This document shows, one piece after another, positions 1 to 63,259 of a DNA stretch of 63,259 bases. The DNA is taken from positions 1 to 63,259 of the forward strand of contig ONIM01000034.1 of assembly GCA_900317885.1 (NCBI GenBank), given 5' to 3'. This DNA comes from an uncultured Bacteroidales bacterium. GTDB taxonomy: Bacteria; Bacteroidota; Bacteroidia; Bacteroidales; Paludibacteraceae. The translations under genes and the position numbers were made by a program. Positions within the stretch are counted from its first letter, which is position 1. Every line of letters starts with the position of its first letter. Below the pieces are notes generated by a model. It was not told where the DNA came from. It made no database searches and saw only the letters and a list, made by a program, of their open reading frames with translations.

Positions 1-100
1 ACAAAACTCTGAATTTCTAACGACTCTTCTTTTTCCAACTATCCTTATTGTCCCCTCCATCGTATTAAGTTTTGCTCTTACTTTAAGTGTCTTTAAGTAA

Positions 101-427
101 TTGTTAGGGTTACCTTTCTTTGGAAGTGGAGTTAAAGCGACCAGTTATGCAGATATGGCAGACGGCTCTTCGGCCAACGCCTCGTTTGCTCCTGATATGT
201 TGGAACTTGCATTCGATGGTTCGGGCAACCTCTTTATTGCCGACCAGTATTCGGTCCGCGAGATTGTCCGTGGCGCGACAGGACTGGATGACGGTACGCT
301 CGTGACCCTGTGTGAAAGTTCAGAACTTCCCCGTGTCGACGGCTTGGCTTTTGACAGCACCTACAAACATATGTACTTGTCCAATAAGTCGGCGAAGTGC
401 ATATATAAGGTGACGATTGAGCCGTAA
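101..427 (+). pseudogene. 3' remnant of an NHL-repeat (beta-propeller) protein
   Basis: The 108 readable residues match the end of an NHL-repeat protein: an ADG...A.F start of a blade, then GSGNLFIADQYSVREI and a final blade ending in IYKVTIEP. A TAA stop lies directly before the first codon (98-100). No upstream frame continues the protein, and there is no signal peptide or convincing start. Family members are secreted proteins of several hundred residues with IPT/TIG domains ahead of the propeller, so this is most likely the tail of a decayed gene. A frameshift just before the window start is also possible. Function is not assigned beyond the fold. Confidence 0.6.
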
Positions 428-440
428 AACGTACTAGCAA

Positions 441-473
441 AACGCCTTCCAGATGATCTGGAAGGCGTTTTTT
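441..473 (+). terminator. Rho-independent terminator between the NHL remnant and tRNA-Gly
   Basis: AACGCCTTCCA pairs with TGGAAGGCGTT around a 7-nt loop and is followed by six T. A short A-run on the left lets it act on the minus strand too, behind the converging tRNA. Confidence 0.85.
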
Positions 474-483
474 GAGTTTTGTG

Positions 484-556
<73 letters not shown>

Positions 557-611
557 ATTCTTTTTTAATCTTTGTAACAAGTAAAAGATCGTTGCTTCTC
601 AAAAGCGGGTG

Positions 612-643
612 CAAAAGTACTGCTTTTTTTTGATATGACCAAA
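612..643 (-). promoter_or_regulatory. Promoter of tRNA-Gly
   Basis: On the minus strand TTTG (640-643) and TACTTTTG (612-619) are separated by exactly 20 bp. The spacer ends in AAAGCAG, as in several other promoters here (62168, 49212, 23925). It is nearly identical to the promoter ahead of the greA operon. Confidence 0.8.
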
Positions 644-690
644 TTTTTTCGAAAAAAAATGCAAAAAAAATGCATTTTCTTACTTTTTTC

Positions 691-721
691 TTGAATATAT
701 GGGATTTTTTGCGTAACTTTG
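691..721 (+). promoter_or_regulatory. Promoter of the DUF2147 gene
   Basis: TTG (691-693), a 20-bp spacer and TAACTTTG (714-721) match the Bacteroidetes consensus. The start codon is 22 bp downstream. Confidence 0.75.
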
Positions 722-742
722 CAGCCTAAAACGTGAAAAATT

Positions 743-1168
743 ATGCGAAACATCTGTATTCTCTGTTTTGCTTTCATGACCATCAGTCTGCAGGCTCAAA
801 TCAGCAGTATTGTAGGAGATTGGAAAACAGTAGATGACAAAACCGGCGAGAGGCGGTCGGTAGTAACGATATACAAAGGCAGCGATGGGTTGTACTACGG
901 CAAGATCAGCAAGTTGCTGATGTATCAGGAGTTGAACCTGAAATGTGATGTGTGTCAGGGCGAAGACAAGAATGCGCCCATTGAAGGTCTGGTGATTATC
1001 CGCGGGATGAAGGCCGAGGATGGTCAGTTAGTAGGCGGGAAAGTGCTGGACCCCGAGAGCGGTAAGTTCTACTACGGCAAGATCTATATGAAGGACGGCA
1101 AGCTGGTTCTGCGCGGGAGTTTAGACAAGCGCGGGTTCCTCGGGCGCAATCAGACGTGGGTGCGCTAA
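743..1168 (+). CDS. DUF2147 family secreted protein
   Basis: This is a 141-residue protein with a signal peptide of about 18 residues ending after LQAQ. It is followed by one DUF2147 domain, recognisable from VGDWKTVDDKTGERRSVVTIY, a middle block with two cysteines (CDVC) and the closing LRGSLDKRGFLGRNQTWVR. DUF2147 proteins are small periplasmic or outer-membrane-associated beta proteins of unknown role. The length is normal for the family. It has its own promoter at 691-721, and rdgB follows after 51 bp. The stop codon lies inside a perfect 16-bp palindrome. Confidence 0.88.
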   Translation: MRNICILCFAFMTISLQAQISSIVGDWKTVDDKTGERRSVVTIYKGSDGLYYGKISKLLMYQELNLKCDVCQGEDKNAPIEGLVIIRGMKAEDGQLVGGKVLDPESGKFYYGKIYMKDGKLVLRGSLDKRGFLGRNQTWVR

Positions 1169-1177
1169 CGTTAGCGC
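1162..1177. repeat. Perfect 16-bp palindrome over the DUF2147 stop codon
   Basis: GCGCTAACGTTAGCGC is fully self-complementary and includes the TAA stop. A wider pairing of CGGGCGC (1141-1147) with GCGCCCG (1174-1180) encloses it. No T-run follows, so it is not an ordinary terminator. It may act on the mRNA between DUF2147 and rdgB. Confidence 0.5.
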
Positions 1178-1219
1178 CCGTCGGGAGCCCCATAGAACGA
1201 ATAATATATATAAAGAAGT

Positions 1220-1912
1220 ATGAGATTGGTATTTGCATCGAATAATGCGCATAAGTTAAGCGAGGTGCGGGCAATGATGCCGGAAGGCATCGAGGTGCTG
1301 AGTCTGAAAGATATCGGATTTGAGGCCGAGATCGAAGAGACCGGCGAGACCTTAGAGGAGAACAGCCTGATCAAAGCCCGCACGATATGGGACTTTATTA
1401 ATGATGGAATGAGCGCGGCAAAGCCGCTCAATGATGGATTGATGATTGACGGGGTATTTGCGGACGATACGGGTCTGGAGATCGACGCGCTGAACGGCGA
1501 GCCGGGAGTATATACGGCGAGGTGGTATAGGAGGGAGCCTACCCTAACCCTCCCAAAAGGGAAGGAAATGACTGATGAGATGCTGAACTTCCATTGTAAC
1601 CGTGCGAAGGCGCTGCGGGAGTTGGAAGGCAAAGAGAATCGGGGATGTCAGTTTAGAACCGTGATTACATTATTGATGAATGGCGACGCTACGCTTAATG
1701 GTGGAATGATTCAAATAGAAGGGGTTGTACGCGGACGGATAGCCGAAGAAGAGTACGGGGAAGGAGGATTCGGTTACGATCCGGTATTCATCCCCGAAGG
1801 ATACGACAAGACTTTCGGCGAACTGCCGGCTGAGCTGAAGAACAGCATCAGTCACCGCGCAAGAGCCATTCAGGAACTGGTGAAGGTTCTGAATGATAGA
1901 ATGATGGATTGA
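1220..1912 (+). CDS. rdgB: XTP/dITP diphosphatase, RdgB/HAM1 family, with several insertions
   Basis: Cytoplasmic house-cleaning pyrophosphatase that hydrolyses dITP and XTP to the monophosphate. Family motifs are present: FASNNAHKLSEVRAM at the N-terminus, EETGETLEENSLIKA, the active-site FADDTGLEIDALNGEPGVY, and GGFGYDPVFIPEGYDKTF with SHRARA near the end. At 230 residues it is some 30-35 longer than usual. The excess sits at about 58-76 (encoded around a GC-rich hairpin), about 104-120 (the AGCCTACC element) and about 152-165, plus the tail NDRMMD from an octamer repeat. None interrupts a catalytic motif, so activity is probably kept. The stop is 4 bp before the porZ start, implying coupling. 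Confidence 0.93.
   Translation: MRLVFASNNAHKLSEVRAMMPEGIEVLSLKDIGFEAEIEETGETLEENSLIKARTIWDFINDGMSAAKPLNDGLMIDGVFADDTGLEIDALNGEPGVYTARWYRREPTLTLPKGKEMTDEMLNFHCNRAKALRELEGKENRGCQFRTVITLLMNGDATLNGGMIQIEGVVRGRIAEEEYGEGGFGYDPVFIPEGYDKTFGELPAELKNSISHRARAIQELVKVLNDRMMD
1536..1567 (+). repeat. AGCCTACC/hairpin element, copy in rdgB
   Basis: Begins AGCCTACCCTAACCC, then TCCC-AAAA-GGGA and AGGAA. It reads in frame as EPTLTLPKGKE (residues about 106-116) where other HAM1 proteins have a short loop. It is related to the copies at 47854-47886 and 57812-57850. Confidence 0.75.
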
Positions 1913-1920
1913 TGGAATGA
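1891..1920 (+). repeat. Octamer tandem repeat at the rdgB/porZ junction
   Basis: GAATGATA, GAATGATG, GATTGATG and GAATGA follow one another without gaps. The third unit contains the rdgB stop and the last one the porZ start codon. Confidence 0.8.
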
Positions 1921-4900
1921 AAAAGATACTAACCATATTATGCTGTATCGCTACGATGACGTACGGATATAGCCAGCAATGGACGACATTCTTTGCGTAC
2001 AACCAAGTGACGCAGATAGCAATGTCTCCGGAGCGGATATATGCCATTTCTGACGGCAGTCTTTACAGCGTCGATAAGATATCGGAACAGATCCGTATCT
2101 ACAATAGTCAGTCAGGTCTGCACAGCACCGGTATCTCGTGTATCCAATACGACGATGCGCGCAACCAACTGATCATCGCCTATCAATCCGGTAAGATAGA
2201 TCTGCTGACGTCCTCCGGGGTGCAGTATATCAGCGATTTGTACGACAAAGATATGACGCAGCGCAAGACGGTGAATAATATCACTATCAGTGGTTACACC
2301 GCCTATCTCTCCACAGCGTACGGCGTACAGACGATGAATCTGAAGCAGAACAAGTTAGTAGATAGTTACTGGTTGCGCCCGAATGGAGAAGAGACGGATA
2401 TCCGGGATGTTGTTCTGTTCGGAGACAGTATTTATGCGTTCACGACGGATAGTCTGTTCTGCGCCAAGCTAAGCGATAATATCGTGGACTACCGTTACTG
2501 GAAGCGTGAGCTTCGCAGCGGTCGCATTGCTCCGGATCCGGACAAGGGCGTGCACTACAACGATGGTACGAGCGATTGGTATGCAGGTGGCGGGGAAGGA
2601 ATCGTTCGCGTCAGCGCTACCGAACGGCAGAGTTACAAGCCGGAAGGACCGAAGACGAACACCCCGTATAGTCTAACGGCGGTGAATGGCCAGGTATGGA
2701 TGGTACCCGGAGGACGATGGGCCGTGCAATATTCCCGTCCCGGCGTGGCAATGCACTACAACGGTCAGCAATGGACGAACATAGAGACTGCATACATAGA
2801 ATCCAAGACGGGTCTTCAAGCTCTGGATTTCATGAATACAGCAGTCGATCCGCACGACCCGAGCCATTATTTCGTCACGAGTTATGGCACAGGTTTGTAT
2901 GAGTTCCGCGCAGATAGTTTGGTCAAGCACTATCTGCCGGCAGAAGATAATACGATCGTCGCGGTCATCCCTTCCTCGCCGGCCTTATACACCCGTCTGG
3001 ATTGCGCGGTGTACGATGAGGACAATCACTTATGGTTTTTCACCACGGGCAGCGACAAGCAGTTACAATGCTTAGACGCAAATGGTCAATGGCACGCTAT
3101 CACGGTGCGCACGAGTGGCGGGACACCACTTGAGATTCCTACTCCTACAGGTCTATTGATTGATCAAAGGAACGCGAACCATAAATGGTTCTGTATCGGT
3201 CGCTATGCGGTAGGAGTGACGCTTTTAGACGACGGCGGCACCCGATGGGACGAGACGGATGACGTGACTTATACGCGCAGCAGCTGGGTGGATCAGCACG
3301 GCAAGGCATTCGAAGTACAGGCAATATACGGTATTGCGCAAGACGCGTTAGGACGTATCTGGATTGTCAGCGAGCAAGGCGCAGCATATATTGACAGCCA
3401 AACAGATTTCAAGACCTCGAACGCTATCGTACGTCCGGATTTCGAAGATAACAACGGCGAGAACCCTATCACGTCGCTGAAGATGAATGCTATTGCCGTA
3501 GATGCCGAAGGACAGATATGGTTAGGCACGGATGAGTTAGGCGTCTATGTCTTAGACAGCGCATCGACGGAGATCAAGGCGCACTATACCACGGAGAACT
3601 CCGCCCTACCGTCCAACAGCATCTTGTCGCTCGCAGCTGACGAACAGGGGGTAGTATGGCTGGGTTCCTCGGAAGGACTGGTTCGGTTCGATCCCAACGG
3701 CAGTGAAGAAGGGCTGAAAGGCAATATAGCGAATGAAGAAGACCATTTGGATCCGGGCAGTATGCAACAATGGAGACTTCACCTGTCGTACAACAACGCC
3801 ACGGAGGTGGTAGGAACAGAGCAACATATCTTTGCCATCGCAAACGGAGCCCTCTTCTCCTTTAATCGCGCAGACGAAGCAATCGAATATTGGGACCAGA
3901 CGAAAGGTCTAAACGGCACCACTATCACGCATATATGCCGAGACAAGGCGTCGGGAAGTCTTGTGATCGTTTATAGTGACGGACGTATTGATCTCATGGA
4001 TACGGATGGTACGGTACGTCAGATGCCGGATATATCCGTCAAAGCCGGTGCTGTCTCTGTCAGTGTCAATAGCGCCCGAAGCGGAGATAAGAATACGTAT
4101 CTGGCTATGCAGTTCGGCATCGTCGCTATCAACTGCAAGCGGGGAGAAGTGAAAGATACCTATTATATAGGCCATGAGGCGGCAGATGTAGATGTACTGG
4201 CCGTATTGGAGAAAGGCGACTCGATCTATGCTTTCTCCGCCGACTCGATGTACAGCGGATGTATGCGGGATAACTTAGCAGACTACCATTTCTGGCACGC
4301 TAACCCTGTTCCTCTCCGCGATCTAACGCACGCCGAACAGGCTCACAATCAGATATATACCGTTCAGCATGACTCCTTATACCGCTATGAAAACGGCGCA
4401 TGGCAATTAGTGGACGGCAAGCAGACCAGCTGGATTCACGCCACAGACGGCAAGATGCTTGTTTGCTCCGAAGAGCGGAATTTATACGAGTTGAACGAAG
4501 CGGGAGAGTTAACCGGTTTATGCGACCGCTATTACATCAACGACGCCATCTATTCGCGAGGCGAATACTGGTTAGGCGAGAAAAACTGGGGTCTGATCCG
4601 TTTAGGCACCTCAGGCGATGAGTTCTACCACACGGAAGGTCCCAACACCAATTCGGCATACTACGTTCATACCGCGCACGGACATGTCTATGCGGTAAAC
4701 GGCGGGCGGTGGGCCTCCGAATATATCCGTCCGGCGAGGATCAATGTATATGACGGTACGAGTTGGCGCGGGGTAACCGAATACGAACTGATTGCAAACC
4801 TAGGTAAATGGATCATAGACCCCGTGAGCGTGGCGGTGGACAACCAGGATCCGGGACACTATTATGTAGCGGCTTACGGATGCGGTGTTATCGAGTTCCG

Positions 4901-5987
4901 GAATTTCGAACCGGTCAAACAGTATAACTCAGAGAACAGTACCCTCAAGCCGGTGAACAGCACTATCAATCCGGAATTCTACACGCGTACGGACGGAGCG
5001 ATGATGGACAAAGAAGGCAATCTATGGGTGATGAATGCGACAACGATCGGCAAGCCTCTTCATGTTCTAACAAAGACAGGGCAATGGGTAGGTCTGAGTA
5101 TGCGTAGCGAGGGCACGGACATTGTCTTCAATACTCCAGCCGGCATATGGCCGGACAGACGCGACAGCCGCTACAAATGGATGATGGACCAGCGAGCAGA
5201 TGCCCGCGGCGTGATTTTCCATTTCGACAACGGTACTCCTACCTCCACTTACGATGATCATTGTATAAGGAGAAATACCTTCGTTGATCAGAACAATAAC
5301 ATCCTCACGCCGAACTATTTCTACAGTCTGGCTCAGGACAAGAATAACCGCGTCTGGATCGGGACCGACAAAGGCATATTGATTATCCCGAGCGAAGTGG
5401 ATTTCTTCCAATCCAACGCTTGCCGACGTATCATCATCCCGCGCAATGACGGTACGGGTTTAGGCGATTACTTGTTAGGGGAAGAGCAGATCAAATGTAT
5501 GCTTGCGGACGAAGGCAACCGGATGTGGATCGGTACCGCCGGATCGGGTCTGTACCTCATCGAAGACGATACCATCACCGCAGCGCATTTCACAGAGAGT
5601 AACTCTCTCTTGCCTTCCAATAACGTGCTGTCGTTAACTATCGTGCCGGAGACAGGCGAACTCTTTGTCGGTACAGAGAAAGGCATCGCATCCTATCGCA
5701 GCGATGCGAGCGAAGCGAAGGAGGATATGTCCGGCGCATATGCATACCCGAACCCGGTACGTCCGGATTACGGCGGCATGATCACCATCGCGGGGCTGAT
5801 GGATAACAGCGAAGTACGTATTGTGGATAGCGGCGGAGGATTGGTATGCCGCACGCGCAGCCATGGCGGTACAGCCGTCTGGGACGGCAAACTGCCGGAC
5901 GGCAGACGCGCAACACCGGGCGTCTATACCGCATTATGCAACGCTGTAGGAGGACACACCGCGGTGAAGATATTAGTAATTCGGTAA
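1917..5987 (+). CDS. PorZ-like beta-propeller protein, apparent tandem fusion of two PorZ modules with one T9SS C-terminal domain
   Basis: A 1356-residue secreted protein with a signal peptide ending near YGYSQQ (about residue 19). Residues about 19-610 and 616-1270 are two diverged copies of one architecture. SQQWTTFFAYN matches MQQWRLHLSYN; GGRWAVQYSRP matches GGRWASEYIRP; DPSHYFVTSYGTGLYEFR matches DPGHYYVAAYGCGVIEFR; ALYTRLDCAVYDEDNHLW matches EFYTRTDGAMMDKEGNLW. Each copy holds the two-propeller layout of PorZ, with Reg_prop-type blades such as GQIWLGTDELGVYVLD. Only the second copy is followed by a T9SS sorting domain, from AYAYPNPV at about 1272 to the end. Known PorZ is roughly 780 residues and belongs to the PorU-V-Q-Z attachment complex on the cell surface. 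The linker is about residues 603-615. A related two-component propeller protein other than PorZ is possible. Confidence 0.8.
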   Translation: MKKILTILCCIATMTYGYSQQWTTFFAYNQVTQIAMSPERIYAISDGSLYSVDKISEQIRIYNSQSGLHSTGISCIQYDDARNQLIIAYQSGKIDLLTSSGVQYISDLYDKDMTQRKTVNNITISGYTAYLSTAYGVQTMNLKQNKLVDSYWLRPNGEETDIRDVVLFGDSIYAFTTDSLFCAKLSDNIVDYRYWKRELRSGRIAPDPDKGVHYNDGTSDWYAGGGEGIVRVSATERQSYKPEGPKTNTPYSLTAVNGQVWMVPGGRWAVQYSRPGVAMHYNGQQWTNIETAYIESKTGLQALDFMNTAVDPHDPSHYFVTSYGTGLYEFRADSLVKHYLPAEDNTIVAVIPSSPALYTRLDCAVYDEDNHLWFFTTGSDKQLQCLDANGQWHAITVRTSGGTPLEIPTPTGLLIDQRNANHKWFCIGRYAVGVTLLDDGGTRWDETDDVTYTRSSWVDQHGKAFEVQAIYGIAQDALGRIWIVSEQGAAYIDSQTDFKTSNAIVRPDFEDNNGENPITSLKMNAIAVDAEGQIWLGTDELGVYVLDSASTEIKAHYTTENSALPSNSILSLAADEQGVVWLGSSEGLVRFDPNGSEEGLKGNIANEEDHLDPGSMQQWRLHLSYNNATEVVGTEQHIFAIANGALFSFNRADEAIEYWDQTKGLNGTTITHICRDKASGSLVIVYSDGRIDLMDTDGTVRQMPDISVKAGAVSVSVNSARSGDKNTYLAMQFGIVAINCKRGEVKDTYYIGHEAADVDVLAVLEKGDSIYAFSADSMYSGCMRDNLADYHFWHANPVPLRDLTHAEQAHNQIYTVQHDSLYRYENGAWQLVDGKQTSWIHATDGKMLVCSEERNLYELNEAGELTGLCDRYYINDAIYSRGEYWLGEKNWGLIRLGTSGDEFYHTEGPNTNSAYYVHTAHGHVYAVNGGRWASEYIRPARINVYDGTSWRGVTEYELIANLGKWIIDPVSVAVDNQDPGHYYVAAYGCGVIEFRNFEPVKQYNSENSTLKPVNSTINPEFYTRTDGAMMDKEGNLWVMNATTIGKPLHVLTKTGQWVGLSMRSEGTDIVFNTPAGIWPDRRDSRYKWMMDQRADARGVIFHFDNGTPTSTYDDHCIRRNTFVDQNNNILTPNYFYSLAQDKNNRVWIGTDKGILIIPSEVDFFQSNACRRIIIPRNDGTGLGDYLLGEEQIKCMLADEGNRMWIGTAGSGLYLIEDDTITAAHFTESNSLLPSNNVLSLTIVPETGELFVGTEKGIASYRSDASEAKEDMSGAYAYPNPVRPDYGGMITIAGLMDNSEVRIVDSGGGLVCRTRSHGGTAVWDGKLPDGRRATPGVYTALCNAVGGHTAVKILVIR

Positions 5988-5990
5988 TAA

Positions 5991-6016
5991 AAAAAGCAGG
6001 CGCTCGCCTGCTTTTT
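5991..6016. terminator. Bidirectional terminator between porZ and folE
   Basis: AAAAAGCAGGCG pairs with CGCCTGCTTTTT around a 2-nt gap. It serves both converging genes and overlaps the folE stop codon. Confidence 0.9.
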
Positions 6017-6599
6017 ACGACTTAATGAGTTTCATGAACTCCTCCCGGGTCTTGGCTTGATTGAAGACCCCGGTGAAATCCGAGGTGACGGTCATGGCGT
6101 GTTGTTTCTGCACGCCACGCATCTGCATGCATAAGTGCTCCGCCTCGATGACCACCATCACTCCGAGGGGATCGAGGGTATTCTGGATGCACTCCTTGAT
6201 CTGGGTCGTCAACCGCTCTTGAACCTGCAACCTGCGGGCATAGACATCCACAACGCGGGCAATCTTGCTGAGCCCGGTAATACGTCCGTTCGGGATATAC
6301 GCCACGTGCACCTTCCCGAAGAACGGCAACATATGATGCTCGCACAGGGAGTAGAAATCAATATCTTTGACCACCACCATCTGGCGGTAATCTTCCTCGA
6401 ATAACGCAGAGCGGAGAATCGCCTCCGGATCTTCGTTATAGCCTTTGCAGAGGAACTGCAAGGCTTTTCCCACACGATGGGGAGTCTTAACCAGGCCCTC
6501 ACGGGTCGGGTCCTCACCTATTTGCGTCAGGGTCTTCTCTACCGCCCTGGCGATCTCGTCTGTTACAGACTGAGAGGGATGAAATTCTTGCAGGTCCAT
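6015..6599 (-). CDS. folE: GTP cyclohydrolase I
   Basis: Converts GTP to 7,8-dihydroneopterin triphosphate, the first step toward tetrahydrofolate or queuosine-type pterins; cytoplasmic. At 194 residues it is normal for the short bacterial form. The zinc ligands are visible as C86 and H89 in [10 protein letters not shown] and C157 in [25 protein letters not shown] and [23 protein letters not shown] are the other hallmark stretches. The start codon overlaps the stop of the upstream SPOR gene by one base (TAATG), so translation is probably coupled. It is the last gene of the minus-strand run that starts near 11500. Confidence 0.97.
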
Positions 6600-6988
6600 T
6601 ATTGCAACACTTGTATTTTATCACGCACAATATACGTATCCCCCATCAGTTCGGGATACTGCGCTACGATAACTTTCTTATACTCCCGCGCCTCTTCGTA
6701 GGTACGGAAATCGCCGATACGCACTTTCCAGAACGGCGGCAAATACTGGACATAAACGGATTGATCGAGGGTCTGTTTGACTTTCTCCTCCAACTCCAGC
6801 GCTTCACCTTTCGCGGTCTGCTGCTGATTAGAGGAGTATATCTGGACGCGGTATCCGTCTATCTCCACCAACTCGCGTTTTCCGTTCACCGCCTCATCCA
6901 GGAGTACCGACATCGCAGAGTCCTGTACGATTTGGATACCCGGTATCGAATCCAAAACGGATAATAATATGACTAATATTAGTTTCAT
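6599..6988 (-). CDS. SPOR-domain secreted protein
   Basis: A 129-residue protein with a hydrophobic signal sequence ([17 protein letters not shown]) followed by one SPOR domain from about residue 45. Recognisable parts are [10 protein letters not shown] at its start, the paired [19 protein letters not shown] and the terminal [14 protein letters not shown] domains bind glycan strands of peptidoglycan that lack stem peptides, usually at division sites, so a periplasmic wall role is inferred. The ATG at 6988 was chosen because 13 extra upstream codons would be translated from the tandem repeat at 7001-7041. Its stop overlaps the folE start. Confidence 0.85.
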
Positions 6989-7000
6989 ATAGGATAAATC

Positions 7001-7041
7001 TCTAACGAATAACCAACTTATCACCAACTTATATCTAACGA
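7001..7041. repeat. 11-bp direct repeat framed by an 8-bp repeat
   Basis: ACCAACTTATC (7012-7022) and ACCAACTTATA (7023-7033) are flanked by TCTAACGA at 7001-7008 and again at 7034-7041. It fills most of the junction between the nucleoside kinase stop and the SPOR gene start. Confidence 0.8.
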
Positions 7042-7062
7042 TTCAATGCAAAATTCGTGCCA

Positions 7063-8757
7063 TTAGTAGCGGAATGACGAACCGCCGACGAACTCGCGGA
7101 GGAAGGATGTAGGCGGGATCTCGCGCTCGGGAACCGGTACGAAATACTGCAGGAACTTCAAGAGCCGGTGCGCTTCGGTGTACTCGTCGCAGAACTTAGG
7201 CACCTCCTGCAAGATCGGTTCCGCATGGCGTTTCAATACCGCGAACTCGAAGATCAGCGCGGAGTTGAACATCACATCCGCTTCCTCCTGGAAGGGATAG
7301 ACCCATTTGGTCTCGCCGCGGATGACGGACGGGCAACGGGCTATGGTCTCGCGCGCCGAGAATCCACGGTACTTATAATCGCGTACCACGCGGCGGAGAA
7401 GACGTATATCCGTCGTCGGAATCCAGTTATGGTTATCAATATTGATGGTCGTCAGGGCGGACACATAGATCTTATACGTCAGTTCACGCGGTAGATCCGG
7501 CAGGATACACGGATTGAGTGCATGCAAGCCTTCGATGACGAGGACAGAGTCCTTCTGGAGTTTGAGTTTATTGCCCTTGAAGACGCGCTCGCCTTTTGTA
7601 AAATCATATGTCGGCAGATTCACCTCCTTACCGTCTAACAGATCATGCATCTGCTCACGGAAGAAGGGCAGATCGACGGCATTGACAGTCTCAAAGTCGT
7701 ACTGACCATTCTCATCCTTCGGCGTATCGACACGGTTGACGAAATAATCATCCATGGAAAGCACCTCCGGCCTAATACCATCTACCAGCAGCTGGATCTG
7801 CAGACGCTTGGAGAAAGTAGTCTTACCGGACGAAGAAGCACCGGAGATAAAGACAATCTTCGGCCGTTTGGTGGCGATAGAATCTGCTATCTGGGCGATC
7901 TTCTTCTCATGCAAAGCCTCCGCTAACTTGATCAGCCCGAAAGACTTGTTCTGCTTGCAGGCTACATTGAAATCATTGACGTTATTGATGCGCAGCAGTT
8001 TGTTCCAGCGGTTATACTCCTGGAAGATGGAGAACATCTTATCCTGCGGAATGGCATCCTCGAGGATAGTCGGGTTCGTACGGTTCGGGATACGCAGCAA
8101 CAGGCCGTCCTGGAAGGGCTGCAAATCAAACACATTGATATAGCCCGAAGACGGCAGAAGGACGTTGGTATAATAATCGATAAAGTCCCCCATGCGGAAA
8201 TATCGGCAGTAGGGGTTACCGAGCGTCTCGAAGATCGAGGACTCGTTATTGTACCGCTCGGCAAACATCCGGATAACCTCTTTGGTCTGTTTCTCTTCCT
8301 CGTAGATAGGTCGGTCCTCCGCGATGATCTGATGCATTCGCTCTTTGATGGCATGTACCATGTCGGGCGTCACTACCGGCGGTTCTTTCTCGTCCTCGGA
8401 GTCTGCTTCTTTGGGCTGATGCCACTGCAGCGTGCAGTAGTAACCCTTACTGATCGGGTGCTCGATACGCAGGTCTATATCGGGGAACAACTCATTGATG
8501 GCGCAGGCCAGCACCATATTTAGTGTACGCACGTACGCGCGCATGCCTGAAGGCGAGCTGGCGTCCAGAAACTCGATGTCTTTGGGCTTATACAGCAGGA
8601 AATCGAGGTTCTCCACCTTGTAGTTCACGTGCGCAGCGATAATCGGATACGGCAACTGAATGCCCAGCAGATCTTTTAGTTCAATCAACGATATTCCGCG
8701 CGGTACGTCGTGATACAGATGTGTGTTTTTACAATAGATGGTGATGGTTTGCTCCAT
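7063..8757 (-). CDS. TGS/tRNA-SAD-type nucleoside (uridine) kinase
   Basis: A 564-residue Bacteroidetes-type nucleoside kinase. The N-terminus (1-60, MEQTITIYCKNTHLY) resembles a TGS domain. About 70-260 looks like the second additional domain of threonyl-tRNA synthetase (HPISKGYYCTLQW). The C-terminal half is a uridine kinase/PRK domain with Walker A FISGASSSGKTTFSKRL near residue 295, then LSMDDYFVNRVDTPKDENG and VIEGLHALNP. It should phosphorylate uridine or cytidine for salvage, but substrate cannot be read from sequence. The start at 8757 avoids reading through the nonamer repeat and kdsA. kdsA lies 53 bp upstream in the same direction. Confidence 0.88.
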   Translation of the reverse strand: MEQTITIYCKNTHLYHDVPRGISLIELKDLLGIQLPYPIIAAHVNYKVENLDFLLYKPKDIEFLDASSPSGMRAYVRTLNMVLACAINELFPDIDLRIEHPISKGYYCTLQWHQPKEADSEDEKEPPVVTPDMVHAIKERMHQIIAEDRPIYEEEKQTKEVIRMFAERYNNESSIFETLGNPYCRYFRMGDFIDYYTNVLLPSSGYINVFDLQPFQDGLLLRIPNRTNPTILEDAIPQDKMFSIFQEYNRWNKLLRINNVNDFNVACKQNKSFGLIKLAEALHEKKIAQIADSIATKRPKIVFISGASSSGKTTFSKRLQIQLLVDGIRPEVLSMDDYFVNRVDTPKDENGQYDFETVNAVDLPFFREQMHDLLDGKEVNLPTYDFTKGERVFKGNKLKLQKDSVLVIEGLHALNPCILPDLPRELTYKIYVSALTTINIDNHNWIPTTDIRLLRRVVRDYKYRGFSARETIARCPSVIRGETKWVYPFQEEADVMFNSALIFEFAVLKRHAEPILQEVPKFCDEYTEAHRLLKFLQYFVPVPEREIPPTSFLREFVGGSSFRY

Positions 8758-8774
8758 AATGGTATAATGTTTTT

Positions 8775-8819
8775 CTAGTTTTCCTAGTTTTCCTAGTTTT
8801 CCTAGTTTCTCTAGTTGAC
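8775..8819. repeat. Nonamer tandem repeat between kdsA and the nucleoside kinase
   Basis: Five units of CTAGTTTTC, the last two with one or two changes, run without gaps. The kdsA stop codon (8811-8813) lies inside the fifth unit. Confidence 0.9.
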
Positions 8820-9590
8820 GAGTTCGTCGATTCGTAACGCTTGTTCGAGCAGGGCGCGCATGTCTGAGAGTCTCACTTGGTTCGCTGCATCGGAGATGGC
8901 TTTGTCGGGATCGGGGTGCGTCTCGATGAAGAGTCCGTCCACACCGACCGCCATCGCAGCACGCATCAGATACGGCACCATCGCTCTGTTGCCGCCGGTG
9001 ATACCCGCCTGGGAAGAAGGTTGCTGGACCGAATGCGTAGCATCGAAGATCACCGGACAACCGAAACGGCGCATCTCTACGAGCGACGTCATATCTACTA
9101 TCAGACGGCCGTAACCGAAAGACGAACCTCTCTCCGTGAGCCACAGATGTCCCTCTCTGCTTGCGCCGGGCGCCACCTGTTCGATCTTCTCTATCGCCCC
9201 TTTCATATCCCACGGCGCCATGAACTGGCCTTTCTTGACGTTAACAATCCGTCCGGTCTTGGCTGCTGCCTGCAGGAGGTCGGTCTGACGAGAGAGGAAC
9301 GCCGGAATCTGCAGCACGTCGGCTACTTCGGCTACCGGCGCACACTGCCATGACTCATGCACGTCCGTCACGATCGGCAGATCGAAGGAGCGTTTCACCT
9401 CCTCGAGTATCTTCAGTCCTTCGTCCATCCCTACTCCGCGCGCCGACGCAGAGGTGCGGTTCGCTTTGTCGAACGAAGACTTAAAATAGAGCGTCACCCC
9501 CAAGTCATAACATAACTGACGCAGGGTCTCTGCCGTCTCCAGGACGATCTCTCTATTTTCGATGGCGCAAGGCCCGGCAATGAGGAACAT
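8811..9590 (-). CDS. kdsA: 3-deoxy-8-phosphooctulonate synthase (KDO-8-phosphate synthase)
   Basis: Condenses phosphoenolpyruvate with arabinose-5-phosphate to make KDO-8-phosphate for the lipid A inner core; cytoplasmic. The 259 residues cover the whole TIM barrel: FLIAGPCAIENREIVL at the N-terminus, KSSFDKANRTS, the metal/PEP region LPIVTDVHES, KKGQFMAPWDM, GSSFGYGRLIVDM and FDATHSVQQPS. It is slightly short at the N-terminus, as in many Bacteroidetes versions. The upstream GH16-like gene ends one base before this start, so both are probably on one mRNA. The C-terminal codons fall in the nonamer repeat. Confidence 0.96.
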   Translation of the reverse strand: MFLIAGPCAIENREIVLETAETLRQLCYDLGVTLYFKSSFDKANRTSASARGVGMDEGLKILEEVKRSFDLPIVTDVHESWQCAPVAEVADVLQIPAFLSRQTDLLQAAAKTGRIVNVKKGQFMAPWDMKGAIEKIEQVAPGASREGHLWLTERGSSFGYGRLIVDMTSLVEMRRFGCPVIFDATHSVQQPSSQAGITGGNRAMVPYLMRAAMAVGVDGLFIETHPDPDKAISDAANQVRLSDMRALLEQALRIDELVN

Positions 9591-9591
9591 A

Positions 9592-10968
9592 TTACTCTAC
9601 CGTTCTATAAGCGCGAGCCCACTGTACTTTCAGTTTACCTTCTCCGCCTTTCTCATTGCCCGGCAGCCAGCTCTGTGCGAAATAGAACATCGCCTCTTTG
9701 GGCAGACGATTCGGCAGACGGAGTACCTCCATGTCGTTGACGAACCAGATCAGTTCGTTCTTCGTCCAGCGGAAGGTATAGACGTGGTACATCGAACGGA
9801 GGACACCGGTCAGATCAACCATCTGGGTCTTCGGACCATCGACATATCCCATCTGGTGGGTCGAGCCGTTATAGTGATAGAGGGCTACCATCGGGCTACC
9901 TTGTTTGCCCGTCGAGAGGCCGAAGAAATGGTGACCGATACCTTGCGTACGCACTTTCGCCATGAACATTCCCGACTCCTGCGCAAACGCCTCTTTGGTA
10001 TTCATCACATCGGAGGTATATTCGAACACATGCTCCGTGAATCCTTTCTTCTCGTCCCAAGCGACCGCTTTTTTGGTCTCCTGACGCGTCTCGAGGTCCA
10101 TGCGGCCCTCGGCGAAGAAGGTGTTCTTACCGCCGTTATACGCCTGAAGCTCGGAGGTACGCGAGTGACCGTCCTTCATCGCAGGATTCGCGTATCCGTA
10201 ACCCGGTTTCCAGTTCTTGGAGGACGTCATATCGTCGTCAAAGGACGGACGGAAGAGTTCTGCCCAGTCGATCTTCTCCTCACGAGAGGTGAAGTAGAAC
10301 TTGATATCCTCGGATTTAGCCAGCTCCAGGTAGCGTTTCTCGGTCTTGTACTCCTCAGAGTGCTCCCAGCGCTTGGCATCCGCCCAGAGAGCGTTACGCT
10401 GCTTGAAATCCTCGGTAGAGGTCTCTTTCTCCAGCTCCGTAAGTTGTTTCAACTCCGGCGAGTTCAGCACTTTCTGGTAGTTCTTGTAGAACGCCGAACG
10501 GTAGATCATGTTGTACATCCGACGCTCGGAAGCGGTCACGGAGTTGTCCTCCTTGTTCTGGAAGGCATCGCTGTCGCGGAACTTCAGGAAGGCCTGGAAG
10601 GTCTCGCTGTCCTGGGCGTACTTGTAACCCTTCATGCGCAAGGTAGAAGACAGACGATCAAGCGTCGCCATCTTACGACCCTCATCCGTGTCCTTGTACT
10701 TACGGTTCTTCAGAGTGTTCTTCTTCTCTTGGAAATCCGAACTCTCGACGATCTTCTTGAGCTCATTGTACTCCGCCAATTCTGGCGATTTCTCGATAGC
10801 ACGCCAGCGTTTTACACGCTCTTGCATGTCGTGGATGGTTTTCTCGAACGCATCGGTCGAGCTCATTTTGCCGGTTAATCTGGCTGCAAATAGCATGTCG
10901 TGGATGGTTTTCTCGAACGCATCGGTCGAGCTCATTTTGCCGGTTAATCTGGCTGCAAATAAATTCAT
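9592..10968 (-). CDS. Concanavalin-like (GH16-type) domain protein with helical N-terminal repeats
   Basis: 458 residues without an obvious signal peptide. Residues about 1-245 are charged and helical, with repeated pieces such as SPELAEYNELKKIVESSDF and SPELKQLTELEKETSTEDF. From about 260 to the end is a beta-sandwich like GH16 or a concanavalin-type lectin: FHFSGR-like FFAEGRMDL, YHVYTFRWTKNELIWFVNDM and MFYFAQSWLPG. The GH16 catalytic motif ExDxxE is absent, so enzymatic activity is doubtful. The first codons carry an exact 69-bp tandem duplication. The start at 10968 lies 4 bp after the LOG gene. Its role is unknown. Confidence 0.7.
   Translation of the reverse strand: MNLFAARLTGKMSSTDAFEKTIHDMLFAARLTGKMSSTDAFEKTIHDMQERVKRWRAIEKSPELAEYNELKKIVESSDFQEKKNTLKNRKYKDTDEGRKMATLDRLSSTLRMKGYKYAQDSETFQAFLKFRDSDAFQNKEDNSVTASERRMYNMIYRSAFYKNYQKVLNSPELKQLTELEKETSTEDFKQRNALWADAKRWEHSEEYKTEKRYLELAKSEDIKFYFTSREEKIDWAELFRPSFDDDMTSSKNWKPGYGYANPAMKDGHSRTSELQAYNGGKNTFFAEGRMDLETRQETKKAVAWDEKKGFTEHVFEYTSDVMNTKEAFAQESGMFMAKVRTQGIGHHFFGLSTGKQGSPMVALYHYNGSTHQMGYVDGPKTQMVDLTGVLRSMYHVYTFRWTKNELIWFVNDMEVLRLPNRLPKEAMFYFAQSWLPGNEKGGEGKLKVQWARAYRTVE
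10824..10961. repeat. Exact 69-bp tandem duplication inside a gene
   Basis: Positions 10824-10892 and 10893-10961 are identical. The unit is 23 codons, so the reading frame is kept and LFAARLTGKMSSTDAF...HDM occurs twice. The absence of any difference suggests a recent event. Confidence 0.95.
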
Positions 10969-10972
10969 ACTT

Positions 10973-11509
10973 CTATAAATTTGATATTTGTGTATATAAT
11001 TCTTCAAGTGTGTCCACGAAGATGGGTTTGTAGGCCTCTTGTTCGGGGATGAAATGGAGCGATTGCATTAAGGCGATCTGTTGCTTGAGGGGTTCGTAGA
11101 AGCCTTTGTAGTTCAGCACGAAGGTCTTCTTATGATGCTCTCCCACGATTGCCGAAGAAGTAGCGTCCATCATCTCATCCAGCGTGCCGTAGCTGCCCGG
11201 CAGACAAACAATCACATCCGCCATGTCGCGCATCGCTTGTTTGCGCTCGGACATAGTGCGAACCCGGTACAGCTCGTCGCAGTTATTGGCTTTACGGCCG
11301 CAGGAGATGATCCTCGGGGGTATCACTCCGATCACATATCCATCCGCCGCCTTGGCAGCATCGCTCACGCGCGTCATCAGACCGCCCGTAGCGCCGCCAT
11401 AGACGAGCACATGACCGTTCTCGCCGATCCACGTACCCAACTCATCCCCCAACGCGAGATACTCCTCGGGTATCGCATCTTTCGCCGAACAATAGACTGC
11501 TACTTTCAT
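10973..11509 (-). CDS. LOG family protein (TIGR00730; cytokinin riboside 5'-monophosphate phosphoribohydrolase-like)
   Basis: The 178-residue Rossmann-like protein has the LOG signatures VYGGATGGLMTRVSDAA and, near residue 106, LPGSYGTLDEM (family form PGGxGTxxE). Family members hydrolyse nucleotide 5'-monophosphates, releasing the base and ribose-5-phosphate. The bacterial role is usually nucleotide turnover rather than hormone synthesis. The second G of the motif is S here, an unusual change close to the active site. The heptad repeat at 11514-11541 directly precedes its start codon, with S23 beyond it. Confidence 0.85.
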   Translation of the reverse strand: MKVAVYCSAKDAIPEEYLALGDELGTWIGENGHVLVYGGATGGLMTRVSDAAKAADGYVIGVIPPRIISCGRKANNCDELYRVRTMSERKQAMRDMADVIVCLPGSYGTLDEMMDATSSAIVGEHHKKTFVLNYKGFYEPLKQQIALMQSLHFIPEQEAYKPIFVDTLEELYTQISNL

Positions 11510-11513
11510 TTAA

Positions 11514-11541
11514 TTGATAATTGATAGTTGATAATTGATAA
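11514..11541. repeat. Heptad repeat TTGATAA, left side of the S23 gene
   Basis: Four perfect heptads (TTGATAA, TTGATAG, TTGATAA, TTGATAA) lie between the LOG start codon and the S23 stop codon. They are in inverted orientation to the related tract at 11910-11937. Confidence 0.92.
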
Positions 11542-11907
11542 TTAGTTCGTAGTATCTTTGGTGGTCTTTATGATAGAGGTTAACAATTTTATAAGTTCTA
11601 CACAATCCTCATAGATAGATGTATAACTCTGTTCATCAATATAACCTCCTGCATGTAATAATTCCAACCAATAAGATGTCTCGTCAGCTTCTTTTAAAGC
11701 GATATTCAGTTTATTGATAAAATCCAGCCGACTTTGAGCATTTTTGGCCTCACGGCAATTAGCGCCAATAGACGTACCGGAACGTAATAACTGTTTGGAA
11801 AGAACGTATTCATTCTGTGCAGTTAAGTACTTATACGCTTTTATAACTCGCAAAGCAAATGCAAACGATTTGGCTGCAATTGTATTTTTATCATCCGGCT
11901 TTGCCAT
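11542..11907 (-). CDS. S23 family four-helix-bundle protein
   Basis: 121 residues, all helical, with the family motif LSKQLLRSGTSIGANCREA and ESxYWL-like DETSYWLELL. S23 proteins are short bundles first found in rRNA intervening sequences; relatives include the Avd accessory proteins of retroelements. Their function is not established, though nucleic-acid binding is often proposed. No reverse transcriptase or variable repeat is present here. The gene is more AT-rich than its neighbours and is enclosed by inverted heptad tracts (11514-11541 and 11910-11937), which suggests arrival as a small cassette between LOG and gyrB. Confidence 0.88.
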   Translation of the reverse strand: MAKPDDKNTIAAKSFAFALRVIKAYKYLTAQNEYVLSKQLLRSGTSIGANCREAKNAQSRLDFINKLNIALKEADETSYWLELLHAGGYIDEQSYTSIYEDCVELIKLLTSIIKTTKDTTN

Positions 11908-11909
11908 AA

Positions 11910-11937
11910 TTGTCAACTGTCAATTATCAACTATCAA
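11910..11937. repeat. Heptad repeat, right side of the S23 gene
   Basis: On the plus strand TTGTCAA, CTGTCAA, TTATCAA and CTATCAA are contiguous. On the minus strand this reads (TTGATAG/TTGACAG)n and ends two bases from the S23 start. Confidence 0.92.
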
Positions 11938-11941
11938 CTGT

Positions 11942-13972
<2,031 letters not shown>

Positions 13973-14035
13973 CTACCTAATTATTTTTTCGCACATGCAC
14001 GCGTGCTACACACTCGCGCACACAAAATCGGCTGC

Positions 14036-14066
14036 AAAGATACAAAAAAAAATTGACATACACAAG
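14036..14066 (-). promoter_or_regulatory. gyrB promoter with an 18-bp palindrome over the -33 box
   Basis: On the minus strand TTG (14064-14066), 20 bp and TATCTTTG (14036-14043). The -33 region sits in the palindrome CATACACAAGTGTGTATG, two perfect 8-bp arms around 2 bp. It could be an operator or a structural part of the promoter. Confidence 0.75.
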
Positions 14067-14095
14067 TGTGTATGCCATTTTTCTGCATTTTTCGG

Positions 14096-14566
14096 TTAAA
14101 AATCCACCTTTTCGCCGATTCTTGCGTCCAGAAGACGGATTCCGTGCTTTGCGGCAATCGTGCGGGCGTTCTGTTCCGGTTCCTGGTTTTGGAACATCCC
14201 GTCGTAGTAGTTCGGCGAGCGCTCAATCTTTTCTTTCGGCAATGCCGCTCTGCCGGCATCGGTCATCAGTCCGCGGCGTTCGAGTTCTTCACAACGGCGG
14301 ATGTTCAGTTCGGTCCAATGGCTGTTTTTGCGGCGCGGCGAGAGGCGTTGCGCGCCGCGTCCGTCAGGCAGCCGCTTGTACGTCGAATCGATCCATCCGA
14401 AGCAGAGCGCCTCTTCGACGACCTCCCCGTACGGGACACAATCCGGATGCGGAACCTTGGTACGAGTGACCGTCACCCAACATTCCTTCTCGCACGCATG
14501 ATTCGCCATGAGCCACGAGCGCAACTGCGCCCTATCCGTATATTCCAGCAAGTTCAAGATTGTCAT
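14096..14566 (-). CDS. YdeI/OmpD-associated family protein
   Basis: 156 residues with the YdeI-family signature. It begins with an SWLMANHACEKECWVTVTR segment and has the diagnostic VVEEALCFGWIDSTYKRLPDGR near residue 55. A basic stretch (RLSPRRKNSHWTELNIRRCEEL) and the helical C-terminus with NYYDGMFQN complete the domain. The biochemical role of the family is unknown; some members are annotated as bacteriocin-protection proteins. Its ATG overlaps the stop of the longer frame of the upstream gene (ATGA), so the two were probably translated together. The length matches the minimal family form. Confidence 0.8.
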   Translation of the reverse strand: MTILNLLEYTDRAQLRSWLMANHACEKECWVTVTRTKVPHPDCVPYGEVVEEALCFGWIDSTYKRLPDGRGAQRLSPRRKNSHWTELNIRRCEELERRGLMTDAGRAALPKEKIERSPNYYDGMFQNQEPEQNARTIAAKHGIRLLDARIGEKVDF

Positions 14567-14572
14567 AGGAGG

Positions 14573-14997
14573 TTATATTTCAGATGATTGGGATTGTGCT
14601 CTATGGCGCAGGAGGGCTTGGATGAAGGTGTCGAGTTTGGAGTACTGCTTCCGGTAGAGTTTGGATGCGCCGGGACGCAGTTTTTTCTCGAAAGGCGCTT
14701 CCGGGTCGCGGGTGTCATTGCGGCAAGTTCTTCGTCGGTGTAGCGCTCGGAACGGATGATTTCGGTCGTCATCCGGCTGACTTCTCCGAAAGAGCACATG
14801 TTGGCGAGTTCGGCCCCTTGCGCGGGCGTTCTGTCAAAATCGCGCGGATGGGCAATTTTATAGGACTCCTGAACGCCGACTTTGAGGACCGCGCCGTTGG
14901 GTGCGCGATACTTCTTTTGGCGCATGATAATTCCGCTGTTTTTCTCAAATTCTCCGTGCATTTCCGCCACGGGGGCATGTAGTTTAACTTTTGTCAT
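14573..14997 (-). CDS. Bacteroidetes conserved protein interrupted by a -1 frameshift at A AAA AAC
   Basis: The start MTKVKLHAPVAEMHGEFEKNSG resembles a common uncharacterised Bacteroidales family that begins VKLPYPI..LHGK. The family-like C-terminus LRPGASKLYRKQYSKLDTFI is in the -1 frame. The two frames meet at the heptamer A AAA AAC (minus strand, 14680-14686), exactly in the phase needed for -1 slippage; the slipped protein would end at 14573. Without slippage the zero frame ends at 14563, giving a Pro/Ser-rich tail of low quality. Programmed frameshifting, a real indel in the A6 run and a sequencing error all fit. Function is unknown. Confidence 0.55.
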
Positions 14998-15260
14998 AAA
15001 ACGGCATGATTTTTGCGGTTAATAATATAGGTTTTCAAGATTTCTAACTTTAGTTAGGATTTCGAGTGTCCGTCAGGTTTTTCTCCCGCTTACGTCATAG
15101 GAACAACGTGCTAATGACGCGGTAACTACCCGTTTATCACGCGCTAATCACGCGCTTTTGGATTAATTTTAGTCCTATAAAACCTCGATTTTGGTCGAGG
15201 TGATTGTGGGATTGAGGCGGTTGCTCCAAACGGGAAAAAGAACACTTTTGAAATCGAGTG

Positions 15261-15292
15261 CAAAGGTACAAAAAATATTTGATATATGCAAA
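15261..15292 (-). promoter_or_regulatory. Promoter ahead of the frameshifted gene
   Basis: On the minus strand TTTG (15289-15292), 20 bp and TACCTTTG (15261-15268), about 260 bp upstream of the gene ending at 14573. It belongs to the duplicated module described at 15319-15371. Confidence 0.7.
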
Positions 15293-15318
15293 TTTTGGTG
15301 GGATTTTTTGCAGAAATC

Positions 15319-15371
15319 ATCGGATAACATCCGATACAATGAACGACGAAGAAAGCCCGATTCAATCGGGC
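15319..15371 (-). ncRNA. Two-hairpin intergenic module, copy A
   Basis: ATCGGAT/ATCCGAT (15319-15335, loop AAC) and GCCCGATT/AATCGGGC (15355-15371) are separated by a spacer containing GAACGACGAAGAAA. Copy B (18579-18631) has the same layout with a compensatory change in each stem. On the minus strand the GCCC hairpin is followed by TTTCTT and may terminate the membrane-protein gene that ends at 15424. In the gene-free stretch 14998-15423 there is also the hairpin ACCTCGA/TCGAGGT (15182-15201); nothing else was recognised there. Confidence 0.55.
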
Positions 15372-15423
15372 ACAAAAGAAGAAAGACATTATTGTCGAAA
15401 TCACCTGTAAGACGATTGCTCGA

Positions 15424-16281
15424 TTAATGGAATGCGGAATACTGGGTGCTATCAGCCCAAAAACGATAGTAGTGTGTCTGTTCATGGAAAGAGACAATAA
15501 AACTATCCAAGGGCTCTGCACCTCCAAAAGATTCTTTATATTGTCTATATTGCGTAAACGGATAGCACCCATTCACATGGTACACACTATCATTAGCAAT
15601 AGTAGTAAATTGCAGATACCCACCTGTTGAGAAGGCATCCGGGTAAAAATTAAACTCTATATGTGCCATCCATCTTTCGGGCGGGAACTCAGTACGAGAC
15701 CAATAACGTCCCGGATTGCCTATATAGGTGGCAACTACCGGATATTTCGGAGACACCTGCTTTATTTCATCCGAATCAACTCCAATAATAGCCGAACGCC
15801 CTGCTGTATCAATGATAAGTTCCCAACTATATAAGTCTCTCGGCAGTTCGATATAGTTGGAATGTGGCGGTAAGCAAGATGTATATTTCTCAAAGATGAT
15901 TCTTTCTTGCCAGATGGTCATCGTGTCGTTATCCGGTAAGGTGTAGTAAATGCGCGCATGATCATTATAAATTTTTCCTATTATTAAACTGGCAAGAAGA
16001 GCAAGCAATAATGTTATTAACCAGATCTGTAACACTTTTTCCTGCCGATTAAGCATTTTGCGCGTATCTACAAATACATAAATCATCCCAGCTAATAAAG
16101 CTAATGCAGGCCAAAGGAGGAATATGCTTAAAAAGATACAAGTCGCCACAAATGGGCGAGCCCCCATCTCCCAAGAAAACACGATAAAGGCTATATCCGC
16201 AGCGGTCGCTAAAATGAGAATAATTAAATGCGGCCAGTAATTATGCTCAGGAGTCTTTATAAATGACAGAAGGCGTTTCAT
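15424..16281 (-). CDS. Hypothetical membrane protein
   Basis: 285 residues, not recognised. The start shares the MKRLL beginning of its neighbours (ATG at 16281), after which three hydrophobic segments follow: about 20-40 (HLIILILATAADIAFIVF), 50-75 and 90-110 (WLITLLLALLASLIIG). The remaining 170 residues look extracytoplasmic and beta-rich (YYTLPDNDTMTIWQERIIF, YPVVATYIGNPGRYWSRTEF, DSFIVSFHEQTHYYRFWADS). It has its own promoter (16307-16336) and a terminator-like hairpin just downstream. No function is proposed; the soluble part could sense or bind something at the membrane. Confidence 0.7.
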   Translation of the reverse strand: MKRLLSFIKTPEHNYWPHLIILILATAADIAFIVFSWEMGARPFVATCIFLSIFLLWPALALLAGMIYVFVDTRKMLNRQEKVLQIWLITLLLALLASLIIGKIYNDHARIYYTLPDNDTMTIWQERIIFEKYTSCLPPHSNYIELPRDLYSWELIIDTAGRSAIIGVDSDEIKQVSPKYPVVATYIGNPGRYWSRTEFPPERWMAHIEFNFYPDAFSTGGYLQFTTIANDSVYHVNGCYPFTQYRQYKESFGGAEPLDSFIVSFHEQTHYYRFWADSTQYSAFH

Positions 16282-16306
16282 AGGGGTTAGTGTCATTATT
16301 TAGGTG

Positions 16307-16336
16307 CAAAGATACGAAAAAAAAATGACATACGCA
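16307..16336 (-). promoter_or_regulatory. Promoter of the membrane-protein gene
   Basis: On the minus strand TTG (16334-16336), 19 bp and TATCTTTG (16307-16314). The surrounding sequence resembles the gyrB promoter, including a TGACATAC stretch. Confidence 0.7.
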
Positions 16337-16464
16337 ATAGTGAATGCCATTTTTTTGATATTTTAGCACTATTTTTGCCTTACGTTTACGAATTTGGGCG
16401 ATAGTGAAGCCACGAATCCGTGTCGTTGCCGTGTTTTGGACTACTTACGGGAGTAAACGAGGTA

Positions 16465-17295
16465 TTATTTCCACCAGTTGATGTCAGCCTGATAGATAGA
16501 GTCGTAGTAAGCATGTTCCGGGTCGGCAACCCAGCCATGACGATCCCTATCAATATAGGTCTTCCAGCCATTATCATAGAACGCTTCATTTGGGATAAAT
16601 TCCCCACATCCTCCATCTAAACGACCGGATTCGGGAATACGGAAGTCGCCCCAATTGCAAGTAAGCGTATCATAGGTGTCCAGATATATCCATTTACCGG
16701 TATATTGGTTGTTGCAATAACCATCACCGGCAAAACGGATAGCATCATAATAAACGGTATCGTTATGAATCAGATAGTCAAAACAGGCCTTTCCCACTAA
16801 GTCGGCTATATGCTTGTCGTTATGGTTCGCTTGCAGGGTATAATGGGCATAGAGCGTACCTGACTCTGTAATCATTATAAAATCATCTACACTATATAAC
16901 GTGTCATTAAACGGAACAACAGAATCAACGATCAAACTGCCGGAGATTGTACATATTTCGTCTTTACAGCGCGTTCTTCCATCTATGTGATAGATCGAAT
17001 CGGAGACCTTGTACACGGTATCATAATGGATGTAGAAGCGTTGAAAATCCGCACCTCGGAATCCTAATGGTTCGGGCAATGTAAACCACCTATCTTCCAT
17101 CGGTTCATTTCCGTACTCTATCCAACTTTGTTTGGCGGATTCACTCCACCACGAATAAACTTCATCCGTAGGAATAGAATCCGGACAAATAAGCGAATAG
17201 GATAAGTCATTAGAAAGGATTCCACGAGGAGTGGAGGTTTTATGACATGCTGTTAGGAAGAGACAGGCAAGGAGAATAAATAATACGTGTTTCAT
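16465..17295 (-). CDS. Lipoprotein of unknown function, downstream of a TonB-C protein
   Basis: 276 residues with a lipoprotein signal peptide (FILLACLFLTACHK, lipid-attachment C17). The mature part is rich in Asp, Tyr and Trp and shows repeated short beta strands (DTVYKVSDSIYHIDG, NDTLYSVDDFIMI, NDTVYYDAIRFAGDG) typical of Bacteroidetes surface or periplasmic lipoproteins. No known domain was recognised. It starts 4 bp after a TonB-C-terminal gene. The same pair recurs at 21108-22620 with a nearly identical signal peptide (LACLCLTACHK), although the mature parts differ. Confidence 0.75.
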   Translation of the reverse strand: MKHVLFILLACLFLTACHKTSTPRGILSNDLSYSLICPDSIPTDEVYSWWSESAKQSWIEYGNEPMEDRWFTLPEPLGFRGADFQRFYIHYDTVYKVSDSIYHIDGRTRCKDEICTISGSLIVDSVVPFNDTLYSVDDFIMITESGTLYAHYTLQANHNDKHIADLVGKACFDYLIHNDTVYYDAIRFAGDGYCNNQYTGKWIYLDTYDTLTCNWGDFRIPESGRLDGGCGEFIPNEAFYDNGWKTYIDRDRHGWVADPEHAYYDSIYQADINWWK

Positions 17296-17299
17296 AGAG

Positions 17300-17710
17300 T
17301 TATTGAAGTTTGAAATTAACGGGCACGGTGTATCTCACGGGAGCATATTTCCCCGGGTCGCGTTTCCAAACCCATTTGGGCATTTCTGAGATTACGCGTT
17401 TCGCTTCCTCATCAAGCTCAGGATAACCCAGCGAACGAACGACCTTAATATCCGTAATGGAGCCATCGGCTTGTACTAAGAATTGGCAAATGACACGATC
17501 TTCAATACTATCTTTTACAGCCTGTTCCGGATAGTGCACGTTGTTTGACAGATATTCGAATAGTGCTTTATGTCCCCCCGGAAACTGGGGCACAGGAGGT
17601 AGTCTATCTACAATATATTCTTCTCCATCAGAATCAACAAAAATAGTATCTTGCGCTTGCGCAATGAAGGGCAAGAGACAGGCAAGAAGGATGGGGATGA
17701 GGCGTTTCAT
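17300..17710 (-). CDS. Secreted TonB C-terminal domain protein (first copy)
   Basis: 136 residues: a signal peptide (LLACLLPFIAQAQ) and then one TonB C-terminal domain, with the Bacteroidetes marks PQFPGGHKALFEYLSNNVHYP, VICQFLVQADGSI and DEEAKRVISEMPKWVWK. It lacks the membrane anchor and proline-rich linker of an energy-transducing TonB. It therefore cannot span the envelope alone and is a free periplasmic domain. A close paralogue lies at 22216-22620. The gene sits 7 bp after another TonB-C gene and 4 bp before a lipoprotein gene, within one operon. Confidence 0.88.
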   Translation of the reverse strand: MKRLIPILLACLLPFIAQAQDTIFVDSDGEEYIVDRLPPVPQFPGGHKALFEYLSNNVHYPEQAVKDSIEDRVICQFLVQADGSITDIKVVRSLGYPELDEEAKRVISEMPKWVWKRDPGKYAPVRYTVPVNFKLQ

Positions 17711-17717
17711 AGGATTT

Positions 17718-18476
17718 TTATTTACAATTAAAATCGACTTCTATATCTGTTTCTACGCGGACTTTTGTATTCCCTATTTTTCCCGGAATCCATTGAGGCA
17801 TTGAGCGTACGATTTCAATCGCTTGTTTTTCATGTTGACTATCTAGATTTCGACTTTTATTTATTTTAATGTTAGATAAACTTCCGTCGCGTTCAACGAC
17901 TGCTGATACAATCGCATAACATAATTCGTTATTATGTTCACATTGGATATGATCTGCAATATATTTTTCTTCTGCTTTTTTTCTGCCTGGAAAACTTGGA
18001 TATTTATCTGCTTCGAGATACACAATGGTCGTATCAATCGGATTAGGTTGGCGAACAACAAGCACTGTATCCCTATCCGGACCAAAGGAGAGTTGTGTGG
18101 ACAATTTCGATACATGCTGCTTATAAGTTTTGTCTCCGATAATAAGCGTATAGTCGCCATGAGGAAGATGCTTAATGGTATAATTAACTTTGAAGAAACA
18201 CATGCAGAAACAATAGGACTTTGATATATTTGTGCTATATACGAATATTGTATCGCCGGATATGATCATTTCCGGTTCAAGTTCACAACAACAATTTTCA
18301 TATACATTCCAATGGAAGATATTGAGTTCATCGTTTTTAGCCGTAACTAATACTGAGTCTTGTCTATCTTCATAATTATTCTCTCCACAATCCATTTTTA
18401 ATCGAATAGTAGGTTCTTTAGAATGGATGGTGGATATTGACAAAAGGGCGAACAGGATAAATAAAAGTCGTTTCAT
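17718..18476 (-). CDS. Secreted protein with TonB C-terminal domain
   Basis: 252 residues starting at MKRLLFILFALLSISTIHS, a signal peptide. The middle region (about 25-150) contains two CC/CFC cysteine clusters (ENCCCELEPEM, SYCFCMCFF) that could bind metal or form disulfides. The last 90 residues are TonB-C-like (YPSFPGRKKAEEKYIADHI, AIVSAVVERDGSLSNIKI, IEIVRSMPQWIPGK). In-frame codons continue upstream to 18635 but would be read from the promoter and hairpin module, so ATG at 18476 is preferred. It is first in the operon driven from 18500-18531. Confidence 0.78.
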   Translation of the reverse strand: MKRLLFILFALLSISTIHSKEPTIRLKMDCGENNYEDRQDSVLVTAKNDELNIFHWNVYENCCCELEPEMIISGDTIFVYSTNISKSYCFCMCFFKVNYTIKHLPHGDYTLIIGDKTYKQHVSKLSTQLSFGPDRDTVLVVRQPNPIDTTIVYLEADKYPSFPGRKKAEEKYIADHIQCEHNNELCYAIVSAVVERDGSLSNIKINKSRNLDSQHEKQAIEIVRSMPQWIPGKIGNTKVRVETDIEVDFNCK

Positions 18477-18499
18477 AGGGATAGAGATTAATTTTGCTG

Positions 18500-18531
18500 C
18501 AAAGGTACGAAAAATATTTGATATATGCAAA
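18500..18531 (-). promoter_or_regulatory. Promoter of the TonB-C/lipoprotein operon
   Basis: On the minus strand TTTG (18528-18531), 20 bp and TACCTTTG (18500-18507), 24 bp upstream of the first start codon. Confidence 0.8.
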
Positions 18532-18578
18532 TATTGGGGAACGGAAAAGTAAGAAAAATGGGATTTTCTATGAAAATC

Positions 18579-18631
18579 GTCGGATAACATCCGACACAAT
18601 GAACGACGAAGAAAGCCCAATTTAATTGGGC
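18579..18631 (-). ncRNA. Two-hairpin intergenic module, copy B
   Basis: GTCGGAT/ATCCGAC (18579-18595) and GCCCAATT/AATTGGGC (18615-18631) have the same spacing as copy A at 15319-15371. Each stem differs from copy A by one base pair, changed on both sides, which argues that pairing is maintained. Confidence 0.55.
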
Positions 18632-18645
18632 ACAAAAGAAGAAAG

Positions 18646-18681
18646 AAAAAAGCCAGCCTGCTTAGTGGTCAAGCAGGCTGG
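18646..18681 (-). terminator. Terminator downstream of the TPR gene
   Basis: On the minus strand an 11-bp perfect stem (18653-18663 with 18671-18681, CCAGCCTGCTT arms) is followed by a T6 run (18646-18651). A second hairpin, TCGACCA/TGGTCGA, lies between it and the TPR stop. Confidence 0.85.
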
Positions 18682-18816
18682 AGTTCCGATAGATCGAGTT
18701 ATCGGGTTATCGAAAAAGCGAATCTTAATCGACCAAACTTGGTCGATGCGGAGACCATGTGGATTAGAAAAAACACTCGTAAAACTCGCGAGCATAGGAC
18801 AGCGCAGACATATTCT

Positions 18817-19683
18817 TTATTTCTTGTTGCGGCGTTTGAGTTCTTTTTTGAGAAATTTGATATTGTTCTTAATGAGTTTATCTTTCGGAGCTGCTTTAGA
18901 GGCCTTCTGCATCCAAAAGAGCGCTTGCTCATAGTCTTCCTGCTGATAGTAGATAACCGCCTTGTCATTCAAGAAAACAGGAGACGACGGATAGTACTTG
19001 AGTGCCGTTTCCGTCAGTTGCATAGTTTCTGCATAAAATTCATTGGAAAGAAGCGTGTTCATCCGATCCTGGACTGTTTGAACTACCGGATCCGCTTCCT
19101 GCGGATCGAGATTATCGAACGGCTCGTCCTTGGTATAAAGCCACGAACCGGTATGACGTGTGCTATATGCAAGAAGACGATCAAAGACAGCAATCATCCG
19201 TTCCAAGTCATCCGCGTACAGAAACGCCATTATTTCGCCCTGCCATATATCCAAACGCTCGGGATAGCGGATCAAAGCTCGCTCCAACCAATCGACGGAT
19301 TGCTCAAAATGCAGGGTGTCCGTGAGCATATATCCCTGATACACATATCCGGCTATACCACCTGTCGAATCACTCAAAGTCATAGCCTGATCTACATAAG
19401 GCGGCTTGCGGACAGACATTGTAATGCCGGAGAAAAAAGCACGGTTGTAATGGTAATTGAACTCACAAGTATATCTATCGGCACAGTCCGGACCAGATTG
19501 CTCCCATTGATCAAGATACTGGCGGATAAGCGGCATGGTATCTTTCTGTCCTGTTTGGGAGAACGAGTGGATTGTGTCAAATGCGGCGGAGAAGCCGTCA
19601 TTCCAATCCGAGCAAGTTTTAACAACTGTTTGTCCGAATGCCATTAGCGGCATGAACAAGAAAAAGAAAAAGAGGCGTTTCAT
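18817..19683 (-). CDS. Secreted tetratricopeptide-repeat protein
   Basis: 288 residues with a signal peptide (FFFFLFMPLMAFGQ). Helical repeats of TPR type are clearest at about 225-275, where AETMQLTETALKYYPSSPVFLNDKAVIYYQ and QALFWMQKASKAAPKD-like helices are paired. Earlier pieces such as ALIRYPERLDIWQGEIMA fit the same fold. It ends in a basic KKELKRRNKK tail. TPR proteins of this kind scaffold protein contacts in the periplasm; the partner is unknown. It begins 22 bp after the AbiEi-like gene and shares the CCCTATGAAACGCC start context with its neighbours. Confidence 0.8.
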   Translation of the reverse strand: MKRLFFFFLFMPLMAFGQTVVKTCSDWNDGFSAAFDTIHSFSQTGQKDTMPLIRQYLDQWEQSGPDCADRYTCEFNYHYNRAFFSGITMSVRKPPYVDQAMTLSDSTGGIAGYVYQGYMLTDTLHFEQSVDWLERALIRYPERLDIWQGEIMAFLYADDLERMIAVFDRLLAYSTRHTGSWLYTKDEPFDNLDPQEADPVVQTVQDRMNTLLSNEFYAETMQLTETALKYYPSSPVFLNDKAVIYYQQEDYEQALFWMQKASKAAPKDKLIKNNIKFLKKELKRRNKK

Positions 19684-19705
19684 AGGGCTATTGTTTCTAT
19701 AAATC

Positions 19706-20380
19706 TCAATATTGTTTCACTTTTGCGGGTGTCGAAGAGGAGATGCTCAAAATCACGCTGTTTGGTATTTCGTAGGCTTTGAATAAAAGTTTCAAGCGCT
19801 TATTTATAACAGGGCTGCTGATACGCTGCGTGTACTCCAATAGGCGCTCTTGGTTTAGTTCCTCTCGCATCCAGTCTTCGTCAAAACGCAGTTCACGCAT
19901 CTCGTCCGGCGTAGAATACTGCGGATAGAGGTAGAGCAGGTCGATAATGGCTTTTTCCGGCGTCGCCATCATGTATTGCTTGCCGTCCCGCATGGTTTTC
20001 GGTTCGAAGCCCCAAAAGAGTCGAGGACGAATGGTTTGATAACTGAACTGACCGAATGCGTTCTCATAACGGCAGGTCTTTTGTGTTGTTACACTCGTTA
20101 TTTCTACCACCGCTTCGGGAATAATGCCGTAGAACGAAAGTGCGGTATGCAGGCTGATGTACGAAGGTGCGCAAATCTTACCGGCAATAAGCCGCGCATA
20201 GTCGGGTTGTTGGATATAATCCGAGAAGGCGTACCAACCTTGGCGAAGCGGTACGATGTAGCCGGCTCGTTGCCACTGAACAAAGTTTCCGCGATGAAAA
20301 TCCGGATAGATAGCCCGCACTTGTGCCACAGAAAAGCAAACCAAGCGATGCCACTCATTATAAAACTGAACGTACGTCAT
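19706..20380 (-). CDS. AbiEi-like antitoxin/transcriptional regulator, without a toxin partner
   Basis: 224 residues resembling type IV AbiEi antitoxins. An N-terminal winged-helix part (about 1-55, GNFVQWQRAGYIVPLRQGWYAF) matches the AbiEi_4-type domain. It is followed by YISLHTALSFYGIIPE, the usual start of the C-terminal antitoxin domain, and MMATPEKAIIDLLYLYP. In abiE loci the nucleotidyltransferase toxin AbiEii lies immediately downstream; here the next gene is a TPR protein and no toxin was found on either side. It may therefore be an orphan regulator or the surviving half of a decayed system. Confidence 0.78.
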   Translation of the reverse strand: MTYVQFYNEWHRLVCFSVAQVRAIYPDFHRGNFVQWQRAGYIVPLRQGWYAFSDYIQQPDYARLIAGKICAPSYISLHTALSFYGIIPEAVVEITSVTTQKTCRYENAFGQFSYQTIRPRLFWGFEPKTMRDGKQYMMATPEKAIIDLLYLYPQYSTPDEMRELRFDEDWMREELNQERLLEYTQRISSPVINKRLKLLFKAYEIPNSVILSISSSTPAKVKQY

Positions 20381-20439
20381 TATATTGTTTTATTTCAATT
20401 ATGCATCAATTTTAGTGCATTATAGAAACAAATCCGCTG

Positions 20440-20471
20440 CAAAATTACAACAAATTTTGCATATACGCAAA
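20440..20471 (-). promoter_or_regulatory. Promoter of the AbiEi-like gene
   Basis: On the minus strand TTTG (20468-20471), 20 bp and TAATTTTG (20440-20447). The -33 box forms part of TTTGCGTATATGCAAA, an imperfect dyad that could also serve autoregulation. Confidence 0.75.
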
Positions 20472-20494
20472 TTTTTCTATCGTTTTTAGTTATT

Positions 20495-20665
20495 TTAGCT
20501 CATCAGACAGACATTCTCCATATTGGATTGCATCATCATACCGCTCCTATACGGTAGCATGGACACCTGTATATCCACTCCATGCAACAGGCTACCGCTG
20601 TCTGCTGTAAGAGAGAAGTTCGGCAGTTGGATATCTACCGGCGAGGACGCCTCGTAGTTGATTAC
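20495..20665 (-). pseudogene. 3' fragment of an unrecognised gene
   Basis: The minus strand is open for 56 codons and reads protein-like (VDIQLPNFSLTADSGSLLHG, then VDIQVSMLPYRSGMMMQ and a TAA stop). A TAG directly precedes it and no start with a leader is present. It looks like the end of a beta-rich protein whose front has been lost. Confidence 0.4.
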
Positions 20666-20674
20666 CTATTAAAA

Positions 20675-20995
20675 TTATGGGAAGTCATACCATTCCTTTT
20701 GCTCTGAATCGTAGATATAATATTCATCAAATCCAAGACAGAAATATACAGTATAAGTAGAATCATTCTTTTTTTCATAAAAAGGCCCTACGCCACTATC
20801 ACTTTCCAAATATATTAAATTGTCAGGATAAAAACCCGTCTCATTTTTGATGGAGTCAATAGTCCTTATCATCGTTTCAGCATTTTGCTGCATTTGTAAT
20901 TCATCAAATCGCCACTTTAGCCAAATAATGGCAGTTATAATGAATGGTCCAATTATCAGCAATGAAACTACATTAAAATACTTTTTGTTATTCAT
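20675..20995 (-). CDS. Small membrane-anchored protein
   Basis: 106 residues, not recognised. It has an N-terminal membrane anchor (about 8-27, FNVVSLLIIGPFIITAIIWL), then a helix (MQQNAETMIRTIDSIKNETG) and a short acidic, Tyr-rich end (YTVYFCLGFDEYYIYDSEQK). The layout, a single helix running from the membrane into a small beta unit with a GFYPDNL segment, is pseudopilin-like, but no prepilin cleavage site is visible. It stands alone among remnants of other genes. Confidence 0.6.
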   Translation of the reverse strand: MNNKKYFNVVSLLIIGPFIITAIIWLKWRFDELQMQQNAETMIRTIDSIKNETGFYPDNLIYLESDSGVGPFYEKKNDSTYTVYFCLGFDEYYIYDSEQKEWYDFP

Positions 20996-21019
20996 AATTT
21001 CATCGAAGTTACAATTATT

Positions 21020-21100
21020 CTATAGTATAAACGGGAGTCGTAGTGGTGTTTGTTTTTGAAGGGGAATGATATATGTGATAATAGGGAGAAGGCGTTTCAT
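21020..21100 (-). pseudogene. Truncated start of a secreted-protein gene
   Basis: A 26-codon frame beginning MKRLLPIITYIIPL lies 7 bp beyond the lipoprotein stop, in the CCCTATGAAACGCC context shared by the paralogous genes around it. It breaks off after the signal-like stretch. It is probably the relic of a third gene in this module. Confidence 0.45.
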
Positions 21101-21107
21101 AGGGCTA

Positions 21108-22211
21108 TTATTTTTCTTTACTGTGATACCAATCCCAATTATACGGTTTCTCGGCGTACTTGCTGACTATGGGTAAGAACCGTACACGTTCAGGCTCTTC
21201 GTAATAAGCTTTGTAGAGATTTTCGGGATACATTGTTTTTTTGTACGCTTGTTTGGTTTCGAATGTCTCCTCCATAAAATGATATGCCCAATCATCATCG
21301 TAAGCCATAACGGCTTTGAACAGCACAACAAGTCTGCCGTAATCGATATATCTGCGTTTCAGTTCATAATCGCGTATTTCTTCCAACAGAGGTATAAAAT
21401 CAGCATCCTGCCAGTTTTTTAATCCTGCTAACGCGAAATTAGTTTTTTCTTCACATTCTCCACGACACGCTCCCTCACGATCCAAGCCATTCTTGTATTG
21501 TTTCAAGGCGGCAATAAACAAGTCTTTATCGCTCTCTTTCTTATATTGGGCGAGTTCAATAAGCATGTTGTCATGTCCTTCCAAATACAATTCCCGTATT
21601 CTGTCATACATCTCCAATGTATCCGACAAACGACAGACAGAAGGCCAGACTTGAAAATCGAGATGTGACAAGCCGGGAGTAAAGGCTATCAAACTATCCA
21701 ACTGAAATAGTTGTTGCGGCGAGAATAAAGAATCAGAGAGTGAGGTGCTAATCATATATTCAGCAACATTCCACGTCCGGATAACATCATATGAAGGCGA
21801 GGCGAATGTGGCAGTATCTTTGATGCCAGCACACACAATAGGGAAGCAAGCTTTATGGCGTTTTTCCGCCAACAGAGAGAAAGCAAACGCACGCAATGCG
21901 GGCACAGAGGAGAAACGCGCCATCGAACATAACTCTCTGTCCGTCGCAACGGCTTTGATTTTTTCCTGCACGTACCATCCCTGATAGGTGTCTGCCCATC
22001 CATCACTCTCCGTCTGATAAAAAACATTCCCCATCTTGGTCATTTCCTCTTTGGACGGAAAATCTCCTGTTCCGAATATGGAATCAATATTGAGAATCAG
22101 CGTATCGTCCATAGATATTGACTTTTCCGGGCAAAGACCTTTAGACGAATTGTTTTTGTGACAAGCCGTTAGGCATAAACAGGCGAGGAATATGTAGATT
22201 AGGTGTTTCAT
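21108..22211 (-). CDS. Lipoprotein of unknown function (second module)
   Basis: 367 residues with lipoprotein signal YIFLACLCLTACHK (C17). The mature protein is predicted mainly helical, with HEAT- or TPR-like stretches: VPALRAFAFSLLAEKRH near 105, NMLIELAQYKKESDKDLFI and LIPLLEEIRDYELKRRYI-like helices. No catalytic motif was recognised. It begins 4 bp after a TonB-C gene, the same arrangement as 16465-17710. The two lipoproteins share signal peptides but not their mature parts, so the secretion and TonB-C part was duplicated with different cargo. Confidence 0.72.
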   Translation of the reverse strand: MKHLIYIFLACLCLTACHKNNSSKGLCPEKSISMDDTLILNIDSIFGTGDFPSKEEMTKMGNVFYQTESDGWADTYQGWYVQEKIKAVATDRELCSMARFSSVPALRAFAFSLLAEKRHKACFPIVCAGIKDTATFASPSYDVIRTWNVAEYMISTSLSDSLFSPQQLFQLDSLIAFTPGLSHLDFQVWPSVCRLSDTLEMYDRIRELYLEGHDNMLIELAQYKKESDKDLFIAALKQYKNGLDREGACRGECEEKTNFALAGLKNWQDADFIPLLEEIRDYELKRRYIDYGRLVVLFKAVMAYDDDWAYHFMEETFETKQAYKKTMYPENLYKAYYEEPERVRFLPIVSKYAEKPYNWDWYHSKEK

Positions 22212-22215
22212 AAAG

Positions 22216-22620
22216 CTATTTAAGTTTGAAGTCTACAGGCACAGTAAATCTCACCGGAGCAAACTCGCCCGGGTCGTGTTTCCAGACCCATTTGGGCATT
22301 TCAGAGATTACACGTTTCGCCTCCTCGTCAAACTTAGGGTAACCCATCGAACGAACAACCTCAACGTCCGTAATGGAGCCATCTGCCTGCACTAAAAATT
22401 GTACAATAACGCGTCCGGTAATGTCAGCATCCCATACTAAGTCCAAATAATGCGTGTTTTGAATCAGATATTGAGCAAAGGCTTGTTGCCCACCGGGAAA
22501 CTCAGGCACATTATATCTATCGATGAATATTTCTTGCTCAGAACCAGCAGGAATAGTATCTTGCGCTTGCACAATGAGGGGCAAGAGACATGAAAGGAGG
22601 ATGGGGAGGAAGTGTTTCAT
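22216..22620 (-). CDS. Secreted TonB C-terminal domain protein (second copy)
   Basis: 134 residues: signal peptide (LLSCLLPLIVQAQ), then a TonB C-terminal domain very close to that at 17300-17710. VQFLVQADGSITDVEVVRSMGYP and FDEEAKRVISEMPKWVWK are almost the same in both. It lacks a membrane anchor. It lies 18 bp after the DUF4143 ATPase gene and may share its transcript. Confidence 0.88.
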   Translation of the reverse strand: MKHFLPILLSCLLPLIVQAQDTIPAGSEQEIFIDRYNVPEFPGGQQAFAQYLIQNTHYLDLVWDADITGRVIVQFLVQADGSITDVEVVRSMGYPKFDEEAKRVISEMPKWVWKHDPGEFAPVRFTVPVDFKLK

Positions 22621-22638
22621 AGAAATGATTTCGTTTAT

Positions 22639-23904
22639 TTATTGCCACTCATGGAAAGGGCGGATCTTGATATCTAAGCCCTCATGCGTGGTATCTTCGT
22701 ATGTATGGTCGGTTAACAGCAATAAATTATTGCACTTGGTTACCTGAGCGGCTGTCTTTAATCCGTTCAGTTCGCGATTGCGTGTTTTTTCTGTAGAGAT
22801 ATCGTACGACACTTGAATGCATTGCAGCACTTGGTTGCCTTGGCAAACCAGAAAATCGCACTCTCCGCTACGCTCTTTAAGATAGCAGATGTCCCATCCG
22901 TTCAGTTTGCATTTACGAAGTAACTGGATAAGCACGATCGTCTCTATTCTCCAACCCAAGTTCTCCGGAGAAAAAGCATTCTCGCGCATATTCATCATCG
23001 CCACATCCACAGCGTATAACTTCTCCTGTACCGTGCGTAGCTTGCTTTTGGTTGCATATTTCGGCACTCCCACCAATAGGTACGCTTGTTTAAGGTAGTC
23101 TATATAGTTCTTGGTGGTATGCAGCGACTTGAAATGGAACAAGTCGGTTATTTCCTGCGTAGCCACTATGGACGGGGAGATATTGAGCAGATGGTGAGCC
23201 ATTTGCTCGAAAGCAGCCTTGTAAACAATCTTGTAACGTTGCTCGATATCGCGTTTGAGGATGTTATCGACCAACGTATTGATATAGTGCCGCTTATCTT
23301 CGATGATTAGCAACTCCGGAAAACCACCCTGCTGCATGTATTCATCGAAAGCGGCTCTACGGAAAGCCGTTTCCTTGGTAGCCACGCTCTTCGTGTCCAC
23401 GCCTTTCATATCGCAGAACTCTTGAAAAGAGAACGGATAGAGCGAAATCTCTTTGTTGCGTCCAGTCAAGTGAGTTGCCAACTCGCCGCTTAATAACTTG
23501 GCATTGGAACCGGTAATGATGACATGCATCTTCTGGCGCAACATTCGGTTGACGAACAGATGCCAACCGTCTATGTCTTGAATCTCGTCAAGGAAAAGAT
23601 ATTGAAAGTCGCCGTAGATCTTGTACAGCACTTCGAGCACATCGTTCAACTGCTCGGCTTGCAGCCCTTTAAATCGCTCATCGTCAAAATCCGCATAGGC
23701 AAAATGCACGCCTCTTTGCTTGAGGGCTTGATAGCACATGGTCGATTTGCCACTACGTCGCACACCTATCACTACCTGCGCTTGCGGACTATTTATCTCC
23801 ACGAGTGCTTCTTCCGGTCGATGGCAAAGGGCCTCTTGTTCGCGTGCTTCCAACTCATTCTTTTGATCCAAGAGAATCGTTTCTAAAGTTCTACTATCAA
23901 TCAT
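22639..23904 (-). CDS. AAA family ATPase with DUF4143 C-terminal domain
   Basis: 421 residues. The N-terminal ATPase has Walker A GVRRSGKSTMCYQ (near 47) and Walker B YLFLDEIQDIDGW (near 104), and the sensor region ITGSNAKLLSGELATHLTGR is the family hallmark. The C-terminal half is a DUF4143 domain ending in a restriction-like GECDFLVCQGNQVLQCIQVSYD. These proteins are common in variable loci of Bacteroidetes; their target is unknown and some behave as selfish or defence-related genes. Three phased 19-bp repeats and a promoter lie just upstream. Confidence 0.9.
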   Translation of the reverse strand: MIDSRTLETILLDQKNELEAREQEALCHRPEEALVEINSPQAQVVIGVRRSGKSTMCYQALKQRGVHFAYADFDDERFKGLQAEQLNDVLEVLYKIYGDFQYLFLDEIQDIDGWHLFVNRMLRQKMHVIITGSNAKLLSGELATHLTGRNKEISLYPFSFQEFCDMKGVDTKSVATKETAFRRAAFDEYMQQGGFPELLIIEDKRHYINTLVDNILKRDIEQRYKIVYKAAFEQMAHHLLNISPSIVATQEITDLFHFKSLHTTKNYIDYLKQAYLLVGVPKYATKSKLRTVQEKLYAVDVAMMNMRENAFSPENLGWRIETIVLIQLLRKCKLNGWDICYLKERSGECDFLVCQGNQVLQCIQVSYDISTEKTRNRELNGLKTAAQVTKCNNLLLLTDHTYEDTTHEGLDIKIRPFHEWQ

Positions 23905-23924
23905 AAGACATTAAAATTTTGCGC

Positions 23925-23954
23925 AAAGGTACTGCTTTTTTTTGAATTGTGCAA
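23925..23954 (-). promoter_or_regulatory. Promoter of the DUF4143 ATPase gene
   Basis: On the minus strand TTG (23952-23954), 19 bp ending in AAAGCAG, and TACCTTTG (23925-23932). Confidence 0.75.
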
Positions 23955-23977
23955 GAGTTGGTACTACTTTTTTACCA

Positions 23978-24061
23978 TTAGAATGCATTATTTTACAAGA
24001 ATCTCATTCTTAGAATGCATTATTTTGCATTGAATTGCCGTTTTAGAATGCATTATTTTAC
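23978..24061. repeat. Three phased 19-bp direct repeats upstream of the ATPase gene
   Basis: TTAGAATGCATTATTTTAC occurs at 23978-23996, 24010-24028 (one change) and 24043-24061. The spacings of 32 and 33 bp are close to three helical turns. They lie just upstream of the promoter and look like binding sites for a regulator. No spacers or cas genes accompany them. Confidence 0.75.
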
Positions 24062-24107
24062 AACTCTTGATATATTAGATTATGAGATTTTACCAAAACA
24101 TCCGCAG

Positions 24108-24137
24108 CAAAGGTACGCATTTTTTGATATATGCAAA
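24108..24137 (-). promoter_or_regulatory. Second promoter-like sequence upstream of the repeats
   Basis: On the minus strand TTTG (24134-24137), 18 bp and TACCTTTG (24108-24115). The spacer is 2 bp shorter than usual in this window, and the site belongs to a partly degenerate copy of the hairpin-promoter module. Confidence 0.5.
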
Positions 24138-24191
24138 TTTTGGGGAGGTAGAAATATAAGAAAAAGGGATTTTTTGCTAAAATCATCGGAT

Positions 24192-24403
24192 GACAGCCGG
24201 CATCCGATGCCGGGGAAAAGAAGAAAGCGGGATGGTAGCACGCGGAAAGGGAAAAAGCAGCGGAGCTGATGCTCCGCGTCGGGAACGTAATCCAGACGCG
24301 CATTCATGCGCGGGGCATAGACGCTAAGAATCGCTCGCGGGAATAGCCGCGAGAGTTAGACCGGATGAGACAGCCGGCATCCGATGCCGGGGAAAAGAAG
24401 AAA
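24192..24403. repeat. Duplicated hairpin segment downstream of dapL
   Basis: An identical 35-bp stretch with the hairpin CCGGCAT/ATGCCGG occurs at 24192-24226 and 24369-24403. The adjoining GCGGAGC/GCTCCGC hairpin also recurs (24260-24277 and 24409-24426), followed both times by a GACGTAATCC-like stretch, which in the second copy is the end of dapL. The 3' end of dapL with its terminator was apparently duplicated. With the three direct repeats and the promoters, this accounts for the gene-free stretch 23905-24427. Confidence 0.7.
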
Positions 24404-24426
24404 AAAAAGCGGAGCTCATGCTCCGC
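24401..24426 (-). terminator. dapL terminator
   Basis: On the minus strand GCGGAGC/GCTCCGC with loop ATGA is followed by eight T. It starts directly after the dapL stop. Confidence 0.88.
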
Positions 24427-24427
24427 G

Positions 24428-25603
24428 TCAAGGACGTAATCCGAGGTAAGCATGGATGCGGTGGAGAGCTTCGATGGCGGATGGACGGTTGGCGAAGGCG
24501 GAGAAGCGGACAAATCCTTCTCCACAACGGCCGAAACCGACTCCGGGCGTAGAGACCACTTGGCAATGATTGAGCAGATGGTCAAAGAAGGTCCAGGAGT
24601 TCCATCCGTGCGGCGCGCGACACCATATATACGGTGCATTCTCACCGCCGTACACCTCCAGACCTATTTCACGCAGACCATTCAGGATGAGGGACGCGGT
24701 TTCTTTGTAATAGCACAGATTGTCACGGATACCTTTTTGTCCTTCGGGCGTGAAAGTAGCCTCCGCGGCGCGTTGGGAGACATAGGCGGTGCCGTTGTAT
24801 TTGGTACACTGCCGACGCATCCATAGCGGTTGGAGTCCTGTCTCAAAAGGCACGACCACATAGCCGCAGCGGACAGATGTAAAGCCCGCACTCTTGCTGA
24901 AACTATGCACCTCGATTGCCACTTCTTTTGCCCCTTCGATCTCGTAGATCGTGTGCGGGATGTCGGGCGAAGAGATATAGGCTTCGTAGGCGGCATCGAA
25001 GATGATGAGGGAGTGGTTGCGACGGGCGTACTCCACCCACAAGCAGAGTTGGTCACGCGTCAGGACAGCTCCCGTGGGATTATTGGGGAAACATAAATAG
25101 ATGATGTCCACCGGTTGCGCGGGCAGGTCAGGTACGAAGTTGTTTTCTTTGAGGCAAGGCAGGAGTGTTATCTCGCGTCCTGCCATGATATTCGCATCGA
25201 CGTACGCCGGATAAGTCGGATCCATGATTGCCACTTTGTTGTCGCGGTCGAAGAGATCGCTGAGGTTGCCTAAGTCACTTCCGGCTCCTTCGGAGATAAA
25301 GACTTCATCGGGATGAAAATGAATGCCTCGCGGCAGAAAGAAATGGTCGATGATGGTCTGCCGCAGCCATTCGTAGCCGTTCTCGGGACAATAACCGCGG
25401 AAGGTTTCTTCGTGTGCAAGTTCCTCTGCTGCCCGTTGCATCGCATCCACAATGACGCGTGGTAGAGGACGCGTAACATCGCCAATCCCCATCCGCAAGA
25501 GACGGGCGTCAGGATGCAGCGAGTGGTATTTTTGGACACGCAGGTCGATGTCGTGAAAGAGGTAATGAGCGGGTAAAGATGAATAATGTGAGTTGATTTT
25601 CAT
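24428..25603 (-). CDS. dapL: LL-diaminopimelate aminotransferase
   Basis: PLP enzyme that makes LL-diaminopimelate directly from tetrahydrodipicolinate, the one-step lysine and cell-wall route. 391 residues, fold type I. It has RMGIGDVTRPLP at the N-terminus, EGAGSDLGNLSDLF, the cofactor-binding FPNNPTGAVLTRDQL and IIFDAAYEAYI, the PLP lysine in VHSFSKSAGFTSVRCGYV near 240, and the C-terminal GFVRFSAF arginine motif. It is some 15-20 residues shorter than typical DapL, mostly at the N-terminus, but all active-site segments are present. dapF lies 11 bp upstream in the same operon. Confidence 0.95.
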   Translation of the reverse strand: MKINSHYSSLPAHYLFHDIDLRVQKYHSLHPDARLLRMGIGDVTRPLPRVIVDAMQRAAEELAHEETFRGYCPENGYEWLRQTIIDHFFLPRGIHFHPDEVFISEGAGSDLGNLSDLFDRDNKVAIMDPTYPAYVDANIMAGREITLLPCLKENNFVPDLPAQPVDIIYLCFPNNPTGAVLTRDQLCLWVEYARRNHSLIIFDAAYEAYISSPDIPHTIYEIEGAKEVAIEVHSFSKSAGFTSVRCGYVVVPFETGLQPLWMRRQCTKYNGTAYVSQRAAEATFTPEGQKGIRDNLCYYKETASLILNGLREIGLEVYGGENAPYIWCRAPHGWNSWTFFDHLLNHCQVVSTPGVGFGRCGEGFVRFSAFANRPSAIEALHRIHAYLGLRP

Positions 25604-25614
25604 AAGCGTACGTT

Positions 25615-26448
25615 TTATAAGCTGTATTCTCCACGGAAGACCTCGGTAGCCGGACCGGTCATGGTGACCTCCCGGGTCTCGGGATCATAATGAATATGCA
25701 AGTCTCCTCCTCTCAGATGTACCGTGACGGATTTGCCTGTTTTAGCGAGGACAGCCGCTGCTACTGCTGCGGCACACGCGCCCGTTCCGCAAGCCATCGT
25801 CTCGCCCGAGCCGCGCTCCCACACGCGCATGTCTAATTCATTCGGATTACGCACGGAGACGAACTCTACGTTGGTTCCTTCGGGAAAATGCGGATGTCTC
25901 TCAAGTGTCGGTCCGAGCGGCGTGAGCGACATCGTTGCCACGTGCGTCTGAGGGAAAAGCACTATATGCGGATTGCCCATATTGACAGAGACAAACGCTA
26001 CCGGGCGGTAGTTGATCATCAGCTCATCAAACATCACTTCGGCTTTTCCCATATTGACCTCTGCGCTATCCACTTTCCCCTCCGCGACGTGCAACTTGAG
26101 CGTTCGCAAGCCGGCAAGGGTATGAATACGGATCTGCGTCCGGCGGCAGAGACCGCTCTCATACAGATATTTGCCGACGCATCGAATCGCGTTTCCGCAC
26201 ATCTGCGCTTCGGAGCCATCGGCATTGAAGATCCGCATTTGTGCGTCCGCCTCGTCTGAAGGCAGTATGAGCACCAAGCCATCCGAACCGATACCGAAAT
26301 GACGGTCGGAGAGTTGCTGAGCCAAAGAAGAGAGTTCCGTTTGCGCAATAAGATCCGCCGTTACAGGGTCAAAACAATCCACATAGATGTAGTCATTCCC
26401 TAAACCATGCATTTTTATAAACTGCATCTTTTTGACGTTATTTTTCAT
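25615..26448 (-). CDS. dapF: Diaminopimelate epimerase
   Basis: Interconverts LL- and meso-diaminopimelate, the next step after DapL. 277 residues with the two catalytic cysteines of the cofactor-free epimerases: C84 in AQMCGNAIRCVGKYLY and the partner near 227 in ETMACGTGACAAAVAA. KMHGLGNDYIYVDCF and FGIGSDGLVL are further hallmarks. The ATG at 26448 gives a short basic leader; an alternative ATG at 26427 (MQFIKMHGLGN) fits the family start better and may be used. The promoter is at 26480-26511. Confidence 0.96.
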   Translation of the reverse strand: MKNNVKKMQFIKMHGLGNDYIYVDCFDPVTADLIAQTELSSLAQQLSDRHFGIGSDGLVLILPSDEADAQMRIFNADGSEAQMCGNAIRCVGKYLYESGLCRRTQIRIHTLAGLRTLKLHVAEGKVDSAEVNMGKAEVMFDELMINYRPVAFVSVNMGNPHIVLFPQTHVATMSLTPLGPTLERHPHFPEGTNVEFVSVRNPNELDMRVWERGSGETMACGTGACAAAVAAAVLAKTGKSVTVHLRGGDLHIHYDPETREVTMTGPATEVFRGEYSL

Positions 26449-26479
26449 TTTTAATCCGATTGAAATTCAAAATCGGCGA

Positions 26480-26511
26480 CAAAATTACGCTATTTTTGTG
26501 AAATATGCAAA
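26480..26511 (-). promoter_or_regulatory. Promoter of dapF-dapL
   Basis: On the minus strand TTTG (26508-26511), 20 bp and TAATTTTG (26480-26487). Confidence 0.8.
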
Positions 26512-26572
26512 TAAAAATGCATTTTTTAGTAGATTTTTCTTGTTTTTGTAAAATTTATTTACTATCTTTGCA

Positions 26573-26580
26573 GCCCGTAA
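26573..26580 (+). promoter_or_regulatory. -7 box of the pyrG promoter
   Basis: TATCTTTG followed by CAG, 22 bp before the pyrG start. No clear TTG lies at the usual 19-20 bp distance; the nearest is 24 bp upstream (26546-26548). Confidence 0.6.
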
Positions 26581-26602
26581 TGAAAATTTAACTTTTTGTT
26601 GT

Positions 26603-28167
26603 ATGGAAACGAAGTATATTTTTGTAACGGGCGGCGTGTCTTCATCGCTGGGCAAGGGAATTATTGCAGCGTCATTAGGCAAACTGCTGCAATCCCGCGG
26701 TTTTCGGGTAACTATTCAGAAGTTGGATCCGTATATCAACGTGGATCCGGGCACACTCAATCCGTACGAGCACGGGGAGTGTTATGTAACCGTCGATGGG
26801 CACGAAGCAGATCTGGATCTGGGGCATTACGAGCGGTTCTTGAATGTCGAGACGCACAAGACGAATAATATCACCACCGGAAGGATCTACCAGAGCGTGA
26901 TTGAGAAAGAGCGGCGCGGCGATTATCTGGGCAAGACCGTACAGATCATCCCGCACATCACCGACGAGATCAAACATCATATCACGTCGCTGGGGCAAAC
27001 GGGACAGTTTGATTTTGTGATTACAGAAATCGGCGGCACCGTGGGCGATATCGAATCACTGCCGTTCATCGAGTCGATGCGGCAGCTACGATGGGAGATG
27101 GGGAGGAATTGTTGCTGTATCCACCTGACGTACGTACCCTACCTCGCCGCAGCAGGGACCTGCAGCAAGAAGGCGTACAGCCGGACATCATCGTACTGCG
27201 GACGGAACATGAGATCCCGACGGAGATGCGACGGAAAGTAGCGTTGTTCTGCAATGTGGACGAAGATGCGGTTATTCAATCCATCGATGCGCCCACTATC
27301 TACCGCGTGCCGCTGAATATGTTAGAAGAAGGACTCGACCGAGTTGTTCTGCGAAAAACCGGATTCGATGCCGCTTCTTTGCCGGAAGCAGATTTGGCGT
27401 CCTGGAATGCGTTTCTCAAGAAGCTGGAAGGCGCGCAAGAGGAGGTGAAGATTGCGTTAGTAGGCAAGTATGTACAGCTGCAAGACGCCTATAAATCTAT
27501 CCGGGAAGCGCTGTCGCACGCCGCGGCATATAACAACCGCAAACTGAACCTCACCTCCATCCTCTCGGATGATATCAACGAAGCGAATGTACAGCAATTA
27601 GCGGATTTTCAGGGAATAGTGATTGCCCCGGGATTCGGTAGTCGCGGTGTGGAAGGCAAGTTACAAGCTATCCGTTTTGCGCGAGAGAACAAGATTCCTT
27701 GTTTCGGCATTTGCATGGGAATGCAATGTATGGCGATTGAGTTTGCGCGGGATGTCTTGGGCTACGCGGACGCTAACTCGACCGAGTTCAACGAACACAC
27801 GACGCATAATATCATCGACCTCATGGAAGACCAGAAACGCACGATTAACAAAGGCGGTTCGATGCGTCTGGGCGCTTATCCGTGCCAACTAAAAGAAGGA
27901 AGCCGCGTGCGCGATATATACGCTTGCGAAAAGATCCAAGAGCGACATCGCCACCGTTACGAACTCAATCACGCTTACCAAAAAGAGTTGGAAGAACACG
28001 GTTTGATTTGCTCCGGTATCAATCCGGATAGCGGTCTGACGGAAATCATCGAGCTACAAGACCACCCGTGGTTTATCGGCACACAGTTTCACCCCGAATA
28101 CAGTAGCACCGTGCTACACCCTCATCCATTATTTTTGAGTTTTATTCGTACCGCAATCGGAATTTGA
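26603..28167 (+). pseudogene. pyrG: CTP synthase gene disrupted by an internal deletion and frameshift
   Basis: CTP synthase aminates UTP to CTP. The first frame (26603 on) has the synthetase domain, with the P-loop [16 protein letters not shown] and [18 protein letters not shown], and runs to [10 protein letters not shown]. Immediately after this the protein continues in another frame with [19 protein letters not shown] and the glutaminase domain (GFGSRGVEGK, nucleophile C in FGICMGMQCM, HPEYSS). Compared with the family about 12-13 residues, including the nucleotide-binding KTKPTQ loop, are missing at about 27152, and the frame changes; a net loss of about 37 bp explains both. As pyrG is normally essential, an assembly fault is a serious alternative to real loss. 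Confidence 0.85.
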
Positions 28168-28187
28168 GAAAAAAAATGCAGAAATAC

Positions 28188-28218
28188 TTGCGTATTTTTG
28201 AAAAAAGCAGTACTTTCG
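28188..28218 (+). promoter_or_regulatory. Promoter-like sequence ahead of a non-coding stretch
   Basis: TTG (28188-28190), 20 bp ending in AAAAGCAG, and TACTTTCG (28211-28218), one mismatch from TAnnTTTG. No gene follows for about 350 bp, so it could drive a non-coding RNA over 28225-28475. Confidence 0.4.
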
Positions 28219-28272
28219 GACATCTGCCTTTTTGTTTCCCCCTCTCTCTCCCTCCCTAAACAAAAATTCCCC

Positions 28273-28497
28273 CGTAGCTACGTTCGCGCCCTGCCGGACA
28301 TACGCCAATTAGCGCTTTTTTGCTTCACGCGTCGTCCCTCCGCTGCGGATAACAGATAGCCTTCGTCCCCGACGTATAGGGATATACCCTTCTCGGAGGC
28401 GTGTTTTGACGAAGGGGTACGTCAAAACTCGTCGAGCAGGGGGCGAGTTACTCGCCGTGCCCTACGGCTCTTTAATTATCGCGAAATTATATTTCGC
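28273..28497. repeat. Chain of seven short inverted repeats (possible non-coding RNA)
   Basis: Small inverted repeats follow one another: CGTAGCTACG (28273), TCCGCTGCGGA (28339), AGGG/CCCT (28378-28390), GTTTTGACG/CGTCAAAAC (28403-28428), GGCGAGT/ACTCGCC (28442-28456), GCCGT/ACGGC (28454-28468) and GCGAAAT/ATTTCGC (28481-28497). The sixth is followed by TCTTT. The stretch has no reading frame, differs in composition from neighbouring spacers and is not a known RNA that I can recognise; tmRNA and RNase P signatures are absent. Confidence 0.5.
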
Positions 28498-28519
28498 CAA
28501 GCAAAAAATCGCAGAAAAA

Positions 28520-28551
28520 TTTGCGTATGAGCAATTTTTGTTGTACCTTTG
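28520..28551 (+). promoter_or_regulatory. Promoter of the DUF3316/S41 pair
   Basis: TTTG (28520-28523), 20 bp and TACCTTTG (28544-28551), 24 bp before the start codon. Confidence 0.85.
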
Positions 28552-28575
28552 TAGCCGGAATAATCTATTGAGTAT

Positions 28576-29388
28576 ATGAAAAAAGTATTCGGTATCATTC
28601 TCTCGGCGCTCTTCGTTTTGCCGCTCTGCGCGCAGGAGCATACTAACGTGCTCAAGATCCATGCGGGGTATGGTCGGCAGATAGACACCTATCTCAGTCC
28701 GATGGCTTACAGAGGTTGGCAGTTGGGTTTGGGCAACGAGTGGTGGCAGGCTTTCCGCCAGGACACGAAGTTGGGCAGGTCGGGTAAGTTAGCCAACTGG
28801 GGGCATGTAGGGCGTGTCGATCTCGATGCGGTTCGCTATATCAACACCGCCCAATCCAATCTTTTCTATGGCATGCAGATAGCTGCAGGATGGGGTGCTT
28901 TCTATTGCTGGAAATGGTTCGACGATCGTCTCAAAGTGCATGTCGGTCCGTATCTGGAAGGCAGTTTTGCGGCCAGGAGCCAGAGTGCCAATTACAACAA
29001 GATTGTGTCGTTTGATGTCGCGGTAGATGCGATGGCAATGGGCGGCGTGAGTTGGTCTTTCTACGGGAAGAAGACCAGTTACCGGTTGAATTATCTCATC
29101 CGCACGAACCTGATCGGTTTTGACTTCCTGCCGGATTACTGGGAGTCGTACTATGAGATCTCGCAAGGCGTGCCCGGGCAAGCCCGTTGTTCGGGGCCCT
29201 GGAACCATCATACCCTCAAACAGGAGTTGACGCTTGACCTGCAGTTCCCCCACTCCACCTGGCGCGTCGGTGCAGCACATGAGTTGAACGACTACGGCAC
29301 GAGAGATCTGCATTTCTCGCGCAATCAGATTAATCTCGTCATCGGATGTATCTGGAAATACCGTATTAACCCCCATTCACGCTTATGA
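28576..29388 (+). CDS. DUF3316 family outer-membrane protein
   Basis: 270 residues with a signal peptide (IILSALFVLPLCAQ). The rest is a series of amphipathic strands rich in Trp, Tyr and Gly (YRGWQLGLGNEWWQAF, LFYGMQIAAGWGAFYCWKWF, VHVGPYLEGSFAAR, SYRLNYLIRTNLIGFDFLPDYWESYYEIS) that end near the C-terminus. This is the layout of a small beta-barrel and of the Bacteroidetes family DUF3316, whose function is unknown. The stop overlaps the start of the S41 peptidase gene (ATGA), so the two products are probably made together. Confidence 0.85.
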   Translation: MKKVFGIILSALFVLPLCAQEHTNVLKIHAGYGRQIDTYLSPMAYRGWQLGLGNEWWQAFRQDTKLGRSGKLANWGHVGRVDLDAVRYINTAQSNLFYGMQIAAGWGAFYCWKWFDDRLKVHVGPYLEGSFAARSQSANYNKIVSFDVAVDAMAMGGVSWSFYGKKTSYRLNYLIRTNLIGFDFLPDYWESYYEISQGVPGQARCSGPWNHHTLKQELTLDLQFPHSTWRVGAAHELNDYGTRDLHFSRNQINLVIGCIWKYRINPHSRL

Positions 29389-30410
29389 AGACAAAGAGAT
29401 ATTTTGTAGGAATCGCGCTCGCGGGCATGTGGCTGCTGAGCGGTTGTCACGCCAAAGAGGAGATGAGTTACTCCACGGACCCTGTGACCAATATCGAAGG
29501 GCTTTGGCAGATCATCGACACACGTTATTGCTACATTGAGGACAAAGGCATCGACTGGCCGGCCATCCGCGAGGAATATGTCGCCAAAGCCGCCCGGCTC
29601 AAGGGCAACGACCAAGTGGCGCTTTTTGACTTGTGCGCAGGGATGTTAGACTCATTGCGCGACGGGCATGTGAATCTCTACTCCGCTTTCGACTGCTCTG
29701 TCAATACCGCGTGGTTTGATACCTTCCCCGCCAACTACGACGCTCGACTGCAAGCTCCGTATCTGACAAACTGCCGTGCTGCAGGCGGATTGTATTACAA
29801 CACGATAGACAGCGGAAGAGTGGGATATATCTATTATTCCAGCTTCTCCAACTCTTTCTCGGCGGGGAATATATACTGGATCTTCAAGGCCTTTGAGCAA
29901 TGCGAGGGGCTGATTATCGACGTGCGCAATAACGGCGGCGGAGATATCACCAACGCGTACCGGCTCTCGTCTCCTTTCTTCACGGAGAATGAGACCATCG
30001 GTTACTGGCGTCACAAGACCGGACCGGGACATAACGACTTCTCGGATTTCGAGCCGCTTACAGCTGACGCTTCCATGGTAGGAAGCAAATGGAAGAGACC
30101 GGTGGTAGTCTTATGCAACCGGCGGTCGTATTCGGCAGCCAACCTGTTCGTCAATATAATGCGGTACGTGCCCCATGCCTGCATCATCGGAGGCACCAGC
30201 GGAGGAGGCGGAGGAATGCCTCTGAGCTATGAGATGCCCAACGGATGGATGGTACGCTTATCCAGCGTGCGGATGTACGACCGCGACAAGAAAGATATAG
30301 AGAACGGAATCGAACCGGATATCGCAATTACGATGACCGGTTCTGACCAAGATGATATCATCGAACAGGCCATTTTGACAATCAGGTTGCAAAAAATGGA
30401 GAAAAATTGA
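29385..30410 (+). CDS. S41 family (C-terminal processing type) serine protease, lipoprotein
   Basis: 341 residues with lipoprotein signal AGMWLLSGCHAKEE (C about 21). The S41 core is present: an N-terminal helical cap (GLWQIIDTRYCYIEDKGIDW), CEGLIIDVRNNGGGDITNAYRL, and VVVLCNRRSYSAANLFVNIMR carrying the probable nucleophile serine near 241. GGTSGGGGGMPLSYEMPNGW and IEPDI complete it. The PDZ domain of CtpA is lacking, as in other Bacteroidetes S41 lipoproteins. It overlaps the DUF3316 gene by 4 bp and may process or assist that outer-membrane protein (inference from context). Confidence 0.88.
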   Translation: MKTKRYFVGIALAGMWLLSGCHAKEEMSYSTDPVTNIEGLWQIIDTRYCYIEDKGIDWPAIREEYVAKAARLKGNDQVALFDLCAGMLDSLRDGHVNLYSAFDCSVNTAWFDTFPANYDARLQAPYLTNCRAAGGLYYNTIDSGRVGYIYYSSFSNSFSAGNIYWIFKAFEQCEGLIIDVRNNGGGDITNAYRLSSPFFTENETIGYWRHKTGPGHNDFSDFEPLTADASMVGSKWKRPVVVLCNRRSYSAANLFVNIMRYVPHACIIGGTSGGGGGMPLSYEMPNGWMVRLSSVRMYDRDKKDIENGIEPDIAITMTGSDQDDIIEQAILTIRLQKMEKN

Positions 30411-30427
30411 AGAATTATGGGGAAAAA

Positions 30428-30459
30428 TTTGTATATATACAAAAAAAATCGTAAATTTG
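30428..30459 (+). promoter_or_regulatory. Promoter of mdh
   Basis: TTTG (30428-30431), 20 bp and TAAATTTG (30452-30459). The -33 region holds the imperfect dyad TTTGTATATATACAAA. Confidence 0.85.
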
Positions 30460-30499
30460 CAGGCTTTTTGAAAATTAATGCATAAAATATACAAATACT

Positions 30500-31441
30500 A
30501 TGAGTAAAGTAACAGTTGTAGGCGCAGGCAACGTGGGTGCTACATGCGCGAACGTGTTGGCCGTAAATGAGGTGGCTAACGAGGTATGTCTGATTGACAT
30601 CAAAGAGGGTTTTGCAGAGGGCAAAGCCATGGATATCATGCAAACGGCTCAGCTGATGGGCTTCGACACCGTGGTAACGGGTGTGACGAACGACTACTCG
30701 AAGACCAGCGGTAGCGACGTAGTGATCATCACTTCGGGTCTGCCCCGTAAACCGGGTATGACGCGTGAGGAGCTGATCGGCGTGAACGCAGGTATCGTGA
30801 AGAGCGTTTGCGACCAGGTCCTCAAATACAGCCCGAACGCTATCCTCGTTGTTGTTTCCAACCCGATGGACACCATGGCTTATCTGACGCTGCACGCTCT
30901 GAAGCTGCCGCGCAACCGCGTGATCGGTATGGGTGGCGCGCTCGACAGCGCACGTCTGAAATACTTCCTGAGCCAGGCGCTGAAGTGCAACGCAAACGAC
31001 GTGGACGGTTTCGTCATCGGTGGCCACGGCGACACGACGATGATTCCTCTGACGAGCTACACGACCTACAAAGGTATCAACGTAAGCGAGTTCCTGAGTA
31101 AAGAGGAGCTGGAGAACGTGGTTAAGAGCACGATGGTAGGCGGCGCTACGCTGACGGGGCTGCTCGGTACGAGTGCATGGATGGCTCCGGGTGCAGCTGC
31201 TGCAAGTGTTGCAGAGGCCATCATCAAGGACCAGAAGAAGATGATCCCTTGCTCCGCTGCCCTCGAAGGCGAGTACGGCATAAAGGACATCACCATCGGT
31301 GTACCTTGTATCATCGGCAAGAACGGTATCGAGAAGATCCTTGAGCTGAATATCAGCGAAGAGGAGCGCGCCAAACTGCACGAGAGCGAAGCTGCCGTTC
31401 GTAAGACAACCGCTATCCTGAAAGACCTAAACGTCCTCTAA
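30500..31441 (+). CDS. mdh: Malate dehydrogenase
   Basis: Oxidises malate to oxaloacetate with NAD+ in the TCA cycle or its reductive branch; cytoplasmic. 313 residues of the LDH-like MDH type. The Rossmann motif VTVVGAGNVGATCAN is at the N-terminus and the substrate-loop arginine in GLPRKPGMTREELI marks malate rather than lactate specificity. VVSNPMDTMAYLTL and the catalytic histidine in VIGGHGDTTMIPL follow. There is one base between its stop and the start of the palmitoyltransferase gene, so it is first in a four-gene operon. Confidence 0.96.
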   Translation: MSKVTVVGAGNVGATCANVLAVNEVANEVCLIDIKEGFAEGKAMDIMQTAQLMGFDTVVTGVTNDYSKTSGSDVVIITSGLPRKPGMTREELIGVNAGIVKSVCDQVLKYSPNAILVVVSNPMDTMAYLTLHALKLPRNRVIGMGGALDSARLKYFLSQALKCNANDVDGFVIGGHGDTTMIPLTSYTTYKGINVSEFLSKEELENVVKSTMVGGATLTGLLGTSAWMAPGAAAASVAEAIIKDQKKMIPCSAALEGEYGIKDITIGVPCIIGKNGIEKILELNISEEERAKLHESEAAVRKTTAILKDLNVL

Positions 31442-31442
31442 T

Positions 31443-32627
31443 ATGGATCTTTTTGAAAAATGCGACCATTTTGAGACGCTCAAACAGGTTCGCAAATTAG
31501 GTATCTATCCGTATTTCCACGAGTTGGAGAGCCGTCAAGCCCCTGTGGTGCAGATGGAGAACCACCGTGTGATCATGCTTGGCTCGAATAACTACCTCGG
31601 TTTCACGGAAAACGAGGCGGTTATCAAAGCCGGACATGAGGCCTTGGATAAATACGGAACAGGCGTGAGCGGCAGCCGTTTCCTGAACGGTACGCTGGAC
31701 TTGCACCTGCAGCTGGAGCGCGAGATAGCCGCCTTCACGGGTTACGAAGAGTGCATGACTGTCTCGACGGGTTTCCAGACCAACTTAGCCATTATCTCCG
31801 CCATCTGCGGTAAGGATGATTATATCCTGAACGACCGTGAGAACCATGCATCCATCTATGACGCTTGCCGTTTGAGTTTCGCGAAGGTACTTCGCTACCG
31901 TCACTCGGACATGCAGGACCTGGAGCGCCAACTGAAATCCATTCCGGAGAATGCCGGAAAACTGATTGTGACCGACGGCGTCTTCTCCATGCGCGGCGAC
32001 ATCTGCAAGCTGCCGGAGATATGTGCGTTAGCCGAGAAATACGGCGCTCGTGTGATGGTAGATGATGCCCACGGATTCGGTGTGTTAGGTCCCGGTGGTC
32101 GCGGTACAGCGGCACATTTCGGGCTGACGGACAAGGTAGATATCACGATGCTGACCTTCTCCAAATCGTTGGCTTCTATCGGCGGTTGCATGCTGACAAG
32201 CCACCGCGTAGCGGACTGGCTGCGTCACGTGAGCCGTCCGTTCATCTTCTCCGCGTCAATCACTCCGTGCTCGGCTGCTACAGCGCTGGAAGCGCTGCAT
32301 CAGCTGATTCTTGACCCGGAGAGGCCGAAACGACTGATGAATATCGCCAAGTATTTCCAGAAACAGCTGCTGGCAGCGGGAGTGAAGATCATCGAAGCGC
32401 CGACGCCAATCGTGCCGATCTTCACCTACAAGACGCTGGACACGCTGTATTACGGAAAGAAGATGTTCGACGAAGGCGTTTATGTCAATCCTGTCATGGC
32501 GCCGGCTTGCGTGGAAGGCGAGTGCCTGCTTCGTACGACGCTGATGGCTACCCATACGGAGCCTATCATCGACGAAGCGGTGGAGATCATCGCACGGGTA
32601 CTCCATGAGGGTGCGCCGGAAATGTGA
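31443..32627 (+). CDS. spt: Serine palmitoyltransferase / alpha-oxoamine synthase
   Basis: 394-residue PLP enzyme of the alpha-oxoamine synthase family. It has YPYFHELESRQAPVV and MLGSNNYLGFTENEAV at the N-terminus, GTGVSGSRFLNGTLDLH, the cofactor-stacking DRENHASIYDACR and VDDAHGFGVLGPGGRG. The PLP lysine is in TFSKSLASIGGC near 240. The family includes glycine C-acetyltransferase, BioF and serine palmitoyltransferase. Resemblance to the Bacteroides SPT and the adjacent short-chain reductase favour SPT, which makes 3-ketosphinganine for sphingolipids. Glycine C-acetyltransferase cannot be excluded by reading. Confidence 0.78.
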   Translation: MDLFEKCDHFETLKQVRKLGIYPYFHELESRQAPVVQMENHRVIMLGSNNYLGFTENEAVIKAGHEALDKYGTGVSGSRFLNGTLDLHLQLEREIAAFTGYEECMTVSTGFQTNLAIISAICGKDDYILNDRENHASIYDACRLSFAKVLRYRHSDMQDLERQLKSIPENAGKLIVTDGVFSMRGDICKLPEICALAEKYGARVMVDDAHGFGVLGPGGRGTAAHFGLTDKVDITMLTFSKSLASIGGCMLTSHRVADWLRHVSRPFIFSASITPCSAATALEALHQLILDPERPKRLMNIAKYFQKQLLAAGVKIIEAPTPIVPIFTYKTLDTLYYGKKMFDEGVYVNPVMAPACVEGECLLRTTLMATHTEPIIDEAVEIIARVLHEGAPEM

Positions 32628-32630
32628 TAG

Positions 32631-32658
32631 TTGACAATTGACAATTGATAATTGATGC
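32631..32658 (+). repeat. Heptad repeat between spt and the SDR gene
   Basis: TTGACAA, TTGACAA, TTGATAA and TTGATGC follow directly after the spt stop. The start codon of the reductase is formed inside the fourth unit. Confidence 0.92.
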
Positions 32659-33416
32659 AAACACTAATCATCACCGGGGGAAGTTCCGGAATCGGCAAAG
32701 CTACAGCCTCGCTCTTCGCAGAGCGGGGCTGGCGTGTTTTTGAACTCAGCCGTCACGGGGCTATCTACTGCGACGTGTGCGACGAAGCGAGTTGCAAGAA
32801 GGCTATCGAGGAAGTGCTGAAGCAGACGGACCACATCGACGTCGTCATCTCCAACGCCGGTTACGGTATCTCCGGACCGATCGAGTATACGAAGATAGCC
32901 GATGCCGAGCACCAGATGGATGTGAACTTCATGGGCGCAGTGCGTTTCACGCAAGCCATCCTGCCGCAGTTACGCCAACAAGGGTACGGAAGGATCATCT
33001 ACACCTCTTCCGTCGCAGCCCAACTGCCCGTTCCGTATCAGGCATTCTACTCTGCCTCCAAGGCCGCCATCAATGCCATGGCACTGGCGCTGGCGAACGA
33101 AGTGAAGGATTTTGGGATCTCCGTTTCTGTGATGATGCCGGGCGATGTGAGCACCGGCTTTACCGATGCGCGCAACAAATCCACGGCAGGAGAAGAGATC
33201 TACCGCTCCGCGCATAAAGCAATCACCAATATGGAGCGGGACGAACGCGCAGGCATGCAACCCGAACAGATGGCGAAACTATTCTATCATATCGCTACCT
33301 GTCATTCGCCAAGACCGCAATACGTGGGAGGATTCCTGTATCGGATACTTTGCTTCCTCGACCGGATCCTGCCGAAACGGTTTGTAAACTGGATAGAATA
33401 CAAGCTCTACTCGTAA
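32655..33416 (+). CDS. Short-chain dehydrogenase/reductase, candidate 3-ketosphinganine reductase
   Basis: 253 residues of classical SDR type. The cofactor motif is GGSSGIGKATA (near 10), then SNAGYGISGPIEY, the catalytic serine in YTSSVAAQLPVPYQAFYSASK with Y-x3-K (near 145-155), and GDVSTGF. The C-terminus carries a hydrophobic basic helix (FLYRILCFLDRILPKRFVNW) that may touch the membrane. It lies 27 bp after the palmitoyltransferase gene. Reduction of 3-ketosphinganine to sphinganine is the obvious next reaction, but this assignment rests on context. The stop overlaps the ldcA start (TAATG). Confidence 0.75.
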   Translation: MQTLIITGGSSGIGKATASLFAERGWRVFELSRHGAIYCDVCDEASCKKAIEEVLKQTDHIDVVISNAGYGISGPIEYTKIADAEHQMDVNFMGAVRFTQAILPQLRQQGYGRIIYTSSVAAQLPVPYQAFYSASKAAINAMALALANEVKDFGISVSVMMPGDVSTGFTDARNKSTAGEEIYRSAHKAITNMERDERAGMQPEQMAKLFYHIATCHSPRPQYVGGFLYRILCFLDRILPKRFVNWIEYKLYS

Positions 33417-34291
33417 TGAAACACATTCGTATCATCTCTCCGTCCGGGTGCATCGACCCGACCTATATTGACCAGGCCTCTTCACGCCTGCGCGCGTGGG
33501 GATATAAAGTGAGCGAGGGCGCGTACGCACGCGCGCAATGGGGACGCTTTGCCGGAACAGATGAAGAGCGGGCATCGGATCTCAATGCAGCGCTGGCGGA
33601 CAGCGATGTAGATTTCATCCTTTGTGCACGCGGCGGATACGGATTGCAGCGCATCATCGACCGTATTGCTCCCATCGGAAAACCCATCATCGGTTTTAGC
33701 GACATTACCGCCCTTCATCAGTTATCCGCTTATCACGATCAGTTCTCCATCCACGGCATTATGTGCAAGCATATCGCCACCCTGCCGGAAGACAGCGAAC
33801 CGATCATGGCGCTGCGCCGCCTCCTGGCAGATGAGCGCGTGGATTATCATTGGCCGGCTCATCCGCTGAACCAACTCGGGACAGCTTACGCTCCGATTGT
33901 AGGCGGTAACTTATCCGTCTTATACGGCTTACAAGGAACCCGGTACGGGCTTAGGGACGAACTCTTCCGCGAGCAGTTTCCGATCCTTCTTATCGAAGAT
34001 ATCTGCGAACGCCATTACCACATCGACCGCATGATCCGCAATCTCAAACTGAGCGGCGTGTTGGCGCATCTGAGCGGCCTGATTGTAGGGCAGTTCACGG
34101 ATTGTGAGGACGATCCGGGAATGGGTTGTACCATCTATGAGACCATAAAAGAGGCAGTCGCAGACTACGACTACCCCATTCTTTTCAATGCGCCCATCGG
34201 GCATGTAGAACACAACTTACCGTTATGGTTAGGTGTGCCGACCCGGATGATTATTTCTGCCGAGGGGCCGGTGCTCCGTACTTGCACTTAA
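33416..34291 (+). CDS. ldcA: LD-carboxypeptidase, peptidase family S66
   Basis: Cytoplasmic enzyme that removes the terminal D-Ala from tetrapeptides during murein recycling. 291 residues from MKHIRIISPSGCID. The S66 motifs are CARGGYGLQRIIDRI, the nucleophile serine in IGFSDITALH near 107, then APIVGGNLSVLYGLQGT, LLIEDICERHYHIDRMI and the histidine in NAPIGHVEHNLPLWLG. The ATG at 33416 shares a base with the reductase stop. The last 41 bp overlap the end of the converging small lipoprotein gene. Confidence 0.92.
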   Translation: MKHIRIISPSGCIDPTYIDQASSRLRAWGYKVSEGAYARAQWGRFAGTDEERASDLNAALADSDVDFILCARGGYGLQRIIDRIAPIGKPIIGFSDITALHQLSAYHDQFSIHGIMCKHIATLPEDSEPIMALRRLLADERVDYHWPAHPLNQLGTAYAPIVGGNLSVLYGLQGTRYGLRDELFREQFPILLIEDICERHYHIDRMIRNLKLSGVLAHLSGLIVGQFTDCEDDPGMGCTIYETIKEAVADYDYPILFNAPIGHVEHNLPLWLGVPTRMIISAEGPVLRTCT

Positions 34292-34484
34292 TGGGCTCAT
34301 CGGGCACAGGCACGCCGTAGAGCGGTTTGACCTCCGGCTCCGGTTCTCTAACCTCCTGTACTGGTTTGTTGTCTGACTCCTGCTGCTCCGCTGGATTCGC
34401 TTTTTTCTGCACATGACAACCCGCCAGCATCACACTGAGGGCGCCGAGTAGTGCGTTCATGCAGATTAAGAATTTCTTACTCAT
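34251..34484 (-). CDS. Small proline-rich lipoprotein
   Basis: 77 residues with lipoprotein signal ALLGALSVMLAGCHVQ (C about 24). It is followed by a Glu/Pro-rich linker and the end PLYGVPVPDEPIKCKYGAPAP, in which the YGxP unit occurs twice. YGVP-containing tails are frequent in small Bacteroidetes lipoproteins, but I know no function. The start overlaps the stop of the nucleotidase gene (ATGA), so it is the last gene of that operon. Its 3' end overlaps ldcA by 41 bp tail to tail. Confidence 0.68.
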   Translation of the reverse strand: MSKKFLICMNALLGALSVMLAGCHVQKKANPAEQQESDNKPVQEVREPEPEVKPLYGVPVPDEPIKCKYGAPAPRQK

Positions 34485-35224
34485 AATATTGTCATTCTGC
34501 CATCTACGACAGCCTGTATGGTATCTTGTTGTTGTACGGCCTCGAGGTAGAGGTCGCGGATCAGAAGATCGCTCTTCCAACACTCTGTAAAATGCGTGAG
34601 CGCGTCCATGTGGTCGGCTCCTCCGGAGAGATAATCGCTGGTAGCGACCGTATATAACGCTTGCGGATCGACTGCTTTGCCGGCGATGGTAACCTCCGCG
34701 AGTTTACCATCAACTGCCGTCACACGCATTCCTGCTACGCCTTGCCCTCCGTAACGCACGAAGGACTCACAGAGTGCGAGGATATCTTCGCCTTTGAGGG
34801 TCAGGACAACCAGTTCGTTATCAAACGGCATGAGTTCAAACACACTTCTCTTGGTCACAGGTCCCGCATCCCAGGCACACCGCATTCCTCCCATATTGGC
34901 AATCGCTATATCCACTTGACCGGGGTACACATTCTTTGCCGCCTCCCAAAGGGCATCCGTAGCCCAGTTAAGCATGGGGCACTCCGGTCCGTCCACCCAC
35001 ATGCGTTCGGGCGCATAACCGATTCGGACATTCATCTCCGCTTCAAGCGCCGCTTTGGTAGGTGCCAGATAAGCGGTATAAGAACTATCCTGGATAGCGT
35101 CCGCGGATGCATCTACCGGGATGGCTTGCGTAGTGACGGAAACCACCTGCACCTGACGGTGGCACGCCGTGACAAGGAACAAAGGGACGAAGCACAAAGT
35201 ACAAAGGATGATTATTTTTCGCAT
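34481..35224 (-). CDS. 5'-nucleotidase C-terminal-domain lipoprotein
   Basis: 247 residues with lipoprotein signal [14 protein letters not shown]. The mature protein is only the C-terminal, substrate-binding domain of UshA-type 5'-nucleotidases: [57 protein letters not shown], and [16 protein letters not shown]. The metallophosphatase domain is absent and no such gene lies nearby, so it needs a partner elsewhere. It follows psuG with a 13-bp overlap. Part of its signal peptide is encoded by a heptad repeat (35171-35210). Confidence 0.85.
35171..35210 (-). repeat. Heptad tract encoding a signal peptide
   Basis: On the minus strand TTTGTAC, TTTGTGC, TTCGTCCC, TTTGTTCC and TTGTC follow one another. 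They encode residues about 6-18 of the nucleotidase-domain lipoprotein (most of [13 protein letters not shown]). Confidence 0.7.
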
Positions 35225-36129
35225 AAGGCTTTCGCAGTTTTTGCCGCAAGGCGGGCGTTATTCAGTACTAATTGGATGTTCGATGCCAGACTCTCGCCGC
35301 CGGTAAGATCTTTCACTTTCGCCAGCAGGAAAGGCGTACATTGTTTGCCATGGATGCCGGCTTCGTCCATCTCCTGGAGGGCCTGGTCGATGGCTTTGTC
35401 AATGACTTCTTTAGGCATCGAGAACTCCTCAGGGATCGGGTTCGTGACGAGCATGCCGCCCTTCAGACCGCAATCCATCTTTGCCTTGAAAGCCGCAGCC
35501 AACTCTTCGGGCGTGTCGATACGGTAATCCACTTTGAACCCGCTGTGACGGGTATAGAAAGCCGGTAACTCCTCCGTTCCATAACCTATCACCGGCACAC
35601 CTTTGGTCTCCAGATACTCGAGTGTCAGACCGAGATCGAGGATGGATTTGGCTCCCGCACAAACGACCATGACCGGTGTCTGAGCGAGTTCCTCGAGATC
35701 CGCAGAGATGTCAAAAGTCTGCTGCGCACCGCGGTGTACGCCGCCGATACCGCCGGTAGCAAACACCCGGATACCTGCCATGGATGCAATGATCATCGTT
35801 GTGGTAACCGTCGTGGCACCATCAGCCTTGCGGGCGATGAGTACCGGCAAGTCACGCCTCGAAGCTTTGATGACCGCCTGACCTTTCTTTCCCAGATATT
35901 CGATCTCCTCGGGTGTACAACCGGCTTTGAGTTGTCCGCCGATGATGGCTATCGTTGCCGGGACAGCTCCGTTCTCGCGGATTGTCTGTTCCACCTTAAG
36001 CGCCGTCTCCACGTTCTGCGGGTACGGCATGCCGTGACTGATGATCGTTGATTCCAAAGCCACAACGGGCTTGCCTGCCTTCAGTGCCTCTTGCACTTCC
36101 GGCGAAATAGAGAGATATGTATTATTCAT
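35212..36129 (-). CDS. psuG: Pseudouridine-5'-phosphate glycosidase
   Basis: Splits (reversibly) pseudouridine 5'-phosphate into uracil and ribose 5-phosphate. 305 residues, with [42 protein letters not shown], the catalytic lysine region [42 protein letters not shown] and [20 protein letters not shown]. All are conserved in the PsuG family, and the length is normal. The kinase gene psuK is directly upstream, giving the usual pair for pseudouridine salvage from RNA turnover. Confidence 0.95.
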
Positions 36130-36146
36130 TTATGATTTATGATTTT
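36129..36146. repeat. Short heptad repeat between psuK and psuG
   Basis: TTTATGA, TTTATGA and TTTT abut the psuG start codon on the minus strand. Confidence 0.65.
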
Positions 36147-36148
36147 AG

Positions 36149-37045
36149 TCACAATAAGATATTGGCTATATCCGGATTGACCGCTTTGGGGGTCATGAGG
36201 GTAGCCCGCGCCGCCATGAGACCATACTGCGCCGTTTGCGGAAAATCGATACCTTTCGCATGGGCATAAATCACCCCCGCAAGGAACGCGTCTCCGGCTC
36301 CCGTCGTATTCACTATTTCTCCCGGCAGCGCAGGGAAGAGCCATTCTTCGGCTGCTGTCCGGCAATAAACGCCCTCGCTACCGAGGGTGATATAGACATG
36401 CGCCGCGCCGAGGTCCAACAGCTCTTGCGCCGCCTCTCCGTAAGTCTGTTTCTCGGTTACCGCCAACGCTTCCTTGAGATTCAGTTTGAGCGTATGGAGG
36501 TACGGCAGTTTGGCTTTACGTAGGGCGTTCACCACCCGATGCGCCTTGGTCGTACTGACACCGTCGATAAAGAGCGGCACTGTGACATTCTCCATGAGCC
36601 ATCGGATAGCTTCTTCGCCGATATTCGTATCAGCCACCACATAATCCGAGAGGTTCAACTCACCGCTCCTTTTGGCGAGCCACTCCGGCGTGATCAGACG
36701 GATAGCCTCTGTATCTGCGACCGCCGCAATCATCTCGCCGGCATGATTATGAAGGCATAGATACAAACCCGATCGCAAGGACGACTCGCGCTCCGAGAGG
36801 TGAACATCGATGCCTTGTTGCTTGCAGTAGTCATGCAAGAGACCGCCGAAGAGATCGCCTCCGAAAATCGTCAGAAGCTGAGTACGAGCGCCTAAAAGCG
36901 TGAGGTTATGGGCGATGTTCCGTGCCACACCTCCGTAGCCCACCTCCACATGACCGGGGTTCGAGTCCGCTGCGATAAAAGCGTCCGTGAGCGTGGCTGA
37001 CATGTCCACATTCGCTCCGCCAATTACAGAAATAAGTGTCGCCAT
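36149..37045 (-). CDS. psuK: Pseudouridine kinase, PfkB family
   Basis: 298 residues of ribokinase/PfkB type. SVIGGANVDMSATL and GYGGVARNIAHNLTLLGA form the N-terminal substrate-binding part, and NTTGAGDAFLAGVIYAHAKG near 250 is the catalytic and anion-hole signature. It should phosphorylate pseudouridine to the substrate of PsuG. The pairing with psuG (19 bp apart) supports the specificity, which the sequence alone would not prove. It starts 7 bp after a glycosyltransferase gene, so the salvage genes may be co-transcribed with the glycan cluster. Confidence 0.9.
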   Translation of the reverse strand: MATLISVIGGANVDMSATLTDAFIAADSNPGHVEVGYGGVARNIAHNLTLLGARTQLLTIFGGDLFGGLLHDYCKQQGIDVHLSERESSLRSGLYLCLHNHAGEMIAAVADTEAIRLITPEWLAKRSGELNLSDYVVADTNIGEEAIRWLMENVTVPLFIDGVSTTKAHRVVNALRKAKLPYLHTLKLNLKEALAVTEKQTYGEAAQELLDLGAAHVYITLGSEGVYCRTAAEEWLFPALPGEIVNTTGAGDAFLAGVIYAHAKGIDFPQTAQYGLMAARATLMTPKAVNPDIANILL

Positions 37046-37052
37046 AGTTGAT

Positions 37053-37883
37053 TTATTTTAGTTGCCTGTTAAACATCCATCGTTCGCGATCCCATATCCA
37101 TCCCCATTTATTGAAATAGCGGCACATGTTTTGGATATGAATCCGCAACAAATGCTTATTCTTATAGGACTCGCGCGCATGAGCGTGTACGATGGTCCAC
37201 TCTGGGTAGTAGAGCGTGAGGTAGTGGCGATGGATGGTTCGCGTGAGGTCTATATCCTCCGGGTACATGAAATAGCGTTCGTCAAAGAGCCCTGCTTCCA
37301 CCGCCGCTTTCGTACGCAGCAACATGAAACAGCCGCTGAGGTACGGTGCATTGATCGGCCGCGTGAGGTCGAGATCGCGCAACTCATAGCGCTTATTCCG
37401 CCGCGCCATCAGCCACGCCGGCAAGAACCGACGGCCGAAGACATCGAGGGGCGAAGGAATCCTTTTGGCAAGGTATTGCTGCGAGCCGTCGGGGTTCACT
37501 ACTTTCGGCATCATCTGTCCCACCAAAGGGTACGCCTCCATCCTTTCGCACATCGCGTCTATATCCTCCGCCTTGACGCGGATGTCGCAATTCATCACCA
37601 GATGAAACTCCGTCCGGTAGTATGCACTCTCACGCAGAGCGATGTTATGCGCCCGCCCGTAACCGAGGTTCGCGCTCATCGCCATGTACCGCAGTTTATC
37701 CGTCCCGAATTGTGCAGCAAGGGTCTCTTTCTGCTGCGCTATCTCCGCCTTGCGGTACTCCGGCGCTGTGTTATCCATGAGGTAGATCTTCCGCAGGTTC
37801 TTCACCCGCAGCAATTCTCGAACAAGAGGCAGTACTTCCTGCTCCCATTTCGGATGATATAACACGATGGAGATGTTCAGCAT
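37053..37883 (-). CDS. GT2 family glycosyltransferase (rhamnosyl/galactofuranosyl-transferase-like)
   Basis: 276 residues, GT-A fold. ISIVLYHPKWEQEVLPLV leads, then AMSANLGYGRAHNIALRESAY and the metal-binding HLVMNCDIRVK. APYLSGCFMLLRTKAAVEAGLFDERYFMYPEDIDLTRTIH is typical of rhamnosyl-like GT2 enzymes that recognise an acceptor glycan. It is basic at the end (WDRERWMFNRQLK), suggesting membrane association. It is the last glycosyltransferase of the glf cluster. The donor sugar cannot be read. Confidence 0.85.
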   Translation of the reverse strand: MLNISIVLYHPKWEQEVLPLVRELLRVKNLRKIYLMDNTAPEYRKAEIAQQKETLAAQFGTDKLRYMAMSANLGYGRAHNIALRESAYYRTEFHLVMNCDIRVKAEDIDAMCERMEAYPLVGQMMPKVVNPDGSQQYLAKRIPSPLDVFGRRFLPAWLMARRNKRYELRDLDLTRPINAPYLSGCFMLLRTKAAVEAGLFDERYFMYPEDIDLTRTIHRHYLTLYYPEWTIVHAHARESYKNKHLLRIHIQNMCRYFNKWGWIWDRERWMFNRQLK

Positions 37884-37884
37884 A

Positions 37885-38646
37885 TTATTTACGGTATTTC
37901 TTATAGCCGTTCCAAGCCCAATGTCCCAAGTAATAGAGGCTTCGGCAGAAGCCTAATTTCTCCACTTTGTAGTTTACCATGAACTGCGGAATAATTACTT
38001 TTCGTTTATTACCCGTCACCTGATTAGCAGAAAGGCGATAGTTCGCCAGAACTTTCTGATTGCCATAGGCATAATCGGTCTGTTTCATAAGCGACAGCCA
38101 GAGGGCATAGTCATCGCGCAAGTTATGCAACTCCTCGCGAAAACGGATATCATGCAGTTTGCTTGCATCAATCATTGTAGCCAAACAAGGAAGGTTACAA
38201 CTCTTGAGGATGTCGTAGTAATTCATCTTCAGAGGTACAGCCTGGGGTTTCAACACTTCTTTCCCTTCCTCATCGACACGGCGTACGGAACAAGTGACGA
38301 TCGCGGCATCGTTCTGTGCCATGAATGCTATCTGTTCTTCCAGGAATGTAGGATCCCAATAATCATCGGAATCCAGGAAACAATAATATCGGCCCTGAGC
38401 TTCTTTGAGTCCATGGTTTCGAGCTGAAGCGCACCCTCCATTGGGTTGATTCAAAAGCTTGATGCGCGGATCTTTCTCCGTATAAGAACGCACTATCTCC
38501 GGCCCATTATCCTTGCTGCCGTCATTGACTACGATCATCTCCCAATGCGGATATGTCTGCGCTAAGACACTCTCTATCGTCTGCCCCACAAACCGCTCTC
38601 CATTATACAACGGCGTAATGATCGATACTAACTTATTGTCTTTCAT
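37885..38646 (-). CDS. GT2 family glycosyltransferase
   Basis: 253 residues with a classical GT-A beginning: LVSIITPLYNGERFVGQTIESVLAQTYPHWEMIVVNDGSKD. The nucleotide-sugar DxD-type site is in CFLDSDDYWDP, and NGGCASARNHGLKEAQGRYY lies between. The ATG at 38646 (MKDNKLVSII) is chosen over one at 38670, which would add a short hydrophobic lead. It overlaps the next glycosyltransferase by 14 bp and ends one base before the following gene. It closely resembles polysaccharide-synthesis enzymes of the EpsE/WbbD type. Confidence 0.88.
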   Translation of the reverse strand: MKDNKLVSIITPLYNGERFVGQTIESVLAQTYPHWEMIVVNDGSKDNGPEIVRSYTEKDPRIKLLNQPNGGCASARNHGLKEAQGRYYCFLDSDDYWDPTFLEEQIAFMAQNDAAIVTCSVRRVDEEGKEVLKPQAVPLKMNYYDILKSCNLPCLATMIDASKLHDIRFREELHNLRDDYALWLSLMKQTDYAYGNQKVLANYRLSANQVTGNKRKVIIPQFMVNYKVEKLGFCRSLYYLGHWAWNGYKKYRK

Positions 38647-39355
38647 GTTTAATTTTAAATATACATACATTATAGAGCACCACTACTCTGCTCCAGATTT
38701 TCCGCCATAACGGTCTCTTGCTGCGTGTTAACAGGCTATTAGTCTGCGTTACTGTCCCTGCATGACGGCGGTACAACAGGTAAGGCGTGTCGATAAACCG
38801 CACCTCTCCCGTCATCTCGGCTACCAGCCCCAGCCACACGTCATGCCCTATCTCATGCGTCGGCGGAAAGGGCAAAGCGTCGTCCAGAAGCCGTCTCCGG
38901 AAAGCCATGCAGGCACCGTAATAGGTGTTGTTGAGACTGTTCTTCAGGATTCCCTTTCCGGAGTGATAGACCGAGAAGAAATCGTCGTTATAGACATGCA
39001 GGTCTTCGTCCGTCTCCTTGGCATTGGTGCATACCAGGTCCGCTGTCTCTAATTCGGTCACACATCGTTCATACTTACCGGGCAGCCATACGTCGTCCTG
39101 GTCGCTGAGGAAGATTAACTCCCCTTTCGCATGCCGCAACGCATTGGCGAAGTTATCCCGGAAATAATGCGCCTCGCAATGACAGACGCGGATGCGTTTA
39201 TCCCCGATGGAACCGATGATTTCAAGGGTGCTGTCCGTCGAACCGTCATCGGAGACAACCACCTCGTCGTCCTCCTCTATCTGAGCCAGGATAGAGCGCA
39301 ACTGCGCTTCTATATACCGCTCGCCGTTATATGTCGCTACACAAACGCTTTTCAT
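38633..39355 (-). CDS. GT2 family glycosyltransferase
   Basis: 240 residues starting MKSVCVATYNGERYIEAQLRSILAQ, with VVSDDGSTD, the metal site FLSDQDDVWLPGKYE and the C-terminal GHDVWLGLVAEMTGEVRFIDTPYLLYRRH. It begins at 39355, where a strong GGAGG ribosome-binding site stands upstream and the ATG overlaps the TGA of the preceding gene. It is a clear paralogue of 39352-40185: both share the YNGERY...SILAQ start and DQDDVW site, so tandem duplication is likely. Confidence 0.88.
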   Translation of the reverse strand: MKSVCVATYNGERYIEAQLRSILAQIEEDDEVVVSDDGSTDSTLEIIGSIGDKRIRVCHCEAHYFRDNFANALRHAKGELIFLSDQDDVWLPGKYERCVTELETADLVCTNAKETDEDLHVYNDDFFSVYHSGKGILKNSLNNTYYGACMAFRRRLLDDALPFPPTHEIGHDVWLGLVAEMTGEVRFIDTPYLLYRRHAGTVTQTNSLLTRSKRPLWRKIWSRVVVLYNVCIFKIKHERQ

Positions 39356-40185
39356 TTCCCTCCTCCCAGCAACAAGCGATGCACGAAAAAGATGATTTTC
39401 CATACAAAGAACTGCACCCGGTTCCGGTACACCCATCCTCGCGAACGCCGGTAACTGATCTGCGCTTCGTGCCATCTCTGCGAGAGGCTTCTGCCCCAAG
39501 GATGATAAGCCACAGCCCCCAAGACATTATGACGGTGCTGGCGGTAAGCGATAGTCGTCTTATGCAGAGGCACCACCTTTCCTCCATGACAGACTGTCAT
39601 CAGTGCTACCCATGCATCGTGCATGTATGCCTCCCCGCTCATGGGGAGCGAACAAACGGCCGCAGCACGGTTGAACAGCATCGCACAACCCGTCACGCTG
39701 TTGCTGATGGCCAAATAACGGCTATTACCATCTACCATGTCCGGTCGGATATTACTATACCGCCAGAACGACGGCGCTATCTCGTCCAGCTGCTCATCCA
39801 CTACCCGCAGGTCACTATGCACCACTACCGGCTTGCCCGACGCCAGCGTTTCCTCATGTATGAGAGCCTCCATGCACACGGCTATCTTGTTCGCATCCCA
39901 TACATCGTCCTGGTCGGCAAAAGCGAAATAATCGGCCTCTCCATGGTGTGCCAGCAGATACTCGAACGACCGCATCGCTCCTAATCCTTTTGGCTCGCTT
40001 TCATCGAGAAAGATCCGTTCAGGGTGAGCCTCAGCGTAGGTCTTCAGAATAGCTTTTGTCCCATCTCTGGAACCGTCATCCCGGATATAGAGTCTCCACT
40101 CGGTGTATGTCTGCGCCAAGATGGAGTCAATCTGCTCGGATAAATACCGCTCGCCGTTATATGTCGATAAGAGGATATGAAGCAT
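39352..40185 (-). CDS. GT2 family glycosyltransferase (rhamnosyltransferase-like)
   Basis: 277 residues: HILLSTYNGERYLSEQIDSILAQTYTEWRLYIRDDGSRD, the donor site FAFADQDDVWDANK, NSVTGCAMLFNRAAA and EAYMHDAWVALMTVC. The C-terminal YRQHRHNVLG is the usual acceptor-side motif of rhamnosyltransferase-like GT2 proteins. It ends with a hydrophobic basic helix. A 22-bp stretch coding for the YNGERY region is identical to that of its downstream paralogue. Confidence 0.88.
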   Translation of the reverse strand: MLHILLSTYNGERYLSEQIDSILAQTYTEWRLYIRDDGSRDGTKAILKTYAEAHPERIFLDESEPKGLGAMRSFEYLLAHHGEADYFAFADQDDVWDANKIAVCMEALIHEETLASGKPVVVHSDLRVVDEQLDEIAPSFWRYSNIRPDMVDGNSRYLAISNSVTGCAMLFNRAAAVCSLPMSGEAYMHDAWVALMTVCHGGKVVPLHKTTIAYRQHRHNVLGAVAYHPWGRSLSQRWHEAQISYRRSRGWVYRNRVQFFVWKIIFFVHRLLLGGGK

Positions 40186-40188
40186 CGG

Positions 40189-41415
40189 TTAATGGTGTAT
40201 CTTGTTTGTCTCGTGCTGCATATAGTCCTCTTCCCAGAATTTCCTTGCTTTCATCATTTGACGGCGCTGCAAGGCTCCTTTATCCTGGTTGATTAAATCA
40301 AAAACGGTACAAGCGTCATTCACTTTGTTTTTCAATACCATCCCTCCTTTGTTAATAGCTATTGTGGAGTGAATCATATATAGGATGAGGAAGAAAGAGG
40401 TGGTTTGTTTGAGTAATTTACCATACGGAATATGTATCTCCCTGCCTTCCGCATCTTGAATCAACCGGAAGATATAGACAATAAGAACCGGCGTAAAATA
40501 TGAGCGGACTCTGTTCAGCAAGTAGTAATATTGATAGAGGATAACAATACACAAAATGCCGATTGTAGCAATAATAGCGATGATCTCATTTCGAGACTTG
40601 CAGTATTGAGTATAATGCACGATACACACAAGTGTCAAAGCATAGATAAGAAAGACCACCTGTACCTGTCTTCCCAAGCTCAAATGGTGGCGGATGGAAT
40701 ATAGCACGGACTCGGAAAAGGGTAAATGGTCTAAAAATCCCAATGACAATTGCGTGACCGGAAGCAAGAACGCAATGACCAGCAGCACCAACAAGAGTTG
40801 TGAGATAGTATGCATGGACATGCGTGCATTGCTGATTACGAAATATGCCAAGGTCGGGACCACGGCGAAAAGTCCGGATTTATGACAGATTATCGTCAGG
40901 AAGGCGCATAACGCAGCCCATAAATAATGCTTGCGTTCGACAGCCAGCGCCATCAGTAGAAAAAAAACTACTGCCAGACATTGGCGCAATTCATAGCAAA
41001 TTACATTATAGTCGAGAGAAACGAGAATCGCCAATGCAAAAGCCCGTTTTCTGTCAATCTTGCGGAAAAGTGCAAGAATAACTATAAAATAGACGCAGGA
41101 TAAGATACATGTCATCCAATAGAATGAAAAACCGCAGTCTTTCATAAACCGGCAAAAAAGAGCAAAGCCGGGTTCAAACCCAAATCGAAGATCCTCAGGA
41201 TGCGTGATTATAGAAGTATAAGAAGGTACCGTTTCATAGAAAGGGACATATGACCATATATCTGGTCCGTAATAATACTTGACAGCAAACAATCCGGCTA
41301 CTACAAACCATGCAATATAGAATATATCGCGTTGCAGGCGAGGATACCGTTCGGTTAGAAAATCCGTTATGCCGAACGCTATTGCGACTGTCAGTATCAG
41401 CGTAAGCAGGTTCAT
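40189..41415 (-). CDS. EpsG/Wzy-like polysaccharide polymerase, integral membrane
   Basis: 408 residues with about 10-11 membrane helices and the EpsG-family look: an N-terminal LTLILTVAIAFGITDFL helix and a periplasmic GPDIWSYVPFYETVPSYTSI segment. FGFEPGFALFCRFMKDCGFSF is typical of EpsG/Wzy enzymes, and NVICYELRQCLAVVFFLLMALAVERK follows. Such proteins polymerise lipid-linked oligosaccharide units. Placement between glf and four glycosyltransferases supports a role in making a galactofuranose-containing surface glycan. Confidence 0.85.
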   Translation of the reverse strand: MNLLTLILTVAIAFGITDFLTERYPRLQRDIFYIAWFVVAGLFAVKYYYGPDIWSYVPFYETVPSYTSIITHPEDLRFGFEPGFALFCRFMKDCGFSFYWMTCILSCVYFIVILALFRKIDRKRAFALAILVSLDYNVICYELRQCLAVVFFLLMALAVERKHYLWAALCAFLTIICHKSGLFAVVPTLAYFVISNARMSMHTISQLLLVLLVIAFLLPVTQLSLGFLDHLPFSESVLYSIRHHLSLGRQVQVVFLIYALTLVCIVHYTQYCKSRNEIIAIIATIGILCIVILYQYYYLLNRVRSYFTPVLIVYIFRLIQDAEGREIHIPYGKLLKQTTSFFLILYMIHSTIAINKGGMVLKNKVNDACTVFDLINQDKGALQRRQMMKARKFWEEDYMQHETNKIHH

Positions 41416-41424
41416 TTCCGGTAC

Positions 41425-42552
41425 CTATACATTCTCTTTTGCCAAACACAATGCCTGCTCAATAGTAGGCGCCATGTCGTAATATTTATACTCTGCCAGC
41501 CTGCCACCGAAAAGAACATTCGTCTCTTTCTCTGCGAGAGCCTTGTATTGCGCGTACAATGCGGCATTACGCGTATCGTTAACGGGGTAGTAGGGCTCCA
41601 TGCCGGGTTGCCACTCCGTGCTGTACTCACGGCTGATGACGGTCTTGGGGGTGTCATAGACCGCCTGGCCGAACGACTCGAAATGCTTGTGCTCGATGAT
41701 ACGTGTAAACGGTGTCTCACGGTCGGTGTAGTTAATGACCGCATTGCCCTGGTAGTTAGGCGTATCCAGCACCTCCGTCTCGAAACGCACCGTCCGATAT
41801 TCCAATTTGCCGAACCGGTAGTCGTAGAACTGATCGATCGGACCGGTATAAACCATCTTCTTAGCCAAAACGCATAACTCCTCCCTGTTCTCAAAAAAAT
41901 CGCAGTTCACCCGCGTCTCAACTCCTTCCAATAGTTTATCGATCAGCGCATTGTACCCATCAACAGGAATTCCTTGATAAAGGTCGTTAAAGTAATTGTT
42001 GTCATACACAAAGCGCAGCGGCAAGCGCCGGATGATAAACGCCGGAAGCTCCGTACAGGGTCTGCCCCATTGTTTCTCCGTGTACCCCTTGATTAATTTC
42101 TCATAGATATCTTTACCTACTAACAGAAGTGCCTGTTCCTCGAGATTCCGAGGTTCACGTCCGTTAAGTTGACGGCTGATGACCGAACGCTGGCGACAGA
42201 TTTCATCCTGAGCTTCCTGAGGAGTACGAACGCCCCACATTTGATAGAAGGTATTCATATTAAATGGCAAGTTATAGTACTTGTCTTTATAGTTCGCTAT
42301 CGGGCTATTTGTATAACGATTAAAAGAGACTAGCGAATTTACGAAATCCCAAACCTCCTTATTCGAAGTATGGAAGATATGCGCACCATAGGTGTGGACG
42401 TGAATTCCCTCCACAAAATCGCAATACACATTTCCTCCCAGATGAGCGCGCTGGTCAATTACCAAACATCGCTTACCGGCCTGCGACGCTTTGTTAGCGA
42501 ACGTCGCTCCAAAGAGCCCGGACCCTACTATCAAATAGTCATACTTAAACAT
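41425..42552 (-). CDS. glf: UDP-galactopyranose mutase
   Basis: Flavoenzyme that converts UDP-galactopyranose to UDP-galactofuranose. 375 residues: the FAD-binding start YLIVGSGLFGATFANKASQAGKRCLVIDQRAHLGGN, the HTYGAHIFHTSNKEVWDFVN motif, PFNMNTFYQMWG, the YTEKQWGRPCTELP segment with conserved active-site residues, and GRLAEYKYYDM with substrate arginine near the end. It heads the glycan operon from the promoter at 42571-42602 and is the strongest clue that the surface polymer contains galactofuranose. Confidence 0.96.
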   Translation of the reverse strand: MFKYDYLIVGSGLFGATFANKASQAGKRCLVIDQRAHLGGNVYCDFVEGIHVHTYGAHIFHTSNKEVWDFVNSLVSFNRYTNSPIANYKDKYYNLPFNMNTFYQMWGVRTPQEAQDEICRQRSVISRQLNGREPRNLEEQALLLVGKDIYEKLIKGYTEKQWGRPCTELPAFIIRRLPLRFVYDNNYFNDLYQGIPVDGYNALIDKLLEGVETRVNCDFFENREELCVLAKKMVYTGPIDQFYDYRFGKLEYRTVRFETEVLDTPNYQGNAVINYTDRETPFTRIIEHKHFESFGQAVYDTPKTVISREYSTEWQPGMEPYYPVNDTRNAALYAQYKALAEKETNVLFGGRLAEYKYYDMAPTIEQALCLAKENV

Positions 42553-42570
42553 AGATACTCAAAAAGCGTG

Positions 42571-42602
42571 CAAAGATACAACAATTTTTGCATATATGCA
42601 AA
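42571..42602 (-). promoter_or_regulatory. Promoter of the glf glycan operon
   Basis: On the minus strand TTTG (42599-42602), 20 bp and TATCTTTG (42571-42578). The -33 box is one arm of the perfect palindrome TTTGCATATATGCAAA. Confidence 0.85.
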
Positions 42603-42721
42603 TAAAAGTGAAAAGTTTAACTAATTAACAAATGAAAGAGCACAAAAAAAGCCCGAAACTTGCGTTCCGGACTTCTTTTTCTTCGGTATTTCGATATGTC
42701 GATATATCGATATTCCGATTT

Positions 42722-43285
42722 TTAAGCTTCAGCCTCTGCGGGAGCCTCTTCGCCCTTAGCCTCTGCCTCAGCGGCAGCAGCTTCTTGAGCAGCCTCCTGT
42801 GCAGCAGCAGCGAGCTCTGCAGCCGCAGCAGCACGTTTCTCTGCGATAGCTGCAGCTTTGGCCTTATTGGTCTCTACCTCTTGAGCAAGAAGAGCTTTTG
42901 CAGCAGCAGCTTTCTTGTCTGCCTCTGCCTGGCTGATCTTACCGGCCTTAGCGTCCTTCTGTGCCTTCCAAGCATCGAAACGCTTCTGAGCCTCTTCCTG
43001 GCTGAAAGCACCCTTTGCTACGCCACCTTGCAGGTGTTTGCAAAGCAGTACGCCTTCGTTAGAGAGGATCGTACGAACGGTGTCAGTCGGCTGTGCACCT
43101 ACGCCTACCCAGTACAACGCACGCTCAAAATTGAGGATTACGGTTGCAGGATTGGTGTTCGGGTTGAACGAACCAAGACGCTCAATGTACTTGCCGTCAC
43201 GCGGCGAGCGGCTGTCTGCTACTACGATGTGGTAGAAAGCATAGTCTTTGTGACCATAACGAGCCAAACGAATTTTTGTTGCCAT
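42722..43285 (-). CDS. rpsP: 30S ribosomal protein S16 with a long alanine-rich tail
   Basis: The first 80 or so residues are S16: [45 protein letters not shown] and [29 protein letters not shown]. The remaining 100 residues form a charged helix ending in an alanine/glutamate-rich tail (about 125-187), an extension seen in Bacteroidetes S16 but not in E. coli. The start region is duplicated: a second ATGGCAACAAAAAT lies 21 bp upstream (43306), which would add seven residues. The inner start at 43285 matches the family. Confidence 0.95.
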
Positions 43286-43313
43286 TTCTTTTATTTTTGT
43301 TGCCATTTCTTTT
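43272..43313. repeat. 21-bp tandem duplication at the rpsP start
   Basis: ATTTTTGTTGCCATTTCTTT plus one T occurs twice without a gap (43272-43292, 43293-43313), doubling the start codon and ribosome-loading region. Confidence 0.9.
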
Positions 43314-43325
43314 TGTTGGTTTTAT

Positions 43326-43353
43326 GGGCCGTGGATTACGCGAATCCTTGCCC
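43326..43353 (-). promoter_or_regulatory. Structured leader of rpsP
   Basis: GGGC/GCCC enclosing GGATT/AATCC forms a two-part hairpin in the 5' leader, between the promoter (43395-43426) and the start. It could be a ribosomal-protein leader; no known class was recognised. Confidence 0.4.
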
Positions 43354-43394
43354 GGGTTAATACTAATGACGTGCTTTTTACACGAAAAAGCCTG

Positions 43395-43426
43395 CAAAAG
43401 TACAACATTTTTTTGATATACACAAA
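43395..43426 (-). promoter_or_regulatory. Promoter of rpsP
   Basis: On the minus strand TTTG (43423-43426), 20 bp and TACTTTTG (43395-43402). Confidence 0.85.
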
Positions 43427-43432
43427 TTATTC

Positions 43433-43463
43433 TTGCATTTTTCATTTTTTTTTTGTAATTTTG
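43433..43463 (+). promoter_or_regulatory. Promoter of the tRNA nucleotidyltransferase gene
   Basis: TTG (43433-43435), 20 bp and TAATTTTG (43456-43463), 18 bp before the start codon. It lies back to back with the rpsP promoter. Confidence 0.85.
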
Positions 43464-43481
43464 CACCCGATTTTACAAAAT

Positions 43482-44888
43482 ATGCATATTTCGGATTCAA
43501 AAATAGAAAATCCTATCCTTCATCTGGTTGGCGAAGAGGCCGATCGGTTAGGCATGGAATGTTATGTAATCGGCGGATGGGTGCGAGACTTGTTTCTCCA
43601 TCGTCCCTCGGATGATATCGATGTGGTGGTGGTTGGATCCGGCATCTCGCTGGCGGAAACCGTAGCCAAACGGCTTGGCAAGGGTGCCCATCTGGCGGTC
43701 TTCAAGACCTACGGGACCGCGCAGGTGAAGAAGAACGGGATGGAGCTGGAGTTCGTAGGTGCACGGCGGGAGAGTTACACGCGTGACAGCCGTAATCCTA
43801 TCGTCGAAGATGGTACCTTGGAGGAGGACCAGAACCGCCGCGACTTCACTATCAACGCCATGGCGATCTGCCTTAACAAAGACCGTTACGGCGAGTTGTT
43901 GGACCCCTTTGACGGCATAGGCGACCTCGAGCGTTGTATTATTCGAACGCCCCTTGATCCGGATATCACCTTCTCGGACGACCCCTTACGCATGATGCGT
44001 GCCGTACGGTTTGCTACGCAATTAGGTTTCAACCTCGATGGCGAGACTTTCGACGCCATCGCGCGTAATAAGGAACGCATACGCATCATCACCAAGGAGC
44101 GCATCGCAGAGGAACTGAACAAAATCATGCTCTCCCGCAGACCCTCCGAAGGATGGATCCTGCTGGACAAGACAGGTCTCTTACCGCTTATCTTCCCGGA
44201 ATTAGCCGCCCTCAAAGGCGTCGAAGTGAAAGAAGGCCGCGGACACAAGGACGTCTTTTACCACACCCTCAAAGTGCTGGACAACGTAGCGGAGACCTCC
44301 GACAAACTTTGGTTGAGATGGGCAGCCCTACTGCACGACATCGGCAAACCCCGCAGCAAGCAATGGGACCCGCAAGCCGGATGGACCTTCCGCAACCATA
44401 ACTACCTCGGAGCGAAGATGGTACCGAAGATCTTTGCGAAGATGAAACTGCCGCTCAACGAGAAGATGGAGTACGTCAAGAAGATGGTGGATCTGCACAT
44501 GCGCCCCATCAACCTCATCGAAGACACCGTGACCGACTCCGCAGTACGGCGGTTGCTCTTCGAGGCAGGAGACGACATCGACGATCTGATGCTTCTTTGC
44601 GACGCAGATATCACTTCCCGCAATGAGCAGAAAGTGGAGCGGTTCCATCAGAACTACCAACTCGTGCGACAGAAGATGGTCGAACTGGAGGAACGGGACC
44701 GAATACGCAATTTCCAACCGCCCGTCAAAGGCGATGAGATCATGGAGATGTTCCATCTCGAGCCTTGTTCGTTAGTAGGCGAACTCAAAGCTGCCGTCAA
44801 AGATGCCATCCTCGACGGCATCATCCCCAACGAGTACGAGGCAGCGAAAGCATATATTATTGACTTATGGCAGAAGAAAACGAAATAA
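43482..44888 (+). CDS. cca: CCA tRNA nucleotidyltransferase / poly(A) polymerase family, with HD domain
   Basis: 468 residues. The class II nucleotidyltransferase head has [27 protein letters not shown] (catalytic DxD), [27 protein letters not shown] and [19 protein letters not shown]. An HD phosphohydrolase domain ([17 protein letters not shown]-like [14 protein letters not shown]) and a C-terminal helical part follow. It adds or repairs the 3' CCA of tRNAs, which is required here because tRNA-Gly at 484 lacks an encoded CCA. The start at 43482 is the first ATG after the promoter. parE begins 22 bp before its end. Confidence 0.93.
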
Positions 44889-46786
44889 ATTTGACAGCCG
44901 TTTCGTACGGCGACGAGAACATTATTCACCTCGACGACATGGCACATATCCGGCGGCGTCCGGGTATGTACATCGGTAAGTTAGGCGACGGCAGTCACTC
45001 CGATGACGGTATCTACGTCCTCATCAAGGAGTCGATAGATAACTCCATCGATGAGTTCCGCATGGGCGAAGGCAAAGTGATCGAAGTGGACGTAGAGGAC
45101 GGCAAAGTGCGCGTGCGCGACTACGGACGCGGTATCCCTTTGGGAAAATTAGTCGAAGTGGTCTCAGTCCTCAATACCGGAGGTAAATACGACTCCAAGG
45201 CCTTCAAGAAATCCGTCGGTCTGAACGGTGTCGGTACCAAAGCCGTCAACGCCTTGTCGTCTTTCTTCGCCGTGCAGTCCTTCCGCGATGGTAGCACACG
45301 TCGCGCAGAGTTTGCGCAGGGCAAACTGACTTCCGATACCGGTATTCAACCCTATTCCGGTACCGAACGCCGCGGTACAATCATCGAGTTCGTGCCCGAT
45401 AGCAGCAAAGGGCTCTTCGAGAACTACCATTTTCGCGACGACTATATCGAGGAACTGCTGCGTAACTACGCGTACCTCAATACCGGCCTGACACTCGTTT
45501 ATAACGGCAAGAAATATACCTCGAAGAATGGTCTCTTGGACCTCTTGACGGAGAATATGACGGTCTCGCCGCTCTACCCGATCATCCACCTCAAAGGCGA
45601 AGATATCGAGATAGCGCTGACCCACACCGACCAGAATGGCGACGAGTACTACTCCTTCGTCAACGGCCAGCACACCATCCAAGGCGGTACGCACCAGGCT
45701 GCTTATCGAGAGGCTATCGGTCGTACCATCAAGGAGTTTTTCAATAAGAATCAAGAGCTCGCAGACATCCGTAACGGCGTCGTCGGAGCGATTGCCATTA
45801 ACGTAGAAGAACCCGTCTTCGAGAGCCAGACCAAAGTCAAACTCGGTTCCAAAGATATGTCTCCTTCCGGTGGCATCTCCGTCAATAAGTTCGTCAACGA
45901 TTTTGTCAAGACCCAACTCGACAACTATCTCCATAAGACACCGCAGACCGTAGAGATCATGCTGCAAAAGATCCAGGACTCCGAAAAGGAGCGCAAGGCG
46001 ATTGCCGGCGTGACCAAAGCAGCACGCGAGCGGGCGAAGAAGAACCTCGTCAACAACCCCAAACTGCGGGACTGCCAGATCCACCTCAACGACACCAAGC
46101 AAGTCAAGTCCTCCAAGGACGCAGATGACGATCTGAGGCTCGAGTCCTGCATCTTCATCACCGAGGGTCTCTCCGCATCGGGTTCGATCACCAAGAGTCG
46201 AGACGTGCGCACCCAGGCGGTCTTCTCGCTGCGAGGCAAACCGCTTAACAGTTATGGGCTCAGCAAGTCGGTCGTTTATGAGAACGAAGAGTTCAACTGC
46301 CTGCAGTCGGCGCTGAATATCGAAGACGGACTCGACGAATTGCGGTACAACAAAGTCATCATCGCCACCGATGCCGATGTCGATGGAATGCACATTCGCC
46401 TGCTAATGCTCACTTTCTTCTTGCAGTTCTTCCCGGATCTCGTCAAGAAAGGTCACGTCTATATTCTCCAGACACCGCTTTTCCGCGTCAAGGACAAGAA
46501 CCAGACCATCTACTGCTACTCCGAAGAAGAGCGGCAAGCGGCGATTGCCAAGATCAAGACGCCGGAGATCACACGATTCAAAGGACTCGGAGAGATCTCC
46601 CCGGATGAGTTCAAGGGCTTCATCGGTGACGGTATCCGTCTGGACCAAGTGAACCTCCGTAAGGAAGATAACGTCAAAGACCTGCTGGCTTACTACATGG
46701 GGAAGAACACCACCGAGCGCCAGCAGTTCATCATCGACAACCTTGTCATCGAGGAAGACCGCGTAGAAGAGGATTTCGAGTCATGA
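44867..46786 (+). CDS. parE: DNA topoisomerase IV subunit B
   Basis: 639 residues. The GHKL ATPase has [47 protein letters not shown] and [15 protein letters not shown]. The TOPRIM part carries [17 protein letters not shown], the Bacteroidetes ParE variant of EGDSAGG, and [14 protein letters not shown]. The C-terminus has [19 protein letters not shown]. This variant and the absence of a gyrase-type insert distinguish it from gyrB at 11942. It overlaps the upstream gene by 22 bp and the next by 4 bp. parC is not in the window. Confidence 0.94.
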
Positions 46787-46992
46787 AAGCGCTTATCGCA
46801 TTCATAGGTATGGCGCTCGTCATCATCGTTCTTATCGAGATCAACGAGCGCATCAAGGCAAAAAAGGCTAAAGGCGAAAGGTTAGAGGCGAAAGAAGGCT
46901 GCGAAAAGAAAAATCCTGAGCAGGAGGACTGCTCGGGTTGTGGTCTCGTTGATGTCTGCGAGAAAGAAGAGAAAAAGAAAACGGGCCACTAA
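46783..46992 (+). CDS. Small cysteine-containing membrane protein
   Basis: 69 residues. One membrane helix ([17 protein letters not shown]) is followed by a lysine/glutamate stretch and [17 protein letters not shown]. The C-x2-C...C pattern and the VCEKE ending recall a short Bacteroidetes protein often found beside parE. Metal binding is possible; the role is unknown. The charged stretch [15 protein letters not shown] is encoded by four AAAGGNN heptads (46863-46894). The start overlaps the parE stop (ATGA-type, 4 bp), and the gene ends in a terminator shared with DUF5715. Confidence 0.72.
46863..46894 (+). repeat. Heptad tract inside the small membrane protein gene
   Basis: AAAGGCT, AAAGGCG, AAAGGTT, AGAGGCG and AAAG run without gaps and are translated as the charged linker. 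Confidence 0.7.
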
Positions 46993-47004
46993 AGCCCGTT
47001 TTTT
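46979..47004. terminator. Bidirectional terminator after the parE operon and DUF5715
   Basis: AAACGGGC (46979-46986) pairs with GCCCGTTT (46994-47001), with T- and A-runs on the two sides. Confidence 0.88.
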
Positions 47005-47719
47005 ATTGCCTCACCGTAATGTGAAAACAACTCTGCTTTGCCTCGTATTTGACGAAGATTTTTCCTACCCGCTGATGATTCAGCAGCACCTGCCCCAATA
47101 CTAACTTCAAGTTATCCTCGTGCATGTACATACGCGAGCGCGTAACCTTATTATACCGCATGTACGCGAGATCAAAAGTTGTGCCGTAGCAATGACAGGA
47201 CTGCGTGACGGAGTTGATATTGCCGCTCTTTTGCAGGTACTTGATATCTTCTTGCGTACGCAGTACCGACGTGACGTAAAACTGATAATGCGGCAGACCG
47301 TTCCGGCTTAGTATATCCGCCCACTCTGCTCCGATGGCATCCAACTCGCGCGCGGCAGAAGGAATGAGGTAAGGCACCGAGTGCGTCAGGCTGTCGACGA
47401 TATAGTTCTCATTCGTCTTGATCTCCACCAGCTGTTTGCGCATCGATGCGGCATCGTCTCTGTCCTTCGGCGGACGCGCCAAACCAATACGACTTGCTAC
47501 CTCGTGTTGCTTGCTCTGCAGATCGTTGAACTTGATCTTATAACTAAACGTCCTTCCCGGGTACCAGACGAGACTGTCTTCGACTATTTCCTTCTCGGCT
47601 GATGGTTTACTACCACAGCCAAAGAAGGAAAAGACCGCTAACGCTGACAGAAAACAGACCGTCCTCCGGACTGACAGACCGCTTCGCTGACAGATATCAA
47701 ATAGACCACTCAAAGCCAT
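47003..47719 (-). CDS. DUF5715 family lipoprotein (peptidase M15-like)
   Basis: 238 residues with a lipoprotein signal ([19 protein letters not shown] about 35). The mature part matches DUF5715: [18 protein letters not shown], then [42 protein letters not shown]. There the H...GTTFDL pattern resembles the zinc site of M15/LAS carboxypeptidases, and a C-terminal HITVRQ follows. A cell-wall peptide-cleaving role is plausible but unproven. The start is uncertain: the first 18 codons run through a CTGACAGA repeat and overlap cysS by 23 bp. Confidence 0.78.
47644..47694. repeat. CTGACAGA repeats in the DUF5715 signal region
   Basis: CTGACAGA occurs at 47644-47651, 47671-47678 and 47687-47694, with ACAGACCG also twice between. 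The tract is translated as part of the signal peptide on the minus strand. Confidence 0.65.
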
Positions 47720-49172
47720 CTTTGGTGTCTTTTATTTGGAAGCCGAGAGCCGTCAGCTCGTTGCGAATCTTATCGGAAGTCGCCCAGTCTTTGTTCTGCT
47801 TTGCCTGCAGGCGGATGCCGAGCAACAGATCGATCGCACCGTTGAACGCCTGAAGCCTACCTCCGTCTCCTCCCTGAAGGGAAGAGCCATTTTCCTCCAG
47901 ACGCAAACCGAGGATATCGATCGCGTAAGTCTTCCATACCTCGCGGAGTTCCTTCAGATCCGCTTCAGAGATCGTCCCCTTGCCGTCCCAAACCGTGTTA
48001 ATCGCTTTCGCGCTGTCAAACAACGCTGCAATCACAAACGGCGTATTCAGATCGTCGTCCATCGCCTCTTGGCATTTATCTCGCAACCCGCTCAGCTCTA
48101 CGTTAGTAGCCGCGGATGGTTGGATCTTCAGCAATCTTGCGTACGCTTCCTGCATACGTTGCAGTCCTTTCTCTGCAGCTTCGAGGGCTTCGGAAGAGAA
48201 ATCGACTGTCGAGCGGTAGTGCGCCTGAAGGATGAAGAAACGGATGACCATCGGACCGAAAGGTTTCGACAATAACGGGTGCTCGCCGCTGAAGAATTGC
48301 TCCAGGGTGATGAAGTTATTATAACTCTTACCCATCTTCTTGCCGGCGATGGTGATCATGTTATTATGCATCCAGTAATGCACGGACTCATGCCCGAGTG
48401 CTGCGCAGGACTGCGCTATCTCCGCCTCGTGGTGGGGGAAGATCAGATCCAGACCGCCGCCATGGATGTCGAACTGCTCACCGAGGTACTTGGTACCCAT
48501 CGTGGAGCACTCCATATGCCATCCCGGAAAACCTTCCGACCACGGACTCGGCCAATGCATGATATGCTCGGGAGCGGCTTTCTTCCAGAGGGCGAAGTCA
48601 TAAGAGTGCTTCTTCTCCGCCTGTCCGTCCAGCTCGCGCGTCTCGGTGACGATATCGTTGAGATTACGTCCGGAGAGCTTGCCATACGGAAAATCCTTCG
48701 CATATTTCTCTACGTCCATATAGACGCTTCCATTCGACACATACGCGTAGCCGCGGTCGAGAATCTTCTGCACGAAAGCGATCTGCTCAATGATATGTCC
48801 GCTTGCGTGCGGTTCGATAGACGGAGGCAGGACGTTCAGTGCGGCCATATCGCGGTGGTAGCGGTTGGTGTAGTACTGCACCACTTCCATCGGCTCGAGT
48901 TGCTCGAGGCGGGCTTTCTTAGCGATCTTATCTTCGCCTTCGTCCGCATCATGTTCCAAGTGCCCCACGTCGGTGATATTCCGTACATAACGCACCTTAT
49001 ACCCCAGGTGCTGCAAGTAGCGGTATAGCACATCGAAGGTGATTGCCGGACGGGCATGTCCCAAATGCGCATCTCCGTAAACCGTAGGACCGCATACGTA
49101 CATGCCTACGTGACCCTCATGCAGCGGCTTGAAAGTCTCTTTGAAACGAGTTAGCGAATTATAGATTTCCAT
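47697..49172 (-). CDS. cysS: Cysteinyl-tRNA synthetase
   Basis: Class I synthetase, 491 residues. HIGH-type motif in [20 protein letters not shown], the zinc ligands in [13 protein letters not shown] and the HHEAE segment ([14 protein letters not shown]), KMSKS variant [15 protein letters not shown] near 270, then the anticodon-binding DALR-type C-terminus. Residues about 429-440 ([13 protein letters not shown]) are the translation of the AGCCTACC element in antisense and form an insertion before the last helices. The catalytic parts are intact. The promoter is at 49212-49242. Confidence 0.96.
47854..47886 (+). repeat. AGCCTACC/hairpin element, copy in cysS
   Basis: On the plus strand AGCCTACCTCC is followed by CTCCCTGAAGGGAAG. 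The gene is on the minus strand, so the element is read in the opposite direction to the copies in rdgB and glgB, yet it still leaves cysS open. Confidence 0.7.
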
Positions 49173-49211
49173 AAAATATAGTTTCTAATGTCTAAAAAAC
49201 AATTTTGCGTG

Positions 49212-49242
49212 CAAAATTACTGCTTTTTTTTGAGATACGCAA
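49212..49242 (-). promoter_or_regulatory. Promoter of cysS
   Basis: On the minus strand TTG (49240-49242), 20 bp ending in AAAGCAG, and TAATTTTG (49212-49219). Confidence 0.85.
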
Positions 49243-49301
49243 GGATTTAAACAAAAAACGACGTAAAATTGCATTTTTGGTTCAAAAAAGTAGAAAACTA
49301 A

Positions 49302-49328
49302 AAGTGTGCCAAGTGTGCCAACTGTGCC
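49302..49328. repeat. Nonamer tandem repeat between susD and cysS
   Basis: AAGTGTGCC, AAGTGTGCC and AACTGTGCC. Nearer susD a second repeat pair (GACTNAAAACGGNCTTA on the minus strand, about 49420-49465) and the hairpin GGTCTA/TAGACC follow. These account for most of the spacer 49173-49465. Confidence 0.85.
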
Positions 49329-49465
49329 ACGCAAAATATTGTCAAATGACATTTGATCTAATGGACGACGTCTAAAGGATGGATAGGACGAGAGTACGTT
49401 AAGGGTATTACTATGGTCTAGGATTAGACCGTTTTGAGTCTTACTTAAGTCCGTTTTTAGTCTTA

Positions 49466-51577
49466 TTACTCATTCTTGAAGCCGTATCCATTTTTGAATC
49501 CTCCGGTGGAGAGGATCTGCGGGGTGAAAGGCCAGAGGTAAATCGGCGCTTGGGTATAGTCATAATCATAGAAGAGGTATGTATAATACTCATCTTCATA
49601 TTGGACAATATCGGCTCCCCATGCCTGTGCTTCGTATCCCTCGGCTTTCAAAGCACTTATCTCACTGGAACTGAGCGATTTGAAGAGTCCTTTTATAGCC
49701 AGATTGGTCAAGGTGTCTCCTTTGTACGCGCAGCCTAATTCATCCCAGTTATCCTTCTGTCCCCGCCATCCGGGGTAGAGCAGCGGATCATCCTCTTGTC
49801 CTTCGGGGCATTGGGTCGTGAGGCGGTAGCCCTTCTCCTTTTGGCCGTTCACCATCTTGGTATAGACGGTGTCGCTGATCGTATTGCCGTTCTCAAAGGT
49901 GTAATAACCGTTCGTTTTGAGTCCGTCAATCATCGCGCGCGTCAGATCCTTGATATATTTGATTTTCACCGGCAGAAGTCCTGTACGGATGAGGGTGAAA
50001 CGTCTGTCCCCTTCGGCTGCGAACTCAAAACCGCGTTCCTGAATGATAGCATTGAGGAGTGATCCTTCCTGTGCGATGAAAGCATCTGTTTTGGCTTTTA
50101 TGGCATCTCCGAAAGCGCGGTTACGAATCAAGTCCAGATAGGTACGCGCTTCTCCGTTGTCGCCCAAAGCGGCACAAGCCTCTGCGTAACCGAGATACAT
50201 CTCCGAGAGTCGCATGTATGGTCCGTTGATACCTGACATTCGTTGTGCTTTCACCCATGGATGGGTTTGACGGTTCTCATCCCATTTATTGAAGGAGAGT
50301 CCTCCACCGTTGGCTTTGGAGTTGGGCACAAAGGGGATCAGTTTCTCGTTACCAGCTCCATCTGATCCTGTGACAGTTACGGCTACGTCTCGTCGTTTAT
50401 CCTGCGGGTCAAAGACGCCGTAATAGAAAGCGGGATTGACACGTCCCTGCCCGTAGGCTTTGCAGGGGTAAGCGTTCTTGGATCCGCCGTTGGAAGGCCG
50501 TCCGAACGAGTACGGGCGTGCATCATTGACGATGCCTTGCTGTATGGGATATTCGTATATCGACTCGTCTGCGTACATTCCATCAGCATCCATCATCTGC
50601 TGGAAAAAATACTGGTAAGGGTTGTTGTATATTCGTCCGTTCGCCTCATCTGCACGCGGGTCTGTCTCATGAAAAACAGCCGTTCCCAGATGCTCTGAAA
50701 AGGCTTTTTGGAAATATGTTTTCGCGAGGGAATAAAAACGCTGCCAATCGGAACGACGAGCATATGTGGCATCATTATTGACTGTTCCTAACGGCTCATA
50801 CGAAATGACGTTTCCTTTTAGATCTTTGCGTTCTATATCGTTGCGCCGTGTCTGATAACCTCCGGCTTCGAGAGCCATGCGCCCGATCAGACCGTCCACA
50901 TAGGTCTGCGAGAAGCGGCTTTTGTTATTCACCGGATACATGACGGGTTCCACTTTCTGCAAGTCCTCCAGACATTTCTCATAGATCCAGTCTCGTCCTA
51001 CCAATCCTTGCGCCACCTCGCCAATCTTGTTGTTGAAGGGTACATCTCCGAAGTTCTTGATCAACTCGCGATAGGCAGTGGCACGCATAGCCACCGCTTC
51101 TCCATATAACTGCCCCAACTCGGAAGGTTTCCCGATAATCATGGACTCGAAGTCATCTCTTGCCTCGACAGCCTCCGTGATTGCGTTAGAGACGGCGATG
51201 ATCTTATAGAGGCTGGCGAAGATATCGTCCTCTTTTAGATAAGACAGCAAGCCATACTGTGAGGCATAGTTTCCGTTCTGATAGAGACATTCGGGCCAAT
51301 GTCGCCCGGGTTGGTTAGTGAATGCTTCGGGATGTCGTGTGATGTCCGAACCGGGTACATCGGCTCCGTACCATAGTCCGTCCCCGAACACTTTGTTTTG
51401 CGCACAATCACGCCAAGTCTCATACAAACCACTCATTGCCAAGCGTATATTCGCTTCAGATGACGTCACAAAATCTCCGTCCATCGTAGATGCCGAGTGG
51501 GTTTCTAAAAAATCATGGCAGGCAGGAAAGATCCCGACGAGCATACATATCAATGTAGTATAGATAGTTCTTTTCAT
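49466..51577 (-). CDS. SusD/RagB family nutrient-binding lipoprotein
   Basis: 703 residues, long for the family. Lipoprotein signal TLICMLVGIFPACHDFLE (C about 20). The SusD fold is visible from ANIRLAMSGLYETWRDC (helical TPR-like part), AVAMRATAYRELIKNFGDVPF near 190, the conserved WVKAQRMSGINGPYMRLSEMYLGYAEACAALGD and YLDLIRNRAFGD, and ERGFEFAAEGDRRFTLIRTG near 535. It binds glycans at the cell surface and closes over the SusC barrel encoded 5 bp upstream. Substrate cannot be read; nearby nagB hints at amino sugars, but no glycoside hydrolase is adjacent. Confidence 0.94.
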   Translation of the reverse strand: MKRTIYTTLICMLVGIFPACHDFLETHSASTMDGDFVTSSEANIRLAMSGLYETWRDCAQNKVFGDGLWYGADVPGSDITRHPEAFTNQPGRHWPECLYQNGNYASQYGLLSYLKEDDIFASLYKIIAVSNAITEAVEARDDFESMIIGKPSELGQLYGEAVAMRATAYRELIKNFGDVPFNNKIGEVAQGLVGRDWIYEKCLEDLQKVEPVMYPVNNKSRFSQTYVDGLIGRMALEAGGYQTRRNDIERKDLKGNVISYEPLGTVNNDATYARRSDWQRFYSLAKTYFQKAFSEHLGTAVFHETDPRADEANGRIYNNPYQYFFQQMMDADGMYADESIYEYPIQQGIVNDARPYSFGRPSNGGSKNAYPCKAYGQGRVNPAFYYGVFDPQDKRRDVAVTVTGSDGAGNEKLIPFVPNSKANGGGLSFNKWDENRQTHPWVKAQRMSGINGPYMRLSEMYLGYAEACAALGDNGEARTYLDLIRNRAFGDAIKAKTDAFIAQEGSLLNAIIQERGFEFAAEGDRRFTLIRTGLLPVKIKYIKDLTRAMIDGLKTNGYYTFENGNTISDTVYTKMVNGQKEKGYRLTTQCPEGQEDDPLLYPGWRGQKDNWDELGCAYKGDTLTNLAIKGLFKSLSSSEISALKAEGYEAQAWGADIVQYEDEYYTYLFYDYDYTQAPIYLWPFTPQILSTGGFKNGYGFKNE

Positions 51578-51582
51578 TAGAC

Positions 51583-54500
51583 TTAGAAGAATGAAAGGTT
51601 AAGACCAAAAGTGAATGTACGTGCTTTCGGATAAGACAGGTAGTCGTACGCGGGCGTTGGGAAACCTCCGGTAACAGGAGTGGTGTTCACATCAGGGTCG
51701 AGTCCTTTATATCCGGCGATGCAGAACAAGTTTCCTCCTGTGAAATAAACGCGCAGTTTGCTGATTTTGGCTTTCTGCATCCATTTATCCGGGAAGGTAT
51801 AACCTAAGGTGAGTGTGTTCAGACGCAGATACGAGGCGTCCTCAATAAAATCCGATGAGACGATACCATATTCCGAATAAGGAAGCCCATAACGCGCGTT
51901 GGCATTAAGATCCCGAAGGCCTTCCGGATCCGTCACCGGAACGAGGTCTCCGGCTGCGTTCACATCGTACATCTTCCATGCATCAGCCACGAATGACAGA
52001 CGGTTGGCACCCAGCGAGTTATCTTTGTTACCCATCATAGAAAACATGGCATTGGCGTTATACACACTTCCTCCAATCTGATATACAAAACCTGCTGCAA
52101 AATCCAAACCTTTCCAAGTCAAGTAGAGATTGAAACCACCGGTATGTTCGGGCATAGCGTGACCGATAATCGTCGCGTCGTCATTATTGACTACCCCATC
52201 ATTATTGGTGTCTTTGAACTTCACCATTCCTGGGAAAGCATTCTGCGCTTTGTTCTTGAATTGCCCGCCGGTAGCATAGTTGGTCACATCCACCAAATCG
52301 GGAACACCCGGGCGCAACTGCCATGTACCGGTGGCGTTATAGATATCCATGTCGAAATCATCCACCGTATAGAAACCGTCACTCATGAATCCATATATCG
52401 ACCCCACGGGTTGACCACTTCGAATAACGTAGTCGTAATATGGTTTACGCATGGTTGAACCCCAGTTGGTATGCGTGTCGGCTATGACATCCGGAGAGAG
52501 TTGGTCAATATTATTCTTGTTATAGTTATAGGTAATATTAACACCTATCTTCAGGTCTTTAGAACGATACAAATCAGCATGCAGGGATATCTCCACACCT
52601 CTGTTGGAGGTCTTGCCGATATTCTGGTATTGGTAACTATACCCCGTAGTAGCATCAACCGGCACACGCATCAGGATATCCTTGGTTGTATTACAATACC
52701 CCTCAATCGTTCCCCGTAAACGACCATTCCAAAAGCCGAAATCCAAACCTATATTACGGCAGATCGTTTTTTCCCATTTGAGATCGTTGTTGCCCATCAG
52801 TTCGGTAGGTTTGTAGATGTTTGTCGGGACACCGTCTATCGTGACTACAGCGGTCGTCCATAGACCGTTCTGCCATAAAGAGGGATCGATATTATCCGAA
52901 CCGGACATACCCCATGACAAACGCAGTTTGAGGTTATCCAACCAGCCGGAAGCGCCACTCATGAACGGTTCTTCGGAGATACGCCAAGCCGCAGCAGCTG
53001 CTGGGAAATAGCCCCAATGATGCTTAGGAGCGAACTTAGAACTACCATCCGCACGGAAAGTGACGGTAAACAGGTATCGGTCTAATAAATCATAGTTAAT
53101 ACGCCCGAACCAAGATAGAGTTCGAGTAGGAACGCCTATCACATTACCGAACTCATCTTTACCGATAGACGGATCCGTGAGAGACAGACGCGCCATCGCT
53201 AAATCCAAATCGTACTGTTTAGGGTAGCCGGATCCGTAGATATGGCTGGTGGAAGATTTTCCGGAAATCAATTCATTACCCGCAAGGAAAGACAGACGAT
53301 GCGCGTCACCTAATCCTTGTACTTGATAGCCCAGTGTAGTGGTCCATCGGAGATTCGAACCTTTAGCTTGTGTAAGTTTAGCAGTCGTAAAGCCGGAGAA
53401 ATGTCCGCCGTCCCAATAATTCGTCTCATCCCAATACCGGCCTAAGGAGAGCTCTGTCTTGGCAGTTAAGCCTTTTACAGGCACCCATGTAAGTCCGACA
53501 TTACCCGTAAGACGAATACGTTTGACAATATTCTGATAGTTGTTAAGGACTGCCGTCGGGCTATTGGATAACTCCATATAGGTATCACCGTTACCGAAAT
53601 AAGCGGTTTTGTCTTCGCCGAGTGGCACATCTATTGGGCGGAACCAATAAGCAGAGGTCGCCAATTCGTACATATCCTTCACGCCCTTGTAACTGCGCTC
53701 GGTATAACGGATATCAGCGTCCACATGCAAGTTCTCCAAGATTTTCTGACTCACCTTGATATTCGCATTCCAACGTGTGAAACCGGTGTTACGCAACAAG
53801 CCACCATCGTCTGAATAGTTAAAAGCAGCATAGTATTTGGTCCATGAAGTACCGCCACTGAACGTCACGTCGTGATTCCAACTGCCGGCATTACCCACTA
53901 CCTCGTCCACATAATCGTGCACTTTGAAAGTACGATAATCTTCCAAGTGGTTGCCATACGCACTACCCAAACCGAAATATTTGGCTACGTTATCTCCATA
54001 CGAGTCGCCATAGGCCTGCGCGTACGCCCACGTGAACCTTATATAATCATACGCATTGAGCGTTTGCAGTTTACGGGCGTTGGTCTTCAACTGATAGTAC
54101 ATGTTGTAGTTGATCTTCACTTTCTGCTGTCCATCCGAACATTTGGTGGTGATTAAGATAATACCATTGGCACCTCGGGCGCCATAGATAGCGGTAGAAG
54201 CTGCATCTTTGAGCACATCAATGCTGGCAATATTATCAGCCGGTATATCGCTGATGTCGCTCACTACCACGCCGTCTACCACAAAAAGCGGATCGTTCGA
54301 TTGTGTGATTGAACCTCCTCCTCGGATACGGATGGCCGCATTAGCACCGGGTCTTCCGTCCTGCGTACTGATACTCACACCCGCTATCTGACCTTGTATA
54401 GCCTGCGTCACATCTGCTACCGGAACAGCCAGAACTTCATCTCCACTGAGGGACGAAACAGATCCCGTCAGATCTTTCCGGCTCGTGGTTCCATAACCGA

Positions 54501-54813
54501 TGACAACGACATCATCGAGGGTCGTCACGTCCTCCTCCATGGTAATAACCATGTTCTCACCCACTACGGTGGAGACCGTACGGAAACCCATGTAAGAGAA
54601 GGTCAATTTGGTTCCTTGCGGGGCCTCTATGCTGAACTCGCCATTCAGGTCTGTACTCGTTCCCTGACTTTCTCCCCATAGAACGCTTACACCTATAAGC
54701 GGCTCACCGCCTGTGTCTTTCACTATGCCTGAGAAATGAGTCTGGGCAAAACAAGTCAATCCCATTGCAAGAAGCAACAGGACTGACAAGATTCTAAGAT
54801 TAATGTGTTTCAT
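51583..54813 (-). CDS. SusC/RagA family TonB-linked outer-membrane transporter
   Basis: 1076 residues. Signal peptide ending near LTCFAQ, then a carboxypeptidase-like domain (FSGIVKDTGGEPLIGVSVLWGES). The TonB box region is EEDVTTLDDVVVIGYG, with the characteristic SusC plug QGQIAGVSISTQDGRPG and NIASIDVLKDAASTAIYGARGANGIILITTK. The rest is a large 22-strand barrel ending in KARTFTFGLNLSFF. It imports oligosaccharides captured by the adjacent SusD. Two consecutive ATGs (54816, 54813) could start it. No regulator (ECF sigma, hybrid two-component) lies beside the pair. Confidence 0.95.
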   Translation of the reverse strand: MKHINLRILSVLLLLAMGLTCFAQTHFSGIVKDTGGEPLIGVSVLWGESQGTSTDLNGEFSIEAPQGTKLTFSYMGFRTVSTVVGENMVITMEEDVTTLDDVVVIGYGTTSRKDLTGSVSSLSGDEVLAVPVADVTQAIQGQIAGVSISTQDGRPGANAAIRIRGGGSITQSNDPLFVVDGVVVSDISDIPADNIASIDVLKDAASTAIYGARGANGIILITTKCSDGQQKVKINYNMYYQLKTNARKLQTLNAYDYIRFTWAYAQAYGDSYGDNVAKYFGLGSAYGNHLEDYRTFKVHDYVDEVVGNAGSWNHDVTFSGGTSWTKYYAAFNYSDDGGLLRNTGFTRWNANIKVSQKILENLHVDADIRYTERSYKGVKDMYELATSAYWFRPIDVPLGEDKTAYFGNGDTYMELSNSPTAVLNNYQNIVKRIRLTGNVGLTWVPVKGLTAKTELSLGRYWDETNYWDGGHFSGFTTAKLTQAKGSNLRWTTTLGYQVQGLGDAHRLSFLAGNELISGKSSTSHIYGSGYPKQYDLDLAMARLSLTDPSIGKDEFGNVIGVPTRTLSWFGRINYDLLDRYLFTVTFRADGSSKFAPKHHWGYFPAAAAAWRISEEPFMSGASGWLDNLKLRLSWGMSGSDNIDPSLWQNGLWTTAVVTIDGVPTNIYKPTELMGNNDLKWEKTICRNIGLDFGFWNGRLRGTIEGYCNTTKDILMRVPVDATTGYSYQYQNIGKTSNRGVEISLHADLYRSKDLKIGVNITYNYNKNNIDQLSPDVIADTHTNWGSTMRKPYYDYVIRSGQPVGSIYGFMSDGFYTVDDFDMDIYNATGTWQLRPGVPDLVDVTNYATGGQFKNKAQNAFPGMVKFKDTNNDGVVNNDDATIIGHAMPEHTGGFNLYLTWKGLDFAAGFVYQIGGSVYNANAMFSMMGNKDNSLGANRLSFVADAWKMYDVNAAGDLVPVTDPEGLRDLNANARYGLPYSEYGIVSSDFIEDASYLRLNTLTLGYTFPDKWMQKAKISKLRVYFTGGNLFCIAGYKGLDPDVNTTPVTGGFPTPAYDYLSYPKARTFTFGLNLSFF

Positions 54814-54870
54814 CATTTTATAATTTCGACCCCACCAATACAACAAAAGCGTATCGGGTACGCAAAAGAG

Positions 54871-55680
54871 TTACAGCAGCGTGTTCGGATCGAGATTGTT
54901 CTTCTCGATATCTTTGAAATAGTTGAACGTTCCTACTTTGAGTTCTTCGCAAGCGGCCTCGTCGCAGACGATGATACCGTGTTGGTGCATCTGCAGCGCA
55001 GAGACGGTCCACATGTGGCTGATCGGCTCCTCGATAGCATGTTGCAACGCACGCGCTTTGTTATGACCGTTGACCATAATCAGCACCTCTTTGGCGTCCA
55101 TCACAGTACCTACACCTACCGTCAGGGCAGTCTTCGGCACTTTGTTGACGTCGTTGTCGAAGAAACGGCTGTTGGCGATGATCGTGTCGGTCGTCAGCTC
55201 TTTCTTACGGGTGCGGCTGGTGAGCGACGAACCCGGTTCGTTGAAGGCGATATGTCCGTCAGGACCGATGCCGCCGAGGAACAAATGGATGCCGCCGATA
55301 TTCTTGATTCGCTCTTCGTAACGCGCACATTCGGCTGCGAGGTCGTCGGCGTTGCCGTTGAGGATATTCACGTTCTCTTTGCGGATATCGATGTGGCTGA
55401 AGAAATTATTCCACATGAAGCTGTGATAACTCTCCGGGTGCTCTTCCGGCAGGTTGACGTACTCGTCCATATTGAACGTCACTACATTGCGGAAGCTCAC
55501 TTTGCCTGCTTTATTGAGCTCGATCAGTGCTTTGTACATGCCCAGAGGCGAACTACCGGTCGGCAGACCGAGCACAAAAGGTTTGCCCTCTTTCGGGCCA
55601 AACTCGTTAATACGTTTTGCTACATAATTCGCAGCCCACTGACTCAGCAGGTCATACGAAGGTTCTATAATTACTCGCAT
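54871..55680 (-). CDS. nagB: Glucosamine-6-phosphate deaminase
   Basis: Converts glucosamine 6-phosphate to fructose 6-phosphate and ammonia. 269 residues of the hexameric class: [65 protein letters not shown] (catalytic His near 142), the lid region, and [32 protein letters not shown]. It lies 57 bp upstream of susC in the same direction without a clear promoter between, so the transporter pair may be co-transcribed with it. A heptad repeat separates it from the upstream TlpA-like gene. Confidence 0.96.
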
Positions 55681-55681
55681 A

Positions 55682-55709
55682 TATCAATTATAAATCATCA
55701 ATTATCAAT
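55682..55709. repeat. Heptad repeat between the TlpA-like gene and nagB
   Basis: TATCAAT, TATAAAT, CATCAAT and TATCAAT run from the nagB start codon to the stop of the upstream gene, which lies in the last unit. Confidence 0.9.
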
Positions 55710-56244
55710 TAAATAAGATCTCCTGTATCTCCGGCTCCTCAAGGTTGACGCCGACGATCGTACCCTCGCTGTCGATGAGGACGGTATGAGGTATATAGCG
55801 TACGTCGTATTTATCAGAGCAAGGATGCGCCTCATCTTCGCGCACTTGCGCCCAAGGCATGTCCTCTTCCTTCAGCGCCTGACGCCATTCCGCTTCTTCC
55901 TGATCGACAGAGCAACTCAAGATCTGCAATCTACCCTCCGGCATGGACGAATAGATCTCTTTGAGTACCGGCACAAAACGGCGGCAGGGACCACACCAAC
56001 TTGCCCAGAAATCTACGAGCACATAGTCGGTTTTGCCGACCAACTCGCTCAGCGACAGCTCTTTGCCGTCAGGCGTCACGCCCGTGAAATCTGTGAAATA
56101 TGTGCCGGCTGTATTACCGGTCTGTACCATCACTTCTTCGACAATCACTACGGTATCCGTAGCGGTCTTCTCCGATTCCTGAGCTTTCTTGCCGCAGCCG
56201 ATCATCACCATCGCCGCGAAAATAAATAATAGAGTCTTTTTCAT
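55705..56244 (-). CDS. TlpA-like thioredoxin-fold lipoprotein
   Basis: 179 residues. Lipoprotein signal LLFIFAAMVMIGCGKK (C about 17), then an AhpC/TSA-Redoxin domain: FTDFTGVTPDGKELSLSELVGKTDYVLVDFWASWCGPCRRFVPVLKEI-type start with the redox pair CGPC near 96-99, and cis-proline in YIPHTVLIDSEG. It should reduce disulfides in the periplasm. The ATG at 56244 is preferred because it begins the signal peptide; in-frame codons further upstream overlap glgB. Genes on both sides are metabolic and give no clue to its partner. Confidence 0.9.
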   Translation of the reverse strand: MKKTLLFIFAAMVMIGCGKKAQESEKTATDTVVIVEEVMVQTGNTAGTYFTDFTGVTPDGKELSLSELVGKTDYVLVDFWASWCGPCRRFVPVLKEIYSSMPEGRLQILSCSVDQEEAEWRQALKEEDMPWAQVREDEAHPCSDKYDVRYIPHTVLIDSEGTIVGVNLEEPEIQEILFN

Positions 56245-56258
56245 TGTTGTTTGCTTTT

Positions 56259-58337
56259 TTAACTTCTTTTCAGCACCACTGCGCTGCGCGCCGGCAGGTA
56301 CATTTTCAGCCATCCCTTGCCGTCCTTGGCGTAGAGGTCGTCGTGCTGGGTAAAATGCTCCACGCTGTCGTCGGCAAGACCAAAACCCGCAAACTCCTTC
56401 GCGTCCGTATTGAGCACCACTTGGTACTTGCCTTCCGGCACGAGGATACCATAGTCGGAGAAGGACTTCTGACCGTTCCAGTTGAAGATGAACAGCAGGT
56501 CCCCACGCGAGTAAGCCACTACCTGGTCACCCTCGTTGTCCCACCATTTCATCACCCACGGCAGGTGGTTGCCGACGTTGTATTTCTTCTCCTCCGCCGT
56601 TGGTTTCTGGATCAGCAGGTGCTCCTTCAGTAGATGCACCATCGCCTCATCAAAGCGGTTGAGATCCGAGAAGAAATAGTTCGGGTTATCTACCAACCCC
56701 CATTGTCTCCGAGCGTATTTATAGCTCCATCCGTTGCCCTCACGCGGGAAGTCGATCCATTCCGGATGACCGAACTCATTCCCCATGAAGTTCAGGTAGC
56801 CGCCGTTGATAGTGGAGGCTGTCACGAGTCGGATCATCTTATGCAGCGCGATACCGCGGTCTGCCATATAGGTCGAGTGACCGTGCTCGAAATGCCAATA
56901 CATGTCCGAATCCACGAGGCGGAAGATGATCGTCTTGTCGCCTACCAGCGCCTGGTCGTGGCTCTCCGCGTAGGAGATGGTCTTCTCGTCCTCGCGCCGG
57001 TTCGTCATCTCGAACAGGATATGTCCGGCTTTCCAGTCTTCGTCCTTGACCTCTTTGATATATTTGATCCAGAAATCCGGAATACCCATCGCCAGACGGT
57101 AGTCAAATCCCACGCCTCCGTCTTCTATCTTCGCAGCCAAACCCGGCATGCCGCTCATCTCCTCGGCGATGGTGATAGCGTTTGCCTTCACCTCATGGAT
57201 CACTTTGTTGGCAAGCGTCAGATACATGATCGCGTCGCCGTCTTCGTTGCCGCTGAAGTACGAGCCGTAACCGTTGAAGTCCTCGCCTAAACCATGCGAA
57301 CGGTAGATCATCGAGGTCACGCCGTCGAAACGGAATCCGTCGAAATCATATTCGTCTAGCCAGAACTTGCAGTTACTCAGCAGAAAATGCAGCACTTCGT
57401 TCTTGCCGTAGTTGAAGCACAAGCTGTCCCATGCCGGGTGCTCGCGACGATCGCCATCGTGGAAATACTGATAACCCGTGCCGTCGAAATTACCCAGGCC
57501 TTCCAACTCGTTCTTCACTGCGTGCGAGTGTACGAGGTCCATAATCACCCTCATCCCGCGGCCGTGTATATCATCGATCAGCGCCTTCAACTCATTCGGC
57601 GTACCGAAACGGCTGGAAGCTGCGAAGAAGTTCGATACGTGGTAACCGAAACTCCCGTAGTACGGGTGCTCCTGCACCGCCATGATCTGCACGCAGTTAT
57701 AGCCGAGTTTGGCGATACGCGGCAGTACGTCGCGGCGGAACTCTTCATAGCTGTTCACCTTCTCCTCCGACGAACTCATGCCGATATGGCACTCGTAGAT
57801 AAAGAGAGCTTCCTTCTCCCGTCCCTTTAGGGAGGGGTTGGGGGTAGGCTTTCTGTTCTTCCACTGATATTCAGGTTCGTCCCATACTTGTGCGGAGAAG
57901 ATCTTCGTCTGCTCGTCCTGCACCACGCGGCGCACATAACTCGGAATACGTTCGCCGTAGCCGCCTTGCCATTCGACGAGCAGCTTGTACAACTGCTCAT
58001 GCTTGATTGCGTCCTCCGGCATCTTCGCTTCCCATACGCCGTTGCCGATGGGTTGCAGGCGGTAAGCTTCGTCTTTCTGCCATCCGTTCATGTCGCCCTT
58101 GATATAGATCGCGGTCGCGTTCGGCGCCCACTCGCGCAGGATCCACTGTTTGTTGTGGCGGTCGTGGTGTAAACCGAAATACAGATATCCGCTTGCCCAA
58201 TCCGCAAGATCTTGTCCGCCGGTGATCTCCGCCTCTTTGCGTTGCGCATACTCCGCGCGCGCTCGCAGCGCACCTTCATACGGCTCCAGATACGGATCAC
58301 GTGCTACTATCGGTAAATGTTTTTGTGCCTTTGCCAT
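56259..58337 (-). CDS. glgB: 1,4-alpha-glucan branching enzyme, GH13 (eukaryote-like subfamily 8)
   Basis: Introduces alpha-1,6 branches in glycogen. 692 residues: a CBM48 domain (about 55-150, WILREWAPNATAIYIKGDMNGW), then the GH13 barrel with GMRVIMDLVHSHAVKN, the nucleophile aspartate in DGFRFDGVTSMIY near 340, the acid in ITIAEEMSGMPG, and YAESHDQALVGDKT. FMGNEFGHPEWIDFPREGN is typical of subfamily 8. Residues about 163-176 (KPTPNPSLKGREKE), between CBM48 and the barrel, are a translated copy of the AGCCTACC element. It follows the yhcH locus by 13 bp. Confidence 0.95.
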   Translation of the reverse strand: MAKAQKHLPIVARDPYLEPYEGALRARAEYAQRKEAEITGGQDLADWASGYLYFGLHHDRHNKQWILREWAPNATAIYIKGDMNGWQKDEAYRLQPIGNGVWEAKMPEDAIKHEQLYKLLVEWQGGYGERIPSYVRRVVQDEQTKIFSAQVWDEPEYQWKNRKPTPNPSLKGREKEALFIYECHIGMSSSEEKVNSYEEFRRDVLPRIAKLGYNCVQIMAVQEHPYYGSFGYHVSNFFAASSRFGTPNELKALIDDIHGRGMRVIMDLVHSHAVKNELEGLGNFDGTGYQYFHDGDRREHPAWDSLCFNYGKNEVLHFLLSNCKFWLDEYDFDGFRFDGVTSMIYRSHGLGEDFNGYGSYFSGNEDGDAIMYLTLANKVIHEVKANAITIAEEMSGMPGLAAKIEDGGVGFDYRLAMGIPDFWIKYIKEVKDEDWKAGHILFEMTNRREDEKTISYAESHDQALVGDKTIIFRLVDSDMYWHFEHGHSTYMADRGIALHKMIRLVTASTINGGYLNFMGNEFGHPEWIDFPREGNGWSYKYARRQWGLVDNPNYFFSDLNRFDEAMVHLLKEHLLIQKPTAEEKKYNVGNHLPWVMKWWDNEGDQVVAYSRGDLLFIFNWNGQKSFSDYGILVPEGKYQVVLNTDAKEFAGFGLADDSVEHFTQHDDLYAKDGKGWLKMYLPARSAVVLKRS
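57812..57850 (-). repeat. AGCCTACC/hairpin element, copy in glgB
   Basis: On the minus strand AGCCTACCCCCAACCCC, then TCCCTAAAGGGA and CGGGAGAAGGAA. It reads KPTPNPSLKGREKE, in the same frame as the copy in rdgB (EPTLTLPKGKE). Confidence 0.8.
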
Positions 58338-58350
58338 GGTATCAATGTTT

Positions 58351-58817
58351 TTATTGGTTAACCTTTGCTTTGACGATCAGTTTCCGGTACTCCTTGCCCG
58401 GAGCGATACCCGGCTGGTGAGCGTCTTCCGGGAAGAAGACAGCGAAATGGCCTGCCGGTACAGTGAATTTTGCCGTAGCCTTGTCGCCGTAGAACTCTAC
58501 ATCCTTACCCTCGTCGTACTCCTGCGTCACGTCCTGGCAATCTACTTGCGCTTTCCATCCCATCACCTCGTCATCGCCCAGCGGAATTTGAATATCCAGG
58601 TAGTCGCGGTGTGCCTCCATGCGGCATTTGGACTCCTCTTTGCCCTTGAAATCATTGATGTTCACGAAGAGGTTCTTGCCGTCCAGGAAGATCTTGCACG
58701 CCGGTTGCACGCCGGTATCTCTTCCAAGTCGTTCTCGTTGTAGAATTTCATGAATTGTTCGAAGCCCGGTACGCAATCGAAGTACCTGTCAGCGTTCTCT
58801 AATTTGTCCAGTATCAT
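58351..58817 (-). pseudogene. YhcH/YjgK/YiaL family gene with a frameshift
   Basis: The start MILDKLENADRYFDCVPGFEQFMKFY...DLEEIPA is in one frame. The rest (KIFLDGKNLFVNINDFKGKEESKCRMEAHRDYLDIQIPLGDDE, then FTVPAGHFAVFFPEDAHQPGIAPG) is in the -1 frame. They meet near 58705-58730, where ACCGGCGTGCA occurs twice in tandem. Family members are 150-residue cupin-like proteins linked to sialic acid or other sugar metabolism, with metal ligands in the H..YLDI and EDAHQP motifs, which are present. No slip heptamer is visible, so this is a mutation or a sequence error. Confidence 0.75.
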
Positions 58818-58849
58818 ACGATTTTTATTTTGGTTATTACTTGCGGGTG

Positions 58850-58880
58850 CAAAATTACTAAAAAATTTGCATATGTGCAA
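58850..58880 (-). promoter_or_regulatory. Promoter of the yhcH-glgB run
   Basis: On the minus strand TTG (58878-58880), 20 bp and TAATTTTG (58850-58857). It overlaps the opposite promoter at 58866-58897. Confidence 0.8.
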
Positions 58881-58897
58881 GAAATTTTGTAATTTTG
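58866..58897 (+). promoter_or_regulatory. Promoter of the M13 peptidase gene
   Basis: TTTG (58866-58869), 20 bp and TAATTTTG (58890-58897). The two divergent promoters share 15 bp, including both -33 boxes, around the dyad TTTGCATATGTGCAAG. Polymerase binding on one probably excludes the other. Confidence 0.8.
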
Positions 58898-58921
58898 CAG
58901 TCGATTTTGAAAAATTCGATT

Positions 58922-60961
58922 ATGAAAAAACTTATTTTTACCTTAGGTGCAGTTATGATGATGACTACAGCTTGTACTAACAAACAGCAACAAACGACCG
59001 GTATCGACCTCGCCAACCTGGACACGACGGCGGTTCCGCAGAATGACTTCTATCAGTTCGCGTGCGGCGGATGGATGGCTAACAACCCCTTGACGCCGGA
59101 GTATGCACGGTTCGGCTCCTTCGACAAACTCGGACTCACCAACCTCGAGCAGGTCAACGGACTCATTCAGGACATCGCGGAGAGCCAAGAGTCAAGAGAC
59201 AAGAGCCGAGAGACGGGCTCTATCGAGCAGAAGATCGGCGACCTCTATAACCTCGCGATGGACACGGCACGGCGTGACCAAGAAGGTATAGCGCCGGTGC
59301 AGAAGACCCTTGATGAGATAGCCGCTATCTCTTCCCGTGAGGAGCTGTCGAAGATCCTCGGCGGGGCGATGGACTATCAACTCTGGGCGATGTACGTCGA
59401 TGCCGATGCAATGAACAGCTCGATGAATATCCTCAATGAGTGCCAGGCTGGTTTTGCGCTCGGCGAGAAGGAGTACTACCTCGACACGGACGAACAGACG
59501 ACCGCCATCCGTAACGCATACGTGGCATACGTTGAGAAGATGTTCGGTCTGTTTGGTTTTAGCGACGGAGCGGACCGCGCGCAGACCGTCCTCCGCATGG
59601 AGACCCGGCTGGCGAAAGCAGCGTATAACAACGTGGAGCTTCGTGACCCGATACGGAACTACAACAAGATGTCCATCGCCGAACTCCAGGAACTCGTGCC
59701 CCAGGTCGATTGGAAGGCTTACTTCGCGGCCTTGGGCGTAGAGTTGGACAGTCTCTCGGTAGGACAGATCCCCCACCTGCAGGAAGCAGGCAAGATGCTT
59801 GCGGACGAACCCCTCGAGGACCTCAAGACCCTCTTCACCTGGCAGGCCATCGAAGGTGCTGCTTCGTACCTGACGACGGAGATATACATGACCACCTTTG
59901 ATTTCTACGGCAAGGTGCTCTCCGGCCGTGAGGAACCGTCGCCGCTCTGGAAACGCGCTGTGGGCATCGTCAACGGTACGCTCGGCGAGGCGGTAGGACA
60001 GATGTATGTGGCCAAATACTTCCCCGAAGAGAACAAGGAACGCATGCTCGCGCTCGTGCACAACCTCCAGAAAGCCCTCGGTATCCGCATCCGGAACTTG
60101 GCATGGATGTCCGACGAGACGAAGGCCAAAGCCCTCGAGAAACTGAACGCCATCACCATCAAGATCGGTTATCCCGACGAGTGGCGCGACTACTCCAAAC
60201 TCGACATCAACCCTGAGGATACCTACTACGCGAACCTCGAGCGTGCTGCCAAATTCGAGCAGGAGTACAGCCTGAGCTACCTCGGCAAACCGGTGGACAA
60301 GAAGAAATGGTACATGACCCCGCAGACGGTGAACGCTTACTACAACCCCTCGTCCAACGAGATCTGTTTCCCTGCCGGCATCCTCCAGTATCCGTTCTTC
60401 GACATGAGCGCGGATGATGCCTTCAACTACGGCGCTATCGGTGTCGTCATCGGCCATGAGATGACCCACGGCTTCGACGACCAGGGTTGCCAGTTCGACA
60501 AGGACGGCAACATGATCAACTGGTGGACGGCGGAGGACAAAGCAGCCTTCGACGCCCGCACCAAAGTGATGGAAGAAGCGTTCAATAAGATCGAAGTGGC
60601 GCCGGGTGTACACGCTAACGGAGCATTCACCCTCGGCGAGAACATCGCCGACCACGGCGGTCTGCAGGTTAGTTACCTGGCTTTCTGCCTCAACGAAGAG
60701 AGCAAACCTGAGAGTGAGCGTCTGCAGACCCGCGACGGCTTCACACCCGCACAACGGTTCTTCCTCGCGTACGCGAACGTATGGGCAGGAAACATCCGCC
60801 CGGAGGAGATCCTCAACCGCACGAAGAGCGATCCTCACTCCCTCGGTCGCTGGCGCGTCAACGGCGCCCTGCCACAGATCAACGCCTGGTACGACGCTTG
60901 GAACGTAACACCCGAATCCCCAATGTACGTGGCACCAAATGAACGGGTGTCCATTTGGTGA
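58922..60961 (+). CDS. M13 family zinc metallopeptidase (neprilysin/PepO type), lipoprotein
   Basis: 679 residues from MKKLIFTLGAVMMMTTACTNK, with a lipoprotein cysteine near 18. The N-terminal M13 domain starts QNDFYQFACGGWMANNPLTPEYARFGSFDKL. The catalytic part holds NAYYNPSSNEICFPAGILQYPFFD, the zinc motif VIGHEMTHGFDDQG (HExxH) near 520, the third ligand in GENIADHGGLQVSYLAF and the terminal CxxW-type DPHSLGRWRVNGALPQINAW. Residues about 87-98 (ESQESRDKSRETG) come from a heptad tract and form an insertion early in the domain. It degrades peptides at the cell envelope. Confidence 0.95.
   Translation: MKKLIFTLGAVMMMTTACTNKQQQTTGIDLANLDTTAVPQNDFYQFACGGWMANNPLTPEYARFGSFDKLGLTNLEQVNGLIQDIAESQESRDKSRETGSIEQKIGDLYNLAMDTARRDQEGIAPVQKTLDEIAAISSREELSKILGGAMDYQLWAMYVDADAMNSSMNILNECQAGFALGEKEYYLDTDEQTTAIRNAYVAYVEKMFGLFGFSDGADRAQTVLRMETRLAKAAYNNVELRDPIRNYNKMSIAELQELVPQVDWKAYFAALGVELDSLSVGQIPHLQEAGKMLADEPLEDLKTLFTWQAIEGAASYLTTEIYMTTFDFYGKVLSGREEPSPLWKRAVGIVNGTLGEAVGQMYVAKYFPEENKERMLALVHNLQKALGIRIRNLAWMSDETKAKALEKLNAITIKIGYPDEWRDYSKLDINPEDTYYANLERAAKFEQEYSLSYLGKPVDKKKWYMTPQTVNAYYNPSSNEICFPAGILQYPFFDMSADDAFNYGAIGVVIGHEMTHGFDDQGCQFDKDGNMINWWTAEDKAAFDARTKVMEEAFNKIEVAPGVHANGAFTLGENIADHGGLQVSYLAFCLNEESKPESERLQTRDGFTPAQRFFLAYANVWAGNIRPEEILNRTKSDPHSLGRWRVNGALPQINAWYDAWNVTPESPMYVAPNERVSIW
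59182..59216 (+). repeat. Heptad tract inside the M13 peptidase gene
   Basis: GAGCC, AAGAGTC, AAGAGAC, AAGAGCC and GAGAGAC are contiguous and translated as a Ser/Arg/Glu-rich loop. Confidence 0.75.
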
Positions 60962-60962
60962 T

Positions 60963-60997
60963 AGTAGAAAGTCGAAAGTAAAAAGTAGAAAGACAAA
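60963..60997 (+). repeat. Five heptads after the M13 peptidase gene
   Basis: AGTAGAA, AGTCGAA, AGTAAAA, AGTAGAA and AGACAAA follow directly after the stop codon and lead into the terminator. Confidence 0.9.
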
Positions 60998-61026
60998 TAA
61001 AGCCCGCAGATTTGCGGGCTTTATTT
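60995..61026. terminator. Bidirectional terminator between the M13 and HIT genes
   Basis: AAATAAAGCCCGC pairs perfectly with GCGGGCTTTATTT around a 6-nt loop. Confidence 0.92.
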
Positions 61027-61432
61027 ATTTCTTCTCGATGGCTTCGGCGATGGAGTTGGCGATGATCGCCATCTCTTCTGCCGGGAGAGAGAGCTTGGGG
61101 TTGGTGAAGAGCATATCCTTCTCCGAGTTCATCGGCACGAGGTGGATATGTACGTGGTTCACCTCCATCCCCAGCACCGCTACCCCGACGCGTTTGCAGC
61201 CCGTAGCGGCTTTGATTCCCACCGCTACTTTCTTCGCAAACGTGATCAGGCCTTGCAGTTGTTCGTCCGTCAGGTCGAAGATATAATCTGCTTCCGGCTC
61301 CGCCAACTTCGGGATTACCAGCGTATGTCCCTTCACGAGCGGATTGATGTCCAGAAAAGCGTAATGCTTGTCGTCCTCGGCTACCTTGTAGCTCGGGATT
61401 TCTCCTTTGATGATACGAGTGAAAAGTGTCAT
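61025..61432 (-). CDS. HIT family nucleotide hydrolase
   Basis: 135 residues of the histidine triad family: FTRIIKGEIPSYKVAEDDKHYAFLDINPLVKGHTLVIPK at the start and the catalytic triad motif HVHIHLVPM near 100. Most bacterial members hydrolyse nucleoside phosphoramidates or acyl-adenylates in the cytoplasm. The first cysteine typical of Hint zinc forms (CxxC) is missing, so it is a non-zinc HIT protein. It lies 20 bp after greA and is the last gene in that operon. Confidence 0.93.
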   Translation of the reverse strand: MTLFTRIIKGEIPSYKVAEDDKHYAFLDINPLVKGHTLVIPKLAEPEADYIFDLTDEQLQGLITFAKKVAVGIKAATGCKRVGVAVLGMEVNHVHIHLVPMNSEKDMLFTNPKLSLPAEEMAIIANSIAEAIEKK

Positions 61433-61452
61433 AACAGGTACGATTTGGTCAG

Positions 61453-61920
61453 TTACAGGCTGATCTCGAGAACCTCGAGTTTGAGGATACCTGCGGGTAC
61501 TTGAATCTCCGCAATCTCTCCTACTTTCTTACCCATCAGACCTTTAGCGATCGGGGTAGTCACAGAGATCTTACCCTCTGCGAGGTTCGCCTCACCTTCG
61601 GTCACGAGATGGAAAGTCTTCTCCATGCCGTTGCCCATGCGTACGCGCACTTTCGTCAGAATCTGCACCTCATCGGTACGGATATCCGAAGCGTCCAGGA
61701 CGCGAGCCTCTGCCAAACGGGCTTTCAGCACGGCGATCTTCGTCTCCAGCGCACCCTGCGCCTCTTTCGCTGCATCGTATTCTGCATTCTCACTTAAATC
61801 GCCTTTCTCACGCGCTTCTGCTATAGCGGCAATGATGCGCGGGCGCTCCACAGTCTCCAACTGTTGGATCTCTTCTTTTAATTTCTTAAGACCTTCTGCG
61901 GTCATGTAGGTTACTGCCAT
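61453..61920 (-). CDS. greA: Transcription elongation factor GreA
   Basis: Rescues backtracked RNA polymerase by stimulating transcript cleavage through its secondary channel. 155 residues: the N-terminal coiled coil (TAEGLKKLKEEIQQLETVERPRIIAAIAEAREKGDLSENAEYDAAKEAQ) has the tip residues GDLSENAEY. The C-terminal FKBP-like domain follows (KVRVRMGNGMEKTF, ISVTTPIAKGLMGKKVGEIAEIQVPAGI). The length is normal. It follows a 36-residue gene, and both are read from the promoter at 62168-62199 through a leader with a terminator-like hairpin. Confidence 0.97.
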   Translation of the reverse strand: MAVTYMTAEGLKKLKEEIQQLETVERPRIIAAIAEAREKGDLSENAEYDAAKEAQGALETKIAVLKARLAEARVLDASDIRTDEVQILTKVRVRMGNGMEKTFHLVTEGEANLAEGKISVTTPIAKGLMGKKVGEIAEIQVPAGILKLEVLEISL

Positions 61921-61940
61921 AGTATTTTGTATATTTATTA

Positions 61941-61968
61941 TTTCAAATTTATGGTTTCAAATTTAATA
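61941..61968. repeat. Heptad-phased repeat between the 36-residue gene and greA
   Basis: TTTCAAA, TTTATGG, TTTCAAA and TTTAATA form a 14-bp unit repeated twice. The stop codon of the 36-residue gene (61963-61965) lies in the last unit. Confidence 0.85.
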
Positions 61969-62073
61969 CTTACGAGTAAGTATCTCACTGGCGATAACCG
62001 CCTTGCGAGCCTCCTCCACATCTGTCAAATCCGGCAGAGAGGGAGTGTCTAAAAAATCATCTACTCTTTCCAT
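61963..62073 (-). CDS. Conserved-looking 36-residue protein upstream of greA
   Basis: The frame MERVDDFLDTPSLPDLTDVE...SEILTRKY is acidic at the front and basic at the end. A TPSLPDLxDxEEARKAxIASEIL pattern seems familiar from short Bacteroidetes peptides, although I cannot name a family. It fits the operon: it lies after the promoter and leader and 42 bp before greA, and its stop is in the repeat that fills that gap. The EEARKAVIASEIL part should form a short amphipathic helix. Function is unknown; a small regulatory or ribosome-associated peptide is possible. Confidence 0.6.
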   Translation of the reverse strand: MERVDDFLDTPSLPDLTDVEEARKAVIASEILTRKY

Positions 62074-62128
62074 AATAACACATTTTGTTCAAAAAACAAT
62101 AGGAAACTTCACAGCCTCCTATTGCCAT
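62057..62128 (-). CDS. Possible 23-residue leader peptide overlapping the small gene
   Basis: A frame MAIGGCEVSYCFLNKMCYYGKSR starts 34-40 bp after the probable transcription start and ends 17 bp inside the next gene. Codons 2-10 run through the hairpin at 62097-62124. Translation of this peptide would open the hairpin, which is the arrangement expected of an attenuator. It may equally be chance. Confidence 0.35.
   Translation of the reverse strand: MAIGGCEVSYCFLNKMCYYGKSR
62091..62124 (-). promoter_or_regulatory. Terminator-like hairpin in the leader of the greA operon
   Basis: On the minus strand CAATAGGA (62117-62124) pairs with TCCTATTG (62097-62104) and is followed by T6 (62091-62096). 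It lies about 40 nt after the start of transcription and before the first gene, so it would act as an attenuator or release a short RNA of about 70 nt. Confidence 0.6.
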
Positions 62129-62167
62129 CAAACCTAAACCTTAACTATGAAAATTTTGTTTTCGGTA

Positions 62168-62199
62168 CAAAAGTACTGCTTTTTTATGATATGACCAAA
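62168..62199 (-). promoter_or_regulatory. Promoter of the small gene-greA-HIT operon
   Basis: On the minus strand TTTG (62196-62199), 20 bp ending in AAAAGCAG, and TACTTTTG (62168-62175). It is almost the same sequence as the tRNA-Gly promoter at 612-643. Confidence 0.85.
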
Positions 62200-62233
62200 T
62201 TTTTTGACAAAAAAATGCTTTTTTTCTTTGTTT

Positions 62234-63259
62234 TTAGGCTATTTCTCCGCGTAAAGTAGCGGCAGATGCCTCTTTTATGGTCACTTTGACGAGATCGCCG
62301 ATCTTCTGGTCGGTACGCGGGAAGACCACCGTCTTGTACTGTTCCGTCCGTCCGTACATGTCGTCGTGGCTGCGTTTGGAGAAACCCTCGACGAGCACCT
62401 CGACGGTCTTGCCTATCTCCCGTTGGTTGGAAACCAAGGAGAGCTGGGTCTGCAGCGCGATGATCTCATTGAGCCGCCTTACTTTCTCCTCCTCGGGGAT
62501 GTTATCCGGCAGGTGCTTGTGCGCGTACGTGCCCGGACGCTCGGAGTATTTGAACATGAACGCAGAGTCGAATCCCACTTCGCGCATGAGCGAGAGCGTC
62601 TCTTGGTGATCCTCCAGAGTCTCGTCGTGAAAACCGCAGAAGATATCCGTACTGATGGCGGCGGTCGGCAGGATGCGCCGGATAGCGGCGATGCGATCCA
62701 GGTACCACTCGCGCGTATATTTGCGATTCATGAGTTTGAGAACGTGGTTCGAACCCGATTGCACCGCCAGATGAATGAACTTACAGAGGTTCTTATGCCG
62801 GCTGATTGCCTCCAGCGTCTTGTCGGACATATCTTTCGGATGACTCGTCGTAAAGCGGATACGCATGTCCGGCACCGCATCGGCTACCAACTCCAGAAGG
62901 TCGGCGAAGTCAATATCCCCGTATTTATACGAGTTGACGTTTTGGCCGAGGAGGGTAACCTCTTTGTATCCTTTCGATTGCAGGTCCCGTACCTCATTGA
63001 GGATGGACTCCACATCGCGGCTGCGTTCCCGGCCGCGGGTATAAGGCACCACGCAGTAGGAGCAGAAATTATTGCACCCGCGCATGATGGACACGAATCC
63101 GCTAATCGAACGGCCGATACGCGAAGGGATGATCTGGCGGTAGGTCTCCGTCGTGCTGAGTTCCACGTTCATCGCCTTATGTCCCTGCTCACATTGCGCA
63201 AGGAGGTTGGGGATATCCAGATAGGCATCAGGGCCTGCGACAAAATCCACGCCGAAGGT
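62234..63259 (-). CDS. miaB: tRNA-2-methylthio-N6-dimethylallyladenosine synthase (3' part, runs off the window)
   Basis: Radical-SAM methylthiotransferase that converts i6A37 to ms2i6A37 in tRNAs reading UNN codons. The visible 341 codons start inside the N-terminal UPF0004 domain and contain the radical-SAM cluster motif CNNFCSYCVVPYTRG, then RDVESILNEV, VTLLGQNVNSYKYG and TTSHPKDMSD. HLAVQSGSNHVLKLMNRKYTREWYLDRI, TDIFCGFHDET and a C-terminal TRAM domain (KTVEVLVEGFSKRSHDDMYGRTEQYKTVVF) complete it. The frame is open to 63259. VQSGS and the TRAM sequence fit MiaB better than MtaB or RimO. Confidence 0.93.
   Translation of the reverse strand, partial: TFGVDFVAGPDAYLDIPNLLAQCEQGHKAMNVELSTTETYRQIIPSRIGRSISGFVSIMRGCNNFCSYCVVPYTRGRERSRDVESILNEVRDLQSKGYKEVTLLGQNVNSYKYGDIDFADLLELVADAVPDMRIRFTTSHPKDMSDKTLEAISRHKNLCKFIHLAVQSGSNHVLKLMNRKYTREWYLDRIAAIRRILPTAAISTDIFCGFHDETLEDHQETLSLMREVGFDSAFMFKYSERPGTYAHKHLPDNIPEEEKVRRLNEIIALQTQLSLVSNQREIGKTVEVLVEGFSKRSHDDMYGRTEQYKTVVFPRTDQKIGDLVKVTIKEASAATLRGEIA

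Follow-up and report, generated by a model that had tools for sequence, protein, structure and literature searches.

The gene at positions 1917..5987 (+ strand, stop included) of the window, the whole 63,259-nucleotide stretch of DNA analysed here, encodes a 1356-aa protein in which two PorZ modules are joined in a single chain. We read it, with a probability of roughly 0.6, as a canonical T9SS PorZ (copy 2 with its C-terminal domain) carrying at its N-terminus a paralogous PorZ module (copy 1) that serves as a specialised flexible binding arm. The two-module layout emerged from the open reading frame list, profile matches and an alignment of one half against the other. The reading frame is free of internal stops, so that both modules share one frame, and the whole protein scores 964.5 bits against the NCBIfam model NF052228 (T9SS_PorZ; cut-off 260) and contains two stretches matching the Pfam PorZ_N_b_propeller family. 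BLASTP aligns residues 20-597 with 617-1266 (E 5e-82; 654 columns, 80 gap positions) at 29% identity, and a phmmer comparison of the two halves yields 308 bits. The first-pass annotation, which had proposed two PorZ modules in one chain and would have been contradicted by halves that fail to align, is borne out on this point.

Copy 2 (residues 616-1271, 3762..5729, +) is a canonical two-propeller PorZ module, recognised as a continuous stretch of both the family model and the Porphyromonas gingivalis PorZ structure 5m11. In a genome search it scores 579.5 bits against NF052228 over model positions 23-757, reaching the C-terminal end of the 757-position model, and from this uninterrupted match and that to 5m11 it probably folds into two seven-bladed propellers. 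The T9SS C-terminal domain that follows (residues ~1272-1356, 5730..5984, +), delimited by the end of NF052228 and the 5m11 alignment, is present in copy 2 only, copy 1 ending at model position 662, and its FlgD_ig match is weak and below the FlgD_ig cut-off. The protein thus has the sorting domain expected of PorZ, and has it once, after the second module, as had been proposed. Ahead of copy 1, residues 1-20 (1917..1976, +) form a likely Sec signal peptide, as judged by eye. The modules are joined by a linker (residues 599-615, 3711..3761, +) that is predicted to be disordered (pLDDT <50 in the AlphaFold2 model); measured between HMM boundaries, linkers span 18-25 aa (median 22) in the 65 double loci fetched.

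The locus survey places rdgB/HAM1 (1220..1912, +) as a conserved upstream neighbour of porZ, found at most 1.5 kb away and in the same orientation in 57/65 double loci, 51/61 other loci of the genus and 46/51 loci of other genera; single-length PorZ genes of the same genus and family mostly share this neighbourhood and lack copy 1. Downstream, the locus reads into a convergent folE (6015..6599, -). Both genes adjoin porZ yet lie outside the system, whose partners are encoded in the same genome with scores above their cut-offs (PorU, 1023.7 bits; PorQ, 297.1 bits; PorV family, 369.1 bits).

The PorZ of P. gingivalis is reported to be a monomeric single module with two seven-bladed propellers (PDB 5m11; Lasica et al., 2016, PMC5121618; Madej et al., 2021, PMC8545088), the first of which comprises 284 residues (K39-M322), and to bind A-LPS and PorU (PMC8545088). 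The protein in the window resembles it in having two propellers followed by a T9SS C-terminal domain, 5m11 matching residues 619-1339, that is, copy 2, and differs in that a second, modified module is joined in front.

Copy 1 is incomplete, lacking a net ~72 aa of propeller 1 as well as the C-terminal domain. In the genome profile search it matches NF052228 in two joined stretches (model positions 1-199 and 288-662, 462.3 bits), and the missing model positions 200-287 map to 2511..2576 (+). An AlphaFold2 model of copy 1 (pLDDT 93.7, pTM 0.89) assigns 20 strands to the 210 residues of propeller 1 (residues 31-240, 2007..2636, +), which we read as five blades rather than seven, with blades I-IV retained. 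Propeller 2, formed by residues 252-592 (2670..3692, +) and an N-terminal strand at residues 21-25, is predicted to have 27 strands, which in our reading make up seven blades. Copy 1 is therefore predicted, from these strand counts, to be a five-bladed propeller followed by a seven-bladed one. Searched with Foldseek, the model finds 5m11 as its best match (E 2.1e-41, TM 0.82 by query length), and next the BT4663-type hybrid two-component sensors (4a2l, 4a2m), which also carry two seven-bladed propellers (PMC5121618) but are membrane sensors with a Y_Y_Y domain and not T9SS components. Among 62 fetched copy-1 modules with uninterrupted frame, 50 have a gap at the corresponding place. The gap is smaller in 11 copy-1 modules, and a six-bladed reading of these was not adopted, the 26 strands of propeller 1 in an AlphaFold2 model of one of them (L100) suiting neither six nor seven clean blades. 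The shortening of propeller 1, at one and the same site, shows up in no fewer than three regions of the tree, namely in most copies 1, in copy 2 of the group comprising genomes G045, G086 and G174, and in G340, which belongs to another genus.

Sequence comparison located a conserved propeller-2 motif in copy 2 (residues 1176-1207, 5442..5537, +) that is nearly invariant among single PorZ proteins of the host's family and missing from the equivalent place in copy 1 (residues 507-538, 3435..3530, +). Inspection of the 5m11 alignment by eye indicates that P. gingivalis PorZ is also without this motif, so that its loss need not imply loss of PorZ function; a general PorZ signature would for the same reason be too broad a description of the motif, conserved as it is within the host's family. 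The calcium-loop pattern D..T.....DD, described at D520-D530 of P. gingivalis PorZ (PMC5121618), is visible by eye in both copies. The earlier description of two complete modules consequently stands for copy 2 but not for copy 1, which has lost part of propeller 1, the motif and the C-terminal domain, and the expected four seven-bladed propellers give way to a predicted five plus seven in copy 1.

A survey of 178 genomes of the genus, a group of gut Bacteroidales, excluded the double gene being an oddity of one genome, the joined form being present in many of its species. By our tally, copy 1 lies ahead of copy 2 in 106/178 genomes and a single full-length PorZ is found in 56/178. A single open reading frame of at least 1264 aa occurs in 99/178, of which 63 (counting that of the window) were examined at the level of single modules and 36 classed by reading-frame length alone. 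Copy 1 of G133 and of G142 looked frameshifted, but its frame is interrupted there by runs of N. Relatives of copy 1 are found in records from many projects; those with names are labelled either "Paludibacteraceae bacterium" or "Bacteroidales bacterium", and many of the isolate names point to ruminants. Sister species carry a single module, or one whose propeller 1 is shortened. Among the matches listed in family, order and class surveys, no PorZ outside the genus is as long as that in the window, and full-length proteins of other genera measure 748-926 aa among the matches listed. The double length is accordingly not shared by the PorZ of all relatives.

In phylogenetic trees copy 1 forms one clade, with support of 100 in one tree and 96 in another; in a third, support is 98 for the clade including the two full-length copies of G045 and G086, and only 47 without them. 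The copies 1 of the window's clade fall together with the rest of the copies 1, and an independent duplication there is rejected (AU p 1.9e-10), which upholds the old, retained duplication proposed beforehand. Copy 2 is intermixed with single PorZ proteins of the genus, and the copy-1 and copy-2 trees are broadly similar. Taken together, the trees suggest a duplication within the genus followed by losses and some recombination.

Copy 1 is under purifying selection as judged from its substitution ratios, median dN/dS being 0.15 for copy 1 and 0.10 for copy 2 (40 closest of 179 pairs). Propeller 1 evolves more slowly than propeller 2 in 22/22 relative pairs for copy 1, compared with 5/22 for copy 2 and 8/23 for single PorZ; among the 16 pairs judged sisters in both halves, the counts are 16/16 for copy 1 and 4/16 for copy 2. 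By these comparisons conservation is inverted in copy 1, its propeller 1 being the better-kept part. We favour a dedicated binding arm held by an ordinary PorZ. In the PorU-V-Q-Z complex copy 2 would do what PorZ ordinarily does, and copy 1, having probably originated by duplication within the genus, would reach the surface as its passenger and serve as a second, flexible arm, which may bind a glycan or a partner protein through propeller 1. Several observations count against the binding arm: dN/dS of copy 1 exceeds that of copy 2; copy 1 is patchily distributed, which, taken as a sign of repeated loss, points to its being dispensable; and G045 and G086 show the reversed state, copy 1 full and copy 2 shortened, with an independent duplication in their clade not rejected (AU p 0.27).

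A possible, more tentative alternative is a built-in PorZ heterodimer in which the canonical PorZ passes the usual glycolipid to PorU and its fused five-bladed partner recognises another ligand, the halves being exchangeable by recombination. If so, the ligand of the fused module would be another surface polysaccharide or cargo class, and one complex could pick between two anchors or cargo sets. Copy 1 is unlikely to be a duplicate in decay that has no particular function and persists only because it keeps the frame and does no harm: the loss of part of propeller 1 and of the conserved motif, the patchy presence read as repeated loss and a propeller 2 evolving faster than that of copy 2 (21/22 pairs) fit decay, but the frame is uninterrupted in 99 genomes, dN/dS is 0.15 and propeller 1 evolves more slowly in copy 1 than it does in copy 2 (19/22 pairs). 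We give even less credence to a role as ligand-free spacer or shield, with copy 1 raising the attachment complex or covering it; the linker, 18-25 aa long in the 65 loci and predicted to be disordered in the window's copy, would suit such a part, but so marked a difference in conservation between the two propellers would be unexpected in it. Two equivalent modules forming a fused dimer with binding faces of the same kind are quite improbable: in their favour, the halves align over most of their length and the copy-1 fold resembles 5m11; against them, five blades are predicted for propeller 1 of copy 1, and in this copy the motif is gone and conservation is inverted. A chimeric assembly is extremely improbable, for although the source genome is a draft (89 contigs, 88.8% complete), the long reading frame recurs in 99/178 genomes, copy-1 relatives come from many projects and the trees of the two copies broadly agree.

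A further parallel is a tandem pair in G359, a genome from another family of the order (C20:212649-217296), where two full-length PorZ genes lie adjacent, as the modules do here, but are separate and unfused (766 and 784 aa), both extending to the model end. Among the papers listed on PorZ, T9SS and blade-number evolution, titles and opening lines of abstracts make no mention of a duplicated or fused PorZ, and the consulted text of a T9SS phylogeny (PMC7323717) contains no wording on duplication, paralogs, fusion or tandem genes. In the relevant passages of PMC5121618 and PMC8545088, neither the A-LPS contacts of PorZ nor those with PorU are ascribed to a single propeller. Evolution within the genus amounts to a natural dissection of PorZ, with a reduced copy 1 beside a complete copy 2 and sister species that have a single module. 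Because copies with different part losses occur in one genus, the question of which propeller does what becomes testable on natural proteins, and the front copy, after losing pieces, seems to be becoming a different tool.

Positions 1917-5987 of the window (forward strand) hold one open reading frame encoding a 1356 aa protein, which scores 964.5 bits against the NCBIfam PorZ model (NF052228, T9SS_PorZ; cut-off 260) and contains two stretches matching the Pfam PorZ N-terminal propeller. The first-pass annotation had read this protein as two complete, alignable PorZ modules with a single sorting domain, and the halves do align with each other (29% identity, E = 5e-82). The rear module (copy 2, residues 616-1356) gives a single continuous match to NF052228, from model position 23 to 757, and aligns over residues 619-1339 with the crystal structure of Porphyromonas gingivalis PorZ (5m11). 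The front module (copy 1, residues 19-615) covers only model positions 1-199 and 288-662. The chain thus carries two PorZ modules with a sorting domain after the second only, but the first is incomplete, lacking the C-terminal domain and, late in propeller 1, a segment covering model positions 200-287.

In the window, rdgB lies upstream of porZ and folE convergently downstream. The same-strand upstream rdgB is found within 1.5 kb of porZ at 57 of 65 loci with copy 1 ahead of copy 2 (doubles), at 51 of 61 further loci in the genus and at 46 of 51 outside it, so the window's locus is the ordinary place of porZ. Visual inspection revealed a terminator-like hairpin followed by a T run (5996-6016) between the convergent porZ and folE. 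At locus L130 (genome G136) the rdgB match overlaps a stop-to-stop open frame of 1561 codons containing PorZ, which may reflect loss of a stop codon or misassembly; such overlaps occur at two doubles and one other locus.

By a tally of search rows, copy 1 precedes copy 2 in 106 of the 178 genomes of the genus, the window's included. A single reading frame of at least 1264 aa is present in 99 of these; 63 (window included) were read and are all two-module, and 36 were classed by frame length and matches alone. The seven genomes without the one-frame form are G041, G077, G115, G122, G133, G142 and G156; runs of N break the frame in G133 and G142, and the matches are spread over two contigs in G041, G077, G122 and G156. 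One further genome (G086) carries copies 1 and 2 as separate genes, 56 carry a single full-length PorZ, three a single PorZ whose propeller 1 is shortened (G004, G088, G157), one a fragment (G066), two weak matches only (G163, G172) and nine no match. A family survey of 358 genomes in 33 genera found PorZ matches in 348; outside the genus none exceeded 865 aa among the matches listed, which include no row for the weak-match genomes G212, G235, G250, G259, G262, G278 and G352. Surveys of the order (PorZ matches in 177 of 198 genomes) and of the class (in 268 of 296) listed, window aside, no PorZ match above 870 and 926 aa, respectively. That all relatives might share the double length is contradicted by the 56 genus singles and by the family lengths of at most 865 aa in the rows listed. 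Among order and class genomes with two PorZ matches, inspection was confined to G359, from another family of the order, where two adjoining full-length porZ genes lie unfused (C20:212649-217296).

Of the copy-1 modules fetched, 62 have an uninterrupted frame (window excluded); 50 of these show a larger gap in propeller 1 (about HMM positions 182-269), 11 a smaller one (about 236-271) and one, at locus L124 of G045, none. This last locus presents the reverse state, a full copy 1 and a shortened copy 2, which recurs divided between two genes in G086; both copies are shortened in G174 (L135), and a single PorZ of another genus (L129, G340) has a similar gap and keeps the C-terminal domain to its end. 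Shortening at this place has therefore arisen more than once. The three shortened singles of the genus (L126, L127 and L128, in G004, G088 and G157) likewise extend to the end of the C-terminal domain, indicating that PorZ with this domain tolerates the shortening.

An AlphaFold2 model of window residues 19-615, computed with 66 aligned modules, reached pLDDT 93.7 and pTM 0.89; pLDDT drops below 50 in the 17 C-terminal residues, which link the module to copy 2. In propeller 1 of the model, 210 residues form 20 strands, read here as five four-stranded blades; strand count and model confidence together suggest a closed five-bladed ring. Propeller 2 has 26 strands plus one N-terminal strand and is read as seven-bladed, one blade having a strand too short for listing. 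In P. gingivalis PorZ an N-terminal strand completes propeller 2, according to the available part of the structural report (PMC5121618). The initial expectation of four seven-bladed propellers is not supported: seven blades are predicted for propeller 2 of copy 1 and, judging from homology, probable in both propellers of copy 2, but not predicted for propeller 1 of copy 1. Foldseek matched the model best to 5m11 (TM-score 0.82 by query length, E = 2.1e-41, rmsd 4.2), also the best structural match of a smaller-gap copy 1 (L100; pLDDT 92.4, 26 strands in propeller 1).

In a FastTree phylogeny of 238 modules, copy 1 forms one clade (support 96), whose sister is made up of the full-length modules from G045 and G086 (97), and copy 2 is interspersed with single PorZ (10 changes). 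IQ-TREE analysis of 78 of these modules under a mixture model placed copy 1 plus the full G045/G086 copies inside the genus (98), with support of 47 for copy 1 excluding them. The AU test rejected a duplication of its own for the window's clade (p 1.9e-10). An independent duplication in the G045/G086 clade is compatible with the data (AU p 0.27), as is repeated gain of copy 1 by transfer. On an rpoB tree built from 90 rows of the genus and 7 of outgroups, the deepest genus branches carry singles only, and the double or single state changes eight times with G004 and the outgroups scored as single. Our reading of these sequence data is that copy 1 was probably gained inside the genus and then lost several times, with some recombination; the suggestion of an old duplication fits the single copy-1 clade, and retention would have been incomplete. 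Three doubles are chimeric (L131, L133 and L177, in G058, G103 and G012), copy 1 grouping with the window's clade and copy 2 lying nearest to early-branch singles. By rpoB, G012 and G103 group with the window's clade (G058 has no rpoB match), which points to copy 2 as the exchanged half.

Among 179 pairs, the 40 closest gave a median dN/dS of 0.15 in copy 1 (0.12 in its propeller-1 part, 0.17 in the remainder) and of 0.10 in copy 2, the ratios being rough because many dS values exceed 1. Across 47 larger-gap genomes (1081 non-independent pairs), mean identity in propeller-1 blades I-IV and in propeller 2, respectively, was 0.548 and 0.421 in copy 1, and 0.472 and 0.535 in copy 2; the corresponding values were 0.396 and 0.465 for the 56 genus singles, and 0.445 and 0.444 for 50 family singles. 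The deleted stretch is the least conserved part in copy 2 and singles (identity 0.19-0.29, rising to 0.36 where copy 2 comes from the 11 smaller-gap genomes). Propeller 1 was the better conserved propeller in 22/22 relative pairs for copy 1, 5/22 for copy 2 and 8/23 for singles, and, among pairs judged to be sisters by both halves, in 16/16 for copy 1 and 4/16 for copy 2. In propeller 2, copy 1 has changed or lost 15 positions that singles and copy 2 conserve, 12 of them within HMM positions 562-602, versus four in propeller 1. The conserved propeller-2 motif lost from copy 1 remains in the three shortened copies 2 (G045, G086, G174), and part of it survives in the two full copies 1 (G045, G086). 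By eye, P. gingivalis PorZ lacks most of it, so the motif marks the window's family and not all PorZ.

At the G086 locus (L125, 3185-8889), a stand-alone PorZ (758 aa) without the usual C-terminal domain comes first, followed by a WecA-like GT4 gene and then by a second PorZ, whose propeller 1 is shortened and which carries the C-terminal domain. The tail of the stand-alone protein presumably resembles those of other Bacteroidales secreted proteins. A homolog of this glycosyltransferase gene directly precedes porZ in G157; the G086 and G157 arrangements fit a tie to surface polysaccharide but prove nothing.

As far as the consulted parts of the sources go, the P. gingivalis attachment complex comprises PorU, PorV, PorQ and PorZ, with PorQ appearing to anchor PorZ (PMC5562754), and PorZ binds A-LPS as well as PorU, the latter more tightly with A-LPS (PMC8545088). 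The same source, in the part consulted, reports that Tannerella forsythia PorZ does not bind P. gingivalis A-LPS, so ligands vary among species (PMC8545088). The window's genome encodes PorU, PorV and PorQ. PorZ itself is already known, and copy 2 belongs to its family; a fused, specialized second module with a predicted five-bladed propeller appears new, as far as the literature searched shows. Copy 2 would take the canonical PorZ role, and copy 1, presumably exported through the shared signal peptide and C-terminal domain, may act as a tethered arm whose shortened propeller 1 would bind a putative second ligand.
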